A stretch of 59,466 nt of DNA from positions 1-59,466 of the forward strand of contig DASYZR010000110.1 in the NCBI GenBank assembly GCA_035945995.1. The letters run 5' to 3'. Positions 1 to 59,466 of the stretch are shown here, piece after piece. Under the pieces are notes generated by a model, which did not search any database, had not been told where the DNA came from, and worked only from the letters and a program-made list of their open reading frames with translations. The position numbers and the translations under genes are program-made. Source of the DNA: a bacterium. Lineage in GTDB: Bacteria; Sysuimicrobiota; Sysuimicrobiia; Sysuimicrobiales; Segetimicrobiaceae. How positions within the stretch are numbered: the stretch's first letter is position 1; each line of letters starts with the position of its first letter.

Positions 1-2
1 AT

Positions 3-116
3 GAGGCCGGCCGGCGCGCTCGCGGCGCCGCGGTGCATTTCCTTTCCACCTTGGCGTGGGCCGAGGTACTGCGGGACTTGATGCCGCGGTTGGAAGCGTT
101 CAGGAAGGCCCAATAG
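3..116 (+). CDS. possible C-terminal end of a gene entering from the left edge
   Basis: An open frame runs from the first bases of the window to a TAG at 114-116. Its last part reads as a plausible amphipathic helix (FLSTLAWAEVLRDLMPRLEA). No start lies inside the window and I do not recognise the family. It could equally be chance coding potential in GC-rich DNA. Confidence 0.2.
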   Translation, partial: EAGRRARGAAVHFLSTLAWAEVLRDLMPRLEAFRKAQ

Positions 117-140
117 GCGGGCCTTGGACGCGTCCGCTAC

Positions 141-199
141 GTGACGATCCGCGCGGCCCGCGGCCATGGGGGTAATCGCAAAATCCCCTCCCGGCACCA
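141..199. repeat. 59-bp diverged repeat, copy A (tRNA-3'-end-like)
   Basis: This stretch aligns with 6119-6176 over its whole length: both start GTGAYGATCCG, contain GCGGCCATGGGG, and end in CGCAAAATCC followed by CTCCCGGCACC. The last about 22 bases resemble the 3' end of a tRNA (T-loop tail, CCCC T-stem strand, TCCCGGC acceptor strand, ACCA). No complete cloverleaf is present, so this is a remnant or repeat and not a tRNA gene. The rest of 117-555 contains nothing else I can support. Confidence 0.55.
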
Positions 200-555
200 T
201 CCCGGTTCCTGGTTTGGCAACTTCCACGGTCCAGCAGGGCTGGTAGGTTTCCGCGAACTTCCCCCGACGCGGCGGGCGCCGTCAAGATAAACCATGTCGG
301 CAATGAGCGGGGAGGCGGTCGACGCCGGTCTCGCCCCACGTCTTGATCTCATGTCCAGGCCTAAGCGCTGCGCTTGATCTGCTCGATTTTCTCCGGCTTG
401 AGCAAGATCTGCAAGTTGCGATGCGAGGCCGACCCTGGAACATCTTCTACGATGGCCTCTATGTGGTCACCGCGGCAGCGGAAGGCACCCTTGGCGATGC
501 GGCGCCCGCCCAGACACCGTGGGCCGCGTTGCTCGCCGGCAGCACGTCGGAACGG

Positions 556-1425
556 TTATGGCGTCCTCTCCGGCGGAATCCCGCGCACCCCACCCATGAA
601 CGGCTCGAGCAGTTTGGTGAACTCCATCGGGAACACGAACTTCGTGGCCGGGCCCGCTCCGAGCGCTTTCAGGGCCTCCAGGTACTGGAGGCTCATCGTA
701 TTGGTGTCCACGGTCTTGGCGATGCTGAAGATCCTGTCGAGCGCAAGCGAGAACCCCTCCGCCCGGAGGATCGCGGCCTGACGGTCGCCCTCGGCCTTTA
801 GGATGGCCGACTGCTTTTCTCCCTCGGCGATGGTGATGGCGGCCTGTTTCTTCCCGTCGGCCTCCGTGACGAGCGCGCGCCGGCTCCGTTCGGCGGACAT
901 CTGCCGCGTCATCGCATCCTGGACGTCCTTGGGAGGCGTGATCTCGCGGATCTCCACGGTGGTCACCTTGACCCCCCACCGCTCCGTGACCTCGTCGAGC
1001 TTGGCGCGCATGGCGTGATTGATCCGGTCGCGCTGGGTCAGGGCCTCGTCGAGGCTGAGGTCGCCGATCACCGCGCGCAGCCCGGTCGTGGCGATCCCCT
1101 GGGCGGCGCCGGCGAAGTTGCCCACCTGGATGACGGTGAGCTGCGGGTCGAACACCTTCCAGTAGATCAGGAAATCAATGGAGATCGGCGCGTTGTCCTT
1201 GGTGATGCAGGTCTGCGCGGGGATCTCGAGGAACGCCTCCCGGAGGTCTACCCACACCGCCTTGTCGACGATCGGGATCAGGTAGACGATCCCCGGACCC
1301 TTCGGGCCGAAGCTGCGGCCTAGGCGGAACACCACCAGGCGCTGGTACTCGCGGACAATCTTGATCCCGTTATACGCCAAGAGCACGGCGACGATGACGA
1401 CCGCGACTGCGAACCCAGATCCCAT
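556..1425 (-). CDS. slipin/stomatin-like SPFH (band 7) membrane protein
   Basis: The 289-aa protein has one N-terminal membrane segment (about residues 5-20, rich in V, A and L) followed by the SPFH start KIVREYQRLVVFRLGR and a band 7 core. The helical part carries the slipin hallmarks MTRQMSAERSRRA and repeated AEGEKQSAILKAEG-type heptads (about residues 175-225) that drive oligomerisation. Slipins form membrane-microdomain scaffolds, often with an NfeD protease partner; no nfeD gene is adjacent here. The ATG at 1425 has GGAGGG a few bases upstream, which supports this start. The family assignment is firm; the cellular role is not known from context. Confidence 0.9.
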   Translation of the reverse strand: MGSGFAVAVVIVAVLLAYNGIKIVREYQRLVVFRLGRSFGPKGPGIVYLIPIVDKAVWVDLREAFLEIPAQTCITKDNAPISIDFLIYWKVFDPQLTVIQVGNFAGAAQGIATTGLRAVIGDLSLDEALTQRDRINHAMRAKLDEVTERWGVKVTTVEIREITPPKDVQDAMTRQMSAERSRRALVTEADGKKQAAITIAEGEKQSAILKAEGDRQAAILRAEGFSLALDRIFSIAKTVDTNTMSLQYLEALKALGAGPATKFVFPMEFTKLLEPFMGGVRGIPPERTP

Positions 1426-1869
1426 GGTGGCTTCCCTCCGACCCTGCAGTCCCTTCGCCTTCGTGGGACCGGCCTCCTCGCAGCGCCTTCGGCCTCTGCC
1501 GGGCTACCGTTTCCCTTTTGAGACCGGGCATCTCTCGGCGCTGGTCGTGCCTGTTGGCACCGACGGCAGTTCCCATGTGCTTGCCTCGAAAATCGCCCGC
1601 CACCTTCGTGCGGCCTCGCGGGGCTGCGGGGCATGCTTCTGGCGTAGGCTGGAGGGATGGAAGCAGGCCGCCAGTACAGGTAAAGCCCCAGATCTGGACC
1701 GATGAGGCCCCTTGCCGGCTTCGCTTCTCCGCTCAAACAAGCGTACACTGAGAGTGCTTTCCCCTTCCTTACGCCCGCGGCCATGTCCCCGGCACCCGGT
1801 CGGCTCCTCGGAGGAGAAGGCACCCGATCGCAGCCTATGCGACCAGAGCCAGTGTTGAGGAGGATGACC
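1426..1869. other. 444-bp intergenic region, no gene recognised
   Basis: This divergent spacer lies between the slipin gene and the small winged-helix gene. The frames across it give low-complexity Arg/Pro/Gly-rich translations typical of shadow ORFs. A short inverted repeat (CGCT-CAAACA-AGCG, about 1730-1743) sits next to a TACACT hexamer at 1744-1749, which might be a -10 element, but no matching -35 is visible. Confidence 0.4.
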
Positions 1870-2109
1870 ATGGCGATCGACACCGAACGGAACCGGGTAT
1901 TGGCTGCGTTACGGGATCAGCCGGACGGCGCGAACAGCTCCGTCCTGGGTGAGCATCTTGGCCTCGTGCGGGAGGACGTGGAACGCCATCTTCTCTACTG
2001 CGCCGATTACGGGTTGGCGACGTGGAAGCGAGTTCGGAGCGGATTGGGGCAGGCCGTGATCACGGAGCGCGGCCGCGACTACTTGGTGCGCCAGGATCGG
2101 TCGCCCTGA
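1870..2109 (+). CDS. small winged-helix-like DNA-binding protein
   Basis: The 79-aa product begins MAIDTERNRVLAALRDQPDG and reads as a winged helix: a first helix (RNRVLAALRD), a segment with the pattern of a recognition-helix pair (NSSVLGEHLGLVREDVERHL), and a C-terminal wing (QAVITERGRDYL, where ITERGRDYL is typical of DNA-binding helix-turn-helix tails). The ATG at 1870 was chosen over the ATG at 1864 because GAGGAGG at 1857-1863 gives a 6-nt spacing to it. It is probably a small transcriptional regulator or a stand-alone DNA-binding domain. No target can be named. Confidence 0.65.
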   Translation: MAIDTERNRVLAALRDQPDGANSSVLGEHLGLVREDVERHLLYCADYGLATWKRVRSGLGQAVITERGRDYLVRQDRSP

Positions 2110-2283
2110 GCAAAGTAAGACGCCAAAGTCGGACCGAGCCAGGGATACGACGGTCAAGGTAGAGGTCGAGTGGCATATGCCATGCCGTCGGGGGAGTGTA
2201 AGCAGCGTTCCTTCTGGCACGGCTGGTGCCTGATCAGCGCCGCTCGTCCTGCGTCGCCCCGGCTGGTCGACGAGCTTGTCTGG

Positions 2284-2764
2284 GTCGGGTACGATGCGAT
2301 CCGGCCGCAGCCCAGGTGGACAATGGAAATCATCTCCGCCCGTAGGTTCACAGCGCGGGCCAGGGCGTCGGGCGAGGCACTCGGCCGGGCCGGGCACCAG
2401 GGCCTCGTGAAGATCTATCCGGGCGCCAAGGGCATCAAGTGTGCCGGCCGCAGCGACGCGCTGATCCTCGACGACCGCTCGCGGTCGGACACGTGTCCGA
2501 CGATGGCGATCGACGAAACGGACGTCCAGGTGACCCACGGAGGCGACCGTGGTCAAGGTCTCGGACGAGCAGCTGTTCTATCTCATGAGCCGCGGGATCA
2601 ACCAGAATGAGGCGACGAACATGATCGTCCGGGAATTGTCGAGCCGATCTCACGCGAGTTGCCGATGGCGTACAGCCGCGGAGCTGAACCGGCTGATCCA
2701 GTTTGCAATGGAGGGTCGGTCGGCTAAACGGCCCCGCAGTGAGACGGGAGCGAGGAACTTTTGA
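2284..2764 (+). pseudogene. sufB: decayed sufB (Fe-S cluster scaffold), C-terminal part
   Basis: The translated segments line up in order with the C-terminal third of SufB but need several frame changes. One frame gives a TMEIISARRF segment, [31 protein letters not shown] and [12 protein letters not shown] single extra base near 2541-2543 then shifts to [20 protein letters not shown] and ATNMIVRE. A further shift after about 2635 gives [12 protein letters not shown], and a shift back gives [12 protein letters not shown]. Intact SufB is about 470 aa, and its N-terminal two thirds are not recognisable upstream. SufB is the cluster scaffold of the SUF complex, so the cell presumably has an intact copy elsewhere. 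The remnant ends 16 bp before groEL. Confidence 0.88.
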
Positions 2765-2768
2765 TTGA

Positions 2769-4412
<1,644 letters not shown>

Positions 4413-4508
4413 CGCCTGCCGGCGAGGGGTCGTCAATGAACTCCAGGAACCAGATCCGCGAGCGTCTGGCTTTCTTCGATCTCTTCTGAGGCCAAATCGA
4501 ACAAGAGA

Positions 4509-4958
4509 CTACCGGTTGGCGGACGTCGCCCCATCAACCGCGACCAACCCGTAGGTCACAATCCCCTCGGCCACGACCATGCCCTCTACCGTGGCGGTCA
4601 GTTGCGCCTTTCCGAACGGACCCTTTCCCCTCAGTGCAACCACGGTCGTGATGAGCTGGTCACCGGGGCGCACCGCTCGGCGAAACCGTACACGTTCGAG
4701 ATTCGCGAGGTAGATCAGACGACCATCGATGTCGGGGCGAAATGACACGAGGATAGCCGCAACTTGAACCATCGCCTCGACGATGAGGACCCCGGGCATC
4801 ACCGGATTCCCTGGGAAGTGGCCCGCGAAGAACGGCTCGTTGATTGAGACGTTCTTGACCCCGACGATGCGTTCGCCCGGTATCATCTCCAAGATGCGAT
4901 CAACGAGCAAGAATGGGTAACGCTGCGGGAGTCTCGTCAAGATCTGCTGAATGTCCAT
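4509..4958 (-). CDS. fabZ: 3-hydroxyacyl-[ACP] dehydratase FabZ
   Basis: The 149-aa hotdog-fold protein matches FabZ in length. It carries the opening motif [16 protein letters not shown], the active-site histidine loop [13 protein letters not shown] and the catalytic glutamate in VEAMVQVA. It dehydrates 3-hydroxyacyl-ACP in the elongation cycle of fatty-acid synthesis. It converges with groEL across a 96-bp spacer and stands alone, not in a lipid A (lpx) cluster. A 12-bp perfect palindrome lies 17 bp upstream of the start codon and might be an operator. Confidence 0.96.
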
Positions 4959-4975
4959 CGCACGCTGCTGTGCTC

Positions 4976-4987
4976 TTGTCTAGACAA
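4976..4987. promoter_or_regulatory. perfect 12-bp palindrome upstream of fabZ
   Basis: TTGTCTAGACAA is its own reverse complement and sits 17 bp upstream of the fabZ start codon. The position suits a repressor operator, but a single short palindrome is weak evidence and no regulator is nearby. Confidence 0.3.
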
Positions 4988-5379
4988 AGATTATCCTACG
5001 CAGAGCCACACGAGAATGCCCCGGACCAAAAGTTCGAGGAGGGGCGGGTAATTCCTCGAAAAGGGGCACCGCCTCTCCATCCATGCCGAACTCCTGCACA
5101 AGATCGGTCCTCACCAGTTGCGCCATCATGCGGCCACGTCGATTCCCCAAGCAGACTGGGGACCTGGAACTCGTGCGGCAGGTTGAGGCAGAACGATATG
5201 GCTGGACATTCCAAAAATAAGTGACATTAGCTCGGCCATTGCGCTCGATGACATTTGGATGAAACATCTCCCTAGGCTATCCGTACTTGTGCTTGTCTGT
5301 CAAAACGAAATCCCCTTCCCGGCACCAATGAAATTCTCATTTTGACCAATCTCTAGTTCTGGCGATACTGCACTCGCCG
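4988..5379. other. AT-richer intergenic region between fabZ and vapC
   Basis: No credible gene is present. Base composition falls visibly below the surroundings, especially at 5210-5410, which fits imported DNA. It contains the short tRNA-like repeat copy B (5304-5327), partly framed by CAAAACGA before and TCATTTTG after, an imperfect inverted repeat. Confidence 0.45.
5304..5327 (+). repeat. tRNA-3'-end-like repeat, copy B
   Basis: The sequence CGAAATCCCCTTCCCGGCACCA looks like the last 22 nt of a tRNA (end of T-loop, T-stem strand, 7-nt acceptor strand, discriminator A, CCA) without the rest of the gene. It shares the ATCC-CTCCCGGCACC core with copies A and C but not their upstream 35 bp. 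Together with copy C it brackets the vapBC pair, as attachment-site duplications do around integrated elements. No integrase is present. Confidence 0.45.
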
Positions 5380-5796
5380 CTAAGGCATTAGGGTGAATGG
5401 TTTCCTTCCATGCAATCGATAGGTAGAAAATCCCCGGTGATCCAGGGTGAAGACCTGGTCGGTCTGACTCTCTTCGGCCAAGGCAACCAATGTGGCGTCG
5501 GCATAGTCCATGGGCAGATCCCGGTACTTCGCCATGAGGTCTGCAACACGGCGGAGGCTTTCTTGCGAGGAAGGTACCATCAGGAATGCGCCACGAAGGA
5601 AGAACTCCAAGCAGGCCTTCCGCGATGGCCATGCTGGGCCGACGAGATAAAGCGCCTCTGTGAGAACGGCTTCCGTTGTTAGGACCGGGCCCGCCGCCCA
5701 TCGCTCCAGTACGGCCACGCAGTCTTGGTGCGCTCTCTCGCTGCGGTCGACCAGGGCGACGAACGCCCCCGTGTCGAGCAAAAGCTCAACGGGCAC
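5380..5796 (-). CDS. vapC: VapC-family PIN-domain ribonuclease toxin
   Basis: The 138-aa protein has the acidic PIN-domain residues in order: the first Asp in ELLLDTGAFVALVDRSE, a Glu in LTTEAVLTEALYLV, and the C-terminal Asp cluster in PMDYADATLVALAEE and FTLDHRGF. Toxins of this family cleave tRNA or rRNA when freed from antitoxin. The start overlaps the stop of the upstream RHH gene by 11 bp, the standard antitoxin-then-toxin layout with translational coupling. Confidence 0.88.
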   Translation of the reverse strand: MPVELLLDTGAFVALVDRSERAHQDCVAVLERWAAGPVLTTEAVLTEALYLVGPAWPSRKACLEFFLRGAFLMVPSSQESLRRVADLMAKYRDLPMDYADATLVALAEESQTDQVFTLDHRGFSTYRLHGRKPFTLMP

Positions 5797-6043
5797 GCCG
5801 CAGGCGCCTCAGGAGATAGTCTCGGTGATGCCGCCCCAAGTCGGGTATGCCGCTCTCTACGCTTCCCAGCAGGTCCCGCACCAAGTCGATCGGCCGGCGC
5901 TGCGTCCCGAGATCAGCCTGGTTCAGGAATTGCTCCAAAGCCAAGCGGGCCACTTCTGATCGCCTGCGCCTTGTGCGTTTGGCGACTCGCTCGAGCCTAA
6001 CGGCCAAATCGGTAGGCATTCGGAGCGTCAGTTGGGTCTCCAC
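5786..6043 (-). CDS. vapB: ribbon-helix-helix antitoxin of the VapB/CopG type
   Basis: The 85-aa protein begins METQLTLRMPTDLAVRLERV and continues with KRTRRRRSEVARLALEQFL, the beta strand and two helices of a ribbon-helix-helix DNA-binding domain (residues 1-42). The C-terminal half (about residues 45-85, acidic then Arg-rich) would bind the PIN toxin. The start is a GTG at 6043. The protein probably represses its own promoter through the paired repeats just upstream. Confidence 0.85.
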   Translation of the reverse strand: METQLTLRMPTDLAVRLERVAKRTRRRRSEVARLALEQFLNQADLGTQRRPIDLVRDLLGSVESGIPDLGRHHRDYLLRRLRRAR

Positions 6044-6063
6044 AATCTCGCTCCACTTCGTTT

Positions 6064-6101
6064 TTGCAATTCAACGTAATGCATTGCAATTCGGAAGTCA
6101 A
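6064..6101 (-). promoter_or_regulatory. vapBC promoter with two operator half-sites
   Basis: On the minus strand TTGACT (6101-6096) is followed after exactly 17 bp by TACGTT (6078-6073), a good sigma-70-type promoter about 30 bp before the vapB start. Two identical 9-mers (GAATTGCAA on this strand, at 6092-6084 and 6072-6064) are 20 bp apart, two helical turns, and cover the spacer and the region just downstream of the -10. This fits cooperative binding of RHH dimers for autorepression. Confidence 0.6.
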
Positions 6102-6118
6102 GAGCTGATCATGTGGGA

Positions 6119-6176
6119 GTGATGATCCGATGGCGTGGCGGCCATGGGGATATCGCAAAATCCTCCTCCCGGCACC
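6119..6176. repeat. 58-bp diverged repeat, copy C (tRNA-3'-end-like)
   Basis: It aligns with copy A (141-199) end to end, in the same orientation. It begins at the upstream border of the vapBC promoter and ends in CCTCCTCCCGGCACC, the acceptor-strand-like end. With copy B it brackets the toxin-antitoxin module. Confidence 0.55.
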
Positions 6177-6598
6177 GAGAGTCCTTTCGCCGGCCGAGAA
6201 GCCTCGGTGCTTCCGGCCGATCCGGCCTTGTGCACGGCATCGATTCAACCCGGGGCTGGGAAGTCGTCGGTTGTCCTCGCGCCTGTTATACTAACCGGGG
6301 ATAATGCGCAAGATGTTAGTGTGGTGGCGTCTCCCTCGGCCGACCAGACGCTGGTTTCTCCGAGGCTTCGTGCGGCGACTCCGCCAACATTCCGAAGGCA
6401 CCCAAAAGCCACGATAGACATTCGGGGAAGAGGGGTATCGTTGGTGCAGCTTCACGGGTATCACACGCTGCTGTTTTATCCGTTGCACCCGGTGGCGGCC
6501 GGTGCCACAATGGCCGGCGGGCGGGTGCCATTCAGCGGCAGTGCACGACGGCTCGCGAACATCTCCCGTGCCAGAATCCCGCATTGCCAGCATGAATC
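6177..6598. other. 422-bp leader region before the glucan synthase gene
   Basis: No convincing gene is present. TATACT at 6287-6292 could be a -10 element, but the expected -35 position holds no good match. A 37-codon Arg-rich frame starts at 6304 and ends at 6417; it has no Shine-Dalgarno sequence and is not supported. The long leader may hold regulation for ndvB that I cannot resolve. Confidence 0.35.
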
Positions 6599-9500
6599 AT
6601 GAATACGGATCAACCGTCAGCCTTCACGCTCGATGATCTGGAAGAACCCATCCGGGCGGAGCTTTTCAGCCTGGAGCGGCTGGAGCAGCACGCCGAGAGT
6701 CTTGCGGCGGCGCAGACCGTCACGAACGATGTGAACCAGGGCCGTCCGCTGACCCCGCGGGTCGCAGAGAACGGCCGCGTGCTGCTGGAGTCATATCGGG
6801 TGATTGCTCCAGCGATTCGGGAGGAGTATGCGATCGTACCTGCGGCTGAATGGCTGGTTGATAACTTCCACATCGTCGGCCAGCAACTCCGGGAGATCGA
6901 AGACGATTTGCCGACCGGCTACTACCGCAAACTTCCGAAGCTCGCCTCGGGTTACTTGCACGGGTATCCACGCGTGTTTGGTCTGGCCTGGGCCTATGTG
7001 GCACACACGGACAGCCGTTTCGATCCGGACACGTTGCGCCGTTTTGTGACAGCGTACCAGCGGGTGCAGCCGCTCACCATCGGTGAGCTGTGGGCCGTGG
7101 CCATCAGCCTCCGGGTCGTGCTCGTGGAAAACCTGCGCAGGCTGGCCGAGCGCATCGTACGGAACCGCACCGCGCGCCAGGATGTCGACATGCTGGTTGA
7201 CAGCGTGCTTGGCGCAAACGGACACGCTCCCATCTCAGCGGAAGCGGCTCTCCGCCGCTTCGAAGGAACACCGCTCGGGACAACCTTTATCGTACAGCTG
7301 GTCCAGCGTCTGCGCGATCTCGGCCCGAAGATGGATGTTGTCCAGCGTTGGCTCGACCAGCGCGTGGCTGCGCGGGGGACCACGGCTGACGAAATTGTCC
7401 GGACCGGGCACCAGGCACAGGCGGCGATGAACGTCACGGTACGGAACATCATCACCAGCATGCGTTTGATGACGGACTTTGATTGGTCCGAATTTTTCGA
7501 GAGCGTCAGCTTGGCGGACGAAATGCTGCGAAACGAAACCAACTTCGCCGAGATGGATTTTGCTACGCGGGATTCGTACCGCCATGCGATCGAGGACCTC
7601 TCGCGAGGATCGCACCATTCGGAAATCGAGGTGGTGAGACGTGTGGTGGGCCGTATCAAACAGGCTCTCCCGGAGCCACCTGGCGATGGCCCGCCACGCG
7701 AGGACCGGCGTGCGGATGCGGGCTATTACCTGATTGCTGAGGGGCGTCCGGCGTTTGAGCGCGAACTCGGTTACCGCCTCGCGTGGCAAGGTCGGCTCCT
7801 GCGCCTATATTTGCGAAGCGCGGTGCCGGGCTACCTTGGGACGATCGCCCTCGTCGCCGCCCTGATTGTGCTGTTGCCGCTGCTACATGAACGAGACGCT
7901 GGAGTCGCGGCGTGGGGGCTGGTGCTGCTCGGCCTCCTCGCGGTCGTGCCTGCTTCCGACCTGGCGATCGCGCTCATCAACCGAGCCGTGACCCACTCAC
8001 TCAGGCCGCAGGTGTTGCCGCGGCTGGAGTTGCGCAACGGCGTCACGCAGGAGCTGCGAACGATGGTCGTCGTGCCCACGTTGCTCACGACCCAACATCA
8101 AGTCGAACAGTCAGTGGAGCGGCTGGAGGTCCACTACTTGGCGAATCCGGATGACGAACTGCGGTTTGCGCTGCTCACTGACTGGCTGGACGCGCCGACC
8201 GAGAGCCTCTCCGGCGATGACGAACTCCTTGCTGTCGCGGTGGATGGCGTCGTGAAGCTCAACAAACTCTACGGTCCCACTTCCGACGGCGGCGAGCGCT
8301 TCTTGCTTTTTCATCGGAAGCGTGTCTGGAACGAGGCCGAGGGCACGTGGATGGGGTGGGAGCGCAAGCGAGGGAAGCTGCGCGAGCTGAACCGGGTGCT
8401 TCGGGGCGGCGCGAACACGACGTTTCTGCCGATCGGCGGACGCCCGGTGCAAGCCCCGTCGGGTGTTCGGTACGTCATCACGCTCGATGCGGACACGCGT
8501 CTGCCGCGGGGCGCCGCGCGTCGTTTGGTCGGGACCATGGCGCATCCACTCAATCAGCCGAGCATCAGCGCGCGCGCTGGACGCGTCATCGAAGGCTATG
8601 GGATTGTGCAACCGCGCATCACCCCATCGCTGCCGGTCGACCACGAGGGATCGTTGTTCCAGATTATCTTTTCTGGCCCGCGCGGCATGGATCCGTATGC
8701 CTCCGCGGTTTCGGACGTCTATCAGGATTTGTTCGGAGAAGGTTCGTACACCGGCAAGGGAATCTACGACGTGGATGCGTTTGAGACAGCCCTGGCGGGC
8801 AAGATGCCGGATAACGCGCTGCTGAGCCACGATCTCTTCGAAGGCATCTTCGCGCGGGTTGCGCTGGCGTCAGACATCGAGCTGTTCGACGAATTTCCCT
8901 CGCACTATGAGGTGGCGGCTGCCCGGCAGCATCGCTGGGCGCGCGGCGATTGGCAACTATTGCCGTGGGTCTTCGGACGTGGGCGCGCAGCGTCAGGAGA
9001 GCGACGTGTCGCGATTCCCGCGATTGGCCGCTGGAAGATGGTCGATAATCTGCGGCGCTCGTTGTCCGCCCCGGCGGCGTTTTTCACGTTGGTCACTGCC
9101 TGGCTGTTGCCGTCGGCTGCCGCCTGGGTATGGACGACCTTCATCTTGACGACGGTCGCGATTCCCGCACTGCTGGCCTCCCTCATCGGATTCACCCCTC
9201 CTCACCGTGGGATCTCCAAGCGCGCCTATTTTCGCGCCGCCCTCACCGACCTTTCGGTCGGCGCGTCCCAGATAGGGATTACCGTGACGCTGTTGGCGTC
9301 CCAGACATGGCTGATGCTTGACGCGATTCTGCGGACTGTGGCTCGTATGTTTGTCACTCACCGGCGTCTCTTGGAGTGGGTGACTGCGACACAGACCAAG
9401 TCTGGGGGCGATCTGACGCTCTCTGGAGTCTATACACGCATGGCCGGCGGCGTGGTGCTTGCGGTGGCGGTGCTGGCGATGGTCGCCGTTGAACGGCACC

Positions 9501-12500
9501 CGGCGCGGGCCGCTGCGCTTCCGTTCATCGTTCTTTGGATTGCCGCACCCGCGGTCGCACGGTGGATCAGTCGCCCTCCGAGGCGCACCGGGGTCGAGCC
9601 GCTCTCCGAGGCCAACGCTCGAGTGCTCCGGGTGATTGCGCGCCGAACGTGGCGTTTTTTCGAGGCATTCGTGACTCCCGCAGACCACGCGCTGCCTCCC
9701 GACAATTTCCAGGAGGACCCGAAGCCAGTCGTGGCTCATCGAACGTCACCGACGAACATGGGGTTGTATCTGCTGTCCACGTTGGCGGCGCGCGACCTGG
9801 GCTGGCTAGGTACGGTGGACGCCGTTGAGCGATTGGAAGCCACCCTCGAGACCATGCGCCGGCTCGAATTGTTTCGCGGGCACTTCTACAACTGGTACGA
9901 CACGGGCGAACTTCGTCCGCTCGATCCAAAGTATGTTTCCTCAGTGGACAGCGGCAACCTGGCCGGACATCTGCTCGCCCTCGGGAACGGTTGCCGGGAA
10001 CTGATCCAGCACTCCTTTCTGGGACAGCGTGCGTTCGCCGGTGTACTCGATACGATTGCGCTCTTGCGCGAAGCGCTCAGCGAGATCGCAGAGACGCCAC
10101 GCACGCATATCGTCACCCGGAAGCAGCTCAGCAATGCCATCGAGGCACTGGTCACCTCGCTGCAGCCGGCGCCGGTGACTCCCGTCGAGTGGGCGGCGCG
10201 TTTCGTCGAGCTAAGGACCCGGGCTCACACCATCGCCGACATTGCGCACGCCCTCGCCCAGGAACGCGGAGACGCTTCCGACTCCGAGTTGTGCGCGTGG
10301 GCGGATGCCGTCACGGCATGCGTTGAGAGCCACGCGCGGGACGCGGCGATGTTTGTTCCGTGGATCCGGCTGGATTCGGGCAGGAGTACGGCGACGGCCG
10401 AGCGGGCTCTGGGGCGGTCGCCGGAGTGGGTATCGTTCGAGTCGCTGTTTCACCCGCTCCCTGCGCTCGCGGACATTCCGGAGCGATTCGACGAGGCACT
10501 GCGTGAGCTTGCCGCATTCCGCGCAGACTTGCTCGGCCAATCATCCGCGACCACCGACACCTTGGCGTATGTCGATGCCCTGGCGCAAGCCATCCGGCGT
10601 TCAGCGGACGATGCCGCCGCGCTCGTTCGCCGCCTTACCGCGATCATACGGCGGGCCGAGGCTATGTTCCGGGAGATGGATTTCGGCTTTCTGTTTGATC
10701 ATACGCGCCGGCTTGTGTCCATCGGGTATCGTGTCACGGACGGCGCCTTGGACGCCAACTGTTACGATCTGCTCGCTTCCGAGGCGCGCCTCACGAGCTT
10801 CATCGCCATCGCCAAAGGCGATATCTCGCCATCACACTGGTTTCGTCTCGGCCGACCGCTGACGCCGGTGGACCACGGGTCCGCCCTCATGTCGTGGTCA
10901 GGCTCCATGTTCGAGTATCTCATGCCGGTGCTCGTAATGGCGTCGCCGAGCGGCAGCTTGCTGAGCCAGACGTACGAACTGGTGGTGCGGCGGCAAATTG
11001 CCTACGGTGCAGAGCGCCACGTGCCCTGGGGAATCTCGGAGTCGGCGTACAACGCGAGGGACTTGAACCTCGCGTACCAATATACGAGCTTTGGCGTGCC
11101 GGAATTAGGGCTCAAGCGCGGACTCAGTGAGGATCTTGTGATCGCGCCATACGCAACCGCACTCGCGGCCATGATCGACCCTGGCAAGGCGATGCAGAAC
11201 TTTGCGCACCTTGCCACGGTCGGCGGAACGGGGACGTACGGATTTTATGAAGCGCTCGATTACACGAGGGCGCGGGTGCCCGAAGGTGAACATGTCGCGA
11301 TCGTGCGCGCATACCTGGCACACCATCAGGGCATGTCGGTGGTCGCGCTCGCCAACGTGCTCAACGATGGGGCCATGCGCACCCGATTCCACGCAGATCC
11401 GATCGTGCAGGCGACCGAGCTGCTATTGCAGGAGCGTACGCCGCGCGACGTGCTGGTCGCCCAGCCTCGTGCGGAAGAAGTCTCCGCGGCGGCGCGTATT
11501 GGGGAGCACGTTTCGCCAGTAGTGCGCCGATTCACTACCCCGTACGACGCAGTGCCCCGGACACATCTCCTTTCGAACGGACGCTACCGAGTGATGGTAA
11601 CGACGGCGGGCTCGGGGTGGAGTCGCTGGCGCGATCTCGCGATCACGCGTTGGCGCGAAGACGTGACGCGGGACTGCTGGGGTACCTACATGTTTCTTCA
11701 CGATGCGCAGACAGGTCAGTCTTGGTCGGCGGGCTACCAACCCAGCGGTGTCGCTCCAGATGCCTACGAAGCCCGGTTCACCGAAGACCGTGCCGAAATC
11801 ACTCGGCGGGATGGTGCACTGACTACCACGCTCGAGGTGGTTGTGTCGGACGAGGACGATGCCGAGCTGCGCCGCGTATCGATCACCAATCTCGGTGTAC
11901 GCACACGCGAAGTTCAAATTACGTCATATGCGGAGCTTTCGCTGGCGCCACAGGCCGCTGATGTGGCGCACCCCGCGTTTTCTAATTTGTTTGTGGAGAC
12001 GGAGTTCGTATCGGCTGGGGACGCGCTTCTCGCGACGCGCCGTCGGCAAACCGATAAAGAGGCCGCGGTCTGGGTTGCGCATGTCGCGGTGGTGGACGGT
12101 GACTCCGTTGGGGAGCTGCAATGCGAGACGGATCGCGTCAGGTTCCTCGGACGCGGGCATCATGTGCGCGCGCCCGTCTCCATTATCGACGGGCGGCCTT
12201 TGTCGAACACCGCCGGTGCCGTCCTCGACCCTGTGATGAGCCTGCGGCGGACGGTGCGTATCCGGCCGGGCATGACCGCGCGCGTTGTGTTCTCCACGAT
12301 TGTCGCGCCGGCTCGCGACCAGGTGCTGGCCCTGGCGGACAAGTACCGGGATGCGGGCACGTTCGAACGCACGCTGACGTTGGCCTGGACGCAGGCGCAA
12401 GTGCAACTGAATCATCTGGGGATCACGCCTGACGAAGCGCACTTGTTCCAGAGGCTGGCCAATGCCATCCTGTACTCGGATCCTGCTTTGCGACCGTCTT

Positions 12501-15397
12501 CGGAGGTGCTGAGCCGCGGTGCGCTCGAGCTTTCTGCACTTTGGTCGCACGGGATTTCGGGTGATCTGCCCATCGTGCTGGTTCGCATCGACGAGGCGGA
12601 AGATGTCGGAATCATCAGGCAGTTGCTGCGGGCGCATGAGTACTGGCGTCTGAAGCGATTGTCCGTTGACTTGGTCATTCTCAATGAGAGACCGCCGTCG
12701 TATGAACAGGAGCTGCAGGGGGTCTTGGATGGGCTGGTGCGCGCACGGCGGCAGCGCATGGCGTTGGACCCGAGCGACATTCACGGGGACATTTTTCTCC
12801 TGCGGGGAGACCTGCTGACGGCGCAGGAACGCACGCTGTTGCAGACGGCGGCTCGCGCGGTGCTGCTCAGCCGGCAGGGCTCATTGGCTGAGCAAGTGCT
12901 CCGGTCTCAGCGCGCCGACGCAGCGGCGCGACCCGTTTCGCGGCCGCGTCGCCCGGGAAACAGGGCGGACGTAGCGCTGAATGCCCCCGAGCTCGAGCTC
13001 TTCAACGGCCTCGGCGGCTTCGCGGACGGTGGCCGAGAGTATGTGATCATGCTCGGGGAAGGCCTGCGCACGCCTGCCCCGTGGGTCAATGTGATTGCAA
13101 ACTCCGCGTTCGGGTTTCTCGTTTCGGAGTCCGGCTCTGGCTACACGTGGTCGCTCAATAGCCATGAGAATCAACTTACTCCCTGGTCGAATGACCCGGT
13201 GACGGATCCGCCCGGTGAAGCGCTTTACATTCGCGATGAGGAAACTGGCGAAGTCTGGACCCCGACGCCGCTGCCGGTTCGGGATGAATCGTCGCCGTAT
13301 GTGGCGCGGCACGGCCAAGGCTACAGCCGGTTCCAGCATGGCTCGCGCGGGATTCTGACGGATTTGCTGCAGTACGTGCCGGTGCAAGACCCGATCAAGA
13401 TCTCCCGTCTCGTCCTGCAGAATCATTCGGCGCGTTCCCGTCGCCTCTCCGTGACCGGATACGCGGAATGGGTACTCGGGAATTCGCGCAGTTCGACCGC
13501 TCCGTACATTGTCACCGAACTCGACGCGCAAACGGGCGCGCTGCTTGCGCGAAGGGCGTGGAGCGGCGAGTTCGGCGGACGCATAGCGTTTGCCGATCTC
13601 GGAGGGCGCCAGAGTTCCTGGTCGGGCGATCGCACCGCGTTTCTGGGTCGGAATGGCGTGCCTGAGCGGCCTGCAGCACTTGAGCGAGGTGGACCGCTTT
13701 CCGGAAGGGTGGGCGCGGGTCTCGATCCGTGCGCGGCGATGCAAACGCAGCTTGAATTGCGTCCCGGCGAGCGCGCTGAAATCGTGTTCTTCCTAGGTCA
13801 GGGGGAGAGCCGGGAAGAGGCGCGGGAGTTGATCAATCGCTATCGCGCCGCAAACCTCGACGGGGTCTTGCGAGACGTCACCCGGCGATGGGACGGCGTG
13901 CTCGGTACCGTCCAGATCGCCACCCCCGAGCGGGCAATGGACGTCCTCGTGAACCGCTGGTTACTCTACCAGACGCTTTCCTGTCGGGTCTGGGCCCGCG
14001 CCGCATTCTATCAAGCGAGTGGAGCGTATGGCTTCCGTGATCAGCTCCAGGATGTGATGGCGCTTGCCGTGGCTACACGCGATGTTGCTCATCAACACCT
14101 CTTGCGTGCCGCCGCGCGCCAGTTCACGCAAGGCGATGTTCAACACTGGTGGCACCCGCCGTCGGGACGCGGAGTGCGCACGCGCATTTCGGACGACTTG
14201 CTATGGCTTCCATACGCCGTCTTCCAATTCATCGAGGTGGCGGGCGATAACGGCGTGCTCGACGAAGTCGTACCGTTCCTGGAAGGCGAAGCGCTCGCTC
14301 AGGGACAGAACGAATCTTACTTCCAACCGCGGATCTCGGAAACCACCGGTACACTCTTTGAACACTGCGCGCGTGCGCTCGATCGGAGCCTCGCGGTGGG
14401 AAGTCATGGGCTCCCGCTGATTGGGACGGGAGATTGGAACGACAGCTTGAACCGCGTCGGGCCGCAAGGCAAGGGAGAGAGCGTGTGGCTGGGGTGGTTC
14501 CTGCATACGATTCTCTGGGAGTTTGCCAAGATCGCGGATGCGCGGGGCGAGCACCAGCGCGCGGAGACCTGGCGGCTGCACGTCAGCGCGCTGAAGGCCG
14601 CGCTCGAGCGGCACGGATGGGACGGCGAGTGGTACCGCCGCGCGTATTTTGACGACGGCACACCGCTCGGCTCTGCCACAAACACGGAGTGTCGGATTGA
14701 CTCCATTGCTCAATCCTGGGGCGTCATCAGTGGTGCTGCCGAGCCGGGCCGTGGACCGCGCGCGATGGCCGCGGTTGACCAGATCCTCGTGCGGCGGCCG
14801 GAGGGGCTTGTGCTGTTGCTCACGCCGCCCTTTGACCGGACGGCGCACGACCCGGGCTACATCAGCGGGTATGTGCCCGGCATCCGCGAAAACGGCGGGC
14901 AATACACGCACGCTGCCGTGTGGACCGTGCTGGCCTTTGCGGCACTGGGCGACGGAGACAAGGCGGCTGAGTTGTTCGGCATGCTGAACCCGATTAATCG
15001 CGGCGTCTCGCGAGCGACCGTGCAGCGGTACAAAGTGGAGCCCTACGTGGCGGCCGCCGATGTGTATTCCGAACCCCCGCACGTGGGGCGCGGCGGCTGG
15101 ACCTGGTATACCGGATCAGCCGGATGGCTCTATCGCGCGGCGATCGAGTGGATGCTGGGTTTTCGCGTGCGCGGAACAACGTTCTCAATCGATCCTTGCA
15201 TCCCGCGAATCTGGCCCCGGTACTCCGTCCGTTTTCGGTATCATTCGGCAATCTACAACGTCCAGGTGGAAAACCCGTCCAGCGTTTGCCGAGGTGTTAT
15301 TCTGGCTGAACTGGATGGCGAGCGCCTGGTGGGTTCTGCAACCATACCGCTTGCCAACGATGGCGCGGAACATCAAGTCCGCATTGTGTTGGGATAA
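6599..15397 (+). CDS. ndvB: cyclic beta-1,2-glucan synthase (NdvB/ChvB type)
   Basis: The 2932-aa protein, close to the 2800-2900 aa of the family, is an inner-membrane enzyme that initiates, elongates, trims and cyclises beta-1,2-glucan from UDP-glucose. Membrane segments lie at about residues 408-465, 820-860 and 945-990. The GT84 glycosyltransferase region (about 480-800) shows RYVITLDADTRLPRGAARRL, FGEGSYTGKGIYDVDAF, LLSHDLFEGIFAR and HRWARGDWQLLPW. A glycoamylase-like region follows (WGISESAYN about 1477, HHQGMSVVALAN about 1574). The C-terminal half is a GH94 phosphorylase unit with two beta-sandwiches (about 1660 and 2130) and an alpha/alpha barrel from about 2440 carrying GTGDWNDSLNRVG (about 2610), whose Asp is the family's general acid. 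It is uninterrupted. No exporter gene (ndvA) is next to it; the neighbours are mobile-element and ABC relics. Confidence 0.95.
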   Translation: MNTDQPSAFTLDDLEEPIRAELFSLERLEQHAESLAAAQTVTNDVNQGRPLTPRVAENGRVLLESYRVIAPAIREEYAIVPAAEWLVDNFHIVGQQLREIEDDLPTGYYRKLPKLASGYLHGYPRVFGLAWAYVAHTDSRFDPDTLRRFVTAYQRVQPLTIGELWAVAISLRVVLVENLRRLAERIVRNRTARQDVDMLVDSVLGANGHAPISAEAALRRFEGTPLGTTFIVQLVQRLRDLGPKMDVVQRWLDQRVAARGTTADEIVRTGHQAQAAMNVTVRNIITSMRLMTDFDWSEFFESVSLADEMLRNETNFAEMDFATRDSYRHAIEDLSRGSHHSEIEVVRRVVGRIKQALPEPPGDGPPREDRRADAGYYLIAEGRPAFERELGYRLAWQGRLLRLYLRSAVPGYLGTIALVAALIVLLPLLHERDAGVAAWGLVLLGLLAVVPASDLAIALINRAVTHSLRPQVLPRLELRNGVTQELRTMVVVPTLLTTQHQVEQSVERLEVHYLANPDDELRFALLTDWLDAPTESLSGDDELLAVAVDGVVKLNKLYGPTSDGGERFLLFHRKRVWNEAEGTWMGWERKRGKLRELNRVLRGGANTTFLPIGGRPVQAPSGVRYVITLDADTRLPRGAARRLVGTMAHPLNQPSISARAGRVIEGYGIVQPRITPSLPVDHEGSLFQIIFSGPRGMDPYASAVSDVYQDLFGEGSYTGKGIYDVDAFETALAGKMPDNALLSHDLFEGIFARVALASDIELFDEFPSHYEVAAARQHRWARGDWQLLPWVFGRGRAASGERRVAIPAIGRWKMVDNLRRSLSAPAAFFTLVTAWLLPSAAAWVWTTFILTTVAIPALLASLIGFTPPHRGISKRAYFRAALTDLSVGASQIGITVTLLASQTWLMLDAILRTVARMFVTHRRLLEWVTATQTKSGGDLTLSGVYTRMAGGVVLAVAVLAMVAVERHPARAAALPFIVLWIAAPAVARWISRPPRRTGVEPLSEANARVLRVIARRTWRFFEAFVTPADHALPPDNFQEDPKPVVAHRTSPTNMGLYLLSTLAARDLGWLGTVDAVERLEATLETMRRLELFRGHFYNWYDTGELRPLDPKYVSSVDSGNLAGHLLALGNGCRELIQHSFLGQRAFAGVLDTIALLREALSEIAETPRTHIVTRKQLSNAIEALVTSLQPAPVTPVEWAARFVELRTRAHTIADIAHALAQERGDASDSELCAWADAVTACVESHARDAAMFVPWIRLDSGRSTATAERALGRSPEWVSFESLFHPLPALADIPERFDEALRELAAFRADLLGQSSATTDTLAYVDALAQAIRRSADDAAALVRRLTAIIRRAEAMFREMDFGFLFDHTRRLVSIGYRVTDGALDANCYDLLASEARLTSFIAIAKGDISPSHWFRLGRPLTPVDHGSALMSWSGSMFEYLMPVLVMASPSGSLLSQTYELVVRRQIAYGAERHVPWGISESAYNARDLNLAYQYTSFGVPELGLKRGLSEDLVIAPYATALAAMIDPGKAMQNFAHLATVGGTGTYGFYEALDYTRARVPEGEHVAIVRAYLAHHQGMSVVALANVLNDGAMRTRFHADPIVQATELLLQERTPRDVLVAQPRAEEVSAAARIGEHVSPVVRRFTTPYDAVPRTHLLSNGRYRVMVTTAGSGWSRWRDLAITRWREDVTRDCWGTYMFLHDAQTGQSWSAGYQPSGVAPDAYEARFTEDRAEITRRDGALTTTLEVVVSDEDDAELRRVSITNLGVRTREVQITSYAELSLAPQAADVAHPAFSNLFVETEFVSAGDALLATRRRQTDKEAAVWVAHVAVVDGDSVGELQCETDRVRFLGRGHHVRAPVSIIDGRPLSNTAGAVLDPVMSLRRTVRIRPGMTARVVFSTIVAPARDQVLALADKYRDAGTFERTLTLAWTQAQVQLNHLGITPDEAHLFQRLANAILYSDPALRPSSEVLSRGALELSALWSHGISGDLPIVLVRIDEAEDVGIIRQLLRAHEYWRLKRLSVDLVILNERPPSYEQELQGVLDGLVRARRQRMALDPSDIHGDIFLLRGDLLTAQERTLLQTAARAVLLSRQGSLAEQVLRSQRADAAARPVSRPRRPGNRADVALNAPELELFNGLGGFADGGREYVIMLGEGLRTPAPWVNVIANSAFGFLVSESGSGYTWSLNSHENQLTPWSNDPVTDPPGEALYIRDEETGEVWTPTPLPVRDESSPYVARHGQGYSRFQHGSRGILTDLLQYVPVQDPIKISRLVLQNHSARSRRLSVTGYAEWVLGNSRSSTAPYIVTELDAQTGALLARRAWSGEFGGRIAFADLGGRQSSWSGDRTAFLGRNGVPERPAALERGGPLSGRVGAGLDPCAAMQTQLELRPGERAEIVFFLGQGESREEARELINRYRAANLDGVLRDVTRRWDGVLGTVQIATPERAMDVLVNRWLLYQTLSCRVWARAAFYQASGAYGFRDQLQDVMALAVATRDVAHQHLLRAAARQFTQGDVQHWWHPPSGRGVRTRISDDLLWLPYAVFQFIEVAGDNGVLDEVVPFLEGEALAQGQNESYFQPRISETTGTLFEHCARALDRSLAVGSHGLPLIGTGDWNDSLNRVGPQGKGESVWLGWFLHTILWEFAKIADARGEHQRAETWRLHVSALKAALERHGWDGEWYRRAYFDDGTPLGSATNTECRIDSIAQSWGVISGAAEPGRGPRAMAAVDQILVRRPEGLVLLLTPPFDRTAHDPGYISGYVPGIRENGGQYTHAAVWTVLAFAALGDGDKAAELFGMLNPINRGVSRATVQRYKVEPYVAAADVYSEPPHVGRGGWTWYTGSAGWLYRAAIEWMLGFRVRGTTFSIDPCIPRIWPRYSVRFRYHSAIYNVQVENPSSVCRGVILAELDGERLVGSATIPLANDGAEHQVRIVLG

Positions 15398-15400
15398 GCG

Positions 15401-15550
15401 ATGCGTGAGCGGTTGGCACAGGAGTTGCTTGAGGAGGAGGCCACGGATTTTCTCGGACGGGATCGCTACGTCCGCCACCGCGGGGCTTACCGGAACGGCT
15501 ATGAGCCGGGCCGAGCGTGGACCGGCATCGCCCAAGACAGGCTGCGCTAA
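15401..15550 (+). mobile_element. N-terminal fragment of an IS256-family (Mutator-type) transposase
   Basis: A 49-codon frame begins 3 bp after the ndvB stop and reads LAQELLEEEATDFLGRDRYV then HRGAYRNGYEPGRAWT. This is the conserved N-terminal pattern of IS256 transposases (LL-x-E-x-x-x-FLGR-x-RY, YRNGY-x-x-R). It ends in TAA after about 50 of the usual 400 residues, with no DDE catalytic part and no visible terminal inverted repeats. It is a scar of an insertion or rearrangement. Confidence 0.75.
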
Positions 15551-15609
15551 TTCCCGATCTCGACCGGGCGCGCTATTTCGAAACCTGAGCAGACCGCGTA
15601 CCTGCGGCG

Positions 15610-15690
15610 CAAAGACGCCGCCCCCGCGAGCGCCCGAACGGCGCCGAAGCGCTTCTCGATCTGGTGCATCTGGACGAGCGGGGTGCTCAC
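15610..15690 (-). pseudogene. truncated sugar ABC transporter ATPase (RbsA/MglA-like), first 25 or so codons
   Basis: From a GTG at 15690 the minus strand reads STPLVQMHQIEKRFGAVRAL, the start of a ribose/galactose-type ABC ATPase just ahead of the Walker A motif. Similarity then stops (RRRYAVCSGFE...) and the frame ends at 15547. It follows the binding-protein gene by 46 bp, the position where the ATPase is expected. The break lies between this and the IS256 fragment, so the rest of the gene was probably lost when the element or the ndvB segment joined here. Confidence 0.7.
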
Positions 15691-15736
15691 CGGCCTTCCC
15701 TTTTGGCGTGGCGGCGGGCTCGTCACCGCATCCCCG

Positions 15737-16735
15737 TCACGGCTTCCAGCCAACCGGGCCCCGCTCGAGGGTGAAGTCCACCTGGTCCACATTCTGCTTT
15801 GTCACGACGAAGTACGGTGTGTAGAGTTGCGTGGGTACCGTCCGGCCCGACAGGATGTTGATCGCCGCCCTCACGCCCCACCTACCCATGATCTGCGCGG
15901 TCTGGACGATTGCGCCGGTGAGGAGTCCGTCCCGCAGCAGCTTCTCCGCGTCGGGCTGCAGGTCGACCGTGACGATCTTGATCTTGCCGGCCTTGCCCGC
16001 CGCGCGAATCCCCTGCGCAGCGCCGATCGCGAGGAAGTCGGCCGCGCACATTACCCCGTCGATCTGCGGAAAGGTCTGCATGAAGTCCTCCATCAGCTTG
16101 AGCCCTTGGTCCGGGGTATTCACCGAGTTCTGCTCGCCGAGGATCTTGATCGAAGTGTTGGCCCGAATATACTCCTTGAATCCCGCGGAGCGCAGCTCGA
16201 ACGGCGAGGCTCCCGCCGCCGCTTTCAACATCACGACGTTGCCCTTTCCCCCGAGGACCTGGGCCATGAGTTCGCCTTCCTTGCGCCCGAGGAACTTGTC
16301 GTCGGAGCGGATCCGGGTCGCCACATGCGGACTGTCCGTCATGACGTTGATATTGATGACCGGGATGCGGGCCGCGTAGGCCTTCTCTACTACCGGGACC
16401 GTGCCCGGACCGGACACGGCGACCAGCAGGATGGCATCCACTTTGTTCGCAATCAAGTCTTCCATCTGGGCTATCTGTCTGTCGAGGAACTGGTAACCGC
16501 CGGCGTCGTGGAGGAGAATCGAGGCGCCGAGCGCGCGGGCTTCGTCCTGAATCCCGTAAGCCATGCCGATGAAGTGCGGGTTGGCGAGTTGAGTGATAAG
16601 CACGCCGAGCCGGTAGGCCTTGGCCGGTTTGGGCGGGCGCGCGTATGGCGCGTCGAGCGATGGGGCCGCCCATCCGAGGCCGGCGATTCCGAACACCAGC
16701 ACGACAAGTCCCGCCAGGACCCTCAGGTGTCGCAT
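15737..16735 (-). CDS. sugar ABC transporter substrate-binding protein (RbsB type)
   Basis: The 332-aa protein starts with a signal peptide (MRHLRVLAGLVVLVFGIAGL, cleavage near GWAA-PS). Two-lobed periplasmic-binding features of the ribose/galactose class follow: YRLGVLITQLANPHFIGMAY, the DAILLVAVSG segment, PVININV, FKEYIRANTSIKILGEQNSV and a DGVMCAADFLAIGAAQGIRA segment. It would deliver a monosaccharide or polyol to the permease encoded just upstream. The ATPase of the system is only a stump, so the cassette works only if another ATPase substitutes. Confidence 0.9.
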   Translation of the reverse strand: MRHLRVLAGLVVLVFGIAGLGWAAPSLDAPYARPPKPAKAYRLGVLITQLANPHFIGMAYGIQDEARALGASILLHDAGGYQFLDRQIAQMEDLIANKVDAILLVAVSGPGTVPVVEKAYAARIPVININVMTDSPHVATRIRSDDKFLGRKEGELMAQVLGGKGNVVMLKAAAGASPFELRSAGFKEYIRANTSIKILGEQNSVNTPDQGLKLMEDFMQTFPQIDGVMCAADFLAIGAAQGIRAAGKAGKIKIVTVDLQPDAEKLLRDGLLTGAIVQTAQIMGRWGVRAAINILSGRTVPTQLYTPYFVVTKQNVDQVDFTLERGPVGWKP

Positions 16736-16769
16736 ACCGGTGATCCTCCCTTCTCCTCCATGATGGAGC

Positions 16770-17768
16770 TCATGCGCGGCGCTCGCGGACGAAATCGGTG
16801 CCGACGGCGAGCACGATGATCAGCCCGATCAGGATCATCTGGATGAACGAGGACACATTCAGGAGGTTGAGCCCGTTTCCCAGGATCGCAATGATGAGCA
16901 CGCCGAGGAACGTCTGTACGACGCTTCCCTCTCCCCCGCCAAGCCGCGTCCCCCCGATCACCACCGCGGCAATCGCATACAGCTCCTGACTCTCGCCGAT
17001 GGTCGGTTGACCGGAGAACGTTCGAGCGGTGAGGATCAGGCCGGCACAGGCCGCAAGAAAGCCCGACAGCGCGTAAGCCATTCCCTTATGCCACGCCACC
17101 GGGACCCCGCTGAGCCGCGACGCCTCCTCGTTCCCGCCGATGGCCAGCGTGTTGAAGCCAAACGGCGTTTCGGTAAACACGATGTGGGCGACGAGAAAGG
17201 CGGCAATCGCGACGGCGGCCGGGACCGGCACGGGGCCCAGGGTCCCGGACCCCAGCCAGAGCAACGGGGTTGGGAGACCTGAGATCGGCTGGCCACCGCT
17301 GATTGTAAACGCGGACCCGCGGGCGATCGACAGCGCCCCGAGCGTTACGATGAAGGGTGGGATTGGCGTGCGCGCGACGAGCATCCCGTTCACAGTCCCT
17401 ACGCCGGTGCCCAGGGCGAGACCGGCCAGCATCCCTGGCAGGAAGCCCCATGCCAGCATCGCCAGCGCTGTGCACACACTGATGAGAGCCATGAGCGCGC
17501 CCACCGATAGGTCGATGCCGCCGTTGATGATGACAAAAGTCTGCCCGATGCTAATGAGCGCGAGCGGGGAGTACTGGCGGGCGACGTTACTCAGATTCGT
17601 CACCGTCAGGAAGTTGTGGTTGACGAGCGAGAACACGGCACCGAGCACGAGCAATACCACAGGCAGGCCTATCCGCCTCCACGGTACCTCCGGCCGGGCG
17701 GGCCGGGTCGCGTCAATGGTGCGGGCCCCTTCGACCGCATCCGCGGGCAGCGCCGACGTTCTGCTCAT
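16770..17768 (-). CDS. sugar ABC transporter permease (RbsC type)
   Basis: The start chosen gives 332 aa, matching the family, with about eight or more membrane segments. The conserved permease region NGGIDLSVGALMALISV, the VARTPIPPFIVTLGALSIA segment and IAAVVIGGTRLGGGEGSVVQ are typical of the ribose-type permease family (BPD_transp_2). The gene is 34 bp upstream of the binding-protein gene in the same direction. An upstream in-frame ATG at 17873 would add 35 poorly conserved residues; it has GGAGGGG placed too close to the start, so 17768 is preferred. Confidence 0.9.
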   Translation of the reverse strand: MSRTSALPADAVEGARTIDATRPARPEVPWRRIGLPVVLLVLGAVFSLVNHNFLTVTNLSNVARQYSPLALISIGQTFVIINGGIDLSVGALMALISVCTALAMLAWGFLPGMLAGLALGTGVGTVNGMLVARTPIPPFIVTLGALSIARGSAFTISGGQPISGLPTPLLWLGSGTLGPVPVPAAVAIAAFLVAHIVFTETPFGFNTLAIGGNEEASRLSGVPVAWHKGMAYALSGFLAACAGLILTARTFSGQPTIGESQELYAIAAVVIGGTRLGGGEGSVVQTFLGVLIIAILGNGLNLLNVSSFIQMILIGLIIVLAVGTDFVRERRA

Positions 17769-17989
17769 TCCGTGTCGGCCCCCACGAGCGCCGCAGCCAT
17801 GCGCACTGAAGTTTCCGCCTGTGATTGACGTCAGGACAAAACGGGATTCGAGTGTTCGTCGTCGGCTTGTCATCCCCTCCGTTCCTTGCTCGAGGATCTT
17901 CGCGAATGGTGTCCCCCCGAAGCATGCGCCTCGGCCGTGTGATCGCTACCTGCTCGTGAGAGTGCGCAGCAGTGCCCTTCACGATCCCG

Positions 17990-18313
17990 ACCGCGAGTGC
18001 GCACAGCCTGCGGGGTGCCGTCCACGATCCGCACCATGTGCTCCAGATCCGCGGTGACGGCGGTGCCGGCGCCGACGACCGTCAAGATCGCGGCCAGGCA
18101 ATTGACCGCGCTCGCCCGGGCGGCTTCCCGGCCACGCGCAACATCCGCATCGGTGGCCAGCGCGCCTTAACAGTCACGACCTCCCATGCCAGACACCTGG
18201 CCGGCAAGGCAGAGTAGAGTCCCCACGCGCTCCGCGGGAACGTCGTTGGCGACGGGCTTCGGCGGCGGCGGGACCGTCACGCCAAGCTCGCGTAGTCGAT
18301 CGTCAATCCGACC
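17990..18313 (-). pseudogene. ridA-family (YjgF) pseudogene with in-frame stop
   Basis: One minus-strand frame reads IDDRLRELGVTVPPPPKPVA and NDVPAERVGTLLCLAGQVSG, the N-terminal half of RidA-like proteins of the YjgF type. It hits TAA at 18169-18167 and continues in the same frame with DADVARGREAARASAVNCLA, AILTVVG and DLEHMVRIV, the second half. After that the similarity fades, so the C-terminal substrate-site region is missing. RidA-like enzymes hydrolyse reactive enamine/imine intermediates. It lies directly downstream of the peptide-permease operon. Confidence 0.75.
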
Positions 18314-18338
18314 CAGGCAGCCTCTCTCCCCTTTCTGG

Positions 18339-19253
18339 TCAGTGTAGCCGCGGATCGAGTGCGTCGCGCAACCCGTCGCCGAGCAGATTGAAACCCATGA
18401 CGCTCAGGAAAATCGCGCCCCCGGGAATCGTCGACACCCACCACGCCTGCCGCAGGTACGTCCGGCCCTCCGCGACCATGGCGCCCCATTCGGGCGCCGG
18501 CGGCTGCACCCCCAGGCCGAGAAAACTGAGGCCCACGCCGGTGAGAATCGCCGTGCCGAGACGGAGGGTGAGCAACACGACGACGGGTGCGAGGACGTTG
18601 GGGAGAATGTGCGCCCGAATAATGTGGACGTCACTCCCGCCCACCGCGCGGCCGACCTCGACGTAGGCTTCTTCCTTGACCGACAAAACGGATCCCCGCA
18701 CGAGACGCGCCACCCCGGGCACACCGGCGATCCCGATCGCGAGCATCACGTTTTGAATTCCCGGTCCCAGCACCGCGACGATGCCGATCGCGAGCAGCAG
18801 CCCCGGAAACGCCAGCCAGACATCCACCACCCGCATGATCAGATTGTCGGCGCGGCCTCCAAAGAATCCGGCGGCGATCCCGAGGGGCAGCCCCAGGAGA
18901 AAGGAAAGCGCGACCGAGATCGCCCCGATCGTGAGCGAGATCCGGCCGCCGTAGAGGAGACGGCTGAGGATATCGCGGCCGAACGAGTCCGTGCCGAGCG
19001 GGAACCTCCACGTCGGCGGTTGGAGGGCGAGGCTGAATTGTGCGCCCGCCGGATCGTGCAGGGCGAGCTTGGGGGCCAGCAGCGCCCCCATGAGGAACGC
19101 CGTGACGACGATTGCCCCGGCAAGCGCGCCGCGGTGGCGGACGAGCCGGCGGACGCCGATCGCATAATGCGAGCGCAGGCCGGCCCCGGGTGCCGCCCCG
19201 GCCCGCGCGGCCCCGGGTTCAGGCGTAGCGGATGCGGGGGTCGAGAAGGCCAT
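18339..19253 (-). CDS. peptide/nickel-type ABC permease, DppC/OppC family
   Basis: The 304-aa protein has an N-terminal cytoplasmic tail, a first membrane helix (GALAGAIVVTAFLMGALLAP), the family segment LGTDSFGRDILSRLLYGGRI, and the inner-membrane loop contacting the ATPase with the EAA-type motif EEAYVEVGRAVGGSDVHIIR. It ends FNLLGDGLRDALDPRLH, the standard DppC terminus. It overlaps the upstream dppB-like gene by 35 bp. The ATPase genes dppD/dppF that normally follow are absent; a ridA relic is there instead. Confidence 0.93.
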   Translation of the reverse strand: MAFSTPASATPEPGAARAGAAPGAGLRSHYAIGVRRLVRHRGALAGAIVVTAFLMGALLAPKLALHDPAGAQFSLALQPPTWRFPLGTDSFGRDILSRLLYGGRISLTIGAISVALSFLLGLPLGIAAGFFGGRADNLIMRVVDVWLAFPGLLLAIGIVAVLGPGIQNVMLAIGIAGVPGVARLVRGSVLSVKEEAYVEVGRAVGGSDVHIIRAHILPNVLAPVVVLLTLRLGTAILTGVGLSFLGLGVQPPAPEWGAMVAEGRTYLRQAWWVSTIPGGAIFLSVMGFNLLGDGLRDALDPRLH

Positions 19254-20139
19254 AAAGGAGATCCACGAAGAGGTTGACGGCGACGAAGGTCACGGCCGCG
19301 ACCAGCACGATGCCCTGGATCATCGGCAGGTCACGATTGAAGATCGCGTCCACGGCGAGCCGGCCGATGCCCGGCCAGCCAAAGACCGTCTCGATGATCA
19401 CGGCGCCGCCGAGCAGTCCCGCGAACTGCAGTCCGACGATTGAAAGCACCGGGATGAGCGCGTTCTTCAGCGCGTGCCGCAGCACGGTCCGGGTTTCGCC
19501 GGCGCCCTTGGCGCGGGCCGTGCGGATGAACTCCTGCCGCAGCACCTCGAGGAGGCTGCTGCGGGTGAGGCGCGCGATGATAGAGGCCGCCTCGGTTCCG
19601 AGCGTCACGGCGGGCAGGAGAAGACTCCCGCCGGTGTCGGCCCCCGCCGCGGGCAGCCAGCGCAGATAGTAAGAAAACACCAGGATCAGCACGAGTCCAA
19701 ACCAGAAGCTCGGCAGCGAGATTCCGGCCAGCGCCAGGACCATCGACGCGTAATCCAGGAGCCGCCGGTGATGAAGCGCGGCGACCACGCCGAGCGCGAG
19801 CCCAAGGGCCATCGCGACGGCCATGCCGGCGGTTGCGAGCCGCAGCGTGTAGGGCAGGCGTAGTGCGATTTCCTCGGCCACCGGACGGCCGGAGTGGATC
19901 GAGCGCCCCAGATTGCCGTGGAGCAGGCGCCACAAGAAGACGCCGTACTGGACCGGCAGCGGCCGGTCCAGCCCCAGCGTGTGCCGGAAGGCGGCGATCT
20001 GTTCGGCGGAGCCGTAGTCCTGAAGCATGACCTGGGCGGGATCGCCCGGGACCAGGTGGATCATCAAGAACACGAGCACCGACACGCCCAGCAGGACGGG
20101 AACGAGCTGCAGGAGCCGCTGCGCGAGGTAGCGTTGCAC
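19219..20139 (-). CDS. peptide/nickel-type ABC permease, DppB/OppB family
   Basis: The 306-aa integral membrane protein opens with MQRYLAQRLLQLVPVLLGVS and MIHLVPGDPAQVMLQDYG, as DppB proteins do. It carries the ATPase-contact loop EFIRTARAKGAGETRTVLRH and ends VDLLYGLLDPRIRYA. It begins 5 bp after the substrate-binding gene stops and overlaps the next permease, so the three genes are one operon read leftwards. Confidence 0.94.
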   Translation of the reverse strand: MQRYLAQRLLQLVPVLLGVSVLVFLMIHLVPGDPAQVMLQDYGSAEQIAAFRHTLGLDRPLPVQYGVFLWRLLHGNLGRSIHSGRPVAEEIALRLPYTLRLATAGMAVAMALGLALGVVAALHHRRLLDYASMVLALAGISLPSFWFGLVLILVFSYYLRWLPAAGADTGGSLLLPAVTLGTEAASIIARLTRSSLLEVLRQEFIRTARAKGAGETRTVLRHALKNALIPVLSIVGLQFAGLLGGAVIIETVFGWPGIGRLAVDAIFNRDLPMIQGIVLVAAVTFVAVNLFVDLLYGLLDPRIRYA

Positions 20140-20144
20140 CGCCG

Positions 20145-21716
20145 CTACTTCTGGAGATATGCGTCGTCGAGCAGCAGCGTGCCGAATTTGTCGACATACA
20201 GGTCGCGGACGCGCGGCTGGACGAACGTCACGTCGATCGGGCTGGCCAGCGGAATCCAGGGCGCCTGCTCGAGCAGGAGCTCCTGGAGGCCGCGGTAGAC
20301 CGCGAGCCGCTTCTGCGGATCGACCGTCACGCGGCCCTGCTCGAGGAACCGGTCCACCTGCGGGTTGGAGAAATGCACCCGGTTCGTGCTGGCCATCCGG
20401 CTGCTGTGAAAGAAGTAATAGAGGATGTCGGCGTCCGGCCAGCCGTAGCTGATCAGGATCGCGTCCTGGTCGCCTTTGGCCGTCCGCGCCAGCAGCGTCG
20501 CCACCTCGATCTGCTCGATGTTCATCTGCACGCCGATCTTCCTGAGCTGGCTCTGCAGCACGATGGCAATCCGCACATTTGTCTCACGCGGGTACGTCCA
20601 CACGGTGAAGGCAAGCGGCCGGCCGTCCTTCTGCAAAATCCCGCCGGGACCGGGCGCCCACCCCGCCTCGCCGAGCAGCCGCCGCGCCCGGTCCGGCTCG
20701 TACTGATAGGCGTGCTTCAAGCCCTTCGCGTAGCCCCAGATCGTCGGAGCCAGCGGACTGTCCATCGGCACGGCCAGCCGTTCCAGGGCGTAGTCGACGA
20801 CCTCGTTCCGATTGATCGCGTAGCCGAGGGCCTGACGGACCCGGACGTCGCTCAAGAGTGGTTTCGTGACGTTCAGGCCGAGATAGAGGCCGCCGTCCTC
20901 GGCCGTTTGAAACACCTGGTACTTGCCACTCTGCCGCAAACGCGCGACCTCCTTTGCCGGCGCGGTGGGCAGAATGTCGAGGTCGCCCCGCTCGAACGCG
21001 ATTCCCCGGGTCGACTCGTCGGGAACGATGTGCAGGATCACGGTATCGGCGTACGGCGCCCCCCGGTTTTGGTAGAATTTTGGCCCCCACGAGTAATCGG
21101 CGTACCGGTCGAGGACGATGCGGTCGCCGGGTATCCACTGCCGAAACTTGAACGGGCCCGTCCCGACGGGATTCTGCCCGTAGTCTTTGCCGTACTTGGC
21201 GATGGCCGCCGGCGACAGCATGGCCAGGAACGGAATTCGCAGGGACGAGAAGATCGGCGCGTAGGGCTGCTTGAACACCAGCCGCGCGGTCAGGGCATCC
21301 GGCGTTTCCACCCGCTCGATCGGCCCGATCCAGCTTGCGCCGGGCGCGGCCGTCGCCGGGTCGATCAGACGATCGATCGTGGCCTTCACCGCTTCGGACG
21401 TAAACGGCGTGCCGTCGTGGAACCGCACGCCTGAATGCAGCCTGAACGTGAGAATCTTCCCGTCGGCGCTGATCGTCCACGAGTCGGCGAGGTTGGGCAC
21501 GAATTCGCCCGTCCGCCGGTCCACGGTGACGAGGGTGCCGTACAGAAGAGCGTGGGCGATGCTGCTGCTCGGCGTCTTGTGCGGGTCGAGGGACGGCGGG
21601 TCGGAATCGATGGCGATATTGAGTACGCCTCCGCGAACGGGGGCGCCGTGGACCGCGGTGCTCAGTGCGCCCACAAGCATGGCCAGGACCAGCAGGCCGG
21701 CGAGCCGCACGCACAA
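20145..21716 (-). CDS. peptide-type ABC transporter substrate-binding protein (SBP family 5)
   Basis: The protein is about 523 aa with a signal peptide (LAGLLVLAMLVGALSTAVHG). The family 5 signature runs from GGVLNIAIDSDPPSLDPHKT through DGKILTFRLHSGVRFHDGTP to the C-terminal lobe motif VRQALGYAINRNEVVDYALE. It delivers peptides or a similar solute to the two permeases encoded downstream. The TTG at 21716 is 3 nt from GAGGAG; an in-frame GTG at 21710 at 9 nt spacing is at least as likely and would start MRLAGLLV. Confidence 0.92.
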   Translation of the reverse strand: MCVRLAGLLVLAMLVGALSTAVHGAPVRGGVLNIAIDSDPPSLDPHKTPSSSIAHALLYGTLVTVDRRTGEFVPNLADSWTISADGKILTFRLHSGVRFHDGTPFTSEAVKATIDRLIDPATAAPGASWIGPIERVETPDALTARLVFKQPYAPIFSSLRIPFLAMLSPAAIAKYGKDYGQNPVGTGPFKFRQWIPGDRIVLDRYADYSWGPKFYQNRGAPYADTVILHIVPDESTRGIAFERGDLDILPTAPAKEVARLRQSGKYQVFQTAEDGGLYLGLNVTKPLLSDVRVRQALGYAINRNEVVDYALERLAVPMDSPLAPTIWGYAKGLKHAYQYEPDRARRLLGEAGWAPGPGGILQKDGRPLAFTVWTYPRETNVRIAIVLQSQLRKIGVQMNIEQIEVATLLARTAKGDQDAILISYGWPDADILYYFFHSSRMASTNRVHFSNPQVDRFLEQGRVTVDPQKRLAVYRGLQELLLEQAPWIPLASPIDVTFVQPRVRDLYVDKFGTLLLDDAYLQK

Positions 21717-21885
21717 TCACTCCTCTCGGGATCAGGTTAAGCGAAGATTGTCGTTTCGTTGAGAGCCGGGCACGCCTCGGTCCGTGAATTGCTGCAAACC
21801 TTCCCGATCTGTTTATTAAGGCCCTTCCCCGCCGGACATATGATCACCTTATAGTGACCCCGGTAGTGTGCCACCGCGGGATCGG

Positions 21886-23577
21886 TCAACGCCCGGTCGC
21901 GGTGCCTTGAGGCGGGTGGTCTGTCCGCGACGCGAGGCGGGCGAACAACTCGCGCACGTCGTCCAGCGAGTTGATCTCCTCAGACGGCTTGTCCGGGCGA
22001 ATCCGGGCGATCCGCGGAAACCGCAGGGCGAAGCCGGAGTCGTGCCGGTTGCTTCGCGTGACCGCGTCGAACGCGACTTCGAGGACGACGGCGGGCTCGA
22101 CGATGCGCATGAAGCCGAGGTCCTGCCGCGTGTGCGCAAGGAACCAGGCGGTCAGCTCCTTGATCTCCGCGTCCGTCAATCCGGAGTACGCCTTCCCGAT
22201 GGTCGCGAGCCTCGTGCCGTCCCGTACCGCGAAGGTGTAGTCTGACAGCACGCCCGCGCGTTTGCCGTGGCCGTACTCGGCGGCAATCACCACCACGTCG
22301 AGTGTGCCGACGCCCGGCTTCCACTTGGTCCAGAGCCGCCCCCGCCGGCCGGGTTGGTACGGGGCATCGGGACGCTTCATGACGATGCCTTCGTTGCCGG
22401 CGGCGCGGGCTTCGGCGAACCGGGTGGCGAGGTCGGCCGGCGTCCGGGCCGCGGCGGCGGCGCTGAGACGCACCGGCGGCGGGAGGCGGAGTGCCTCGAG
22501 GGCTGCGCGCCGCTCCGTGAGCGGCACGCCGAGAAGGTCGCGGCCATCGAGGTGGACGAGATCGAAGGCGACCAGCACGACCGGGATCTCGTGGAGGAGC
22601 GCGCCGGGATTCCGGCGTTGCAGCCGCTGCTGAAGCCGGCCGAACGCGAGGGCCCGGGAGTCCCGCCAGGCGACGATCTCGCCGTCGATGACGAAGGCGC
22701 CGGTCCGCGCGGCGAGGGCCGGTGGCAGTTCCGGGAACGCGGCCGTCACGTTGTCGAGTGTGCGGGATAGGATGAGCACGCCGCCGGCGGTGCGGTGCGC
22801 CTGCACTCGGATCCCGTCGTACTTGTCCTCGACCCACAGGGCCGGCGTCCGCTCGTCGAGGGCCTCGGCCGGAGCCGCCACAGGACTGGCCAGCATGAAC
22901 CGGAAGGGCCGGCCCGGCACCAGCGTCACCTGCTGCAGTGTGCCGGCGCGGGCGCGAAGCGCGACCTCGCCCGGATCCGCGATGAGAAGCGCCGCCTGCC
23001 GGACCGTCCCGGCATCGCGTCCAAACGCCGCCGCAATTGCCGGGAGCAAGAAGCCCTCCCGCAGGCCGATCCGCATGTCGGACGTCATGATCTTGATGAG
23101 ATAGGCGGCTTCCCGCGGCGACGCGTCGCCGAGCAGCCGTGCGAGCGTCGTCGTCTTGGCGCCCCGTGACGCAGCGCCCCGGGCGGCCGCGATCGCGGTG
23201 AATTCCTGTTCCACATGCGCGAGGGTGAGCGGTTCCGGAAAGAGCCCGGCCGCCCGCGGGTACCGCGCGAGCAACGACGCCGCGGTGTCGCCGAGGTCGC
23301 CGTGGGCCCGGTAGGTGCCGCGCACGTCCGCGTCGGGGGCGCGGGTGAGGTCGCGCAGCACCTGGAGGATCGCGGCCCACCCCACACCGAGCCGGCGCCC
23401 GTCGCCCGGCGGAAACGGCCGTCCGGCGAGGAACGCGCACGCGCGCCGGAGATCGTCGTCCGCGAGCGTCCCGAGGTAGCGCGCGAGGCAATTGACCTTG
23501 GCGGTGATGGACCCCGTCCGGCGCACTTCGTCCAGCACCCCGGCGAGATCCGCGAACGGCGCCCCCGCCGTCTTCAC
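21886..23577 (-). CDS. ATP-dependent DNA ligase (archaeal LigB type)
   Basis: The 563-aa protein has the N-terminal ligase domain (about residues 1-200) and a nucleotidyltransferase core with the adenylation motif EDKYDGIRVQAHR (Lys is nucleotidylated), followed by DGEIVAW, the FDLVHLDGRDLLGVPL segment, EGIVMKRPDAPYQPGRRGR and LWTKWKPG. An OB-fold end follows, with KAYSGLTDAEIKELTAWFL. It seals nicks using ATP and is additional to the NAD-dependent LigA expected in the genome; such ligases usually serve repair. The GTG start at 23577 is divergent from the MFS gene. Confidence 0.95.
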   Translation of the reverse strand: MKTAGAPFADLAGVLDEVRRTGSITAKVNCLARYLGTLADDDLRRACAFLAGRPFPPGDGRRLGVGWAAILQVLRDLTRAPDADVRGTYRAHGDLGDTAASLLARYPRAAGLFPEPLTLAHVEQEFTAIAAARGAASRGAKTTTLARLLGDASPREAAYLIKIMTSDMRIGLREGFLLPAIAAAFGRDAGTVRQAALLIADPGEVALRARAGTLQQVTLVPGRPFRFMLASPVAAPAEALDERTPALWVEDKYDGIRVQAHRTAGGVLILSRTLDNVTAAFPELPPALAARTGAFVIDGEIVAWRDSRALAFGRLQQRLQRRNPGALLHEIPVVLVAFDLVHLDGRDLLGVPLTERRAALEALRLPPPVRLSAAAAARTPADLATRFAEARAAGNEGIVMKRPDAPYQPGRRGRLWTKWKPGVGTLDVVVIAAEYGHGKRAGVLSDYTFAVRDGTRLATIGKAYSGLTDAEIKELTAWFLAHTRQDLGFMRIVEPAVVLEVAFDAVTRSNRHDSGFALRFPRIARIRPDKPSEEINSLDDVRELFARLASRTDHPPQGTATGR

Positions 23578-23692
23578 CGTAGCCGCTCAGCACCCATGGT
23601 CAAAGACGTTTGCCGCCCTGCATTGGACCCTTTCGAGCATGGCCGGAGGCATCGTGCGGATCATCTCCTTCCGGCATGCTACACTTTCCGCC

Positions 23693-24892
23693 GTGGAAGA
23701 TATCGTGACGCCGCGCCGGGGCGAAGTCGGCGTCGTCTACCTCACCGGCCTCGCGCAGGGCCTGAGCCTGATCACGTTTCCCGCGGTCAGCACCATCCTG
23801 ACCAATCCGAAACTCTACCATCTCAGCGACAGCGAGTACGGCGCTCTGTTCGTACCGCTCGTCGTGTTGGCCATCGCCGGTTCGAGCCTCGGGCCGGGCA
23901 TTGCGCGGCGGTCGGGTCTGAAATGGGTCTTCGTCGCCGGGATGGGCTTCAATCTCGGAGCCATGGTGGTGCTCGCGTCCAGCCAATGGTTTGTCGCCTC
24001 ACACGGGGCCGCCTACGCGCTGCTGCTCGTGGCGACGGCGGCCCTCGGCGCGGGGTTCGGGACCACCCTGATGGCGCTCAACACGTACGTCGAGGAATTC
24101 TTCCCCACACGCAGCGACGTCGCGATTCCCGCCCTGCACGCGTTTCTCGGCACCGGCTCGGCGCTGGCGCCGGTCTTGATCGCGGTCTCCGCCGGCGCGG
24201 CGTGGTGGGCGCTGCCGGTCGCCGTCGCGTCGGGCTTCATGCTCCTCGGCCTCGCCGCCCTCGGCCAACCCCTGCGCGGCGGCGAGGAGGACCCCGTGCC
24301 GCGGGCGGCGGCGATCGAGATGCCCCGGGAGCGGCCGGTCGGTCTCTGGCCGTATGCCGCCGCGGTCCTCCTCTACGGTGTCTGCGAGACCGCGTTCGGC
24401 AACTGGGCCACGATCTATCTCCACGAGGACCGGCGGCTCTCCCTCGCCTCGGCCGAATTCGCGCTGACCGCGTTCTGGGCGTTCGTCACGGCCGGCCGCG
24501 TCGCCGTCGCGGCGATCGCGATCTGGATCCCCGTGCGCTGGATCTATCGCGCCCTGCCGCTCCTCATCCTCGCGGCGTTTCTGGCGATTCCGGCGGCGAG
24601 TCACCGCGCGGCGGCGGGCATCGCCGCCTTCGGCATCGCCGGAGTGGGGTGCTCGGCATTTTTCCCGCTGAGCATCAGCCTCGCGGAACAGAGGTTTTCG
24701 ACGCGCGCCGCGACCGTCTCCGGCGAGCTGGTCACCGTCTACATGATCGGCTACGGCTTGGCGGCCTTTGGGATCGGTCCCATCAGGGACGTCGGTCACG
24801 TCCCCCTCGGCGTCGTGTATCCGGGCGCGAGTGTGCTGGCCGCCGCCACCGCCGTGCTCGCGTGGCGCGTGACCGCCGCGATGCCGCGTTGA
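23693..24892 (+). CDS. major facilitator superfamily transporter
   Basis: From the GTG at 23693 the product is 399 aa with about 12 membrane segments, starting RRGEVGVVYLTGLAQGLSLI and showing the MFS cytoplasmic loop region GPGIARRSGLKWVFVAGMGF. The substrate cannot be told. TACACT at 23680-23685 ends 7 bp before the GTG, so the mRNA may be leaderless. The alternative ATG at 23639 has no Shine-Dalgarno sequence and adds 18 residues. The gene is divergent from the ligase. Confidence 0.85.
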   Translation: MEDIVTPRRGEVGVVYLTGLAQGLSLITFPAVSTILTNPKLYHLSDSEYGALFVPLVVLAIAGSSLGPGIARRSGLKWVFVAGMGFNLGAMVVLASSQWFVASHGAAYALLLVATAALGAGFGTTLMALNTYVEEFFPTRSDVAIPALHAFLGTGSALAPVLIAVSAGAAWWALPVAVASGFMLLGLAALGQPLRGGEEDPVPRAAAIEMPRERPVGLWPYAAAVLLYGVCETAFGNWATIYLHEDRRLSLASAEFALTAFWAFVTAGRVAVAAIAIWIPVRWIYRALPLLILAAFLAIPAASHRAAAGIAAFGIAGVGCSAFFPLSISLAEQRFSTRAATVSGELVTVYMIGYGLAAFGIGPIRDVGHVPLGVVYPGASVLAAATAVLAWRVTAAMPR

Positions 24893-24943
24893 GGTCACCG
24901 ATCGGCTCCGCGTCCATCATCTGACACCGAGGAGGGAACGCGC

Positions 24944-25864
24944 ATGCGATTTGGCATCGCCATCCCGCAGTTCGTCGCCGACGGGACGTTCAATCCGGCC
25001 GCCTTCCGCGCCTACCTGGCGCGGGCCGAGGCGCTCGGGTTCGACAGCGCCTGGACGCAGGAGCAGGTGCTGGGCTCGTTGCCCCATTTGGGACCGATGG
25101 AGACCATGACCTACGCGGCCGCCTGCAGCGAGCGGCTGCGTCTGGGATGCGCCGTGTTCGTCACGCCCCTGTACAGCCCGGTCCATCTGGCCAAGAGCCT
25201 CGCCACGCTTGACCAGCTCAGCCGAGGCCGGCTCGAGGTGGGTGTCGGCACCGGGGGGCGCGGTCGAATGTTCTCCGCGTTCGCGGTCGATCCGGATCGA
25301 CTGGTCGCGCGGTTCGTCGAGGGGCTTCAGCTGATGAAGGCGCTGTGGACCGAACCCCGGGTCACGTTCACGGGCCGCTTCTGGCGGCTCGACGAGGCGG
25401 CCATGGAGCCCAAGCCGTTTCAGAAGCCGCACCCGCCGATCTGGTTCGGCGGCAGCCATCCGGCGGCGGTGCGGCGTGCCGTCCGGCACGGCGACGGCTT
25501 CTTCGGCGCCGGATCGCAGACCACCGGCCGGTTCGCCGAGCAGGTGCGGATTCTGCGCGACGCGCTCGCGGAGAGTGGACGACCGGCCGCGGGATTCCCG
25601 ATCGCCAAACGCGTCTACCTCGCCGTGGACCATGACGTCGTACGCGCCCGGCGGCGGATCGGCGCTGCGCTGCACGAACTCTACCGGCATTTTGGACTAC
25701 AAAACCTCGAGGCCGTCGCCGTCTTCGGTCCGCCGGAGGCATGCGTGACGGGGCTCCGCGAGGTGGCGGACGCGGGCGCCGGGATGATCCTGCTCAATCC
25801 GCTCTTCGATGAAGCGGAGCAGATGGAGCGCCTGGCGGCCGAGGTCGTCCCGCAGCTGTCGTAG
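24944..25864 (+). CDS. LLM-class (luciferase-like) flavin/F420-dependent oxidoreductase
   Basis: The 306-aa TIM-barrel protein begins MRFGIAIPQFVADGTFNPAA and shows the family landmarks EALGFDSAWTQEQVLGSL, LGCAVFVTPLYSPVHLAKSL (with the cis-peptide region), LSRGRLEVGVGTGGRGRMFS and the KPHPPIWFGGSHPAAVRRAV segment. Most proteins of this branch use coenzyme F420, others FMN; the sequence alone does not decide. GAGGAGGG followed by 5 nt and the ATG gives a strong start. Confidence 0.92.
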   Translation: MRFGIAIPQFVADGTFNPAAFRAYLARAEALGFDSAWTQEQVLGSLPHLGPMETMTYAAACSERLRLGCAVFVTPLYSPVHLAKSLATLDQLSRGRLEVGVGTGGRGRMFSAFAVDPDRLVARFVEGLQLMKALWTEPRVTFTGRFWRLDEAAMEPKPFQKPHPPIWFGGSHPAAVRRAVRHGDGFFGAGSQTTGRFAEQVRILRDALAESGRPAAGFPIAKRVYLAVDHDVVRARRRIGAALHELYRHFGLQNLEAVAVFGPPEACVTGLREVADAGAGMILLNPLFDEAEQMERLAAEVVPQLS

Positions 25865-26074
25865 AGAGTCTCCCCGCACCCGTCGGACGCGGCCGGGCAC
25901 CAACGGTACACCTGCCCGCGGCGCCTGGCGCGTGTTTATCGGCGGTGGACATGCCGTCGACCCACCGTCGATCATGATTAGGTCTACCATCGTTCGAGCC
26001 CGGGTACAAAAGAACCGCCGGCGCTGCGACGTGGGCGGTTCGGTCATGGGCGAATTCTAAGCGGGGGGGAAGGC

Positions 26075-26470
26075 GTGGCGTCGCCGTTTCACGTCAACAA
26101 GGGGCTCCTGCCCGTCGTCATCTACACGGCGACCCATCGGATTGAGGGGTTCTATCACACTTTCGACGACGGCCGGCGCATACTCGATGACTTGAACGGA
26201 CAGGGGAGAGCCTTCATCCCGTTGACCGACGCCCGGATCACGAAGTTGCAGGGCCACGGCGAAGACCTCATCGTGGCCCACTTCGTGGCCATCAGTCTGC
26301 ACAGTATCACGCTCTTCTTCCCGAATCCCAAGGTGGTCGCGCCAAGCAGGAGGACGTCCTCGTCCCGCGGGGGCGCGGAAGGGTCCCGATCGGCGCAACG
26401 GGTTGTGGAATCGACGAGCGCCTCTCCGGTGCGCTTCGAATGGGCGGGCACCGGACGCCGGCTCGGGTGA
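26075..26470 (+). CDS. DUF6812-like small beta-rich protein
   Basis: The 131-aa product starts at a GTG preceded by GGGGGGAAGG. Residues 10-85 look like a compact conserved domain: LLPVVIYTATHRIEGFYHTF, RILDDLNGQGRAFIPLTDAR, then a HFVAISLHSITLFFP ending. This is the pattern of the DUF6812 group (small beta barrel, function unknown), recalled from memory. The last 40 residues are low-complexity Ser/Arg-rich and may be untranslated or disordered. It is followed after 38 bp by a secreted-protein gene. Confidence 0.6.
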   Translation: MASPFHVNKGLLPVVIYTATHRIEGFYHTFDDGRRILDDLNGQGRAFIPLTDARITKLQGHGEDLIVAHFVAISLHSITLFFPNPKVVAPSRRTSSSRGGAEGSRSAQRVVESTSASPVRFEWAGTGRRLG

Positions 26471-26508
26471 GCCTCCGGACCACCTCGTCCGCGCCTTCTC
26501 GCAGACGG

Positions 26509-27495
26509 ATGAATTCTTGGTCCGTGGTGGTGGGGTTGTGCTGCGCGGCGGCGCTCAATGGAGCCCCGCCTGCCGGCGCCGGGCAGGACCTCCCGCGCCT
26601 GTGTCAGGCCGACTCGCTCCTCGTCAGCGACAATCCGGAAACCGTACGGGAGACGCGGGGACTCTTCTTCGCGGAGACCGGCAACGCCACGTGTGTCCGG
26701 CTGTTGTACCATCACGAGAACGGGCATCCGACGTCTCCGATGGCCGTGCAGGTGTGGGCGCGTGACGACGATGATGTCCCGGCGCGGCTCGAGGTGACGC
26801 TGGGGGCCGGCGGTCCCGCGCCGGATCCCATGGTCGCCGGACACCTCGCGGCCGTCAGATTCTGGCACGCGCTCCTCTCGGACACGGCGGCGGCCGTGAG
26901 CATCGCGCCGCACCAATGGAAGCCGCTCATGACAACCGTCCTCCGGCCGCAAGACGTTATCAGCGGGCTCGCGCAAATCAAGATCGCGTCGGGGCGTCTC
27001 ACCGTCGTCGTGCTCGCCTACCTTCCCGGGGCCTCGGAAGCCGACATCACCCCGGCCAGTTTTCTCGCCAGGGTGGGCACCCATCCGTTCGGCGTTTTCA
27101 AACTGCCGTTGATCGAAGAGCACTTCGAGGCGCTGTTGGATCAGCCGCGCGGTCTTCTGCTCGCGGCGGGCGGCTTTCTGACGAGCCCTCAACAGCACCA
27201 CATGCTGAAGGGGAACTACGGGGTCGTCTATCATCTCCGGGTCGACTGCGTCAATCCTTCGACCCGTCCGGTGCTCCTCACCGTGGAGCTCTCGCCGCGG
27301 CACGGGCCCGCCGCCGGCACGCTGGTCGTCAACGGCACCCTCGTCGACATCCCGCCGCTGGCCCGCGACGCCCGCTGGGAAGTCGGCCGCTACCGCGTGC
27401 CGCCCGGGCGGTGGCCGTTGGACATCTGGACGTCACCCGAGGGCGGGTCCGCGTATCCGGTGCGGCTGGATTTCCTGCCCGGCGACGGGTCCTGA
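26509..27495 (+). CDS. secreted protein of unknown function
   Basis: From the ATG at 26509 the product is 328 aa with a signal peptide (MNSWSVVVGLCCAAALNGAP, cleavage near AGAGQ). The mature part is beta-rich, with LLVSDNPETVRETRGLFFAE, TCVRLLYHHENG, a SPQQHHMLKGNYGVVYHLRV segment and a C-terminal RYRVPPGRWPLDIWTSPEGG. The pattern suggests a carbohydrate- or cell-surface-associated copper-style beta-sandwich, but I recognise no family. An in-frame start at 26440 would overlap the upstream gene and lacks a ribosome site. Confidence 0.7.
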   Translation: MNSWSVVVGLCCAAALNGAPPAGAGQDLPRLCQADSLLVSDNPETVRETRGLFFAETGNATCVRLLYHHENGHPTSPMAVQVWARDDDDVPARLEVTLGAGGPAPDPMVAGHLAAVRFWHALLSDTAAAVSIAPHQWKPLMTTVLRPQDVISGLAQIKIASGRLTVVVLAYLPGASEADITPASFLARVGTHPFGVFKLPLIEEHFEALLDQPRGLLLAAGGFLTSPQQHHMLKGNYGVVYHLRVDCVNPSTRPVLLTVELSPRHGPAAGTLVVNGTLVDIPPLARDARWEVGRYRVPPGRWPLDIWTSPEGGSAYPVRLDFLPGDGS

Positions 27496-27531
27496 CGGAC
27501 GGCGGGCCCGGCTGAATCCCGCGCCCGGCCC

Positions 27532-28389
27532 TCAGACGAACAGGGGAAGCATCTCGAGCCGCGCGGTCGCCTCGCGCATCGCCGCCGCACCCGGCGCGGC
27601 CGTGAAACGGCCGGCGGCGTCCAGCACCTTCGGCAAGAGCGCGATGTCACCGACGGTGTTGAGGAAAATGCCCGGGCGTGAGAGGACCCAGTGCACCGCG
27701 AGGTCGATGTCGCGCTGATCCTCGAGCGGCTGGTACCAGGTGGTGCGCGTACGCTCGCGGCCCCACCACGGGCGGCGGGCGATGGCCTTGATCGTCTGCA
27801 CGGCCACGTTCCGCTCGCGGCACGCGGCGACGAGGCGTTCGAACATCGCCGCGTAGTGGGGATCCTGCATCATCACGTAGTTGTACGGCAGCAGCACCGA
27901 ATCGAAATCGAACCGCTCCAGGCTGCGCAGGTGCGTGGCCGCGATTTGCGTGCCGTGCCCGGTCACGCCGATGTATCGCACCAAGCCCTGCTCGCGCGCC
28001 TCGACGCAGGCGTCGAGCGCGCCGCCCGCACTGAGCGCGGTATCCCACTCGATCGGGTCGGCGAGATTGTGGAGCTGGATCAAGTCGACGCGCTCCACGC
28101 CCAGGCGCTCCAGCGAAAGATGGATCTGGCGCTTCGCCGCGTCGTACGCGCGGCTTCCCGTCTTGGTGGCGAGGAAGAAGCGATCGCGGTGCGTCCGGAG
28201 CCACGGCGCGAGCCGCAGTTCGGCGTCGCCGTAACTCGCGGCGACGTCGATGTGGTTGACCCCGTGGCGTAGGAGGAGGTCGAGGACGGGGTCGGCTTCA
28301 TCCTGCGTGAGCCGCGCCAGCGCCGCCGCACCGAAGATCGTCCGCATGCTCTCGTGTCCGGTCCGCCCGAAGGCGAGCGTTGGGATCAT
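27532..28389 (-). CDS. aldo/keto reductase
   Basis: The 285-aa protein has an AKR TIM barrel. The catalytic residues appear in [15 protein letters not shown] (Asp, Tyr), FLATKTGSR (Lys) and [10 protein letters not shown] (His). It reduces an aldehyde or ketone with NAD(P)H; the substrate is unknown. The start at 28389 ([20 protein letters not shown]) fits the family N-terminus. It follows the FAD reductase gene by 142 bp in the same direction. Confidence 0.93.
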
Positions 28390-28531
28390 TCGGTCTGCCT
28401 CCCGCCCGGCGCGTGCTCGCCGGGACCGCCGCGGGTGTCTCTCCCGCGCCGTCGAGGCGGTATTCGAGGCCGCGACGCCCGCTCCTCGGCGTCCCACTCG
28501 ACGCCGCGGCACCGGTCGCCTGCGAGGACCG

Positions 28532-29719
28532 TTAGGACTTGACGGGCAGTCTCCCCCTGACGTCGGCCGGGCGGAAGGGGCCCGGCTCCGCGATGAGCTG
28601 CCGCGCGGCGTCGACCTGGCCCCAGGTGTTCCACAGCAGGACGCCCCGCACGCGGCCGTGCTGCAGATAGTAGACGACGCCCTGGCGGAACGGCTCCACC
28701 CAGTCCGACACCGTCTCCAGGCGCGAATCCAGGTCCCCCACCGCCTCGTAGCCCAGGTCGAACAGGTCGGAGTAGAAGAACGGCAGATGCCGGTAGGGCT
28801 CCTCGGCGCCGGCCATGGCGCGGCCGGCGGCCCGGCCCATCGTGTTGGCATTGTCTTCGTGCTCGACCCGGATGCGCCGTCCGAGCGCCGGCGCGGGGAA
28901 CAGGGCGACGTCGCCCGCCGCGTAGACCGCCGCACGCGTCGTCTCGAGCCGCTCGTTGACGACGATGCCGTCCTCGACCGATAGACCGGCTGCTTCGGCC
29001 AGCGCCGTGTTGGGGGCGATGCCGATCCCCGCTACGACGCCGTCGACCGCGAGTCGCTGCCCGCCCCGCGTGAGGAGAATCGCCCGACCGTTCTCCTCCG
29101 GTTGGAGGCCGGCCGCCGTCTCGCCCGGGCGCACGTCCACGCCCCTCTCCCGGTAGTACCCGTTGAGAAATTGAGACAGGTCCGGCGGGAATATATGATG
29201 GCCGATCCCGGGCCCCGGAAAGATCATGACGGGCTGCCGGCCGTTCATCGCGAGGGCCGCCGCGATCTCCGACCCGATGAAGCCGGCGCCGATCACGGCG
29301 AACCGCCGGCCTCGCTCGGTGAGCTCCCGCAGCCGTGTGTAATCATCGAGCGTCCGATAATAAATGATCGCGTCGTCCCCAAACGTCAGCCGCTTCGGGG
29401 CCCCGCCGGTGGCCAGCAGCAGCCGGTCCCACGTGTAGACGGTTCCACGGTCGTCCGTGACGCTGCGCCCCGCCGGATCGAGCGCGCGGACCGTCCGCCC
29501 CAGATGGAGATCGGCGCCCCGGCGGTCGGTGGATCGCCAGATGCTGTCGAGCGGTTTTCCCTTCCACAGCGCCTTGGATAGCGGGGGCCGGTTGTAGGGC
29601 GGGTGGGGATCGCTTCCGATGAGGCCGACCGATTCGTTGGGATCGACCTCCCTGATTCCCCCAATGGCGGCATCGGCGGTCATGCCTGCGCCGACGATGA
29701 GGTAGGTGTAGTGGGGCAT
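28532..29719 (-). CDS. FAD-dependent NAD(P)H oxidoreductase (ferredoxin/rubredoxin-reductase or AIF-like)
   Basis: The 395-aa protein has the FAD Rossmann motif near the N-terminus ([17 protein letters not shown]), the [15 protein letters not shown] segment typical of the ferredoxin-reductase class, a second GxGxxG for NAD(P)H ([20 protein letters not shown], about residue 145), the FAD-binding [11 protein letters not shown] motif, and a C-terminal dimer/reductase domain (from about residue 300). It transfers electrons from NAD(P)H to an iron-sulphur or haem partner. No partner gene is adjacent. Confidence 0.92.
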
Positions 29720-29754
29720 GGCAGTCCTCCCAATCGGACGGCCTTCCTTACCGG

Positions 29755-30447
29755 CTATTGAAACTTATTGGGGAACTGTTTGGCAATGCCGTCGGCCAGC
29801 GCGTCGGTGAGCGAGTTGATCTGCTTGATCATCGGCTCCCACTCGTCCGCCTCGCCGGACCAATCCTCCTTTACGACCGCGTCGATTTCCATGACGTGGT
29901 GCTGGACGTGGCTCACCAGCAGGCCGTAGACCGCCCCTTGGGGCAGGTTGGGGTTGGCCGAGGCGACGAAGGCGGCGATCGCCTTGCCGTTGCGCTGCAG
30001 TGCCCCAAGCGCCGCCTTCTTTTGCGCCGCATCGCCTCGGAAGCCGTTGGCGAAGGCGGCCTTCATGTAGCCCTTCACCGCCAGGTAGTGGCCGACGAAC
30101 AACGCGGTGAATTTATCGGCCGCCGCCTGCCCGTATACGGGCGCGATAGACGCCCCGATGGCTTTCGCGTTCTTCAGGCCGTATTCGTCGGCTTCGCCGG
30201 CCGCGCCCTTGATGCCGAGCCGCGTCGCGATCACGAGATCCCTGACCCAAAACACGTGGTCGTCGTAGAGCCCGCGCAGGGTCATCTTGAGCTCCGCGAC
30301 CTTCGCCGGATTCGGCGCCGGCCCGCCCTGGGCCGGGGGCGGCACGACCCATGCCGTTAGGCTCGCCGCTACCAGGATGCCCACGATCAATCGCGCCGTG
30401 CGTTGTCCCCCAGCCAACGCGTGTACGATCGCACCGAGTCCGCGCAT
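29755..30447 (-). CDS. secreted all-helical protein of unknown function
   Basis: From the ATG at 30447 (GGGAGG 8 nt upstream) the product is 230 aa with a long signal peptide (about residues 1-40, core LIVGILVAASLTAWVV). The mature part is predicted helical, with repeated KMTLRGLYDDHVFWVRDLVI, a DKFTALFVGHYLAVKGYMKA segment and SHVQHHVMEIDAVVKEDW; the spaced histidines suggest a helical bundle that might bind metal or haem. The divergent iron-sulphur-type regulator shares its promoter region and may control it. Confidence 0.75.
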   Translation of the reverse strand: MRGLGAIVHALAGGQRTARLIVGILVAASLTAWVVPPPAQGGPAPNPAKVAELKMTLRGLYDDHVFWVRDLVIATRLGIKGAAGEADEYGLKNAKAIGASIAPVYGQAAADKFTALFVGHYLAVKGYMKAAFANGFRGDAAQKKAALGALQRNGKAIAAFVASANPNLPQGAVYGLLVSHVQHHVMEIDAVVKEDWSGEADEWEPMIKQINSLTDALADGIAKQFPNKFQ

Positions 30448-30484
30448 CGCGACCACCTCCCGAGATCCGCACCGTGTCGTTCGC

Positions 30485-30566
30485 ACCGTACCACGCGGCT
30501 AGAAAAAGTCAATTAGTTAAGATATTTTTGTTACAATTGACATACGATGCCGCCACCGGGTAGGAT
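30485..30566. promoter_or_regulatory. divergent promoter pair with GTCAATT/AATTGAC inverted repeat
   Basis: Rightwards, TTGACA (30537-30542) and TAGGAT (30561-30566) are 18 bp apart and place transcription start at about 30573, 2 nt before the ATG at 30575. Leftwards, TTGACT (30512-30507) and TACGGT (30490-30485) are 16 bp apart and lead to the gene starting at 30447. The two -35 boxes form a perfect 7-bp inverted repeat (30508-30514 and 30535-30541) around an AT-rich 20-bp centre, a plausible operator for the adjacent regulator. Confidence 0.55.
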
Positions 30567-30574
30567 GGGACGCG

Positions 30575-31207
30575 ATGGATGATACCCGGAGCCGGATCGT
30601 CGAACTCTTGCGCGTCCGCGGCGGCCAGACCGTTCAGGACTTGGCGCGGTCCCTCCATCTGACGCGGACCGCCGTCGTGAGCCACCTAAGCGCGCTGCGC
30701 GCCGAAGGGCTTGTCACGCGGGGCGGCCTACGTGCCGGGCGGCGCCGGCCGAGCACGCTGTACGTCGTGACGGACGCCGCCGACTGGGTGTTTCCGAAAC
30801 GGTACGAGGAATTCGCCGCGGCGCTGCTGGACGGCCTCAAGCGGGACAATCCGAAAACGTTCACCCGCGTGCTCGAGCGCCTGGGCGACGGTTGGGTGGC
30901 CCGGGATCTTCCCAGGGTCGGCGGGCTTCACGGGCGGGCGCGGGTCAAGATGGCGCAGCAGATCCTGAGGGAACGGGGCTTTCTGCCCACGCTCGAGTGG
31001 AGCGCCGGCGCCTACACGCTTCGCGAGCACAATTGTCCCGTGATGATCCTCGCGGCCGCGCATCCCGACATCTGCGCGGCCGTGCACCGGTGGCTGGAGG
31101 CCCTCGTCGGCATGCCGCTGGCGCGCAACCGGTGCATGGCGCAGGGCGCTTCATTCTCCGAATACGTGGCGCGAACGGCGCCGGTCCCCGGGCCCGCGGA
31201 ATCCTGA
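30575..31207 (+). CDS. COG2345/SufR-like winged-helix transcriptional regulator
   Basis: The 210-aa protein has an N-terminal winged helix (DDTRSRIVELLRVRGGQTVQ through SLHLTRTAVVSHLSALRAEG, residues 2-55) and a C-terminal sensor domain. The latter holds cysteines in HNCPV, PDICAAVHRW and NRCMAQGAS; the family usually has a fourth Cys a few residues after the last, and here that position is not Cys. SufR-like members bind an iron-sulphur cluster and repress or activate according to redox or iron state. The gene appears to be transcribed almost leaderless from the shared divergent promoter. Confidence 0.82.
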   Translation: MDDTRSRIVELLRVRGGQTVQDLARSLHLTRTAVVSHLSALRAEGLVTRGGLRAGRRRPSTLYVVTDAADWVFPKRYEEFAAALLDGLKRDNPKTFTRVLERLGDGWVARDLPRVGGLHGRARVKMAQQILRERGFLPTLEWSAGAYTLREHNCPVMILAAAHPDICAAVHRWLEALVGMPLARNRCMAQGASFSEYVARTAPVPGPAES

Positions 31208-31258
31208 CCGGCCGTGGCGGCGCACGGTGCGTCGCGCCGGCGGCGCCGCCCGTTCCCG

Positions 31259-32899
31259 TCAGGCCGTCCGCACCGCGGCGGCGTCCTCGAGGCCCAGTTC
31301 GGCAACTGCGATCTCGCGCATCCGGAACTTCTGGATCTTGCCGGTGACCGTCATCGGAAACGTATCCGTGAACTTCCAGTAGCGCGGGATCTTGAAAGTC
31401 GCGATCCTCCCGCGGCAGTGCTCGGCCAGCTCGTCGCCGGTCGCGGACGCGCCCTCGCGGAGCCTGACCCAGGCCATCACCTCTTCACCGTACTGCCGGC
31501 TGGGCACACCGATCACCTGGACGTCGGCCACGGCGGGGTGCTTGTAGAGGAACTCCTCGACCTCCCGGGGATAGACGTTCTCGCCGCCCCGAATGATCAT
31601 GTCTTTGATGCGCCCGACGATGTTGAGGTAGCCGTCGTCGTCCATGGTGGCGAGATCGCCGGTGTGCATCCACCGCTGGACGTCGATGGCCTCCCGGGTC
31701 GCCGCCTCCTGATTCCAATAACCGAGCATGACGAGATAGCCGCGGGCGCACAATTCGCCCGGGGCGCCGCGCGGTACCACGTGGCCCGTGGCCGGATCCA
31801 CGATCTTGATCTCCACGTGCGGGTGCACGCGCCCGACGGTGGACACGCGCTTCTCCAGCGGGTCGTCGGTGGCGCTCTGCGTGGACACCGGCGACGTCTC
31901 GGTCATGCCGTAGGCGATCGTCACCTCGGCCATGTGCATCTGCGACTGCACCCGGTTCATCACCTCGACCGGGCAGGGAGAGCCGGCCATGATGCCGGTG
32001 CGAAGCGTCGACAGGTCGAAGTCGGCAAACCGCGGATGTTCCAGCTCGCCGATGAACATCGTCGGCACGCCGTACAGGGAGGTGCAGCGCTCCGCCTGCA
32101 CCGTTTCCAGCACGGGCAGCGGGGCGAACGATTCGCCCGGGACGATCATGCAGGCGCCGTGGGTGGTGCAGGCGAGGTTCCCGAGCACCATCCCGAAGCA
32201 GTGGTAGAACGGCACCGGGATGCAGACGCGGTCGCGCTCCGTGTACCGCAGCGCCTCGCCGATGAAGAACCCGTTGTTCAGGATATTGTGGTGCGACAGC
32301 GTCGCCCCCTTGGGAAACCCCGTCGTCCCCGACGTGTACTGGATATTGATGGGATCGTCGAACTGCAGCGCGGCTTCCGCCTCCGCGAGCCGCGCCGCCG
32401 GCACACGGTCCGCATCGCGCAACAGCGTCTCCCACGACTCCTCGAGCACCAGCGCCTCCCGGAGATCGGGGCACCGGGACCGCACGTCCGCCAGCATGCC
32501 AACGTAGTCGGACTGCCGGAACGCGCGGGCGAGGAGGAGGACGCTGATCCCGGCCTGCGTAAGCGCGTATTCCAGCTCGGCGGTCTTGTACGCCGGGTTG
32601 ATGTTGACCAGAATCGCGCCGATCCGCGCCGTGGCGTACTGCACGATCACCCACTCGTACCGGTTCGGCGCCCAGATGCCGACGCGGTCGCCCTTGCGCA
32701 CGCCGTGGGCGAGCAGGCCGCGTGCGGCGACATCCACCTGGTCCCAGAAGGCGCCGTAGGTGGCGCGATAACCTTGGTGCGGCACGATCAGCGCGTCGCG
32801 GCCCGGGTGGCGCTCGACGGTACGCCGGAGGTTCTCGCCGATCGTCTCGCCGAGCAGCGGGGTCGAGCTGGCGCCGTGGGTGTACGAGACCGCCGGCAT
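31259..32899 (-). CDS. acyl-CoA synthetase (AMP-forming, medium/long-chain)
   Basis: The 546-aa protein of the ANL superfamily has the ATP-binding motif [20 protein letters not shown], the [10 protein letters not shown] motif, the adenine/ribose motif [19 protein letters not shown], the hinge [20 protein letters not shown] and the C-terminal catalytic Lys in [12 protein letters not shown]. It activates a fatty acid to acyl-CoA via acyl-AMP. The start at 32899 (MPAVSYTHG) has GGGAGG at correct spacing; an ATG 15 bp upstream lacks this. The gene stands alone. Confidence 0.93.
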
Positions 32900-32996
32900 G
32901 CGCGCACCTCCCATGACCGAGCATATCGAGGCGAGAAGCGAAGAGGTTCGGTTCTCGTGGCGGGACGTTCGGTGTTCGGCCGGTGATTCCTGTGCT

Positions 32997-33203
32997 CTAC
33001 CACGGAATCCAGGTGCCGCACTGCGGGTACGGGCACGCCGGCAGCGTGACGGGCGCGCCCCAAAGGCCGAGCCACCACGCCGCCCAGCGTTCCCAGATCC
33101 ACGGGATATGACCGAGGGCGAAGTAAAGCACCAGCAGGCTCACTAGCCCCAGGACCCCGACAAGGACCGATAGCTCCGGACCGACCTGCTCGACCGACGC
33201 CAT
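32997..33203 (-). CDS. small single-span membrane protein with CPxC-like motif
   Basis: The 68-aa product has one long hydrophobic segment ([20 protein letters not shown], residues 11-30) followed by a Trp-rich stretch and a short tail with [12 protein letters not shown], two cysteines four residues apart that could bind metal or be redox active. GAGGGGGAG precedes the ATG at 33203 by 5 nt, so it is probably real. It is driven by one copy of the shared 22-nt promoter motif (33246-33290). Confidence 0.75.
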
Positions 33204-33245
33204 GTCTGCTCCCCCTCAGCCGACGTCCAATCCGATCCACCTCCG

Positions 33246-33290
33246 ACAATAGGCGGTTCCGTCCGGATGCGCATCGGTCGAAGGGCCCAC
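33246..33290 (-). promoter_or_regulatory. shared promoter-like element, copy d
   Basis: Minus-strand GTGGGCC-CTTCG-ACCGATGC (33290-33271) is followed exactly 18 nt after GATGCG by TATTGT (33251-33246), which lies 42 bp before the start of the small membrane protein at 33203. The element aligns base for base with the copies at 41714-41760, 41815-41861 and 43475-43521. Confidence 0.65.
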
Positions 33291-33327
33291 GGGAGGGTTG
33301 GGCCGGGCCGTCGAAAATGGCGTGCCG

Positions 33328-34500
33328 ATGCCTGATCGCGAGCGTCCCCGGGGCATCTGGACCCGCCGGCAGCGGGCGGTCACTCTTCTCGCCTGGATCC
33401 TCTTCGGAGGACTCGCGTTGTGGCGGGTGTTGCTCGGCCCCTGGCCGTCGTTTCTCTACCGGCTGGCGGGTGTCGCGGTGCTGTATCTCGCCGTGCGGAC
33501 CGGCCTCGTGCTGCGGGGCGAGATCCCGGCGTGGGCGGAGTACACATTTCTCTTCGTCGATGCGGCGTTCGTCAGCGCGGTGGTGCGCCTTCTCGGCGGG
33601 CTGGCCTCGGATTTCTACCTCGCGTACTTCTTCGTGCTCGGCGAGGGGGCCGTCACGCTCGACCTGTGGCTGGTGGTCGCGCTGAGCGGCTGGGTGACCC
33701 TGGGGTATGCGCTCGCGACGCGGCCGTCGTCCTTCGACGCGATGTGGGTGGCGGTCTACCGCCTCTTCTTCCTGTTACTCGCGAGCGTCGGCGCGGCCTG
33801 GGTGGCCTGGCGGGAGGCGGCGCACGGTCGGGAAATCGCGTACCTCGGCGAGCAGCTTCTGCTTGAGGAAGAGCGCCGCCGGCTGGCCCGCGAGATCCAC
33901 GACGGCGTGGGCCACATCCTGGCCGCGGGGGCGCAGTCGGTGGAGCTCGTCGAGCGGCTGCTGCCGACGGACCCCCAGCGCGCCGCCGCGCTCCTGCCCG
34001 ATCTCAAGCGCCTGCTCCGGCAGGGGCTCGACGAGATCCGCCTCCTGGTCCTCGGACTCCGGTCCCCGGGACCGGCGGCGGGAGACGCCGTCGCCGCCGC
34101 CAGGCAACACCTCGCCGCGTTGTCCACCCGTACGGACATCACCACCGAGGTGCGCGCCGGTCCGGCGGAGATTCCGCTGTCGCCCGCCTCGGAGTTTGCG
34201 TTCCGGCGAATCCTCCAGGAGGCACTGACGAACGTGGTACGCCACGCCCGCGCGGACCACGTGGCAGTGACCCTCGGCCGCTCCGCGGATGCCGTGACCT
34301 GCAGCGTCGCAGACAACGGCGTCGGCATCGACGCCGGACGCGACGGCCATTGGGGTGGATTTGGGCTGGAGCACATGCGCGAGCGGGCCGCGGAGCTCGG
34401 CGGCACGCTCGACGTCGCCTCGAACCCGTCGGGCGGCACGACCGTGACGTTCTCGCTCCCGCTGCGCGCCGCCGCACGGCCGCGCGAGGGAATGCCGTGA
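33328..34500 (+). CDS. sensor histidine kinase, NarL-system (HisKA_3) type
   Basis: The 390-aa protein has five or so membrane segments in residues 15-165 with no large extracellular loop. A coiled linker follows, then the dimerisation/phosphoacceptor motif LAREIHDGVGHILAAGAQSV (His is phosphorylated, about residue 190). The HATPase_c part has LTNVVRHARADHVAVTL, VADNGVGIDAG and GFGLEHMRERAAELGG. It overlaps the response regulator gene by 4 bp. The signal is probably sensed in or near the membrane. In-frame TTG (33298) and GTG (33322) starts are alternatives; none has a clear ribosome site. Confidence 0.92.
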   Translation: MPDRERPRGIWTRRQRAVTLLAWILFGGLALWRVLLGPWPSFLYRLAGVAVLYLAVRTGLVLRGEIPAWAEYTFLFVDAAFVSAVVRLLGGLASDFYLAYFFVLGEGAVTLDLWLVVALSGWVTLGYALATRPSSFDAMWVAVYRLFFLLLASVGAAWVAWREAAHGREIAYLGEQLLLEEERRRLAREIHDGVGHILAAGAQSVELVERLLPTDPQRAAALLPDLKRLLRQGLDEIRLLVLGLRSPGPAAGDAVAAARQHLAALSTRTDITTEVRAGPAEIPLSPASEFAFRRILQEALTNVVRHARADHVAVTLGRSADAVTCSVADNGVGIDAGRDGHWGGFGLEHMRERAAELGGTLDVASNPSGGTTVTFSLPLRAAARPREGMP

Positions 34501-35177
34501 GCGGGGCGCCCCCAAAAATCCGGCTGCTCGTGGCCGATGACGAGAGCGTCCTGCGGCGTGCCCTCACGAGCCTACTCGGCATGGCGCCCGATATCGAGAT
34601 CGTCGGGGAGGCCGCGGACGGCGACGAGGCGGTGGAACTCGCGGTGGCGCGGCAGGCCGACGTCGTCCTGATGGACATCGGCATGCCGCGTCTCGACGGC
34701 ATCGCGGCGACGCGCCGGCTCGCCGAGCGGGCGCCCAGCGTGAAGGTCGTGATCCTCACGATCTACACGGACGACGACCGTGTCTTTCGCGCGCTACAGG
34801 CGGGGGCCCGGGGCTACCTCCTCAAGGACGCGAGCCCGGAAGAGATCCTCCGGGGGGTGCGCGCCGTCCGGGACGGCGAGGGGATCCTGCACCCCGGCCT
34901 CGTCGGCCGGGTGATTCGCGAATTCACCCGCGTCGCGGAGCCGGATCCCGAGCGGGCGCAGCGGTTCTCCGAGCTCACAGCGCGCGAGCGGGAGGTCCTG
35001 GACCTGCTCGCGGAGGGACTTCGTAACCACGATATCGCCGCCCGCCTGTCCATCGCGGAAAAGACCGTCAAGCATCACATCAGCAGCATCCTGTCCAAAC
35101 TGCAGCTCAACCACCGGACGGAGGCCGCGCTGCTGGCGTCGCGGCTGGGTCACGGCCGGCGCGGCGAAGCGCGTTGA
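34497..35177 (+). CDS. NarL/LuxR-family response regulator
   Basis: The 226-aa protein starts at a GTG overlapping the kinase stop (GTGA). The receiver domain has the acidic pair in LLVADDES, the phosphorylation site Asp in VVLMDIGMPRLDG, a Thr in VVILTIYTDD and a Lys in YLLKDASPEEIL. The LuxR helix-turn-helix at residues 160-220 contains LTAREREVLDLLAEGLRNHD and KTVKHHISSILSKL. It is the partner of the kinase upstream. Its last 71 bp overlap the antisense yihY gene end. Confidence 0.95.
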   Translation: MSGAPPKIRLLVADDESVLRRALTSLLGMAPDIEIVGEAADGDEAVELAVARQADVVLMDIGMPRLDGIAATRRLAERAPSVKVVILTIYTDDDRVFRALQAGARGYLLKDASPEEILRGVRAVRDGEGILHPGLVGRVIREFTRVAEPDPERAQRFSELTAREREVLDLLAEGLRNHDIAARLSIAEKTVKHHISSILSKLQLNHRTEAALLASRLGHGRRGEAR

Positions 35178-35955
35178 CCTCCGCCCCCGCCAACAAGATG
35201 AACGCCACCATGTACGACCACGTCATGAGGAGGAACGTCAGGCTGAAGGCGTCGCCGAACCGGTTCACGCCGGCAAGGTACCGGATGTAAAGCGGAAACA
35301 CCAGCGTGATGAGTTGGAGGGCGGTCCCGGCCAGCACGGCGCCCGGCCAGAGGGCGCGAAAGGGTAGCCGCACGTTCGGCACCACCGCGTAGAGCACGAA
35401 CGGCATCAGCGCGGCGAATACCCAGCCGCCGAGCAGCCCGAGGATCCGTCCCCACCCGGGCATCGGGCCGCGGTGCGCTCCCGCGAGCAGCGCGACATTC
35501 GAAGCGGCCACGGACAAGACGAGCAACGCCGAAAACACCAGGATCATGAGGAAGGCGACCAGGCGCTGCTGCACGATCCCACGCGACGGCGCGCCGAAGA
35601 CCCGGGCGAAGCTCGTTTCGATCGCGGTGAACAGATTCGAGCCGGCCCAGAACAGCGCAAGGAACCCGACCAGGCCGAGGAGCCCCGAGTGGTTCCCGGC
35701 GGCGTTGATCACGTCGGCCATCTCGCGGGCGACCTCCGCGGGAAACGCGGCGCGGATCGCGTGCAGGAGGCCCGCCCGCGCGGGGCCGCCCCGGTAGACA
35801 AACCCCCCGATCGCCGCGAGCGAGAGTGCCAGGGGAAACATCGCATAGATGATGTTGAACGCGATGATCGTCGCCTGCTCGGCGAGTTGATGCTGCGTCA
35901 GCCGCTCGAGGAAACGCCCCGCCCAGCGCACCGCGCGCGCGTTCGCGAGATTCAC
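35107..35955 (-). CDS. YihY/BrkB-family membrane protein
   Basis: The 282-aa protein has six predicted membrane segments and the conserved family opening QATIIAFNIIYAMFPLALSL. A GLLGLVGFLALFWAGSNLFT segment and MTWSYMVAFILLAGAEVNAL near the end are typical of the family (formerly mis-annotated as RNase BN). Its role is uncertain; some members are linked to envelope integrity. It overlaps the acyltransferase stop by 4 bp (ATGA) and is the last gene of the lipid operon. Confidence 0.92.
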   Translation of the reverse strand: MNLANARAVRWAGRFLERLTQHQLAEQATIIAFNIIYAMFPLALSLAAIGGFVYRGGPARAGLLHAIRAAFPAEVAREMADVINAAGNHSGLLGLVGFLALFWAGSNLFTAIETSFARVFGAPSRGIVQQRLVAFLMILVFSALLVLSVAASNVALLAGAHRGPMPGWGRILGLLGGWVFAALMPFVLYAVVPNVRLPFRALWPGAVLAGTALQLITLVFPLYIRYLAGVNRFGDAFSLTFLLMTWSYMVAFILLAGAEVNALRRAGRDPAATPAARPPSGG

Positions 35956-37223
35956 GCCCGGACGCCCGCGCCGCCGGCGGCGTTGGCCGCGTCGATCATC
36001 GTTTGGATGCCTGTTTGAAGGTCGCGGGTGAGCCGCAAGATGGTTTCCTTGCGGGTGCCCCGGGCGTCGTACGCGGCGAGGTACCCGCGCACGTCGATCG
36101 GCTCGCCGACCGTGACGGCCGCCGAGCGTCTCACCTTGGGCAGTTCCACGTAGCGGCCGCGGATCTCCCGTTCGAGCTTCGTCAACGTCTCGGCCATGCG
36201 CTCCGGCGTCGGACGGTTGAGCACGTAATCGTCGGCAAAGGACACCGAGCGGGCCGCGGCCTCCGCCCGCTCGAGGTCTCGCCGGAGGTCCGCCGTCCGC
36301 GCCTTCCGCTCCGCATCGGAGAGATCCGGTTGAACGCGCAGAGCGTCCAGCGCTTCGAGCAGGTGGAGCATCAGCCGGCGGGCCCGGTCAAACGGGAACT
36401 CGTCCCGCACCCGGCCGAGATAGCGGCGCTCCAGGCTGTCGAGGAGAAATTTCTGGATGTGATGCACGCGGTCGTAGACGGTCCACGCCGGGTCGGAGCG
36501 GAGGCCCCATTCCTCCTCTTTGCGGCCGAGCAACTCGACCCCGATCGCGTAGATGCGGTCGTAGAGCGGACCCGTCCGGCGCTCCCCGAAATACGCCGCC
36601 TCCAGGTCCGCCGCCAGCCGGTCCAGCGCCGGTGTGACGTCGTCCAGGTAGCCGTACTTGATCGCGACGGGGACGATCACGACGGGGCGGCCGGAATATC
36701 CCTCCTTGCGGTTTTCGCTCGCGACGTCGAGCGCGAGCATCGCGACGCCCGGCTTGAACGGCATCACCAGGTCGTTCAGCAGGTAGACTTCGCCTTCGGG
36801 GAAGACGAGCAGGTCGTACCGCCCCCGCTTCAGGATGTCTTTCGCAAATTGCTGGCACTTCGCGTTCTCCCCGCCGCGGTTGACGGAAAACCCGCCCATC
36901 CACTGCGTGACGAGACCGTTGAGGCCGTGGTTGGCGTCGAAATTCTCCCGGGTCGCCATGAAGGTCGCAAACCGGCCGGTCCGGCGCATCAGCTCCGTCA
37001 CCACCATGGCATCGGCGAAGTCGGAGTGGTTGGGCGTAATCAGGACACCCGGGGGGAGGGTCCGGAGTGTGTTCGTGTCTCGGATCTCGCAGGAGACACG
37101 CGCCCGCGGCATCGCGTAGAACCGGTTCACCAATCGCATCAGCCTGATGAAGGTCCGGCTGGGTCTGGCCGGCCGAAACTCCGTGATCGACGGCGGCTGC
37201 CGCACGGCGCTTCCCCCCGTCAC
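35952..37223 (-). CDS. PlsC-like glycerolipid acyltransferase with long C-terminal extension
   Basis: The 423-aa protein carries the acyltransferase blocks: ITPNHSDFADAMVVTELM (HxxxxD, here H-SDFA-D), the ATRENFD and GGFSVNRGGEN segment (substrate pocket), and LLVFPEGEVYLLND. A helical C-terminal region of about 220 residues, including LSDAERKARTADLRRDLERA, is not part of the minimal PlsC fold. It probably acylates a lysophospholipid or glycerol derivative. The GTG at 37223 overlaps the hydrolase stop as GTGA, which fixes the start. Confidence 0.85.
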   Translation of the reverse strand: MTGGSAVRQPPSITEFRPARPSRTFIRLMRLVNRFYAMPRARVSCEIRDTNTLRTLPPGVLITPNHSDFADAMVVTELMRRTGRFATFMATRENFDANHGLNGLVTQWMGGFSVNRGGENAKCQQFAKDILKRGRYDLLVFPEGEVYLLNDLVMPFKPGVAMLALDVASENRKEGYSGRPVVIVPVAIKYGYLDDVTPALDRLAADLEAAYFGERRTGPLYDRIYAIGVELLGRKEEEWGLRSDPAWTVYDRVHHIQKFLLDSLERRYLGRVRDEFPFDRARRLMLHLLEALDALRVQPDLSDAERKARTADLRRDLERAEAAARSVSFADDYVLNRPTPERMAETLTKLEREIRGRYVELPKVRRSAAVTVGEPIDVRGYLAAYDARGTRKETILRLTRDLQTGIQTMIDAANAAGGAGVRA

Positions 37224-38038
37224 GTCATCGTGGCGACGTGCTCCCGCAGGAACCCGATGACGCGCCGATCGTACTCCCGGGTCCCGACGCGACGCGTCCG
37301 CGCATGCCCGGCCTGCTCGACGATCCAGAGCGATTTGGGGTCCCCGCACGCGCCGTAGAGGGCCCGGGCATCCCCGACGTCGGTCAACCGGTCCTGCATT
37401 CCATGAATGATCAGGACGGGGCGCGGACTGATCTTGGCGATCGCGTCGATGGGAGCGACCGACGCCAGCGGCGCCCCGACGAGGCGCTCACCGAGCCGCC
37501 GCGTCCGGCGCCACGCCAGGGACGCGAGGGGCCCCCAGACCCGGCGCGCGACGCGCTCGACGGCGCGGTCGAGACGCGCGTAGCTGCTGTCCGCGACGAC
37601 CGCGTCGATCACCGGCGTCTCGGCGGCCGCGAGGATCGCCGCCGCGGCGCCCATCGAGAGCCCGACGACACCGATCCGGTGACGCGGTCCAGCCCGCTGC
37701 CGGACGAACGCGACGGCGCCCAGGACGTCCTGGACCTCCCGGTAGCCCAGCGTGACCGATGTGCGCTCGCTGCCGCCCCAGTTCCGGAAGTCGAAGGCGA
37801 GCACGCCGAAGCCGGCGTCCAGGAGCGCGCGGGCCAGGCCCGCCATGTCGCGCTTGCTTCCCGGCACGCCGTGGCAGAGGATGATCGTCCCCGTCGCGCC
37901 GTCCGGCTCGCCGTACCAACCGGCGAGCCGGATCCCATCCGGGCTCCGAAAGGCGACCGCACGCAGCCTCCGGTCCGGGATGGCCCGTCCCCGCGTGAAC
38001 CAACCGCCCCGGAGCATGGACACAAGCGACGGCCGCAT
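37220..38038 (-). CDS. alpha/beta hydrolase
   Basis: The 272-aa protein has the alpha/beta-hydrolase nucleophile elbow GVVGLSMGAAAAILAAAE (Ser in GLSMG), the oxyanion region ILCHGVPGSKRDMAGLARAL, the acid in IIHGMQDRLTDVGDARALYG and the His in EQAGHARTRRVG. The start at 38038 gives MRPSLVSMLRGG and lies 8 bp after the MFS stop. The substrate is probably a lipid or ester, judging by its operon with acyltransferases and an acyl-CoA ligase. Confidence 0.88.
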   Translation of the reverse strand: MRPSLVSMLRGGWFTRGRAIPDRRLRAVAFRSPDGIRLAGWYGEPDGATGTIILCHGVPGSKRDMAGLARALLDAGFGVLAFDFRNWGGSERTSVTLGYREVQDVLGAVAFVRQRAGPRHRIGVVGLSMGAAAAILAAAETPVIDAVVADSSYARLDRAVERVARRVWGPLASLAWRRTRRLGERLVGAPLASVAPIDAIAKISPRPVLIIHGMQDRLTDVGDARALYGACGDPKSLWIVEQAGHARTRRVGTREYDRRVIGFLREHVATMT

Positions 38039-38046
38039 GGAGGCGA

Positions 38047-39294
38047 CTATCGAGTGCCCTTGATCTTCCAGATGAAGATCGAGCCGAGCACCACTTCGAC
38101 GATCGCCATCGAAAAGATGACCGAGTACCCGCGGTTGGGCCCCATCCGGTTGAAGACGTCGAGCAGCGGCCCCGCGATGACGGGGGCGAGCACCTGGGGC
38201 AGCGTGTTCGCGATACCCCAGATCCCGAGATCCTTCGCGGCCGACTGACCCGAGGGCAGCACGTCGATCGCAAGCGCCCAATCCACGCTTGCATACGCCC
38301 CGTAGCCGATGCCGAACAGGACGCCGATCCAAAGCAGGGTGTGGAACGGCGGTTGAAAGAGCAGGCCGATGCCCGTGAAGGCGAGGAACATCCCCGCCGT
38401 CGAGACGATGCCCTTCCGCCCGATCAGATCCGAGGCCGGTCCGGCCACCAGCGCGACCAGCGCGCCCGCGGCGATCACGACGGCGCTGATGGTCCCGGTC
38501 GCCTGCGCCGCGTCGGGCCGGGAGAGATGGAGCGTATCGCGGAGGAAAAACTGGAGGAAGGTGATGATCGTGTAGAACCCCAGCATGACCAATCCCCGAG
38601 TGGCAAACAGCCAGGCGAAATCGGGGTAGCGGCGCGGGTCGACCCAGAACGACCGGATGAAGGCCGGGAGCACAAGCGGCGGGGCCTCCCGCAGCGGGGT
38701 CTCGCCGACCTTCCAGACGATGATGGCCGTCGCGGCGAGCAGCACACCGGCGATGACCCAGTAGACGGCGGCGGTCATGCCCTGCCCGACGAGGCGGCCG
38801 GACAGCAGCGCGGCGGCGATCGTTCCGCCCATCATCATGCCGCCCATCACCCCCGACATCGCGCCGCGCTGGGTGCGGGGGATCTTGTCGGGAATCAGAC
38901 CGTTGAAGGCGCTCGCGGCCAGGTTGACTGTCAATTGGACCCAGAGCAGGGCCGCGGCAAACGCGGCGTAGGTCGGCGCGTACCGCAGACCGAGCAGCCC
39001 GGGCACAGCGAGAAGCACCCCGCCGACGACGAACGGCCGCCGCCGCCCCATCGGCAGGGTGGAGCGGTCGCTCAACGCGCCGGCCAAGGGCGATATCACC
39101 ATGGCCACGACGGCGCCGCCCGCGAACAGGAGCCCGAGGTACAGCCCTTTCTGCGTCTCCGGCACGAACCGGAGTACTTCCGCCGGGACGACCACGGTGA
39201 GGAGCGCGCCCCAGTTGAAGCTGATCGCAAACCAGAAGACGCCCAGCCGGACGAGGAGCGCGAGCGGAACCGGCCGGAGCCGCTCCTGCTCCAC
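38047..39294 (-). CDS. MFS transporter (GPH/SLC45-like)
   Basis: The 415-aa protein has 12 membrane segments, with FWFAISFNWGALLTVVVPAE, the loop PLAGALSDRSTLPMGRRRPF that is characteristic of sugar/cation-type MFS members, and the second-half loop PASDLIGRKGIVSTAGMFLA. The start is the GTG at 39294, with GAGGAGG inside the end of the upstream ligase gene at 7 nt spacing, so translation is coupled. The substrate is unknown; the operon context suggests a lipid- or fatty-acid-related compound. Confidence 0.85.
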   Translation of the reverse strand: MEQERLRPVPLALLVRLGVFWFAISFNWGALLTVVVPAEVLRFVPETQKGLYLGLLFAGGAVVAMVISPLAGALSDRSTLPMGRRRPFVVGGVLLAVPGLLGLRYAPTYAAFAAALLWVQLTVNLAASAFNGLIPDKIPRTQRGAMSGVMGGMMMGGTIAAALLSGRLVGQGMTAAVYWVIAGVLLAATAIIVWKVGETPLREAPPLVLPAFIRSFWVDPRRYPDFAWLFATRGLVMLGFYTIITFLQFFLRDTLHLSRPDAAQATGTISAVVIAAGALVALVAGPASDLIGRKGIVSTAGMFLAFTGIGLLFQPPFHTLLWIGVLFGIGYGAYASVDWALAIDVLPSGQSAAKDLGIWGIANTLPQVLAPVIAGPLLDVFNRMGPNRGYSVIFSMAIVEVVLGSIFIWKIKGTR

Positions 39295-39296
39295 GG

Positions 39297-40988
39297 TCAA
39301 TCCTCCTCGCCGCTCCGCGCGGCCTCGGCCTCGCGGATTTCGCGCCGGAGCGGCTTCCCCACGGCGGACTTGGGCAGGGCGTCGACGACCCGCACCCGCC
39401 GGGGGACCTTGTATGTGGCGAGCCGCGATCGGCAGAACTCGATGATCTCGCGGCGGACCTCGCGCGCGTCGCCGGCGGCGCCGTCCTTGAGGACCACCTG
39501 GGCGACGAGTTGCTCTCCCCGGACCCGGTGCGGGACGCCGACGACCACCGCCTCGCGCACCTTGGGGTGCTCGTGCAGCACCTCTTCGATCTCGCGGGGG
39601 TAGACTTTCAGGCCCCCGATGATCACCAGGTCCTTCTTGCGATCGACGATGTAGAAGTACCCATCGTCGTCCATCCTGGCGATGTCCCCCGTGTAGAGCC
39701 AGCCGTCCCGGAGCGTCGCGGCCGTCTCCTCGGGCGTGCGCCAGTAGCCCTGCATCACCTGCGGGCCGCGGATGATCAGTTCCCCGGCCTCGCCGGGCGC
39801 CACGTCGCCCTCGCCGGTATCCTGATCTACGATTCGGGCGTCGGTGTCGGGCATCGGCAGGCCGATGCTGCCCGTCTTGCGCAGGCCGTGGACGGGGTTT
39901 GTGTGGGTGCCCGGCGAGGCTTCGGTCAGGCCGTACCCTTCCACGACGGTCGCGCCGGTGAGCCGCTCGAATTCGGCCTGGACTTCCCGCGGCATGCTCG
40001 CCGAGCCGCTCACGCAGACCTTGACCGAGGACAGGTCGTATCGCCGGACGTCCTTCAGTTGGTTGATGGCAAGATACACGGCAGGGGCGCCGGGAAAGAT
40101 GGTGGGCCGGTACCGGGCGATCGTCTCCGCCACGAGCCGCGTGTCGAACATGGCCATGAGCACGCAGATCACGCTCGCCCCGACGGCGACCGGGGTATTG
40201 AGCGCGACCGTGAGCCCGTACACGTGGAAGAAGGGCACGACCGCCAGGAACCGTTCCTCGCCCTCCCCGATGTCGCTGAGCCAATGCCGCATCTGCGTGC
40301 AGTTGACGACGAGGTTCCGGTGGCTCAGCATGGCGCCCTTGGGGACGCCCGTCGTGCCGCCTGTATACTGCAGAACGGCGAGGCTTTCCGGATCGACGGG
40401 GACCTTCGGCGGGCGAGGGGAGGCCCGCCGGAGGAGTGCCGTGAGCCGGGGTCCGGTCACCGCGCCACTCTGCCCCCGCATGCGCAGCCGGGCGATCAGT
40501 CTCCACAGCCAGGGAAAGAAATCGTACGGCTCGCTGATGATCACCGACACGCCGCTTGACTCCGCGAGCGCTTCATTGACCTGCGGCGCCAGACGTGAGA
40601 GGGTGACCACCACGCTCGGCTCCGAATTCTTGAGGACTCGCGTGAGCTCACGGGCCGTATACAGCGGATTGATGGGCACCACCGCCGCTCCCGCCTTGAG
40701 CGCGCCGTAGAAACACACGATGAACTGCGGCAGGTTCGGGAGGTGGAGCGCGATTCGGTCGCCCGGCCGGACGCCCTGCGCGATCAACGCGTTGGCGAAC
40801 CGGTTGGCGAGCCCGTCAATCTGGCGGTAGGTCAGCGTGGCCGAGAACTTTGGGCCCGCCAGAATGACGGCGGGGCGGTTGGGGAACCTTCGCGCGCTCT
40901 CCTCAAGCAGCCCGAACAGCGGAATATCGGGATAAGAGAGTGTCGCGGGGACCCCTTCATCGTAGTGGCGGAGCCATGGCCGGTCCAC
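39297..40988 (-). CDS. long-chain acyl-CoA synthetase
   Basis: The 563-aa ANL-superfamily protein has the ATP-binding motif LQYTGGTTGVPKGAMLSHRN, GYGLTEASPGTHTN, the YTGDIARMDDDGYFYIVDRK motif, KKDLVIIGGLKVYPREIEEV and a C-terminal Lys in ALPKSAVGKPLRR. It activates long-chain fatty acids. The GTG start at 40988 has GGAGG 6 nt upstream. It follows plsC by 18 bp. The product could feed acyl-CoA to the two acyltransferases in the same operon. Confidence 0.94.
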   Translation of the reverse strand: MDRPWLRHYDEGVPATLSYPDIPLFGLLEESARRFPNRPAVILAGPKFSATLTYRQIDGLANRFANALIAQGVRPGDRIALHLPNLPQFIVCFYGALKAGAAVVPINPLYTARELTRVLKNSEPSVVVTLSRLAPQVNEALAESSGVSVIISEPYDFFPWLWRLIARLRMRGQSGAVTGPRLTALLRRASPRPPKVPVDPESLAVLQYTGGTTGVPKGAMLSHRNLVVNCTQMRHWLSDIGEGEERFLAVVPFFHVYGLTVALNTPVAVGASVICVLMAMFDTRLVAETIARYRPTIFPGAPAVYLAINQLKDVRRYDLSSVKVCVSGSASMPREVQAEFERLTGATVVEGYGLTEASPGTHTNPVHGLRKTGSIGLPMPDTDARIVDQDTGEGDVAPGEAGELIIRGPQVMQGYWRTPEETAATLRDGWLYTGDIARMDDDGYFYIVDRKKDLVIIGGLKVYPREIEEVLHEHPKVREAVVVGVPHRVRGEQLVAQVVLKDGAAGDAREVRREIIEFCRSRLATYKVPRRVRVVDALPKSAVGKPLRREIREAEAARSGEED

Positions 40989-41006
40989 GAGTATCCTCCC
41001 TCGAAC

Positions 41007-41657
41007 TCAACTCGCGGCGCGCAAGCCGGGCATTCCAGCGTCCTCTGAGGCTGCCACGGCACCGCCCGACAGCCGAACAATCGCATCCATGACCCGCGCG
41101 GTCAGCGCCGATTGGTCGCGTCTCGTCGGCGCGCCTGCCGGCACGAAAGCCTCCCCGATGCGGACCGAGATCCTCCCTCGGCGGGGCATTCTCGTTCCGA
41201 GCGGCCACACCTCGTAGGTCCCGGCGATCCCGACCGGGATAATCGGCACGCGGGCCAGCCCTGCCAGGAACGCGAGACCGTCGTGGGCGGGCTGGAGGCG
41301 ACCGTCGGTGCTGATCTTCCCCTCTGGGAAGATCACGAGCGCCTCGCCGCGCCCGAGGCGCGCCAGGCACTCCTGAATCGCACCGCGGTCGAGCCGTCCG
41401 CGCTTGATCGGGACAGGCCGGAATGGACGGATGAGCGCGCCCAGCACGGGCATCGTGAGCAACTCCGCCGCGGCCAGGAACGTGCACCGCCGCGGCACGG
41501 CCGCCGCCACCACAAGGGGATCGATCTGGCTGCCGTGGTTGGCGGCGAGAATCACGGGGCCGCTTCGCGGGACGTGCTCCTCGCCTGTGACCTCCAACCC
41601 GAAGCCTAGTTTGAGGAGTCCCTTGAAGACCCATTGAAACGCCGCGTATCCGTCCAT
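41007..41657 (-). CDS. 1-acyl-sn-glycerol-3-phosphate acyltransferase (PlsC family)
   Basis: The 216-aa protein matches the minimal PlsC fold. Its blocks are ILAANHGSQIDPLVVAAAVP (H-x4-D: His-GSQI-Asp), the ALIRPFRPVPIKRGRLDRGA segment, LVIFPEGKISTDGRLQPAHD and a VPIIPVGIAGTYEVWP segment. It acylates lysophosphatidic acid to phosphatidic acid in membrane phospholipid synthesis. The ATG at 41657 follows GGGGG. It is the first gene of a six-gene leftward operon and lies under the shared promoter element at 41714-41760. Confidence 0.9.
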   Translation of the reverse strand: MDGYAAFQWVFKGLLKLGFGLEVTGEEHVPRSGPVILAANHGSQIDPLVVAAAVPRRCTFLAAAELLTMPVLGALIRPFRPVPIKRGRLDRGAIQECLARLGRGEALVIFPEGKISTDGRLQPAHDGLAFLAGLARVPIIPVGIAGTYEVWPLGTRMPRRGRISVRIGEAFVPAGAPTRRDQSALTARVMDAIVRLSGGAVAASEDAGMPGLRAAS

Positions 41658-41713
41658 CGCCAATCCCCCACGTTCCGGCGTGCCGCTGCTCCGTCGAGAC
41701 CGTCCTCGCCCTG

Positions 41714-41760
41714 ACGGTACCGTACCCCACGATGCCGGGCATCGGCCGAAAGACCCACCT
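41714..41760 (-). promoter_or_regulatory. shared promoter-like element, copy a (plsC operon)
   Basis: Minus-strand GGTGGGTC-TTTCG-GCCGATGC ends at 41739, followed by C. Counting 18 nt after GATGCC brings TACCGT at 41719-41714. The predicted transcript would begin near 41707, about 50 nt before the plsC start. It is back to back with copy b. Confidence 0.65.
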
Positions 41761-41814
41761 GGCCGCGTTGGCTTTGTCGTGCGGCCGCCAAACCGTATCT
41801 CGCGGCGGTTGATT

Positions 41815-41861
41815 GGGTGGGTCCAAAGGCCGATGCCCGTTCCCGGCAGGGCTGCTACCGT
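41815..41861 (+). promoter_or_regulatory. shared promoter-like element, copy b (39-aa membrane peptide)
   Basis: Plus-strand GGGTGGGTC-CAAAG-GCCGATGC (41815-41836) then C, then 18 nt, then TACCGT at 41856-41861. The start codon at 41896 is 34 nt further. The core differs from the other copies only in the middle CAAAG block. Confidence 0.65.
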
Positions 41862-41895
41862 CCATACCAAGGACGATCAGCGGGAGGAGTGACCG

Positions 41896-42015
41896 ATGGA
41901 CATCCGAGGCCTGGAACGGGCGTTGGACACGGTCCTGGGCATCACGATCACGCTGATGTGCGTCGTGGGCGTGTTCGTCCTGAGTCGCTATGCGCTGTCC
42001 GTCGTGTTTCGGTAG
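41896..42015 (+). CDS. 39-aa single-span membrane peptide
   Basis: This is a short gene with GGGAGGAG and 6 nt before its ATG. It encodes MDIRGLERALDTVLGITITL and MCVVGVFVLSRYALSVVFR: a short cytoplasmic amphipathic start, one hydrophobic span (about residues 13-32) and a basic end. It lies under promoter-like element b and 23 bp ahead of the next membrane-anchored protein, with which it is probably cotranscribed. Function unknown. Confidence 0.7.
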   Translation: MDIRGLERALDTVLGITITLMCVVGVFVLSRYALSVVFR

Positions 42016-42038
42016 GGTCGGGGGAGAACGGAGAGGCG

Positions 42039-42599
42039 ATGACCGTTTGGGGGGTGGTTCACGTGGATCCGCAGACGCCTGAGGCCCTTCGGGAACGCGT
42101 GGCCGCATTGAAACGGCGGTTACTTCTCGCCGTCGCGGGCCTGCTCGTTGTCATGGTGTCGCTCGTAGTCGGCGTGCTCGCGCAGAACGTCCGTGCACAG
42201 CCGAGCCTTGTCCGGGCTGCAGCAGGCGAGGTGACCAAGGCTGACTTGGACGCAATCCAGAGTCAGGTGAACGAGCTCCAAAGTCAGGGGAACGAGTTCC
42301 GGGCGGAACTGGGAGCGTACGGCATCCGGCTTACCGCGGTCGAGGAAGAGCTTCATGCGCGCACGCCCGCCCCGACCGACCAGGTGACGGCTCAAGGGCC
42401 CGGCGGCTACTGGACGGTCATCACGACCAAAATGCAGATCGTCGAAGGCAGAGGCGTCATGCAAGTGATGGGTCCTTTCCCCAGCGCCGCCATGTGCGAC
42501 GTGACGCTCAACGGCATCCTCGGCGGCCTCCGCGAGCAGGGCATCGCGGTCGAGTCGTCGGCCTGCCGCAAAAACGTCGCGATTGTCGTCCCGAAGTAG
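42039..42599 (+). CDS. membrane-anchored coiled-coil protein of unknown function
   Basis: The 186-aa protein (ATG at 42039, GGAGAGG upstream) has a basic N-terminus, one membrane span (LLLAVAGLLVVMVSLVVGVL, residues about 28-47) and a heptad-like stretch with repeated NELQSQGNEFRAEL (about residues 70-105). A small C-terminal domain follows with GPGGYWTVITTKMQIVEGRG and two cysteines (MCDVTLN, SSACRKN). It is probably anchored in the membrane with the C-terminus outside. I do not recognise the family. Confidence 0.75.
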   Translation: MTVWGVVHVDPQTPEALRERVAALKRRLLLAVAGLLVVMVSLVVGVLAQNVRAQPSLVRAAAGEVTKADLDAIQSQVNELQSQGNEFRAELGAYGIRLTAVEEELHARTPAPTDQVTAQGPGGYWTVITTKMQIVEGRGVMQVMGPFPSAAMCDVTLNGILGGLREQGIAVESSACRKNVAIVVPK

Positions 42600-42635
42600 G
42601 TCTGTCGTCCACGTCACGAACCGCGTGAGGGGGGG

Positions 42636-43463
42636 GTGGAGTCCGTGGAGGTCCGCGATGCACCAACGGCATGGCCCAACGTTGACCAGGCGGTCGATCC
42701 GGCCCGACTGGTGCGCTACCTGGATGCGGTGGGGGCAATCGTGGAAGCCCAACAGTACAAGCGCCAAACGTTCGCCGCTCTCGAGATTGAGCCCGGTCAT
42801 CGCGTGCTCGACGTCGGCTGCGGGACCGGTGAGGACGTGCGCATGCTCGCGCAGTTCGTGGGGTTGGCCGGTCGCGCCGTCGGTGTGGACAGCAGCAACG
42901 TCATGATCACGGAGGCCACGCGGCGGGCGCTGGGCACCGATCTGCCGGTCGAGTTCCGCGCCGCGAGCGTCTACTGCCTCCCGTTTCCTGACGCCGCCTT
43001 CGACGGCTGCCGGGCCGACAGGATGTTCCAGCACCTGGACGATCCCCGGACCGCCCTGTGTGAGATGAGTCGGGTCGTCCGCTCCGGCGGGCGGATCGTC
43101 GTGAGCGAGCCCGACTGGGACACCCTCATCGTCGATGCCGATCGGGACGCGACTCGAATGATTCTGCACGCCCGCTGCGACCGATACCGGAGCGGCCGGA
43201 TCGGCCGGCAGCTGGCAGGCCTCTTTCGGAAGTGCGGGCTACTCGACGTCGTGACCATGCCGCCCACGACGTTCGTCGTCACGTCGTACGACCGGGCCAA
43301 CGACATCTTTGGATTGCGGGACGCGGCCGATCGCGCCCGCGATGCAGGCGTCGTGTCCGCGGCCCAGGCCGGCGATTGGCTCGGGCAACTGGAAGAGGCC
43401 GATCGGACCGGGTGTTTCTTCAGCGCCGGGACGCTCTTCACCGTGGTGGGGCGGCGGGCGTGA
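42636..43463 (+). CDS. class I SAM-dependent methyltransferase
   Basis: The 275-aa protein has the SAM-binding motif [21 protein letters not shown] (about residue 55), motif II acidic residue in VGVDSSNVM, motif [23 protein letters not shown] (about residue 120) and [15 protein letters not shown]. This is a UbiE/methyltransferase-11 type enzyme acting on a small molecule or lipid. The GTG at 42636 sits directly behind a G-run; a second in-frame GTG 9 nt later has better spacing. The 36-bp gap from the previous gene allows cotranscription. Confidence 0.92.
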
Positions 43464-43474
43464 TTGCCCGGCTC

Positions 43475-43521
43475 GGGTGGGCCTTTCGACCGATGCCGGG
43501 ACGCCCCGGGGCCCCTACGAT
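43475..43521 (+). promoter_or_regulatory. shared promoter-like element, copy c (peptidase operon)
   Basis: Plus-strand GGGTGGGCC-TTTCG-ACCGATGC (43475-43496) then C, 18 nt, TACGAT at 43516-43521. The peptidase start codon is 28 nt further at 43550, after GGGAGG. It lies in the short gap after the methyltransferase stop. Confidence 0.65.
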
Positions 43522-43549
43522 CTAGGCAAGGCACTGGGAGGTGGTTGGC

Positions 43550-44434
43550 ATGTCCACGAGGATCCTGGCCGCGTGCCTGCTCTCCGTGGCCCTCACGCTA
43601 CCTGCCGCGGCCCAGCCATCCCCATCAAGCGCGGCGCCGGGTGGCCAGCCTGGATCGGCGGCTGCGCAGGATGTGGTGTTCCGGGTCAGTCCGTCGGTAC
43701 CCCCTGCCGTGGGCGAGGACATCCGGCAGCTGTTCTGGGAGTGCCTGAAGTTCCTCGGCGGCGACACCGGGCTCAGCCTCACGCACCCAGTCACCGTCTA
43801 CGTCTACGGATCACAGCGGGAGATCTACGAAGGTCTCCTGACCGAGCTCGGGGTGTCCGAAGGCGAGGCGCGCCGCATTGCGGCGGAGGCGTCCTTCTTC
43901 GTCGTCGGTGAGCGCGTCTTCATCAACGCCGGCACTTCGCTGTTTCTCGATGCCCCTCGGCGCGAGGCTCGTGCGCGGGTCATCGCTCACGAACTGACCC
44001 ACATCCTCCACAACGATCTCATGGGGGGCGCGCGCCCCGCCGCGCAGTGGATCAAGGAAGGCTTCGCGGTGCGCGAGGAGCTGCGGGCCGCCGAGCATCT
44101 GGGATTCCGGCCGGTCGCGGAGACCTCCCGGGAGCCCGTCAACCTGACGGTGTTCGCATTCCGGCACCGGGAACTGATTCCTTTCACCGATCTGGTGGCC
44201 GGGAGTGAGTGGCAGGCGCGGGCGCTGCGTGAAGGGCCCGACCGCATCTACGCCCAGGCATTCGTCGCGGTGGAGTACCTGGTCCGGACGAAGGGCCGGC
44301 CGGCGCTCCTCGCGTACTTCCGCGCCTTCCAAACGTCACAGGATCCCGGCGGCAATTTTGCCGACGCATTCGGGCTCGATTCCGACGCGTTCCAGCACGA
44401 GTTCGAAGGATACGTCGCATCGCTCGTTCCGTGA
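43550..44434 (+). CDS. secreted gluzincin-type metallopeptidase (MA-like)
   Basis: The 294-aa protein starts with a signal peptide (MSTRILAACLLSVALTLPAA, cleavage near AAAQP). It carries the zinc-binding motif HELTHILHNDLM (HExxH) and a third-ligand-type Glu in WIKEGFAVREE, about 23 residues on, as in gluzincins. A flexible Pro/Ser/Gly stretch follows the signal. The substrate is unknown. GGGAGG and 8 nt place the start at 43550. It is the first gene of a rightward operon under promoter element c. Confidence 0.88.
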   Translation: MSTRILAACLLSVALTLPAAAQPSPSSAAPGGQPGSAAAQDVVFRVSPSVPPAVGEDIRQLFWECLKFLGGDTGLSLTHPVTVYVYGSQREIYEGLLTELGVSEGEARRIAAEASFFVVGERVFINAGTSLFLDAPRREARARVIAHELTHILHNDLMGGARPAAQWIKEGFAVREELRAAEHLGFRPVAETSREPVNLTVFAFRHRELIPFTDLVAGSEWQARALREGPDRIYAQAFVAVEYLVRTKGRPALLAYFRAFQTSQDPGGNFADAFGLDSDAFQHEFEGYVASLVP

Positions 44435-44447
44435 AGGGGGAGACCCA

Positions 44448-45329
44448 ATGTTCCGACGGGTGGCGATAGTGTGCACAGTCGTGATCATCGGGGCCGTCGC
44501 CGCGGTGGTGGCCGGCTCCGAGCGGGCAGGCGCCGACACCGGTCAGGTGCAGGTGGTCGTGGCGCGGGATATCCTCAACGGCGATCCCGTCGGGGTGGAG
44601 AGCGCGTTTACGGGGACCGACCCGCAGGCCTGTATTCACGTCACGCTGCACGATGTCGACGAGTCCCACCTCGTGCGGGTCGTCGCCTACCGGCCGGACG
44701 GCTCTTTGTACGAGTCCTCCCAAACGAAAACGCCGACCCCTCCGTGGCACAAGTACTATCCGAAGTACCGGATCTGGTGGTGTGTGTCGATCGCGGAGCA
44801 TGAACCGGCGTTTCGGGTTGGGGAATGGCGCGTCGACGTGTTCCTCGACGGGCGCTTGGCGCGCACCGTGGGATTCGACATCGTCGGTATGGGGCTCGAT
44901 GAGGAGGAGAAGGCGGCCGCCCGGCTGCAGACGCTCCAATCACGGGTGGATGCCAATCCGTCTGATGCGAGAGCTCACGTGGATCTTGCGGAAGCCTATA
45001 TCGACCTCCACAAGCTTGACGAGGCGGCGACGCAGCTCCAGCGCGCCATCGCGCTCGACCCCGGAATGGCCTCAGCGCATGCCGTGCTCGGCTACGTGAA
45101 CCTACGCCAGGGGCGCCTGGATGAGGCGGAGCGGAGTCTGCTCCAGGCGGTCAAACTCAGGGACGACTATACGTGGGCCCGCTATCAACTCGCGTTTGTC
45201 TACAAGGCGAAGGGAGATACGGCCCGCGCGACCGAGCAATTTCAGCGGGTCGTTCGGCTCGCAGGCGACACCTCGATCGGAAAGAGCGCACAGGAGGAAC
45301 TGGCCAAGCTGGGCGCCGCGCCTCAATAG
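44448..45329 (+). CDS. secreted or membrane-anchored TPR protein
   Basis: The 293-aa protein has an N-terminal hydrophobic segment (MFRRVAIVCTVVIIGAVAAV, residues 1-22, signal or anchor), a beta-rich domain of about 130 residues (VGEWRVDVFLDGRLARTVGF), then tetratricopeptide repeats (about residues 165-275) with ARAHVDLAEAYIDLHKLDEA, AHAVLGYVNLRQGRLDEAER and ARYQLAFVYKAKGDTARATE. TPRs bind partner proteins; the neighbouring peptidase is a candidate. GGGGGAG precedes the ATG. It follows the peptidase by 13 bp. Confidence 0.85.
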   Translation: MFRRVAIVCTVVIIGAVAAVVAGSERAGADTGQVQVVVARDILNGDPVGVESAFTGTDPQACIHVTLHDVDESHLVRVVAYRPDGSLYESSQTKTPTPPWHKYYPKYRIWWCVSIAEHEPAFRVGEWRVDVFLDGRLARTVGFDIVGMGLDEEEKAAARLQTLQSRVDANPSDARAHVDLAEAYIDLHKLDEAATQLQRAIALDPGMASAHAVLGYVNLRQGRLDEAERSLLQAVKLRDDYTWARYQLAFVYKAKGDTARATEQFQRVVRLAGDTSIGKSAQEELAKLGAAPQ

Positions 45330-45403
45330 AGGCCGCGGCCGGCGAGGGCAAAAATGCGCGCCGTGGGACTGGCCAACGTGTGGCGTAGAAGGGGGGAGGC
45401 GAC

Positions 45404-46435
45404 GTGAACATCGCCAAGCGCGATCTCATTCGCGCCGCCACGGAATGCGGGGTATCCGACCAACAGGCGGAGCTCTTGTGGAACACGCTCGACGGACGCC
45501 AAGCGGGATTCAGGCGTTTCGACGTACCCACCGTCGCGTACTACCTGGGCGCCCTGGTCGTGATGGCCGCGATGGGGTGGTTCATGACCACGGCTTGGGA
45601 GCGGTTCGGCGGCCGCGGCATCCTGCTCATCGCGACGGTGTACGCCGCCTGCTTTGCGCTGGTTGGATACCGGCTCTGGCAGAGCAAAAACTACCGGGTT
45701 CCCGGGGGGCTGCTCGTGACGTTCGCGGTCTGGATGGTGCCGCTCGCGATCTACGGGCTCGAACGGACGACAGGTCTTTGGCCCCAGGGCGATCCCGGCG
45801 CGTACGCCGGCTACTACATGTGGATCAAGGGAAGTTGGTTCCTCATGGAGCTCGGGACTATTACGGCCGGCCTCGTCGCGCTGCGGTTCGTTCGATTCCC
45901 CTTCCTCACGTTTCCGATCGCGTTCGCCTTCTGGTACATGTCGATGGATCTGGCCCCTTTGCTGCTCGGACGGCCGCACGATGTGCTGTGGTACGGCGAT
46001 GACGCTCTGTGGGTATCGCTCGGCGTGGGGCTGATCATGCTGGTCCTGTCGGCCCTGGTCGACCGGCGAACAGTGGAGGACTACGCCCGTTGGGGCTACC
46101 TGTTTGGCCTGCTCTCATTTGCCGGCGGTCTTACGGTGCTGATGCGCACGGAGTCGTCGTGGGCGGCCTACGTCGCCGTCAACCTGGCCTTGATGTTCAC
46201 GGCAGTCGTCCTGCAGCGCCGCGTGTTTCTCGTCTTCGGCGCGATCGGAGTCTACGTCTACCTCGGGCGCCTCGCCTACGTCGTGTTCAAGGACTCCGTC
46301 ATGTTCCCGTTCGCGTTGACCGTGCTCGGGCTCGCCATCATCTACGGGGGCGTGCTCTACCAGCGCCATCACGAGCGGATCGAGTCGGGCATCCGCGCGA
46401 TATGGTCGGGGCGGCCGTCCGCGGCGGCCGACTGA
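45404..46435 (+). CDS. DUF2157-like polytopic membrane protein
   Basis: The 343-aa protein has a soluble N-terminal segment (residues 1-40) and eight to ten membrane helices, including VAYYLGALVVMAAMGWFMTT, FALVGYRLWQ and LTVLGLAIIYGGVLYQRHHE. The N-terminal soluble segment followed by a multi-helix bundle is typical of the DUF2157 group. Function unknown. It starts with GTG after GGGGGGAGGCGAC and is the third gene of the operon. Confidence 0.8.
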   Translation: MNIAKRDLIRAATECGVSDQQAELLWNTLDGRQAGFRRFDVPTVAYYLGALVVMAAMGWFMTTAWERFGGRGILLIATVYAACFALVGYRLWQSKNYRVPGGLLVTFAVWMVPLAIYGLERTTGLWPQGDPGAYAGYYMWIKGSWFLMELGTITAGLVALRFVRFPFLTFPIAFAFWYMSMDLAPLLLGRPHDVLWYGDDALWVSLGVGLIMLVLSALVDRRTVEDYARWGYLFGLLSFAGGLTVLMRTESSWAAYVAVNLALMFTAVVLQRRVFLVFGAIGVYVYLGRLAYVVFKDSVMFPFALTVLGLAIIYGGVLYQRHHERIESGIRAIWSGRPSAAAD

Positions 46436-46458
46436 GGCTGCTCGTGCGAGACACGAGG

Positions 46459-47109
46459 GTGCGGAAGGGCGCGCGCGTCACCTCCGCGGCAACGGCCCGC
46501 GCGCTGATGCTGACCGGCGGTTTGATCGTGTGTCTCGCTCTGCCGGGGCGGGCACTCTCCGCGCCGGCGCTCGGGCCCTGCGGCGGTCACGCCCGGGTCG
46601 ATCCCGGTGCGGGCGTCGGGCCGCTGCGGCTTGGGATGCCGGTGGCCGATGTCGAACGGCTCCTCGGAACTCCGCCGATGCCGGTGAGGCAGGGGACCGT
46701 CGCGGGGGTGCCCTGGGAAGACTGGTATTTCTTCCCACGCACCGACGTCGAGGTGTTCGCCAAGGATTCGGCCGTGGTTCAGATCGTGCTGGGAGCCGGC
46801 ACGCCAGACACCCGAGGGTGCGCGACGGCAGAAGGCATTCAGTTGGGAAGTCCGGCCGCGGCGCTCAGAGCCGCGTACGGCGCACCGGACGGCGTCTCGA
46901 TTGTCCGGAACCAAGGCGGCGGTCAGGTCATCGCGTTCTGGGTCTACGACAAACGGGGATTGCAGGTGATACTGGACACCGGCAACGACGTCCTGGGGCT
47001 GGAAATCTTCACTTCTGGAACGTTTTGCAGCGTGCAGGACAGCCTGCGGGCGCTCGGGTGGCCCCGGCTGGATTGCGCGGCGTTCACGCCGCCCTTGTCC
47101 GGCCGGTGA
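46459..47109 (+). CDS. secreted protein with BamE/SmpA-like fold segments
   Basis: The 216-aa product has an N-terminal signal peptide (ALMLTGGLIVCLALPGRALS, about residues 14-40). The mature part repeats a pattern seen in SmpA/BamE-like proteins: GVGPLRLGMPVADVERLLGT, then a second AEGIQLGSPAAALRAAYGAP. Cysteines at GPCGG, RGCATA, TFCSV and LDCAA could form disulphides. Function unknown. GTG starts at 46444 or 46459 and an ATG at 46507 are possible; none has a clear ribosome site. Confidence 0.7.
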   Translation: MRKGARVTSAATARALMLTGGLIVCLALPGRALSAPALGPCGGHARVDPGAGVGPLRLGMPVADVERLLGTPPMPVRQGTVAGVPWEDWYFFPRTDVEVFAKDSAVVQIVLGAGTPDTRGCATAEGIQLGSPAAALRAAYGAPDGVSIVRNQGGGQVIAFWVYDKRGLQVILDTGNDVLGLEIFTSGTFCSVQDSLRALGWPRLDCAAFTPPLSGR

Positions 47110-47133
47110 TGGCTGCGAGGCCAGGCGCGTGCG

Positions 47134-47355
47134 TTAGGCGGACTCGCGGGGGCGCGGGGCGAAGAACAGCAAGTACGCGATTTCCAGCAGCCCGGCTGTG
47201 TTCACGACGAGGAGCACGACAAACCACGCTGGTTGCTCCGCCCGGGCGGCCCTCCACAACGCGAGCCCCTTCCAAATCAGCGACCACACGATCAGCCCCG
47301 CCAGCAGGGCCGGGTGGAGGTGCGGTATTCGTGGCCAGAATCCGAGTGGCCCCAT
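47134..47355 (-). CDS. DUF5652-like small membrane protein
   Basis: The 73-aa protein has two membrane spans, with IVWSLIWKGLALWRAARAEQ and PAWFVVLLVVNTAGLLEIAY, a hallmark WKG-x-ALW and NT-x-GLLEI pattern of DUF5652 proteins. Function unknown. It lies 10 bp downstream of the cupin gene in the same direction and may be cotranscribed with it. Confidence 0.8.
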   Translation of the reverse strand: MGPLGFWPRIPHLHPALLAGLIVWSLIWKGLALWRAARAEQPAWFVVLLVVNTAGLLEIAYLLFFAPRPRESA

Positions 47356-47365
47356 CGGCCGGATA

Positions 47366-47794
47366 CTACCGCCGCCGCTCGTATGGGACGATGTTTTCCC
47401 ATTCCGACGCGTCGGACCGCGCCACCACGGCGACCACAGGCTCCGTATCGCTCAGGTTAAACACCTCGTGGGGGATCCCCGGCTCGATGAAGATGAAGTC
47501 GCCCGCTTCGTTGTCGATCCGGCGCGAACAGTCCGGACCGTATTCGTGGCGGACCCGGCCCTGCAGAATATAGAGCATGACCTCGAACCCGACGTGAATA
47601 TGAGCGTACGCGACGCCGCCGGGCGGAATCACCGCCACGTTCATGGACAGCTTCTTCGCGCCGACGTTGTTCGCGGACAGTCCCGTCTTGTACCGAATGT
47701 TATTCCAGGTCCTGTGCACCGGGCTCCCGCGGACGGTGAGGACGCCGTCGCCGCCGTCCACGCCCTGCCTAACGTCGCCGGTCGAAGATCCCAC
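47366..47794 (-). CDS. cupin-domain protein
   Basis: The 142-aa single-domain cupin has motif 1 GGVAYAHIHVGFEVMLYILQG, with histidines and a Glu as likely metal ligands, and motif 2 IEPGIPHEVFNLSDTEPVVA. Small cupins of this type are dioxygenases, isomerases or sensors; no substrate is implied. The start is the ATG at 47794. Confidence 0.88.
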   Translation of the reverse strand: MGSSTGDVRQGVDGGDGVLTVRGSPVHRTWNNIRYKTGLSANNVGAKKLSMNVAVIPPGGVAYAHIHVGFEVMLYILQGRVRHEYGPDCSRRIDNEAGDFIFIEPGIPHEVFNLSDTEPVVAVVARSDASEWENIVPYERRR

Positions 47795-47874
47795 GGCGCT
47801 TCCTCCTCTCGACGTGCCGGATGAGAAGCGGATGCCGGTTCACGCGCTGGGGGAGCGGGGAGTGAGGCCGAACC

Positions 47875-48543
47875 TTACGGATGAACGAGAATGGCCTCAA
47901 ACCCGTCGCTTCGTAGACGGCCGGCGAGGCGCTCCGCGCCGGGCCGATCGAGCGTACCTGTGATCCAGACCCGGTGGGGTGGTCCCGTCGGGACATCGAC
48001 CAGCGTGGCGGCGTACCCATGTGCGCGCAATTGACCGAGAAGTTCTTGAGCGTATTCCGGAACGTTGAACGCTCCGGCCTGAACGTGATAGCCGGCGGGC
48101 CGGCCGCCGTTCTCTGGCGCCGGCCCCGCGACCCGAGGCGTGGATCCCGTGGGCGCGGTGGCGGGTGGCGCAGCAATGCGCGCAATGGGTGGCGCCGCGG
48201 TGGGCACGGTGGACGCCGGCGGCGACTGGGCGACGTCGGCCGGGGCGGCAGCCGGTGGGGTGCTCGGCGGCGCGGGAGGGAGCGTGACGGCCGGTGGGGC
48301 CGACGGTGCCGCGGCGAGCGACGAGTGGGTCGTTCGCGTCAAGAAGTGTGCCAGGGGATACCCCATGGTGGTGGCTATAAATAGGAAAGTAACGACGACC
48401 GGCCACCTGTCGCGTTTGGCCGGCGCCGGCCGGGCCGGAGGGGTTGGCTTCAGCGCTGCATCCGCCATTGATTGTTTGCGAAGCTCAGCTATGCGGCGAA
48501 ATCTCGCGTCCGCTTCGTCTCCGTCGTCGGGTTGTCCAGCCAT
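47875..48543 (-). CDS. membrane protein with C-terminal SPOR domain
   Basis: The 222-aa protein starts MAGQPDDGDEADARFRRIAE. It has a cytoplasmic N-terminus, one membrane span (VVVTFLFIATTMGYPLAHFL, about residues 48-67), a Pro/Ala-rich linker of about 75 residues and a C-terminal SPOR domain (about residues 145-222, with YHVQAGAFNVPEYAQELLGQ and SDGFEAILVHP). SPOR domains bind glycan strands stripped of stem peptides at division sites, so the protein is probably septal. The region 48544-48778 beyond its start holds no gene. Confidence 0.85.
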   Translation of the reverse strand: MAGQPDDGDEADARFRRIAELRKQSMADAALKPTPPARPAPAKRDRWPVVVTFLFIATTMGYPLAHFLTRTTHSSLAAAPSAPPAVTLPPAPPSTPPAAAPADVAQSPPASTVPTAAPPIARIAAPPATAPTGSTPRVAGPAPENGGRPAGYHVQAGAFNVPEYAQELLGQLRAHGYAATLVDVPTGPPHRVWITGTLDRPGAERLAGRLRSDGFEAILVHP

Positions 48544-48778
48544 ATCGCGCAACCTGGAAACATTGGCGTTCCGGAACGCGCAACGCGCCCGGATCCCCGC
48601 GTGGTGAGTCCAGCGGCGATGTGGCTGCGATGTGAGGTGCGATCGACCCGCTGCCGTTTTTCTAATAAAGCGCATGATATCCTTCCAGGCAGGCGTTTGT
48701 TGTCCGTGGCGCGGCAGGAAAACCGCCAAAAGTTGCGCAGATCGGCATGCGAACCGACGGATCGTGCGGAGGAGACGA

Positions 48779-48967
48779 ATGCGGGCGGCAAAGGCAGTGC
48801 TCGGGATCATCATGCTCGGAATCGGCGGGGTGTGGTTTCTTCAGGGAGTCCGCGTGCTGCCGGGCAGCTTTATGACCGGCTCACGATTCTGGATGGTGAC
48901 CGGGGCGTTGGTGGGCGTCGCGGGCATCGCGGTGTTCCTCGACGGCACCCGGCGTCCGGCGCGCTAG
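48779..48967 (+). CDS. 62-aa two-span membrane protein
   Basis: GGAGGAG and 5 nt precede the ATG at 48779. The product (MRAAKAVLGIIMLGIGGVWF first span; FWMVTGALVGVAGIAVFLDG second span) has two hydrophobic helices joined by a short polar loop with VRVLPGSFMTGS. This is a common pattern for uncharacterised small membrane proteins. It is followed after 4 bp by the secreted protease and is probably in the same transcript. Confidence 0.72.
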   Translation: MRAAKAVLGIIMLGIGGVWFLQGVRVLPGSFMTGSRFWMVTGALVGVAGIAVFLDGTRRPAR

Positions 48968-48971
48968 GGCG

Positions 48972-49808
48972 ATGCAGGCCGACGCGTGTCGTCCGGCGGC
49001 GGCGCGGGTGCCGACGGTGCTGCTCGTGCTGTGCGCCCTTGTGGCGGCCGGCCCCATGCCCGGCCCGCCCGCGGCGCGCGCCGGTGCGCCCGCATTTGGG
49101 CCCGGCGTGTTCATCGTCGTGACGGTGGACGCGGGTACCTGGGCACCCTATGAGTACGGGTCGGCATTCTTCTTCAATGCCGAAGGCGACGCCTACACGG
49201 CATCGCACGTCGTCTCGCAGGCGGTGACCCATGCGGACCTGAGACTCGTCGCCATCGTGGACGGGGTCGAGTACATCGCCCGCGCCGTGTGCTGGAATCC
49301 GGCCTCGCCCGACGGGACGAATACGTACAACCGGGACGTCGCGGTCATTCACGTCGGGCCCGAGGTCCCGTTGTTCCCGATCGGATCCTATCCCCCCGCG
49401 GACCGGCGGTTGGCCGCCCTTCCGCTCGCGGTGCGGCGGGGCAGCGCGCCCGTGGCGGGACGCGCCGTGTGGATCGCGGGGTTCGGCGGGCGCCGCGCGG
49501 GGCCTGTTTTTGTGCCGCGCACCCAACGGGGACGCGTCATGCGCGTCGAGCCGCTCCCCGACGGCACGGTGGTCGCCAGAATCCAATTCCCGCTTGACGC
49601 CGCGCCGGCGGACGGGGATTCCGGCGGTCCCATCCTGGACGCGCAGCGGGCCGTCGTCGGCATGGCCGACTGGAGGCGGACACACCCGCTCACCCCGGGG
49701 ACCGCGGAGTTGGACGGCGTCGCCGCGGCGTCGCTCGGATGCGTGGCGCGGGTTCCCCCGGAACGCAACCGGCTGGATCCCTCGAATACACCACTCCGGA
49801 TGCCGTAG
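48972..49808 (+). CDS. secreted trypsin-like serine protease
   Basis: The 278-aa protein has a signal peptide (residues about 12-38, VPTVLLVLCALVAAG). The catalytic triad is visible: His in DAYTASHVVSQA, Asp in YNRDVAVIHVG, Ser in ADGDSGGPILDAQRAVVGMA. It is a chymotrypsin-fold protease of the S1/DegP-like group without a PDZ domain. It is probably exported to the envelope or medium; the target is unknown. Confidence 0.9.
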   Translation: MQADACRPAAARVPTVLLVLCALVAAGPMPGPPAARAGAPAFGPGVFIVVTVDAGTWAPYEYGSAFFFNAEGDAYTASHVVSQAVTHADLRLVAIVDGVEYIARAVCWNPASPDGTNTYNRDVAVIHVGPEVPLFPIGSYPPADRRLAALPLAVRRGSAPVAGRAVWIAGFGGRRAGPVFVPRTQRGRVMRVEPLPDGTVVARIQFPLDAAPADGDSGGPILDAQRAVVGMADWRRTHPLTPGTAELDGVAAASLGCVARVPPERNRLDPSNTPLRMP

Positions 49809-49899
49809 GATTTCGCGTCTACGCCCCCAACCCGACCGTCCGGCGCGCCCGGAATACGCCGGCCGACGAGGACGTAGTCAGGGGCAAGGCGGTGCGCGC

Positions 49900-50193
49900 A
49901 TGCGTCTCGAGGGCATTCACCACATTACCGCGATCACGGCCGATGCGCGGCGGAACCTGGACTTCTACACCGGCGTGCTGGGCCTTCGGCTCGTCCGGTC
50001 GATTTACTTCCGCGAGCCGAGCGGCGTGCTCTTCGAGATCGCGACGATCGGCCCCGGCTTCACGGTCGACGAACCGCTCGAGCACCTCGGCGAATCGCTG
50101 TCGCTTCCGCCGGCGCTCGCACACCTGCGCGTCCAACTGGAGCGCGTTCTGACCCCGCTCCCGAATGTGCGTCTGGCCCGGCGTGTTTCCTGA
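49900..50193 (+). pseudogene. internally deleted VOC/glyoxalase-family ring-cleaving dioxygenase
   Basis: The 97-codon frame starts MRLEGIHHITAITADARRNL (the first beta-alpha unit of a roughly 310-aa two-module VOC protein) but jumps at about residue 34 to SIYFREPSGVLFEIATIGPG and FTVDEPLEHLGESL, which belong to the last third of the family. About 200 residues are missing in frame, including part of the metal-binding set. The reading frame stays open, so a short product may be made, but it would not have the normal fold. Confidence 0.7.
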
Positions 50194-50234
50194 GCTCGCG
50201 CACTGTGCAAGAATCATCCGTGGAGGTGTGTGTC

Positions 50235-50477
50235 ATGCAGGATCCGGACGTCGTCGGTCACATCAATCAGCTGGCGGGCGAGGAACACGCGCTGTGGGAG
50301 AAAGAGACGCGCGGCGAGGCGACGGAGGAAGACCGGTTGCGCCTCAAGCGGATCCAGGTCGCCCTGGACCAGTGCTGGGACTATCTGAATCAGCGACGCG
50401 CCCTCCGGGACGCCCGCCACAACCCTGACGACGCCAAGGTGCGCGACGCGACGACGGTCGAGCGCTATCAGCAATAG
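50235..50477 (+). CDS. DUF2630 protein
   Basis: The 80-aa protein matches DUF2630 in length and pattern: VVGHINQLAGEEHALWEKET, then RLKRIQVALDQCWDYLNQRR and ALRDARHNPDDAKVRDATTV. It is a short, charged, helical hairpin-like protein of unknown function. TGGAGG followed by 8 nt sets the ATG at 50235. A stem-loop lies 38 bp after its stop. Confidence 0.9.
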   Translation: MQDPDVVGHINQLAGEEHALWEKETRGEATEEDRLRLKRIQVALDQCWDYLNQRRALRDARHNPDDAKVRDATTVERYQQ

Positions 50478-50514
50478 CGGACGCCCGCGGTAAGTTCGGC
50501 GGCACTTAACCGAC

Positions 50515-50544
50515 GCCCCCGGGGAGGAGTACGTCCCCGGGGGC
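50515..50544. terminator. strong GC stem-loop after the DUF2630 gene
   Basis: GCCCCCGGGG (50515-50524) pairs perfectly with CCCCGGGGGC (50535-50544) across a 10-nt loop containing AGGAG. It has no T-run after it, so it is not a classical intrinsic terminator, but it would stall transcription or protect the 3' end of the upstream mRNA. The remaining bases to 50692 hold no gene. Confidence 0.5.
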
Positions 50545-50692
50545 TCACCCCATCGGCGGCGGGTGGTGTCCCCCGGCTTTCTGCTTCGACCGCCGTCCCC
50601 GCTGAATTTCTTTTGAAAAATCCGGCGGCGGCGGCAGGAGCCCACCGCAGCGCGACGAACCGGCGGGGCATTGCCTCGGGGGGAGGTATCTT

Positions 50693-51700
50693 ATGGGTCG
50701 CTTTGTTGTCATTGTATTGCTCGCGGGTCTCGTCTCGCTGGTCGCGGGTCCGGTCCGGACGAACGCCGCGACGACCTGGACCGTGCGCGTCGGCGCGTCC
50801 GCCACCAATCAGGCCGATCAGGCGCTTGCGTTCCTGCCGCGGATGATCACGATTAATGCCGGTGATTCCGTCCAGTGGAAGCTCGCGGCCGCGGAACACA
50901 CCATCTATTTTCCGGCGGGGCAGAAGCCGCCGGATCTGATGATCCCGGGAACGACGAAGGGCGAGCTGGTCTGGAATCCCGCCGTCTTTTTCGCGATCCG
51001 GCAGCCGGCATACGGCGGCGGCAGCCCCTTTACCGGCGGGGCGCTGCTGAGGGATCCCCAGGCGCCGAAGTCCTTTATGGTCATGTTCACCAAGCCGGGG
51101 ACCTACGATTATCTCTGCATGTTCCATCCCGGCATGGAGGGTCAGGTCGTGGTCCAGCCGGCCGGAAGCCCGTATCCAATGACGCAGGCGCAGTATGATG
51201 CGATGGCGGCCACGCAGGCGCAGGCGGCGTTGAAGGCGGCGAAGGCACTACGGACGGCGGCGGGCCCGATCGTGTCCATGGCCGGCGGCCATCGCAGCTA
51301 CACCCTCAACCTGGTGGGGTCGGCGAAGGACAACGCCACCTATTACCGCTTCCCCGTGCAGACGCTAATGATCAACCGCGGGGACACGGTGACCTGGGTC
51401 ATGCGGGACCCGACCGAGCTGCACACGGTGTCGTTCGGCGTGGGGAAGCGCTATTTCGACATCGCGACGATGCGGCCCCAGAAACAGGGCCCGCCCACGC
51501 TGCTCGTCACGCCGGACGTCATGGCGCCGGCGGGCGGCAGCGTGCACCGCGGAGCGGGGTTCTACAACTCCGGGTTCCTGGCGACGGAGGGTCCTGCCGC
51601 CCGAAGCTACTCGCTCACGTTCACGAAGGCCGGTACGTTCGACTATCTGTGCGCCGTCCACGACGATTTTGGCATGAAGGCGACGATCGTCGTGCGGTAG
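50693..51700 (+). CDS. secreted protein with two cupredoxin (plastocyanin-like) domains
   Basis: The 335-aa protein has a signal peptide (VIVLLAGLVSLVAGPVRTNA). Two blue-copper-like domains follow. Domain 1 (about residues 30-160) offers His in AEHTIYFPAG and the cluster YDYLCMFHPGMEGQVVV (Cys, His, Met). Domain 2 (about 200-335) offers His in ELHTVSFGVGKRYF and FDYLCAVHDDFGMKATIVVR. Each thus shows a His-Cys-His-Met copper set. It probably acts as an extracytoplasmic electron carrier or copper sink. GGGGGGAGG precedes the ATG. Confidence 0.9.
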   Translation: MGRFVVIVLLAGLVSLVAGPVRTNAATTWTVRVGASATNQADQALAFLPRMITINAGDSVQWKLAAAEHTIYFPAGQKPPDLMIPGTTKGELVWNPAVFFAIRQPAYGGGSPFTGGALLRDPQAPKSFMVMFTKPGTYDYLCMFHPGMEGQVVVQPAGSPYPMTQAQYDAMAATQAQAALKAAKALRTAAGPIVSMAGGHRSYTLNLVGSAKDNATYYRFPVQTLMINRGDTVTWVMRDPTELHTVSFGVGKRYFDIATMRPQKQGPPTLLVTPDVMAPAGGSVHRGAGFYNSGFLATEGPAARSYSLTFTKAGTFDYLCAVHDDFGMKATIVVR

Positions 51701-51723
51701 GCCGGCGGGGGAGGGAAGCGCGA

Positions 51724-52002
51724 ATGATTGTTCAGGCGGTGTTCCACATCCATCCGGACAACAAAGAAAAGGCGAAGGCGGAGATCCGCAAGATCAAGGC
51801 GATTATCGCCAAGCACGGCGGGCGGAACCTCAAGTACTATGCGTCGGTAACGTCCGAGACTCCCAATCGGATGTTCGTCTACGAGGTCGACAAGTTGGCG
51901 CATTTCGACACGCTCGGCGCCGATCCGGACTTTCGCGACGTGAAACTGGACTCGCTGTATGCCGATGCGGCCATGACATTCTGGGCCGAAGTGGAGGTGT
52001 AG
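51724..52002 (+). CDS. ABM/NIPSNAP-like small protein
   Basis: The 92-aa protein starts at the ATG at 51724 with GGGGGAGGG upstream. The pattern MIVQAVFHIHPDNKEKAKAE, KHGGRNLKYYASVTSETPNR and FVYEVDKLAHFDTL is that of dimeric alpha/beta-barrel proteins (antibiotic-biosynthesis-monooxygenase/NIPSNAP superfamily). Function unknown. It follows the cupredoxin gene by 23 bp and is probably cotranscribed. Confidence 0.75.
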   Translation: MIVQAVFHIHPDNKEKAKAEIRKIKAIIAKHGGRNLKYYASVTSETPNRMFVYEVDKLAHFDTLGADPDFRDVKLDSLYADAAMTFWAEVEV

Positions 52003-52062
52003 CGGCGATGAGCCTCCGGTACCGCGTCCCCGCGCCGCGGTCCGGCGGCTCCTAGCGCGGGC

Positions 52063-52926
52063 ATGCCGTTCGGGATTCGGTCGATCCGGCCGGATGATGC
52101 GGAAGAGTGTGGCGCGGTCGCCTTCGAAGCCCATCGCGCCGTTGCGGCCGCGCACAACTTCCCTCCGGAGCACCCATCCGCGGAGTTCTCGACCGGCCTC
52201 ATCAAGACGAAGGTGGCCGACCCCAACGCGGTGGGGATGGTCGCCGAAGACAGCGGCCGGATCATTGGGAGCGGCTTTCTCAATACGTTTCCCGGCACGC
52301 CCGTCGCGGCGGTCGGGCCGCTCACGGTGCATCCGTCCGCCGAAGGCGGGGCAGGCCGGCGCCTGCTTGAGGCCCTCCTGGACGAAGCCCGCAGCCGGCG
52401 ATTCGATCGGGTGCGCCTCGTGCAGTCTCCGAGTCACCTGCGTTCGCTCGCATTGTACGCAAAGGCCGGTTTCACGGTGCGGGAACCGCTGGTCCTCGTC
52501 CAGGCCCCCTCGTCGCCGGGGCGCGGCTCCCAGGGGACGCGCGTGCGTCCGGCCGTCCGAGGCGATCTCGCCGCCTGCCACGAGCTGTGTACGCACGTCC
52601 ACGGGTTTGCCCGTGATTTTGAGCTATCGCTCGCCTTCGGTCAGGAGACCGCGCTCGCATGCGAAGACGCCGGCCGGATTACCGGCTACGCCACGGGGCT
52701 CGGCCTCCGCGGACACGCCGTGGCCCGCACGACGCGCGACCTCTGCGACCTGATCGCCGCGGCTCCACGACTGCCGGCGCCCGGCTTCTTCGTGCCGGCC
52801 CGGAACGGGGAGCTCCTCCGATGGCTGCTCGACGCCGGCTTCCGGTTGGTGTGGCCGGCCCATCTCATGACGGTCGGAGACTATGCGGAGCCGCGCGGCG
52901 CGTTCTTGCCCTCAATCGCCTTCTAA
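52063..52926 (+). CDS. tandem GNAT-family N-acetyltransferase
   Basis: The 287-aa protein has a complete N-terminal GNAT domain (residues 5-150) with the acetyl-CoA loop VGPLTVHPSAEGGAGRRLLE and a RSLALYAKAGFTVREPLVLV end, then a second, more divergent GNAT-like half (about 160-287) beginning TRVRPAVRGDLAACHELCTH. The double arrangement recalls acetyltransferases acting on amines or peptides. Substrate unknown. Its end overlaps the antisense aldo/keto reductase end by 4 bp. Confidence 0.88.
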   Translation: MPFGIRSIRPDDAEECGAVAFEAHRAVAAAHNFPPEHPSAEFSTGLIKTKVADPNAVGMVAEDSGRIIGSGFLNTFPGTPVAAVGPLTVHPSAEGGAGRRLLEALLDEARSRRFDRVRLVQSPSHLRSLALYAKAGFTVREPLVLVQAPSSPGRGSQGTRVRPAVRGDLAACHELCTHVHGFARDFELSLAFGQETALACEDAGRITGYATGLGLRGHAVARTTRDLCDLIAAAPRLPAPGFFVPARNGELLRWLLDAGFRLVWPAHLMTVGDYAEPRGAFLPSIAF

Positions 52927-53930
52927 GAGGACCGGGCTAAGTCGACCACGCGGCGCATGACGTCGCCGGCGACCGGCCCCCGTGCCGTCCACCGGAGGGC
53001 GTCTTCCAGCTGTCCCTGGCCGGAGTAGCCGACGAGCACGGTTGAGATGCCCGGCGTCGCGAGGGCGAAGCGCAGCGCGAGCTCCACCGGCCCTTCGCAA
53101 CCCAGGTCCGCGGCGAGGCCGCGAATCGCGGCGGCCCGCTCGAGATTGCGCCCATACTCGGTCCCCGCGGCCAGGAGCGGCCCGGGATCGCCGGCGTTGG
53201 GGTGCCGGGCCGGGCGGGCAGCCAGCGCACCCGCCGCGAGCACGCGAATGTTGATGACGCCCACGCCCGCCGCCGCGGCCGCGCCGATCAGTCCCTCGAA
53301 GTCCTGTTCGCCGCCGCTCGCACCCGGGAAGCCGGCGCTGGGGTTCAGGGCATTGAAGTACGTTTGGATGGTCGCAAAGGCGCCCGAGGCAACGGCAGCG
53401 TGCAGGGCCGCGGTTTGCCCCAGGCCGGTGATGCCGATGTGGCGCACGAGCCCGCGCGCGACGAGCCGCCGCATCCCCTCGGCCACCGGTCCGCCGACGG
53501 TCTCGAGCGTGACGGCGTGGCCGCTGCCCACGACCGGCGGGCCGGCCGCCTGACTCCCGGTGATGGGGTTGTGGAGCTGGAGGAGATCCACGGATTCGCG
53601 TCCCAGCCGGCGCAGGCTCGCCTCGCACGAGCGCTCGATCGCCGCGACGGGATTCGCGAGGCCGTCCGGCTGCAGCCGCACCTTCGTGCCCACGACGACG
53701 CGGCCCCACGCGCCGAGCTCGCGGAGGACCCGTCCGAGATTTTCTTCCGAGCGGCCGTCTCCGTAACTCGGCGCGGTATCGAAATACGTCACGCCGGCGT
53801 CCAGCGCCCGCGCGACGGCCGCCGTCTGGTCGGCGCGATCGCCCCGCACCATCAGGCCGCCCACCGCGCCGGCGCCGAACCCCAGGGCGGAGACGGACAG
53901 GCCTGTCCGGCCGAGCGGTCGCCGTTCCAC
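52923..53930 (-). CDS. aldo/keto reductase, second
   Basis: The 335-aa AKR barrel begins MERRPLGRTGLSVSALGFGA and has catalytic residues in VTYFDTAPSYGDGRSEENLG (Asp, Tyr), VVVGTKVRLQ (Lys) and LLQLHNPITG (His). It resembles the D-threo-aldose/oxidoreductase branch. It starts one base after the MoaD-like stop, so it is the last gene of a three-gene leftward operon. Confidence 0.93.
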   Translation of the reverse strand: MERRPLGRTGLSVSALGFGAGAVGGLMVRGDRADQTAAVARALDAGVTYFDTAPSYGDGRSEENLGRVLRELGAWGRVVVGTKVRLQPDGLANPVAAIERSCEASLRRLGRESVDLLQLHNPITGSQAAGPPVVGSGHAVTLETVGGPVAEGMRRLVARGLVRHIGITGLGQTAALHAAVASGAFATIQTYFNALNPSAGFPGASGGEQDFEGLIGAAAAAGVGVINIRVLAAGALAARPARHPNAGDPGPLLAAGTEYGRNLERAAAIRGLAADLGCEGPVELALRFALATPGISTVLVGYSGQGQLEDALRWTARGPVAGDVMRRVVDLARSS

Positions 53931-53931
53931 G

Positions 53932-54240
53932 CTAGCTCCGGGGCGCTCCGCCTGCGATCGCGCCCACGATCAAGAAGGGCTCGGCCCCGGAAGCCACCGC
54001 CTCGGGCAGCGGCGCGTCCGGGGGCTCGTGCGAGAGGTCCCGCCCGCACGCGAAGAACCGCACGAGCGCCCGGCGCTCCTGCGTGGCATGGTCGCGGATC
54101 GCGCCGCGCAGCATCGGGTAGCGGGCCTCGACGGCATCGAGAACCGAGCGCTGCGTCGCCTGCCCCTCCACCTGCAGGGTCACCTCGCCGCCCGCCTTCG
54201 CGAGGGTCCGAAGGTGCGCCGGCAGCACGACCCGGATCAT
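53932..54240 (-). CDS. MoaD/ThiS-family beta-grasp protein
   Basis: The 102-aa ubiquitin-like protein begins [20 protein letters not shown], with the beta-grasp pattern [20 protein letters not shown], and has Gly-Gly near the C-terminus ([12 protein letters not shown]) rather than at the very end. That end is similar to sulphur-carrier proteins, but here four residues follow the GG and would need trimming before thiocarboxylation. It starts with ATGA overlapping the BNR-protein stop, so the two are translationally coupled. Confidence 0.82.
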
Positions 54241-55352
54241 GCCAGGGTCTGTACTTCCACGGACAGCACGGCCGGCAGATCACGGACGATCGGCGCCCAG
54301 CTGTCGCCCGCGTCGGCGGACGCGTAGACCTGCCCGCCCGTCGTCCCGAAATAAAGCCCGCACGCGTCGAGCGCGTCCACGGCCATCGCGTCCCGCAGCA
54401 CGTTGACGTAGCAGTCACGCTGCGGCAGGCCCTTCGTGAGCGCTTCCCACTCGTTGCCGCCCGTCCGGCTGCGGTACACGCGCAGCCGGCCTTCCGGCGG
54501 ATAGTGCTCGGAGTCGCTCTTGATCGGGATGACGTAGATGGTTTCCGGTTCGTGGGCGTGCACGTCCACCACGAAGCCGAAGTCGCTCGGCAGGTTGCCG
54601 CTGATCTCGCGCCACGACTCGCCGGCATCGTCGCTCCGCATGACGTCCCAGTGCTTCTGCATGAAGAGCGTGCCGGGCCGGGACCCGTGCATCGCGATGC
54701 GGTGCACGCAGTGGCCGACTTCGGCGGTCGGGTCGGGTATGTGCTCCGACCGCAGGCCCCGGTTGGCCGGCCGCCAGGTCGCGCCCGCGTCATCGGTCCG
54801 GAACACGCCCGCGGCCGAGATGGCGATGTAGATCCGGCGGGGATCGCCCGGATCCAGCATGATCGTGTGCAGGCACATCCCGCCGGCGCCGGGCGCCCAG
54901 TGAGGTCCCGACCCGTGGCCGCGCAGTCCGGGAAGCTCCGCCCACGTCTTGCCGCCGTCGGTGGACCGGAACAGCGCGGCGTCTTCGACGCCCGCGTACA
55001 CGACATCGGGATCGGTCCGCGAGGGCTCGAGATGCCAGACGCGCTTGAATTCCCACGGGTGCGGGGTCCCGTCGTACCACTGGTGCGTGCCGGGCACGCC
55101 CGCGTACGAGAATTGGTTGCCGACGGGCTCCCAGGTGGTCCCGCCGTCACTCGACCGCTGGATCTGCTGCCCGAACCAGGCGCTGGTTTGCGACGCGTAC
55201 AGCCGGCTCGGATCCGCGGCCGAGGCCTTGACGTGGTAGATTTCCCAACCGCCGAAGTGAGGGCCGCTGACCTCCCACCGCTCCCGCTTCCCGTCGGACG
55301 TCAGGACGAATGCGCCTTTGCGTGTGCCTACCAGAACTCGCACGGTACTCAT
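54237..55352 (-). CDS. BNR-repeat (sialidase/Vps10-like) beta-propeller protein
   Basis: The 371-aa protein lacks a signal peptide and carries repeated BNR boxes of the S-x-D-x-G-x-x-W type: [13 protein letters not shown] (about residue 68), [43 protein letters not shown] and [13 protein letters not shown]. It starts [20 protein letters not shown]. This pattern is that of a six- or seven-bladed cytosolic propeller with no catalytic sialidase evidence. It is first in the operon with the MoaD-like and AKR genes. Confidence 0.9.
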
Positions 55353-55561
55353 CGGTCGCCCCTTTCCAACGCGCCGCGCCGGCCGCAGTCCCCTGGATGG
55401 GGGCTACGTGCTCTCCATGCCGGAATTCCGCTTCGGCCCGCCCGGCGCCTGCCGCACCGCGGGCGGCCGCGTCGAGCCGCGCGGGCCTGCCGCAGGAACT
55501 GGCGGGCTCACAAGTCGAAGCGAGCGCGCCGGGGAGCACCATAGCGAAGGGGGGCGGACTC

Positions 55562-57169
55562 ATGGTTCGCAGGACACTCTGCCGCGCGGGCGTGCTGGCG
55601 GTCGCGTGCGCGGTCGCGTTCACAGTGGGGATTCCGAACGGCGGGCACGCCGCGGCGCCCACCAGCATCCGGATCGCGATCGGCATCGACGCGGACACGC
55701 TCGATCCCGAGGGACAGACGACCACGACCGTCGCCAACATGGTCGATTACATGTTCGACTCGCTGGTGTGGCCGAACGACGAACGGTCGGGCGTCAAGCC
55801 GGGCGAGCCGCAGTACACGAAGCTCGTTCCGCAGTTGGCGACGTCATGGACGGTGAGCCCCGACGGCCTGACCTACACGTTCAAGCTCCGTCAGGGCGTC
55901 AAGTTCCAGGACGGCACCGACTTCAACGCCGAGGCGGTCAAGTTCAACGTGCTGCGCTGGCTCGACACGTCGGTGCGCAACCCCAATCGCTACTACTTCA
56001 CCGACATCGACACGAACCGGGTGGAGACGCCGGACGCCTCCACCGTCGTACTGCACTTGAAGCGGCCGAGCCCGACGCTGCTCGGACGCCTGGCCAGCGG
56101 CGTCGGCGAGATTCTCTCGCCGGCCGCGGTCAAGAAGATCGGCAACGACAAGATTCCGCTGGGCCCGGCCGAGGCCGGCACCGGGCCGTACGTGTTCAAG
56201 GAATGGGTCCACGGCGACCACATCACATTCGTCCGTAACCCGAACTACTGGGGCCGCAAGCCGTACTTCGACGAGGTCGTCTTCCGCGTGGTGCCAAACG
56301 CCGGCACCCGGGAGACGATGCTGCGCGCCGGCGACGTCCAGATGGCGTTCGAGCCCCCCGCCCCGGATGTCCCGGCCCTGCGCAGGGACTCGAATCTACG
56401 CGTCGTGGAAGGGCCGAGCGATCGGGACGTCTTTATCGGGCTCAACAACCAGTACGGTCCGCTCCGGGACGCGCGCGTCCGGCAGGCGCTCAACTACGCG
56501 ATCAACAAGCAGGCGATCATTCACAGCGTGCTCTTCGGCCTGGCCACCGTGCTCGAGTCGCCGACCACGTCGTTCCTGTTCGGGTACACGAAAGTGCAGG
56601 CCGGGGGGTGGCCCTTCAACCCCGTGAAGGCGAAGGCCCTGCTGGCCGAAGCCGGCGTCCCCAACGGATTCACCGTGAACTTCCGCACGCCGACCGGCCG
56701 CTACATCCAGGACTATCAGTTCGCCCAGGCCGTGGCGGCACAGCTGGCCAACGTCGGCATCCGGGCGCAGATCCAGACCACCGACTGGCCGTCCTACGTT
56801 GGCTGGCTGCTCACGCCGCTCGAACGCAGCCCCCTGCAGATCTTCGTGCTCGGGTGGGCGACGCAATACCTCGACGCAGACGGCGAACTGTACGGGCAGT
56901 TCTACTCCGGGCAGTGGCCGCCGCACGGGCTCGAGTCGACGTTCTACAAGAATCCGAAGGTCGACGAGCTGCTGGTCGCCGGCCAGACGACGTCCGACCC
57001 GAAGAAGCGCCTGGCCATCTATCAGGAGGCGCAGCAGATGATCTGGAAGGACGCGCCCTGGGTGTTCCTCTGGAGCCAGAATTTCTACGTGGTGACGAGC
57101 AGTCATCTGGAGGGCGTGACCACGACGCCCAACGAAAAATGGGCGGCGGTCTACGCGACGTGGAAGTAG
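55562..57169 (+). CDS. peptide-type ABC substrate-binding protein (SBP family 5), second
   Basis: The 535-aa protein has a signal peptide (RAGVLAVACAVAFTVGIPNG, cleavage near HAAAP) and family 5 signatures: TSIRIAIGIDADTLDPEGQT, SPDGLTYTFKLRQGVKFQDG, the VRQALNYAINKQAIIHSVLF segment and the KRLAIYQEAQQMIWKDAPWV tail. The start at 55562 has a G-rich ribosome site 6-12 nt upstream. It is followed by two permease genes, again with no ATPase before the window ends. Substrate unknown. Confidence 0.93.
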   Translation: MVRRTLCRAGVLAVACAVAFTVGIPNGGHAAAPTSIRIAIGIDADTLDPEGQTTTTVANMVDYMFDSLVWPNDERSGVKPGEPQYTKLVPQLATSWTVSPDGLTYTFKLRQGVKFQDGTDFNAEAVKFNVLRWLDTSVRNPNRYYFTDIDTNRVETPDASTVVLHLKRPSPTLLGRLASGVGEILSPAAVKKIGNDKIPLGPAEAGTGPYVFKEWVHGDHITFVRNPNYWGRKPYFDEVVFRVVPNAGTRETMLRAGDVQMAFEPPAPDVPALRRDSNLRVVEGPSDRDVFIGLNNQYGPLRDARVRQALNYAINKQAIIHSVLFGLATVLESPTTSFLFGYTKVQAGGWPFNPVKAKALLAEAGVPNGFTVNFRTPTGRYIQDYQFAQAVAAQLANVGIRAQIQTTDWPSYVGWLLTPLERSPLQIFVLGWATQYLDADGELYGQFYSGQWPPHGLESTFYKNPKVDELLVAGQTTSDPKKRLAIYQEAQQMIWKDAPWVFLWSQNFYVVTSSHLEGVTTTPNEKWAAVYATWK

Positions 57170-57173
57170 CGCC

Positions 57174-57203
57174 GGGGGCCATCGCTGAGCCCCCGCAGGG
57201 GGG
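57174..57203. promoter_or_regulatory. competing G/C stem-loops between binding-protein and permease genes
   Basis: GGGGGC (57174-57179) can pair with GCCCCC (57189-57194), and the same CCCCC can instead pair with the GGGGGG at 57198-57203. Such intercistronic hairpins commonly lower expression of the permease relative to the binding protein. No T-run follows. The role is inferred. Confidence 0.4.
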
Positions 57204-57214
57204 CAGAGGGTGCC

Positions 57215-58147
57215 ATCGCCGGCGGCTTTCTAAGTTTTGCGATCCGGCGCCTCGTCGCGGCGGTTCCGACGCTGTTCGGGGTCACCCTCATCATTTTCTT
57301 CATGGTGCGTGTGCTCCCGGGCGATCCGGCGCGGATCCTCGCCGGCCTCGAGGCGGACCAGGCCGAAGTCGACCGGATTCGTGTCCAGCTCGGACTGACC
57401 AAGCCGCTGCCGGTCCAGTACGCGCTCTTTCTGGAGGGCGCGGTGCGCGGCGACCTGGGCCGGTCCTCGATCACTCAGGCGCCGGTGCTCTCCGAGATCA
57501 CCGCCCGCCTGGGTCCGACGACGCTGCTGGCCGCCACGGCCACGGTGCTGGCCGGCGTCGTCGGGATCGCCTCGGGCATCATCGTCAGCACCCGCCAGTA
57601 CACGACCAGCGACTACGCGGTGACGGTGCTGGCCCTCGCCGGCGTGAGTATTCCGGTGTACTGGCTCGGCCTGATGCTGATGCTCCTGTTCGCCGTCTTC
57701 CTGCATTGGCTGCCCGCGGGGGGCGATACGGCGCCGCAGAGTCTCATTCTGCCGTCCATCACGCTGGCCGCGTTCAGCATGGCGATCATCGAGCGCATGA
57801 CCCGCAGCAGCATGCTGGAGAGCCTCCGCCAGGATTACGTGCGGACCGCGAGGGCGAAAGGGCTCGCCGACCGCGTCGTCGTCTACCGCCACGGCCTGCG
57901 CAATGCCCTCATTCCCGTGGTGACGGTGCTGGGGCTGCAGTTCGGGACGCTCATCGGCGGCGCGATCCTGACCGAAACGACGTTCGCGTGGCCGGGGATC
58001 GGCCGGCTGCTGGTCGACGCGATCAGCCGCCGCGATTATCCGATCATCCAGGGCGTCGTGCTGCTCTTTGCCGTGACGTTCGTGCTCGTGAATCTGGCCG
58101 TGGACCTGCTTTATGGCTACATCGATCCGCGTATCCGGTACGGCTAG
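57215..58147 (+). CDS. peptide-type ABC permease, DppB family, with non-canonical start
   Basis: The protein is the DppB type: FAIRRLVAAVPTLFGVTLII, FFMVRVLPGDPARILAGLEA, the ATPase-contact loop DYVRTARAKGLADRVVVYRH and an end VDLLYGYIDPRIRYG. The conserved N-terminus begins before any ATG, GTG or TTG: the frame runs from the preceding stop with only CTG (57185) and ATC (57215) as possible starts. The first ATG in frame is at 57302 and would remove the first membrane helix. I report the ATC after AGAGGG as a guess. Confidence 0.85.
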   Translation: MAGGFLSFAIRRLVAAVPTLFGVTLIIFFMVRVLPGDPARILAGLEADQAEVDRIRVQLGLTKPLPVQYALFLEGAVRGDLGRSSITQAPVLSEITARLGPTTLLAATATVLAGVVGIASGIIVSTRQYTTSDYAVTVLALAGVSIPVYWLGLMLMLLFAVFLHWLPAGGDTAPQSLILPSITLAAFSMAIIERMTRSSMLESLRQDYVRTARAKGLADRVVVYRHGLRNALIPVVTVLGLQFGTLIGGAILTETTFAWPGIGRLLVDAISRRDYPIIQGVVLLFAVTFVLVNLAVDLLYGYIDPRIRYG

Positions 58148-59009
58148 CCCGAGGGCCGAGCGCGCGTTTCGCCACCCGCTGGCGGTCGCCCGGCGGCTGG
58201 CCCGCAACCGCGCCGCGATGGCGGGCTTCGCGGTGCTCCTCGTCATGGGCCTGACCGCGCTGCTCGCCGGTGCCTTGCTCCCCTACGGGGCCGACACCGC
58301 CGACCTGAACGCGGTGCTCCAGTCGCCGACGGTCGCGCACCCGTTCGGCACCGACCAGCTCGGACGCGACATCTTGGCCCGGATCATCTACGGCGGCCGG
58401 ATTTCGCTCCTGATCGGCGTGCTGGCGGTGGGCGTCGGCGCCGTGATCGGGGTCCCCTTCGGCGTCGTGTCGGGGTTCTACGGCGGCCGCACGGACGCCC
58501 TGATCCAGCGGGCCGTCGACGTCATGCTCTCGTTTCCGGGCTTCCTGCTCGCCCTCACGCTGATCAGCCTGCTTGGCGTCGGTCCGCGCAACGTCGTGTT
58601 GAGCGTCGGCATCGCCTCGGTGCCGGTGTACATCCGGCTGGTCCGCGCCGTGACGCTGTCGCTGCGCGAACTCGCCTACGTCGAATCCGCGCGCGCGATC
58701 GGCCTCTCCGACCTCCGGATCATGCTGCGCCACGTCCTGCCGAATACGGCGGCGCCGATCATCGTGCAGTCGTCGCTGCAGCTCGGCACCGCGCTGCTGA
58801 CCGCGGCCGGCCTGGGCTTCCTCGGGATCGGCGTGACGCCCCCGACGCCGGAGTGGGGGACAATGCTCGGTGAGGCACAGACCTACGTGCTGGCCGCGTG
58901 GTACATGGGCACCTTTCCCGGGCTCGCGATTTTCGCGGCCGTCATGGCGTTCAATCTGCTCGGCGACGGCCTGCGGGACGCGCTCGACCCGAGGATGAAA
59001 ACACTCTGA
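58113..59009 (+). CDS. peptide-type ABC permease, DppC family, second
   Basis: The 298-aa protein shows the DppC pattern: HPFGTDQLGRDILARIIYGG, the ELAYVESARAIGLSDLRIML contact loop, and the end FNLLGDGLRDALDPRMKTL. It overlaps the dppB-like gene by 35 bp, the same length as the overlap in the other cassette (19219-19253). Homology between the two cassettes is limited, so they are paralogous systems and not a recent duplication. Confidence 0.93.
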   Translation: MATSIRVSGTASPRAERAFRHPLAVARRLARNRAAMAGFAVLLVMGLTALLAGALLPYGADTADLNAVLQSPTVAHPFGTDQLGRDILARIIYGGRISLLIGVLAVGVGAVIGVPFGVVSGFYGGRTDALIQRAVDVMLSFPGFLLALTLISLLGVGPRNVVLSVGIASVPVYIRLVRAVTLSLRELAYVESARAIGLSDLRIMLRHVLPNTAAPIIVQSSLQLGTALLTAAGLGFLGIGVTPPTPEWGTMLGEAQTYVLAAWYMGTFPGLAIFAAVMAFNLLGDGLRDALDPRMKTL

Positions 59010-59050
59010 CCCCCCCGGCCGCCGTAAGGGGCCAGGGCCTCAGCCGCCGC

Positions 59051-59464
59051 TTACCGCTCGCCGAACCCCCAGGACGTCACGTGGCGGGGCGTGATCTCGA
59101 CCATGACGGAGTCGCGTTCCCCGATCGCGGACTCGCCCGGGTACTGCGTGTACTTGCGGTAGAGGAGGTCCCGAATCTTTCGGAACCGGGGCCCGCGCTC
59201 GATCAGCGCCGCCGATCCCTGAATCAGCACGCCCTTAAGCAGGCGCCAGTCTTCCGCGTACACGTCCACGATGAGCGCCAGATTCGGCCTGGCCCGCAGG
59301 TGCCGCACCTTCAGGCTGTCGCGTCCGGTGGCGAAATACAGGCGTCCGTCCGCCACGACGTGGCAGACCGGCACGACGTGCGGCTGTCCGTCCCGGCCCA
59401 CCGTCGCGACCCGGGACACGCGTTCCAACGCGACGAGCTTGGCCAGATCCTTGCGCAGCCGCAC
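59051..59464 (-). CDS. PNPOx-like flavin/F420-binding protein, may be partial
   Basis: The 137-aa frame begins at a GTG 2 bp from the window edge and could extend beyond it. The split-barrel pattern LERVSRVATVGRDGQPHVVP, GRLYFATGRDSLKVRHLRAR and NLALIVDVYAEDWRLLKGVL is typical of the pyridoxamine-5'-phosphate-oxidase superfamily, including F420-dependent members. The end HVTSWGFGER is conserved in the family. Convergent with the dppC-like gene. Confidence 0.88.
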   Translation of the reverse strand: MRLRKDLAKLVALERVSRVATVGRDGQPHVVPVCHVVADGRLYFATGRDSLKVRHLRARPNLALIVDVYAEDWRLLKGVLIQGSAALIERGPRFRKIRDLLYRKYTQYPGESAIGERDSVMVEITPRHVTSWGFGER

Positions 59465-59466
59465 GA

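Follow-up and report, generated by a model that had tools for sequence, protein, structure and literature searches.

Four copies of a shared promoter element in the DNA stretch analysed here (59,466 nt; the window) are very probably operators of a locally encoded NarL/LuxR-type response regulator (34497–35177, + strand), which would act on them as a class II activator. The copies were confirmed on one ungapped alignment, as the sequence-only reading had claimed, and all of them lie within a single 10-kb region. Their conservation, spacing and palindromic layout, together with linkage to one regulator family across genomes, carry this assignment.

Each copy consists of a box followed by a −10 element. 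On the minus strand, box 1 (GTGGGCC-CTTCG-ACCGATGC; 33271–33290) precedes TATTGT (33246–33251) and box 2 (GTGGGTC-TTTCG-GCCGATGC; 41739–41758) precedes TACCGT (41714–41719). On the plus strand, box 3 (GTGGGTC-CAAAG-GCCGATGC; 41817–41836) is followed by TACCGT (41856–41861) and box 4 (GTGGGCC-TTTCG-ACCGATGC; 43477–43496) by TACGAT (43516–43521). RCCGATGC and TANNNT are 19 nt apart in every copy, not a constant 18 nt as first described; the copies are real, although three of the coordinate pairs originally assigned to them begin 2 nt ahead of GTGGG. The 5-nt middle block, previously called variable, is partly constrained, being mostly YTTCG or YAAAG. Every copy lies between genes, in sense orientation to a start codon 28, 34, 42 or 56 nt downstream (28–60 nt had been claimed) that is accompanied by a Shine-Dalgarno-like sequence.

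From base composition, exact matches are expected by chance about 0.002 times per window and 0.17 times per genome. Pattern searches, on which the genome-wide counts are based, found only these four exact copies in the 4.15-Mb, 98.8%-complete genome, none scattered inside genes, and a window scan for copies with one or two mismatches found none beyond the four. Chance, or common ancestry of duplicated intergenic DNA, might account for four copies in so short a region, but it is negligibly probable given the expected count, the mutually unrelated flanking DNA of the copies, and the presence of the same box in relatives in front of orthologous as well as non-orthologous genes.

The genes downstream of the boxes encode lipid and envelope functions, and their link through a shared promoter element is supported. 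Box 1 faces a 68-aa membrane protein with one transmembrane segment (32997–33203, − strand; ATG 42 nt past the −10) that had no match in a Pfam scan; its orthologues, 52–66% identical, sit behind the same box, and the orthologous place of the box is kept in the relatives G001 (L075:16123) and G002 (L076:17731). Box 2 precedes a PlsC-type acyltransferase gene (41007–41657, − strand; Pfam Acyltransferase, 3e-30; ATG 56 nt past the −10), the first of an operon whose five remaining genes (35107–40988, − strand) encode an acyl-CoA ligase (39297–40988), an MFS transporter (38047–39372), an alpha/beta hydrolase (37220–38050), a second acyltransferase (35952–37220) and a YihY-like membrane protein (35107–35955). 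This box is kept upstream of plsC in G001, G002 and G003, and the gene order of the operon is kept in G002, largely in G003 and partly in G001. Box 3 stands back-to-back with box 2, in G001 and G002 as well, and precedes a 39-aa peptide with one transmembrane segment (41896–42015, + strand; ATG 34 nt past the −10, preceded by GGAGG), whose orthologues are 72–74% identical across all 39 aa. Box 4 precedes an operon (43550–47109, + strand) for a secreted Peptidase_MA_2-type protein, a TPR protein, a DUF2157-like membrane protein and a secreted 226-aa protein. G003 keeps this box ahead of its peptidase orthologue (L079:7085-7066), and in both G001 and G003 the DUF2157 gene has a separate box. Aas/LplT is a lysophospholipid reacylation system, and the window operon likewise combines PlsC-type acyltransferase, acyl-CoA ligase and MFS transporter genes; this parallel offers a lead to function, although the window genes are separate and show no family-level match to LplT.

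A search of close relatives (family 1) recovered the element mostly upstream of orthologous genes, with 16 sites in four genomes, the window's own included. These sites hold the form TGGGNC-N4-GNCCGATG, one of them with A as its third letter, and the gap to TANNNT is 19 nt in 14 sites and 20 nt in two. Among 43 genomes of the order, searched for box plus TANNNT with at most one mismatch, the element was present in the four genomes (again including the window's own) that carry a close regulator orthologue; the orthologues are 77–86% identical to the window regulator. The remaining matches were one each in two sister genomes, both without the TA, and a backwards control gave one match. A looser 20-mer search of 61 genomes, with one mismatch allowed, returned mostly background. 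Most target genes are likewise missing from family genomes without the regulator, so co-occurrence inside the family is not independent evidence. The family-1 regulon is confined to one neighbourhood, or to contigs that may adjoin one another.

The element forms an imperfect palindrome, GGGNC-N4-GNCC, whose −10 side carries a fixed GAT(G). Evidence for the palindrome comes from the near-invariant position pairs 2:17, 4:15, 5:14 and 7:12; positions 6/13 were also checked for covariation, which family 1 does not support (5/16 sites complementary), and positions 3/16 are complementary in no site, so the half-sites are unequal. The palindrome centre lies 30.5 nt upstream of the sigma-70-like TANNNT, i.e. 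near −42.5 relative to inferred start sites. An inverted-repeat operator that overlaps the −35 region at a fixed distance from a sigma-70-type −10 is the layout of a class II site. A TTGACA-type or other sigma-70 promoter with a −35 was sought in 41600–43600, which covers boxes 2–4 and hence three of the four promoters, and none was found.

The sequence-only reading had proposed one sigma factor or activator for both halves. Of this, a common promoter element with nearly fixed spacing, read by a single regulator, has held up. A dedicated alternative sigma factor (ECF or other) that reads the halves as −35 and −10 would suit the near-constant spacing and fixed direction, and the genome carries 19 sigma-region-2 genes; one such gene also lies about 2 kb from the G002 cluster (C68:19881). 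It is nevertheless improbable, since the TANNNT is a sigma-70/SigA-like −10, the interval 41600–43600 holds no TTGACA-type promoter, the upstream half is an imperfect inverted repeat at a class II position, and no Sigma70_r2 gene occurs in the window. Such a gene is likewise missing beside the G001 and G003 clusters, so that the anticipated sigma-factor partner is not a conserved neighbour, and across families the boxes track response-regulator homologues.

The regulator, with Response_reg and GerE domains, is encoded next to a membrane histidine kinase (33298–34500, + strand; Pfam HisKA_3 and HATPase_c), whose true start is perhaps about 30 nt further downstream and whose N-terminal half contains at least four hydrophobic helices. 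This probable regulator pair at 33298–35177 had been overlooked earlier. It lies a few bases from copy 1, inside the cluster, and the four exact genomic copies all surround it; a receiver and GerE/LuxR helix-turn-helix regulator with a partner HisKA_3 kinase is thus linked to the sites. A scan of genome contigs with the kinase alignment found only distant kinases and no near relative. Among proteins of solved structure, the regulator is closest to VraR (2.5e-45), and DesR matches too. VraR and NarL outscore DevR in sequence, so DevR is not the nearest characterised regulator. VraSR/LiaSR and DesKR combine membrane-sensing kinases with NarL-type regulators, and DesKR controls membrane lipid composition. 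The window kinase also has several membrane helices; the targets of those systems differ from the ones here, and the likeness is drawn from the proteins.

Linkage of box and regulator extends beyond family 1. A generalised pattern run genome-wide in other families gave five matches, and in three genomes from other genera (G012, G024 and G027) the sole genome-wide match lies 0.08–2.1 kb (within 2.2 kb) from the best regulator homologue (46–54% identity), a proximity with a chance probability of about 1e-8. Eight loci chosen only for a regulator homologue contained 12 elements against 0.18 expected, mostly 25–37 nt upstream of start codons that have a well-matched Shine-Dalgarno sequence. The family-2 boxes were gathered with a pattern derived from family 1, and an AMP-binding acyl ligase repeatedly adjoins the regulator in family-2 loci. 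Isolated matches in six further genomes (G020, G029, G030, G038, G009 and G006) were judged to be chance, either because the TA hexamer was misplaced or absent or because the genome had no above-threshold regulator homologue.

A paralogous regulator branch accounts for three of the eight loci; its boxes, GGNC-N4-GNCCGATTG, are very similar, which indicates that more than one regulator uses the core. The three regulator branches have recognition helices EKTVKHH, EKTVRNH and ERTVKNH and boxes with GATGC, GATGG and GATTG, respectively. The boxes could therefore be read by some other activator of this broad class, be it another NarL/LuxR regulator or a palindrome binder of unrelated type, with the kinase/regulator pair a target or a bystander. 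The genome's other NarL-type paralogues are also candidates for reading this core, and box 1 sits at the start of the kinase gene. We regard this as unlikely, however, as the regulator is the transcription-factor gene that accompanies the boxes in both family-1 genera and in family-2 loci, and as three genomes have their sole match beside it.

The element had been thought to match no described motif, but its core GGGNC-N4-GNCC has the architecture of DosR/DevR and OsdR boxes (PMC6448022, PMC5069765). As in Mycobacterium DosR/DevR, the core lies in the same register, the box covers the −35 region and the −10 is SigA-type. The recognition helix of the window regulator, AEKTVKHH, compares with AEKTVKNY in DevR, the AEKTVK portion being identical. 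The weak DosR consensus RRGNCYWNNGNMM is matched in one register by 16/16 family-1 boxes and by 1/11 family-2 boxes, and the stringent consensus GGGACTTNNGNCCCT is missed by 2–5 mismatches in family-1 boxes (3–5 in the window's four). The window system differs from DosR/DevR in its −10-side half-site (CCGAT, against CCC), its single box per promoter and its lipid and envelope targets in place of hypoxia genes. The kinases also differ: DevS and DosT carry GAF sensor domains, whereas a Pfam scan of the membrane HisKA_3 kinase found no GAF domain and only HisKA_3 and HATPase domains. The OsdR box of Streptomyces, AGGGCCGATCGGCCCT, contains the same inverted repeat, and OsdR (SCO0204) sites likewise cluster around the regulator gene (PMC5069765), although that box is a perfect palindrome and serves a stress and development regulon.

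Proximal DosR sites overlap the −35, and one has been likened to class II CRP promoters (PMC3029386, PMC5360333). Many operators that overlap the −35 region are repressor sites, and the regulator might bind as proposed yet repress by covering this region and blocking polymerase. Such repression is very improbable: in 41600–43600 no −35 hexamer is recognisable on which unaided polymerase could act, a fixed direction and box-to-−10 spacing are expected of activators and unnecessary for repressors, and DosR, a NarL-type relative with boxes of this kind, is an activator (PMC3029386).

For activation by the local regulator, the membrane kinase would probably phosphorylate the regulator, and a phosphorylated dimer would occupy the imperfect palindrome T-GGNC-N4-GNCC-A, centred about 42.5 bp ahead of the start and over the −35 region. 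Bound there, it may attract RNA polymerase with a housekeeping sigma-70-type factor to a TANNNT −10 lacking its own −35. The fixed GAT(G), at about −36 to −33, may seat sigma region 4 and give the box its direction. The predicted output comprises the PlsC/acyl-CoA ligase/transporter lipid operon, the two tiny membrane proteins and the secreted peptidase operon. More tentatively, and with the balance somewhat against it, this may be a DosR-type operator with built-in direction, in which the invariant, asymmetric CCGAT(G) at about −37 to −33 serves both as second half-site and as a −35 surrogate for sigma region 4; a membrane-embedded kinase of an uncultured phylum would thereby control the acyl remodelling of phospholipids together with tiny membrane proteins, in a design common to several families of the phylum with different targets.

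This type of bacterial control is already known, for instance from the mycobacterial DosR switch; here an uncultured bacterium apparently uses it on genes for membrane lipids and the envelope. A vague promoter motif becomes a testable two-component regulon, and an uncultured lineage gains, from sequence alone, a concrete candidate regulator, operator sequence and target list, in which the tiny membrane proteins of 39 and 68 aa are assigned to a regulon. Lipid and envelope genes would come under a membrane kinase through a DosR/OsdR-like operator, and with such targets the system plausibly tunes membrane lipids and the envelope to a membrane-sensed signal.

Four ungapped copies of a promoter-like element had been claimed, and all are present as described: a 20-nt box (GTGGGYC-N5-RCCGATGC) followed by a TANNNT hexamer, at minus 33290–33246 (copy 1), minus 41758–41714 (copy 2), plus 41817–41861 (copy 3) and plus 43477–43521 (copy 4). 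RCCGATGC is separated from the hexamer by 19 nt in every copy, not by the 18 nt given in the sequence-only reading. All four are intergenic and, as claimed, in sense orientation, with a start codon 28, 34, 42 or 56 nt downstream that is preceded by a Shine-Dalgarno-like sequence. By base composition, the number of exact matches expected by chance is ~0.002 for the window and ~0.17 for the genome (4.15 Mb, 98.8% complete), which has no exact copy beyond these four.

The 20-mer contains an imperfect inverted repeat (T-G-GGNC-N4-GNCC-G-A, the best-scoring axis among those tested) centered 30.5 nt upstream of the T of TANNNT, so that the repeat centre lies at about -42.5 when this T is taken as -12. 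A search of 41600–43600, a stretch with all but one of the four promoters, yielded no TTGACA-type promoter. Class II activator sites have this architecture: a palindrome that covers the -35 region, with constant spacing to a sigma-70 -10. Symmetry is incomplete, as position 16 holds a G instead of the C that the repeat would need, and the GAT(G) facing the -10 is without a full upstream counterpart; these bases would fall at about -36 to -33 and so may serve the polymerase besides the activator. The sequence-only reading had proposed one sigma factor or activator reading both halves. A sigma-region-2 gene is indeed found near the cluster in G002, a relative of the same genus, but only there, and since none of the genome's 19 such genes lies in the window, and given the palindrome and the sigma-70 -10, a dedicated sigma factor is unlikely. 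The activator we favor is a NarL/LuxR-type response regulator encoded between the copies (34497–35177), as is a HisKA_3 membrane kinase (33298–34500) that starts a few bases from copy 1.

Within the family, the element precedes orthologous genes in G001 and G002 (same genus) and G003 (another genus): plsC in all three, the 68-aa membrane protein and the 39-aa peptide in G001 and G002, and the peptidase operon in G003. In addition, G003 has a box before an acyl-CoA ligase, and both G001 and G003 have one before a separate DUF2157 gene. In rearranged gene orders, boxes stand in front of different genes; DUF2157 lies within the peptidase operon in the window, whereas in G001 and G003 it is preceded by a box of its own. 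Across 16 sites, T2, G4, G5, C7, G12, C14, C15, G16, A17, T18 and G19 are invariant, the -10 is TANNNT, and the gap is 19 nt in 14 and 20 nt in two. All four genomes have divergent back-to-back boxes, their centres 27–76 bp apart, before differing gene pairs (window 41739–41836; fetched loci L076:9227–9275, L077:7530–7583, L078:7790–7847 and L075:10520–10589). Within a second plsC copy of G001 (L075:9351), a degraded box-like GTGGCTCTTCCGGACGATTC is followed by GACGGT, by chance or as a remnant.

The phylum was sampled by 43 species, all from one order. Own genome aside, G001, G002 and G003 are the only genomes of the order with a regulator orthologue of at least 77% identity, and the genomes with box and TANNNT are these three plus the window's own. 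This co-occurrence is partly circular because regulator-less genomes are also without genes for the peptidase and for DUF2157, although a plsC homologue occurs in G004, where it has no box.

Other families are an independent test of the box–regulator linkage. A generalized pattern (TGGGNC-N4-GNCCGAT, 20–22 nt, TANNNT), searched in 43 genomes, gave five matches outside the window's family and none in a backwards control. In G012, G024 and G027, the genome's sole match lies 0.08–2.1 kb from its best regulator homologue (46–54% identity), a proximity with a chance probability of ~1e-8. Eight loci chosen solely for holding a regulator homologue contain 12 elements (at most one mismatch), whereas 100 shuffles gave 0.18 on average and never more than 2; the other loci (204 kb) contain one. 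For most elements of the eight loci, a start codon with a well-matching Shine-Dalgarno sequence follows 25–37 nt downstream. The elements precede genes for an AMP-binding acyl ligase, a trypsin-like secreted protease and, in a paralogous regulator branch, a type II secretion F/PilC protein. The conserved letters of the family-2 boxes (loci from genomes outside the window's family, mostly f2, one f6) are partly selected because the search pattern came from family 1, the window's own family. By recognition helix, the regulators form three groups: EKTVKHH, EKTVRNH (or EKTVRNY) and ERTVKNH. In the paralogous branch (L135:7801, L143:10206, L144:5519), GGNC-N4-GNCCGATTG with TANNNT stands directly before this T2SSF (GspF/PilC) gene; these boxes probably mark a sister regulon that serves a pilus or a secretion system.

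The consensus of OsdR in Streptomyces is AGGGCCGATCGGCCCT (PMC5069765), and that of DosR is GGGACTTNNGNCCCT, with a weak form RRGNCYWNNGNMM (PMC6448022). The weak DosR consensus fits all 16 boxes of family 1 in one register, as it would ~0.0005 of random 13-mers at this composition; the boxes are 2–5 letters off the stringent one. DosR proximal sites overlap the -35 region (PMC3029386), and one has been likened to class II CRP promoters (PMC5360333). By this analogy, the element is predicted to work like a DosR promoter. The kinase/regulator pair, however, is not a DosR system: although the DevR helix (AEKTVKNY) is two residues from the regulator's AEKTVKHH, DevR is less near overall than VraR and NarL, and the window's kinase shows no GAF domain in a Pfam scan.

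The plsC/acyl-CoA ligase operon behind copy 2 encodes two acyltransferases, the ligase, an MFS transporter, an alpha/beta hydrolase and a YihY-like protein; one-TM peptides and proteins that are secreted or in the membrane make up the remaining predicted targets. The 39-aa (41896–42015) and 68-aa (32997–33203) one-TM proteins have no Pfam match, and relatives keep their length and sequence, with the same box upstream. At the end of the peptidase operon behind copy 4 lies a secreted 226-aa protein (46429–47109), to which the C-terminal part of the box-linked trypsin-like proteases of family 2 (L139:2108–3187, L137:699–1775) is ~30% identical; judged by this similarity, the shared region is a putative recurring, unnamed secreted domain of the predicted regulon. 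The target genes, together with the multi-helix membrane kinase, suggest that the predicted system controls membrane lipid and envelope state, a role that would be comparable to those of DesKR and LiaSR.
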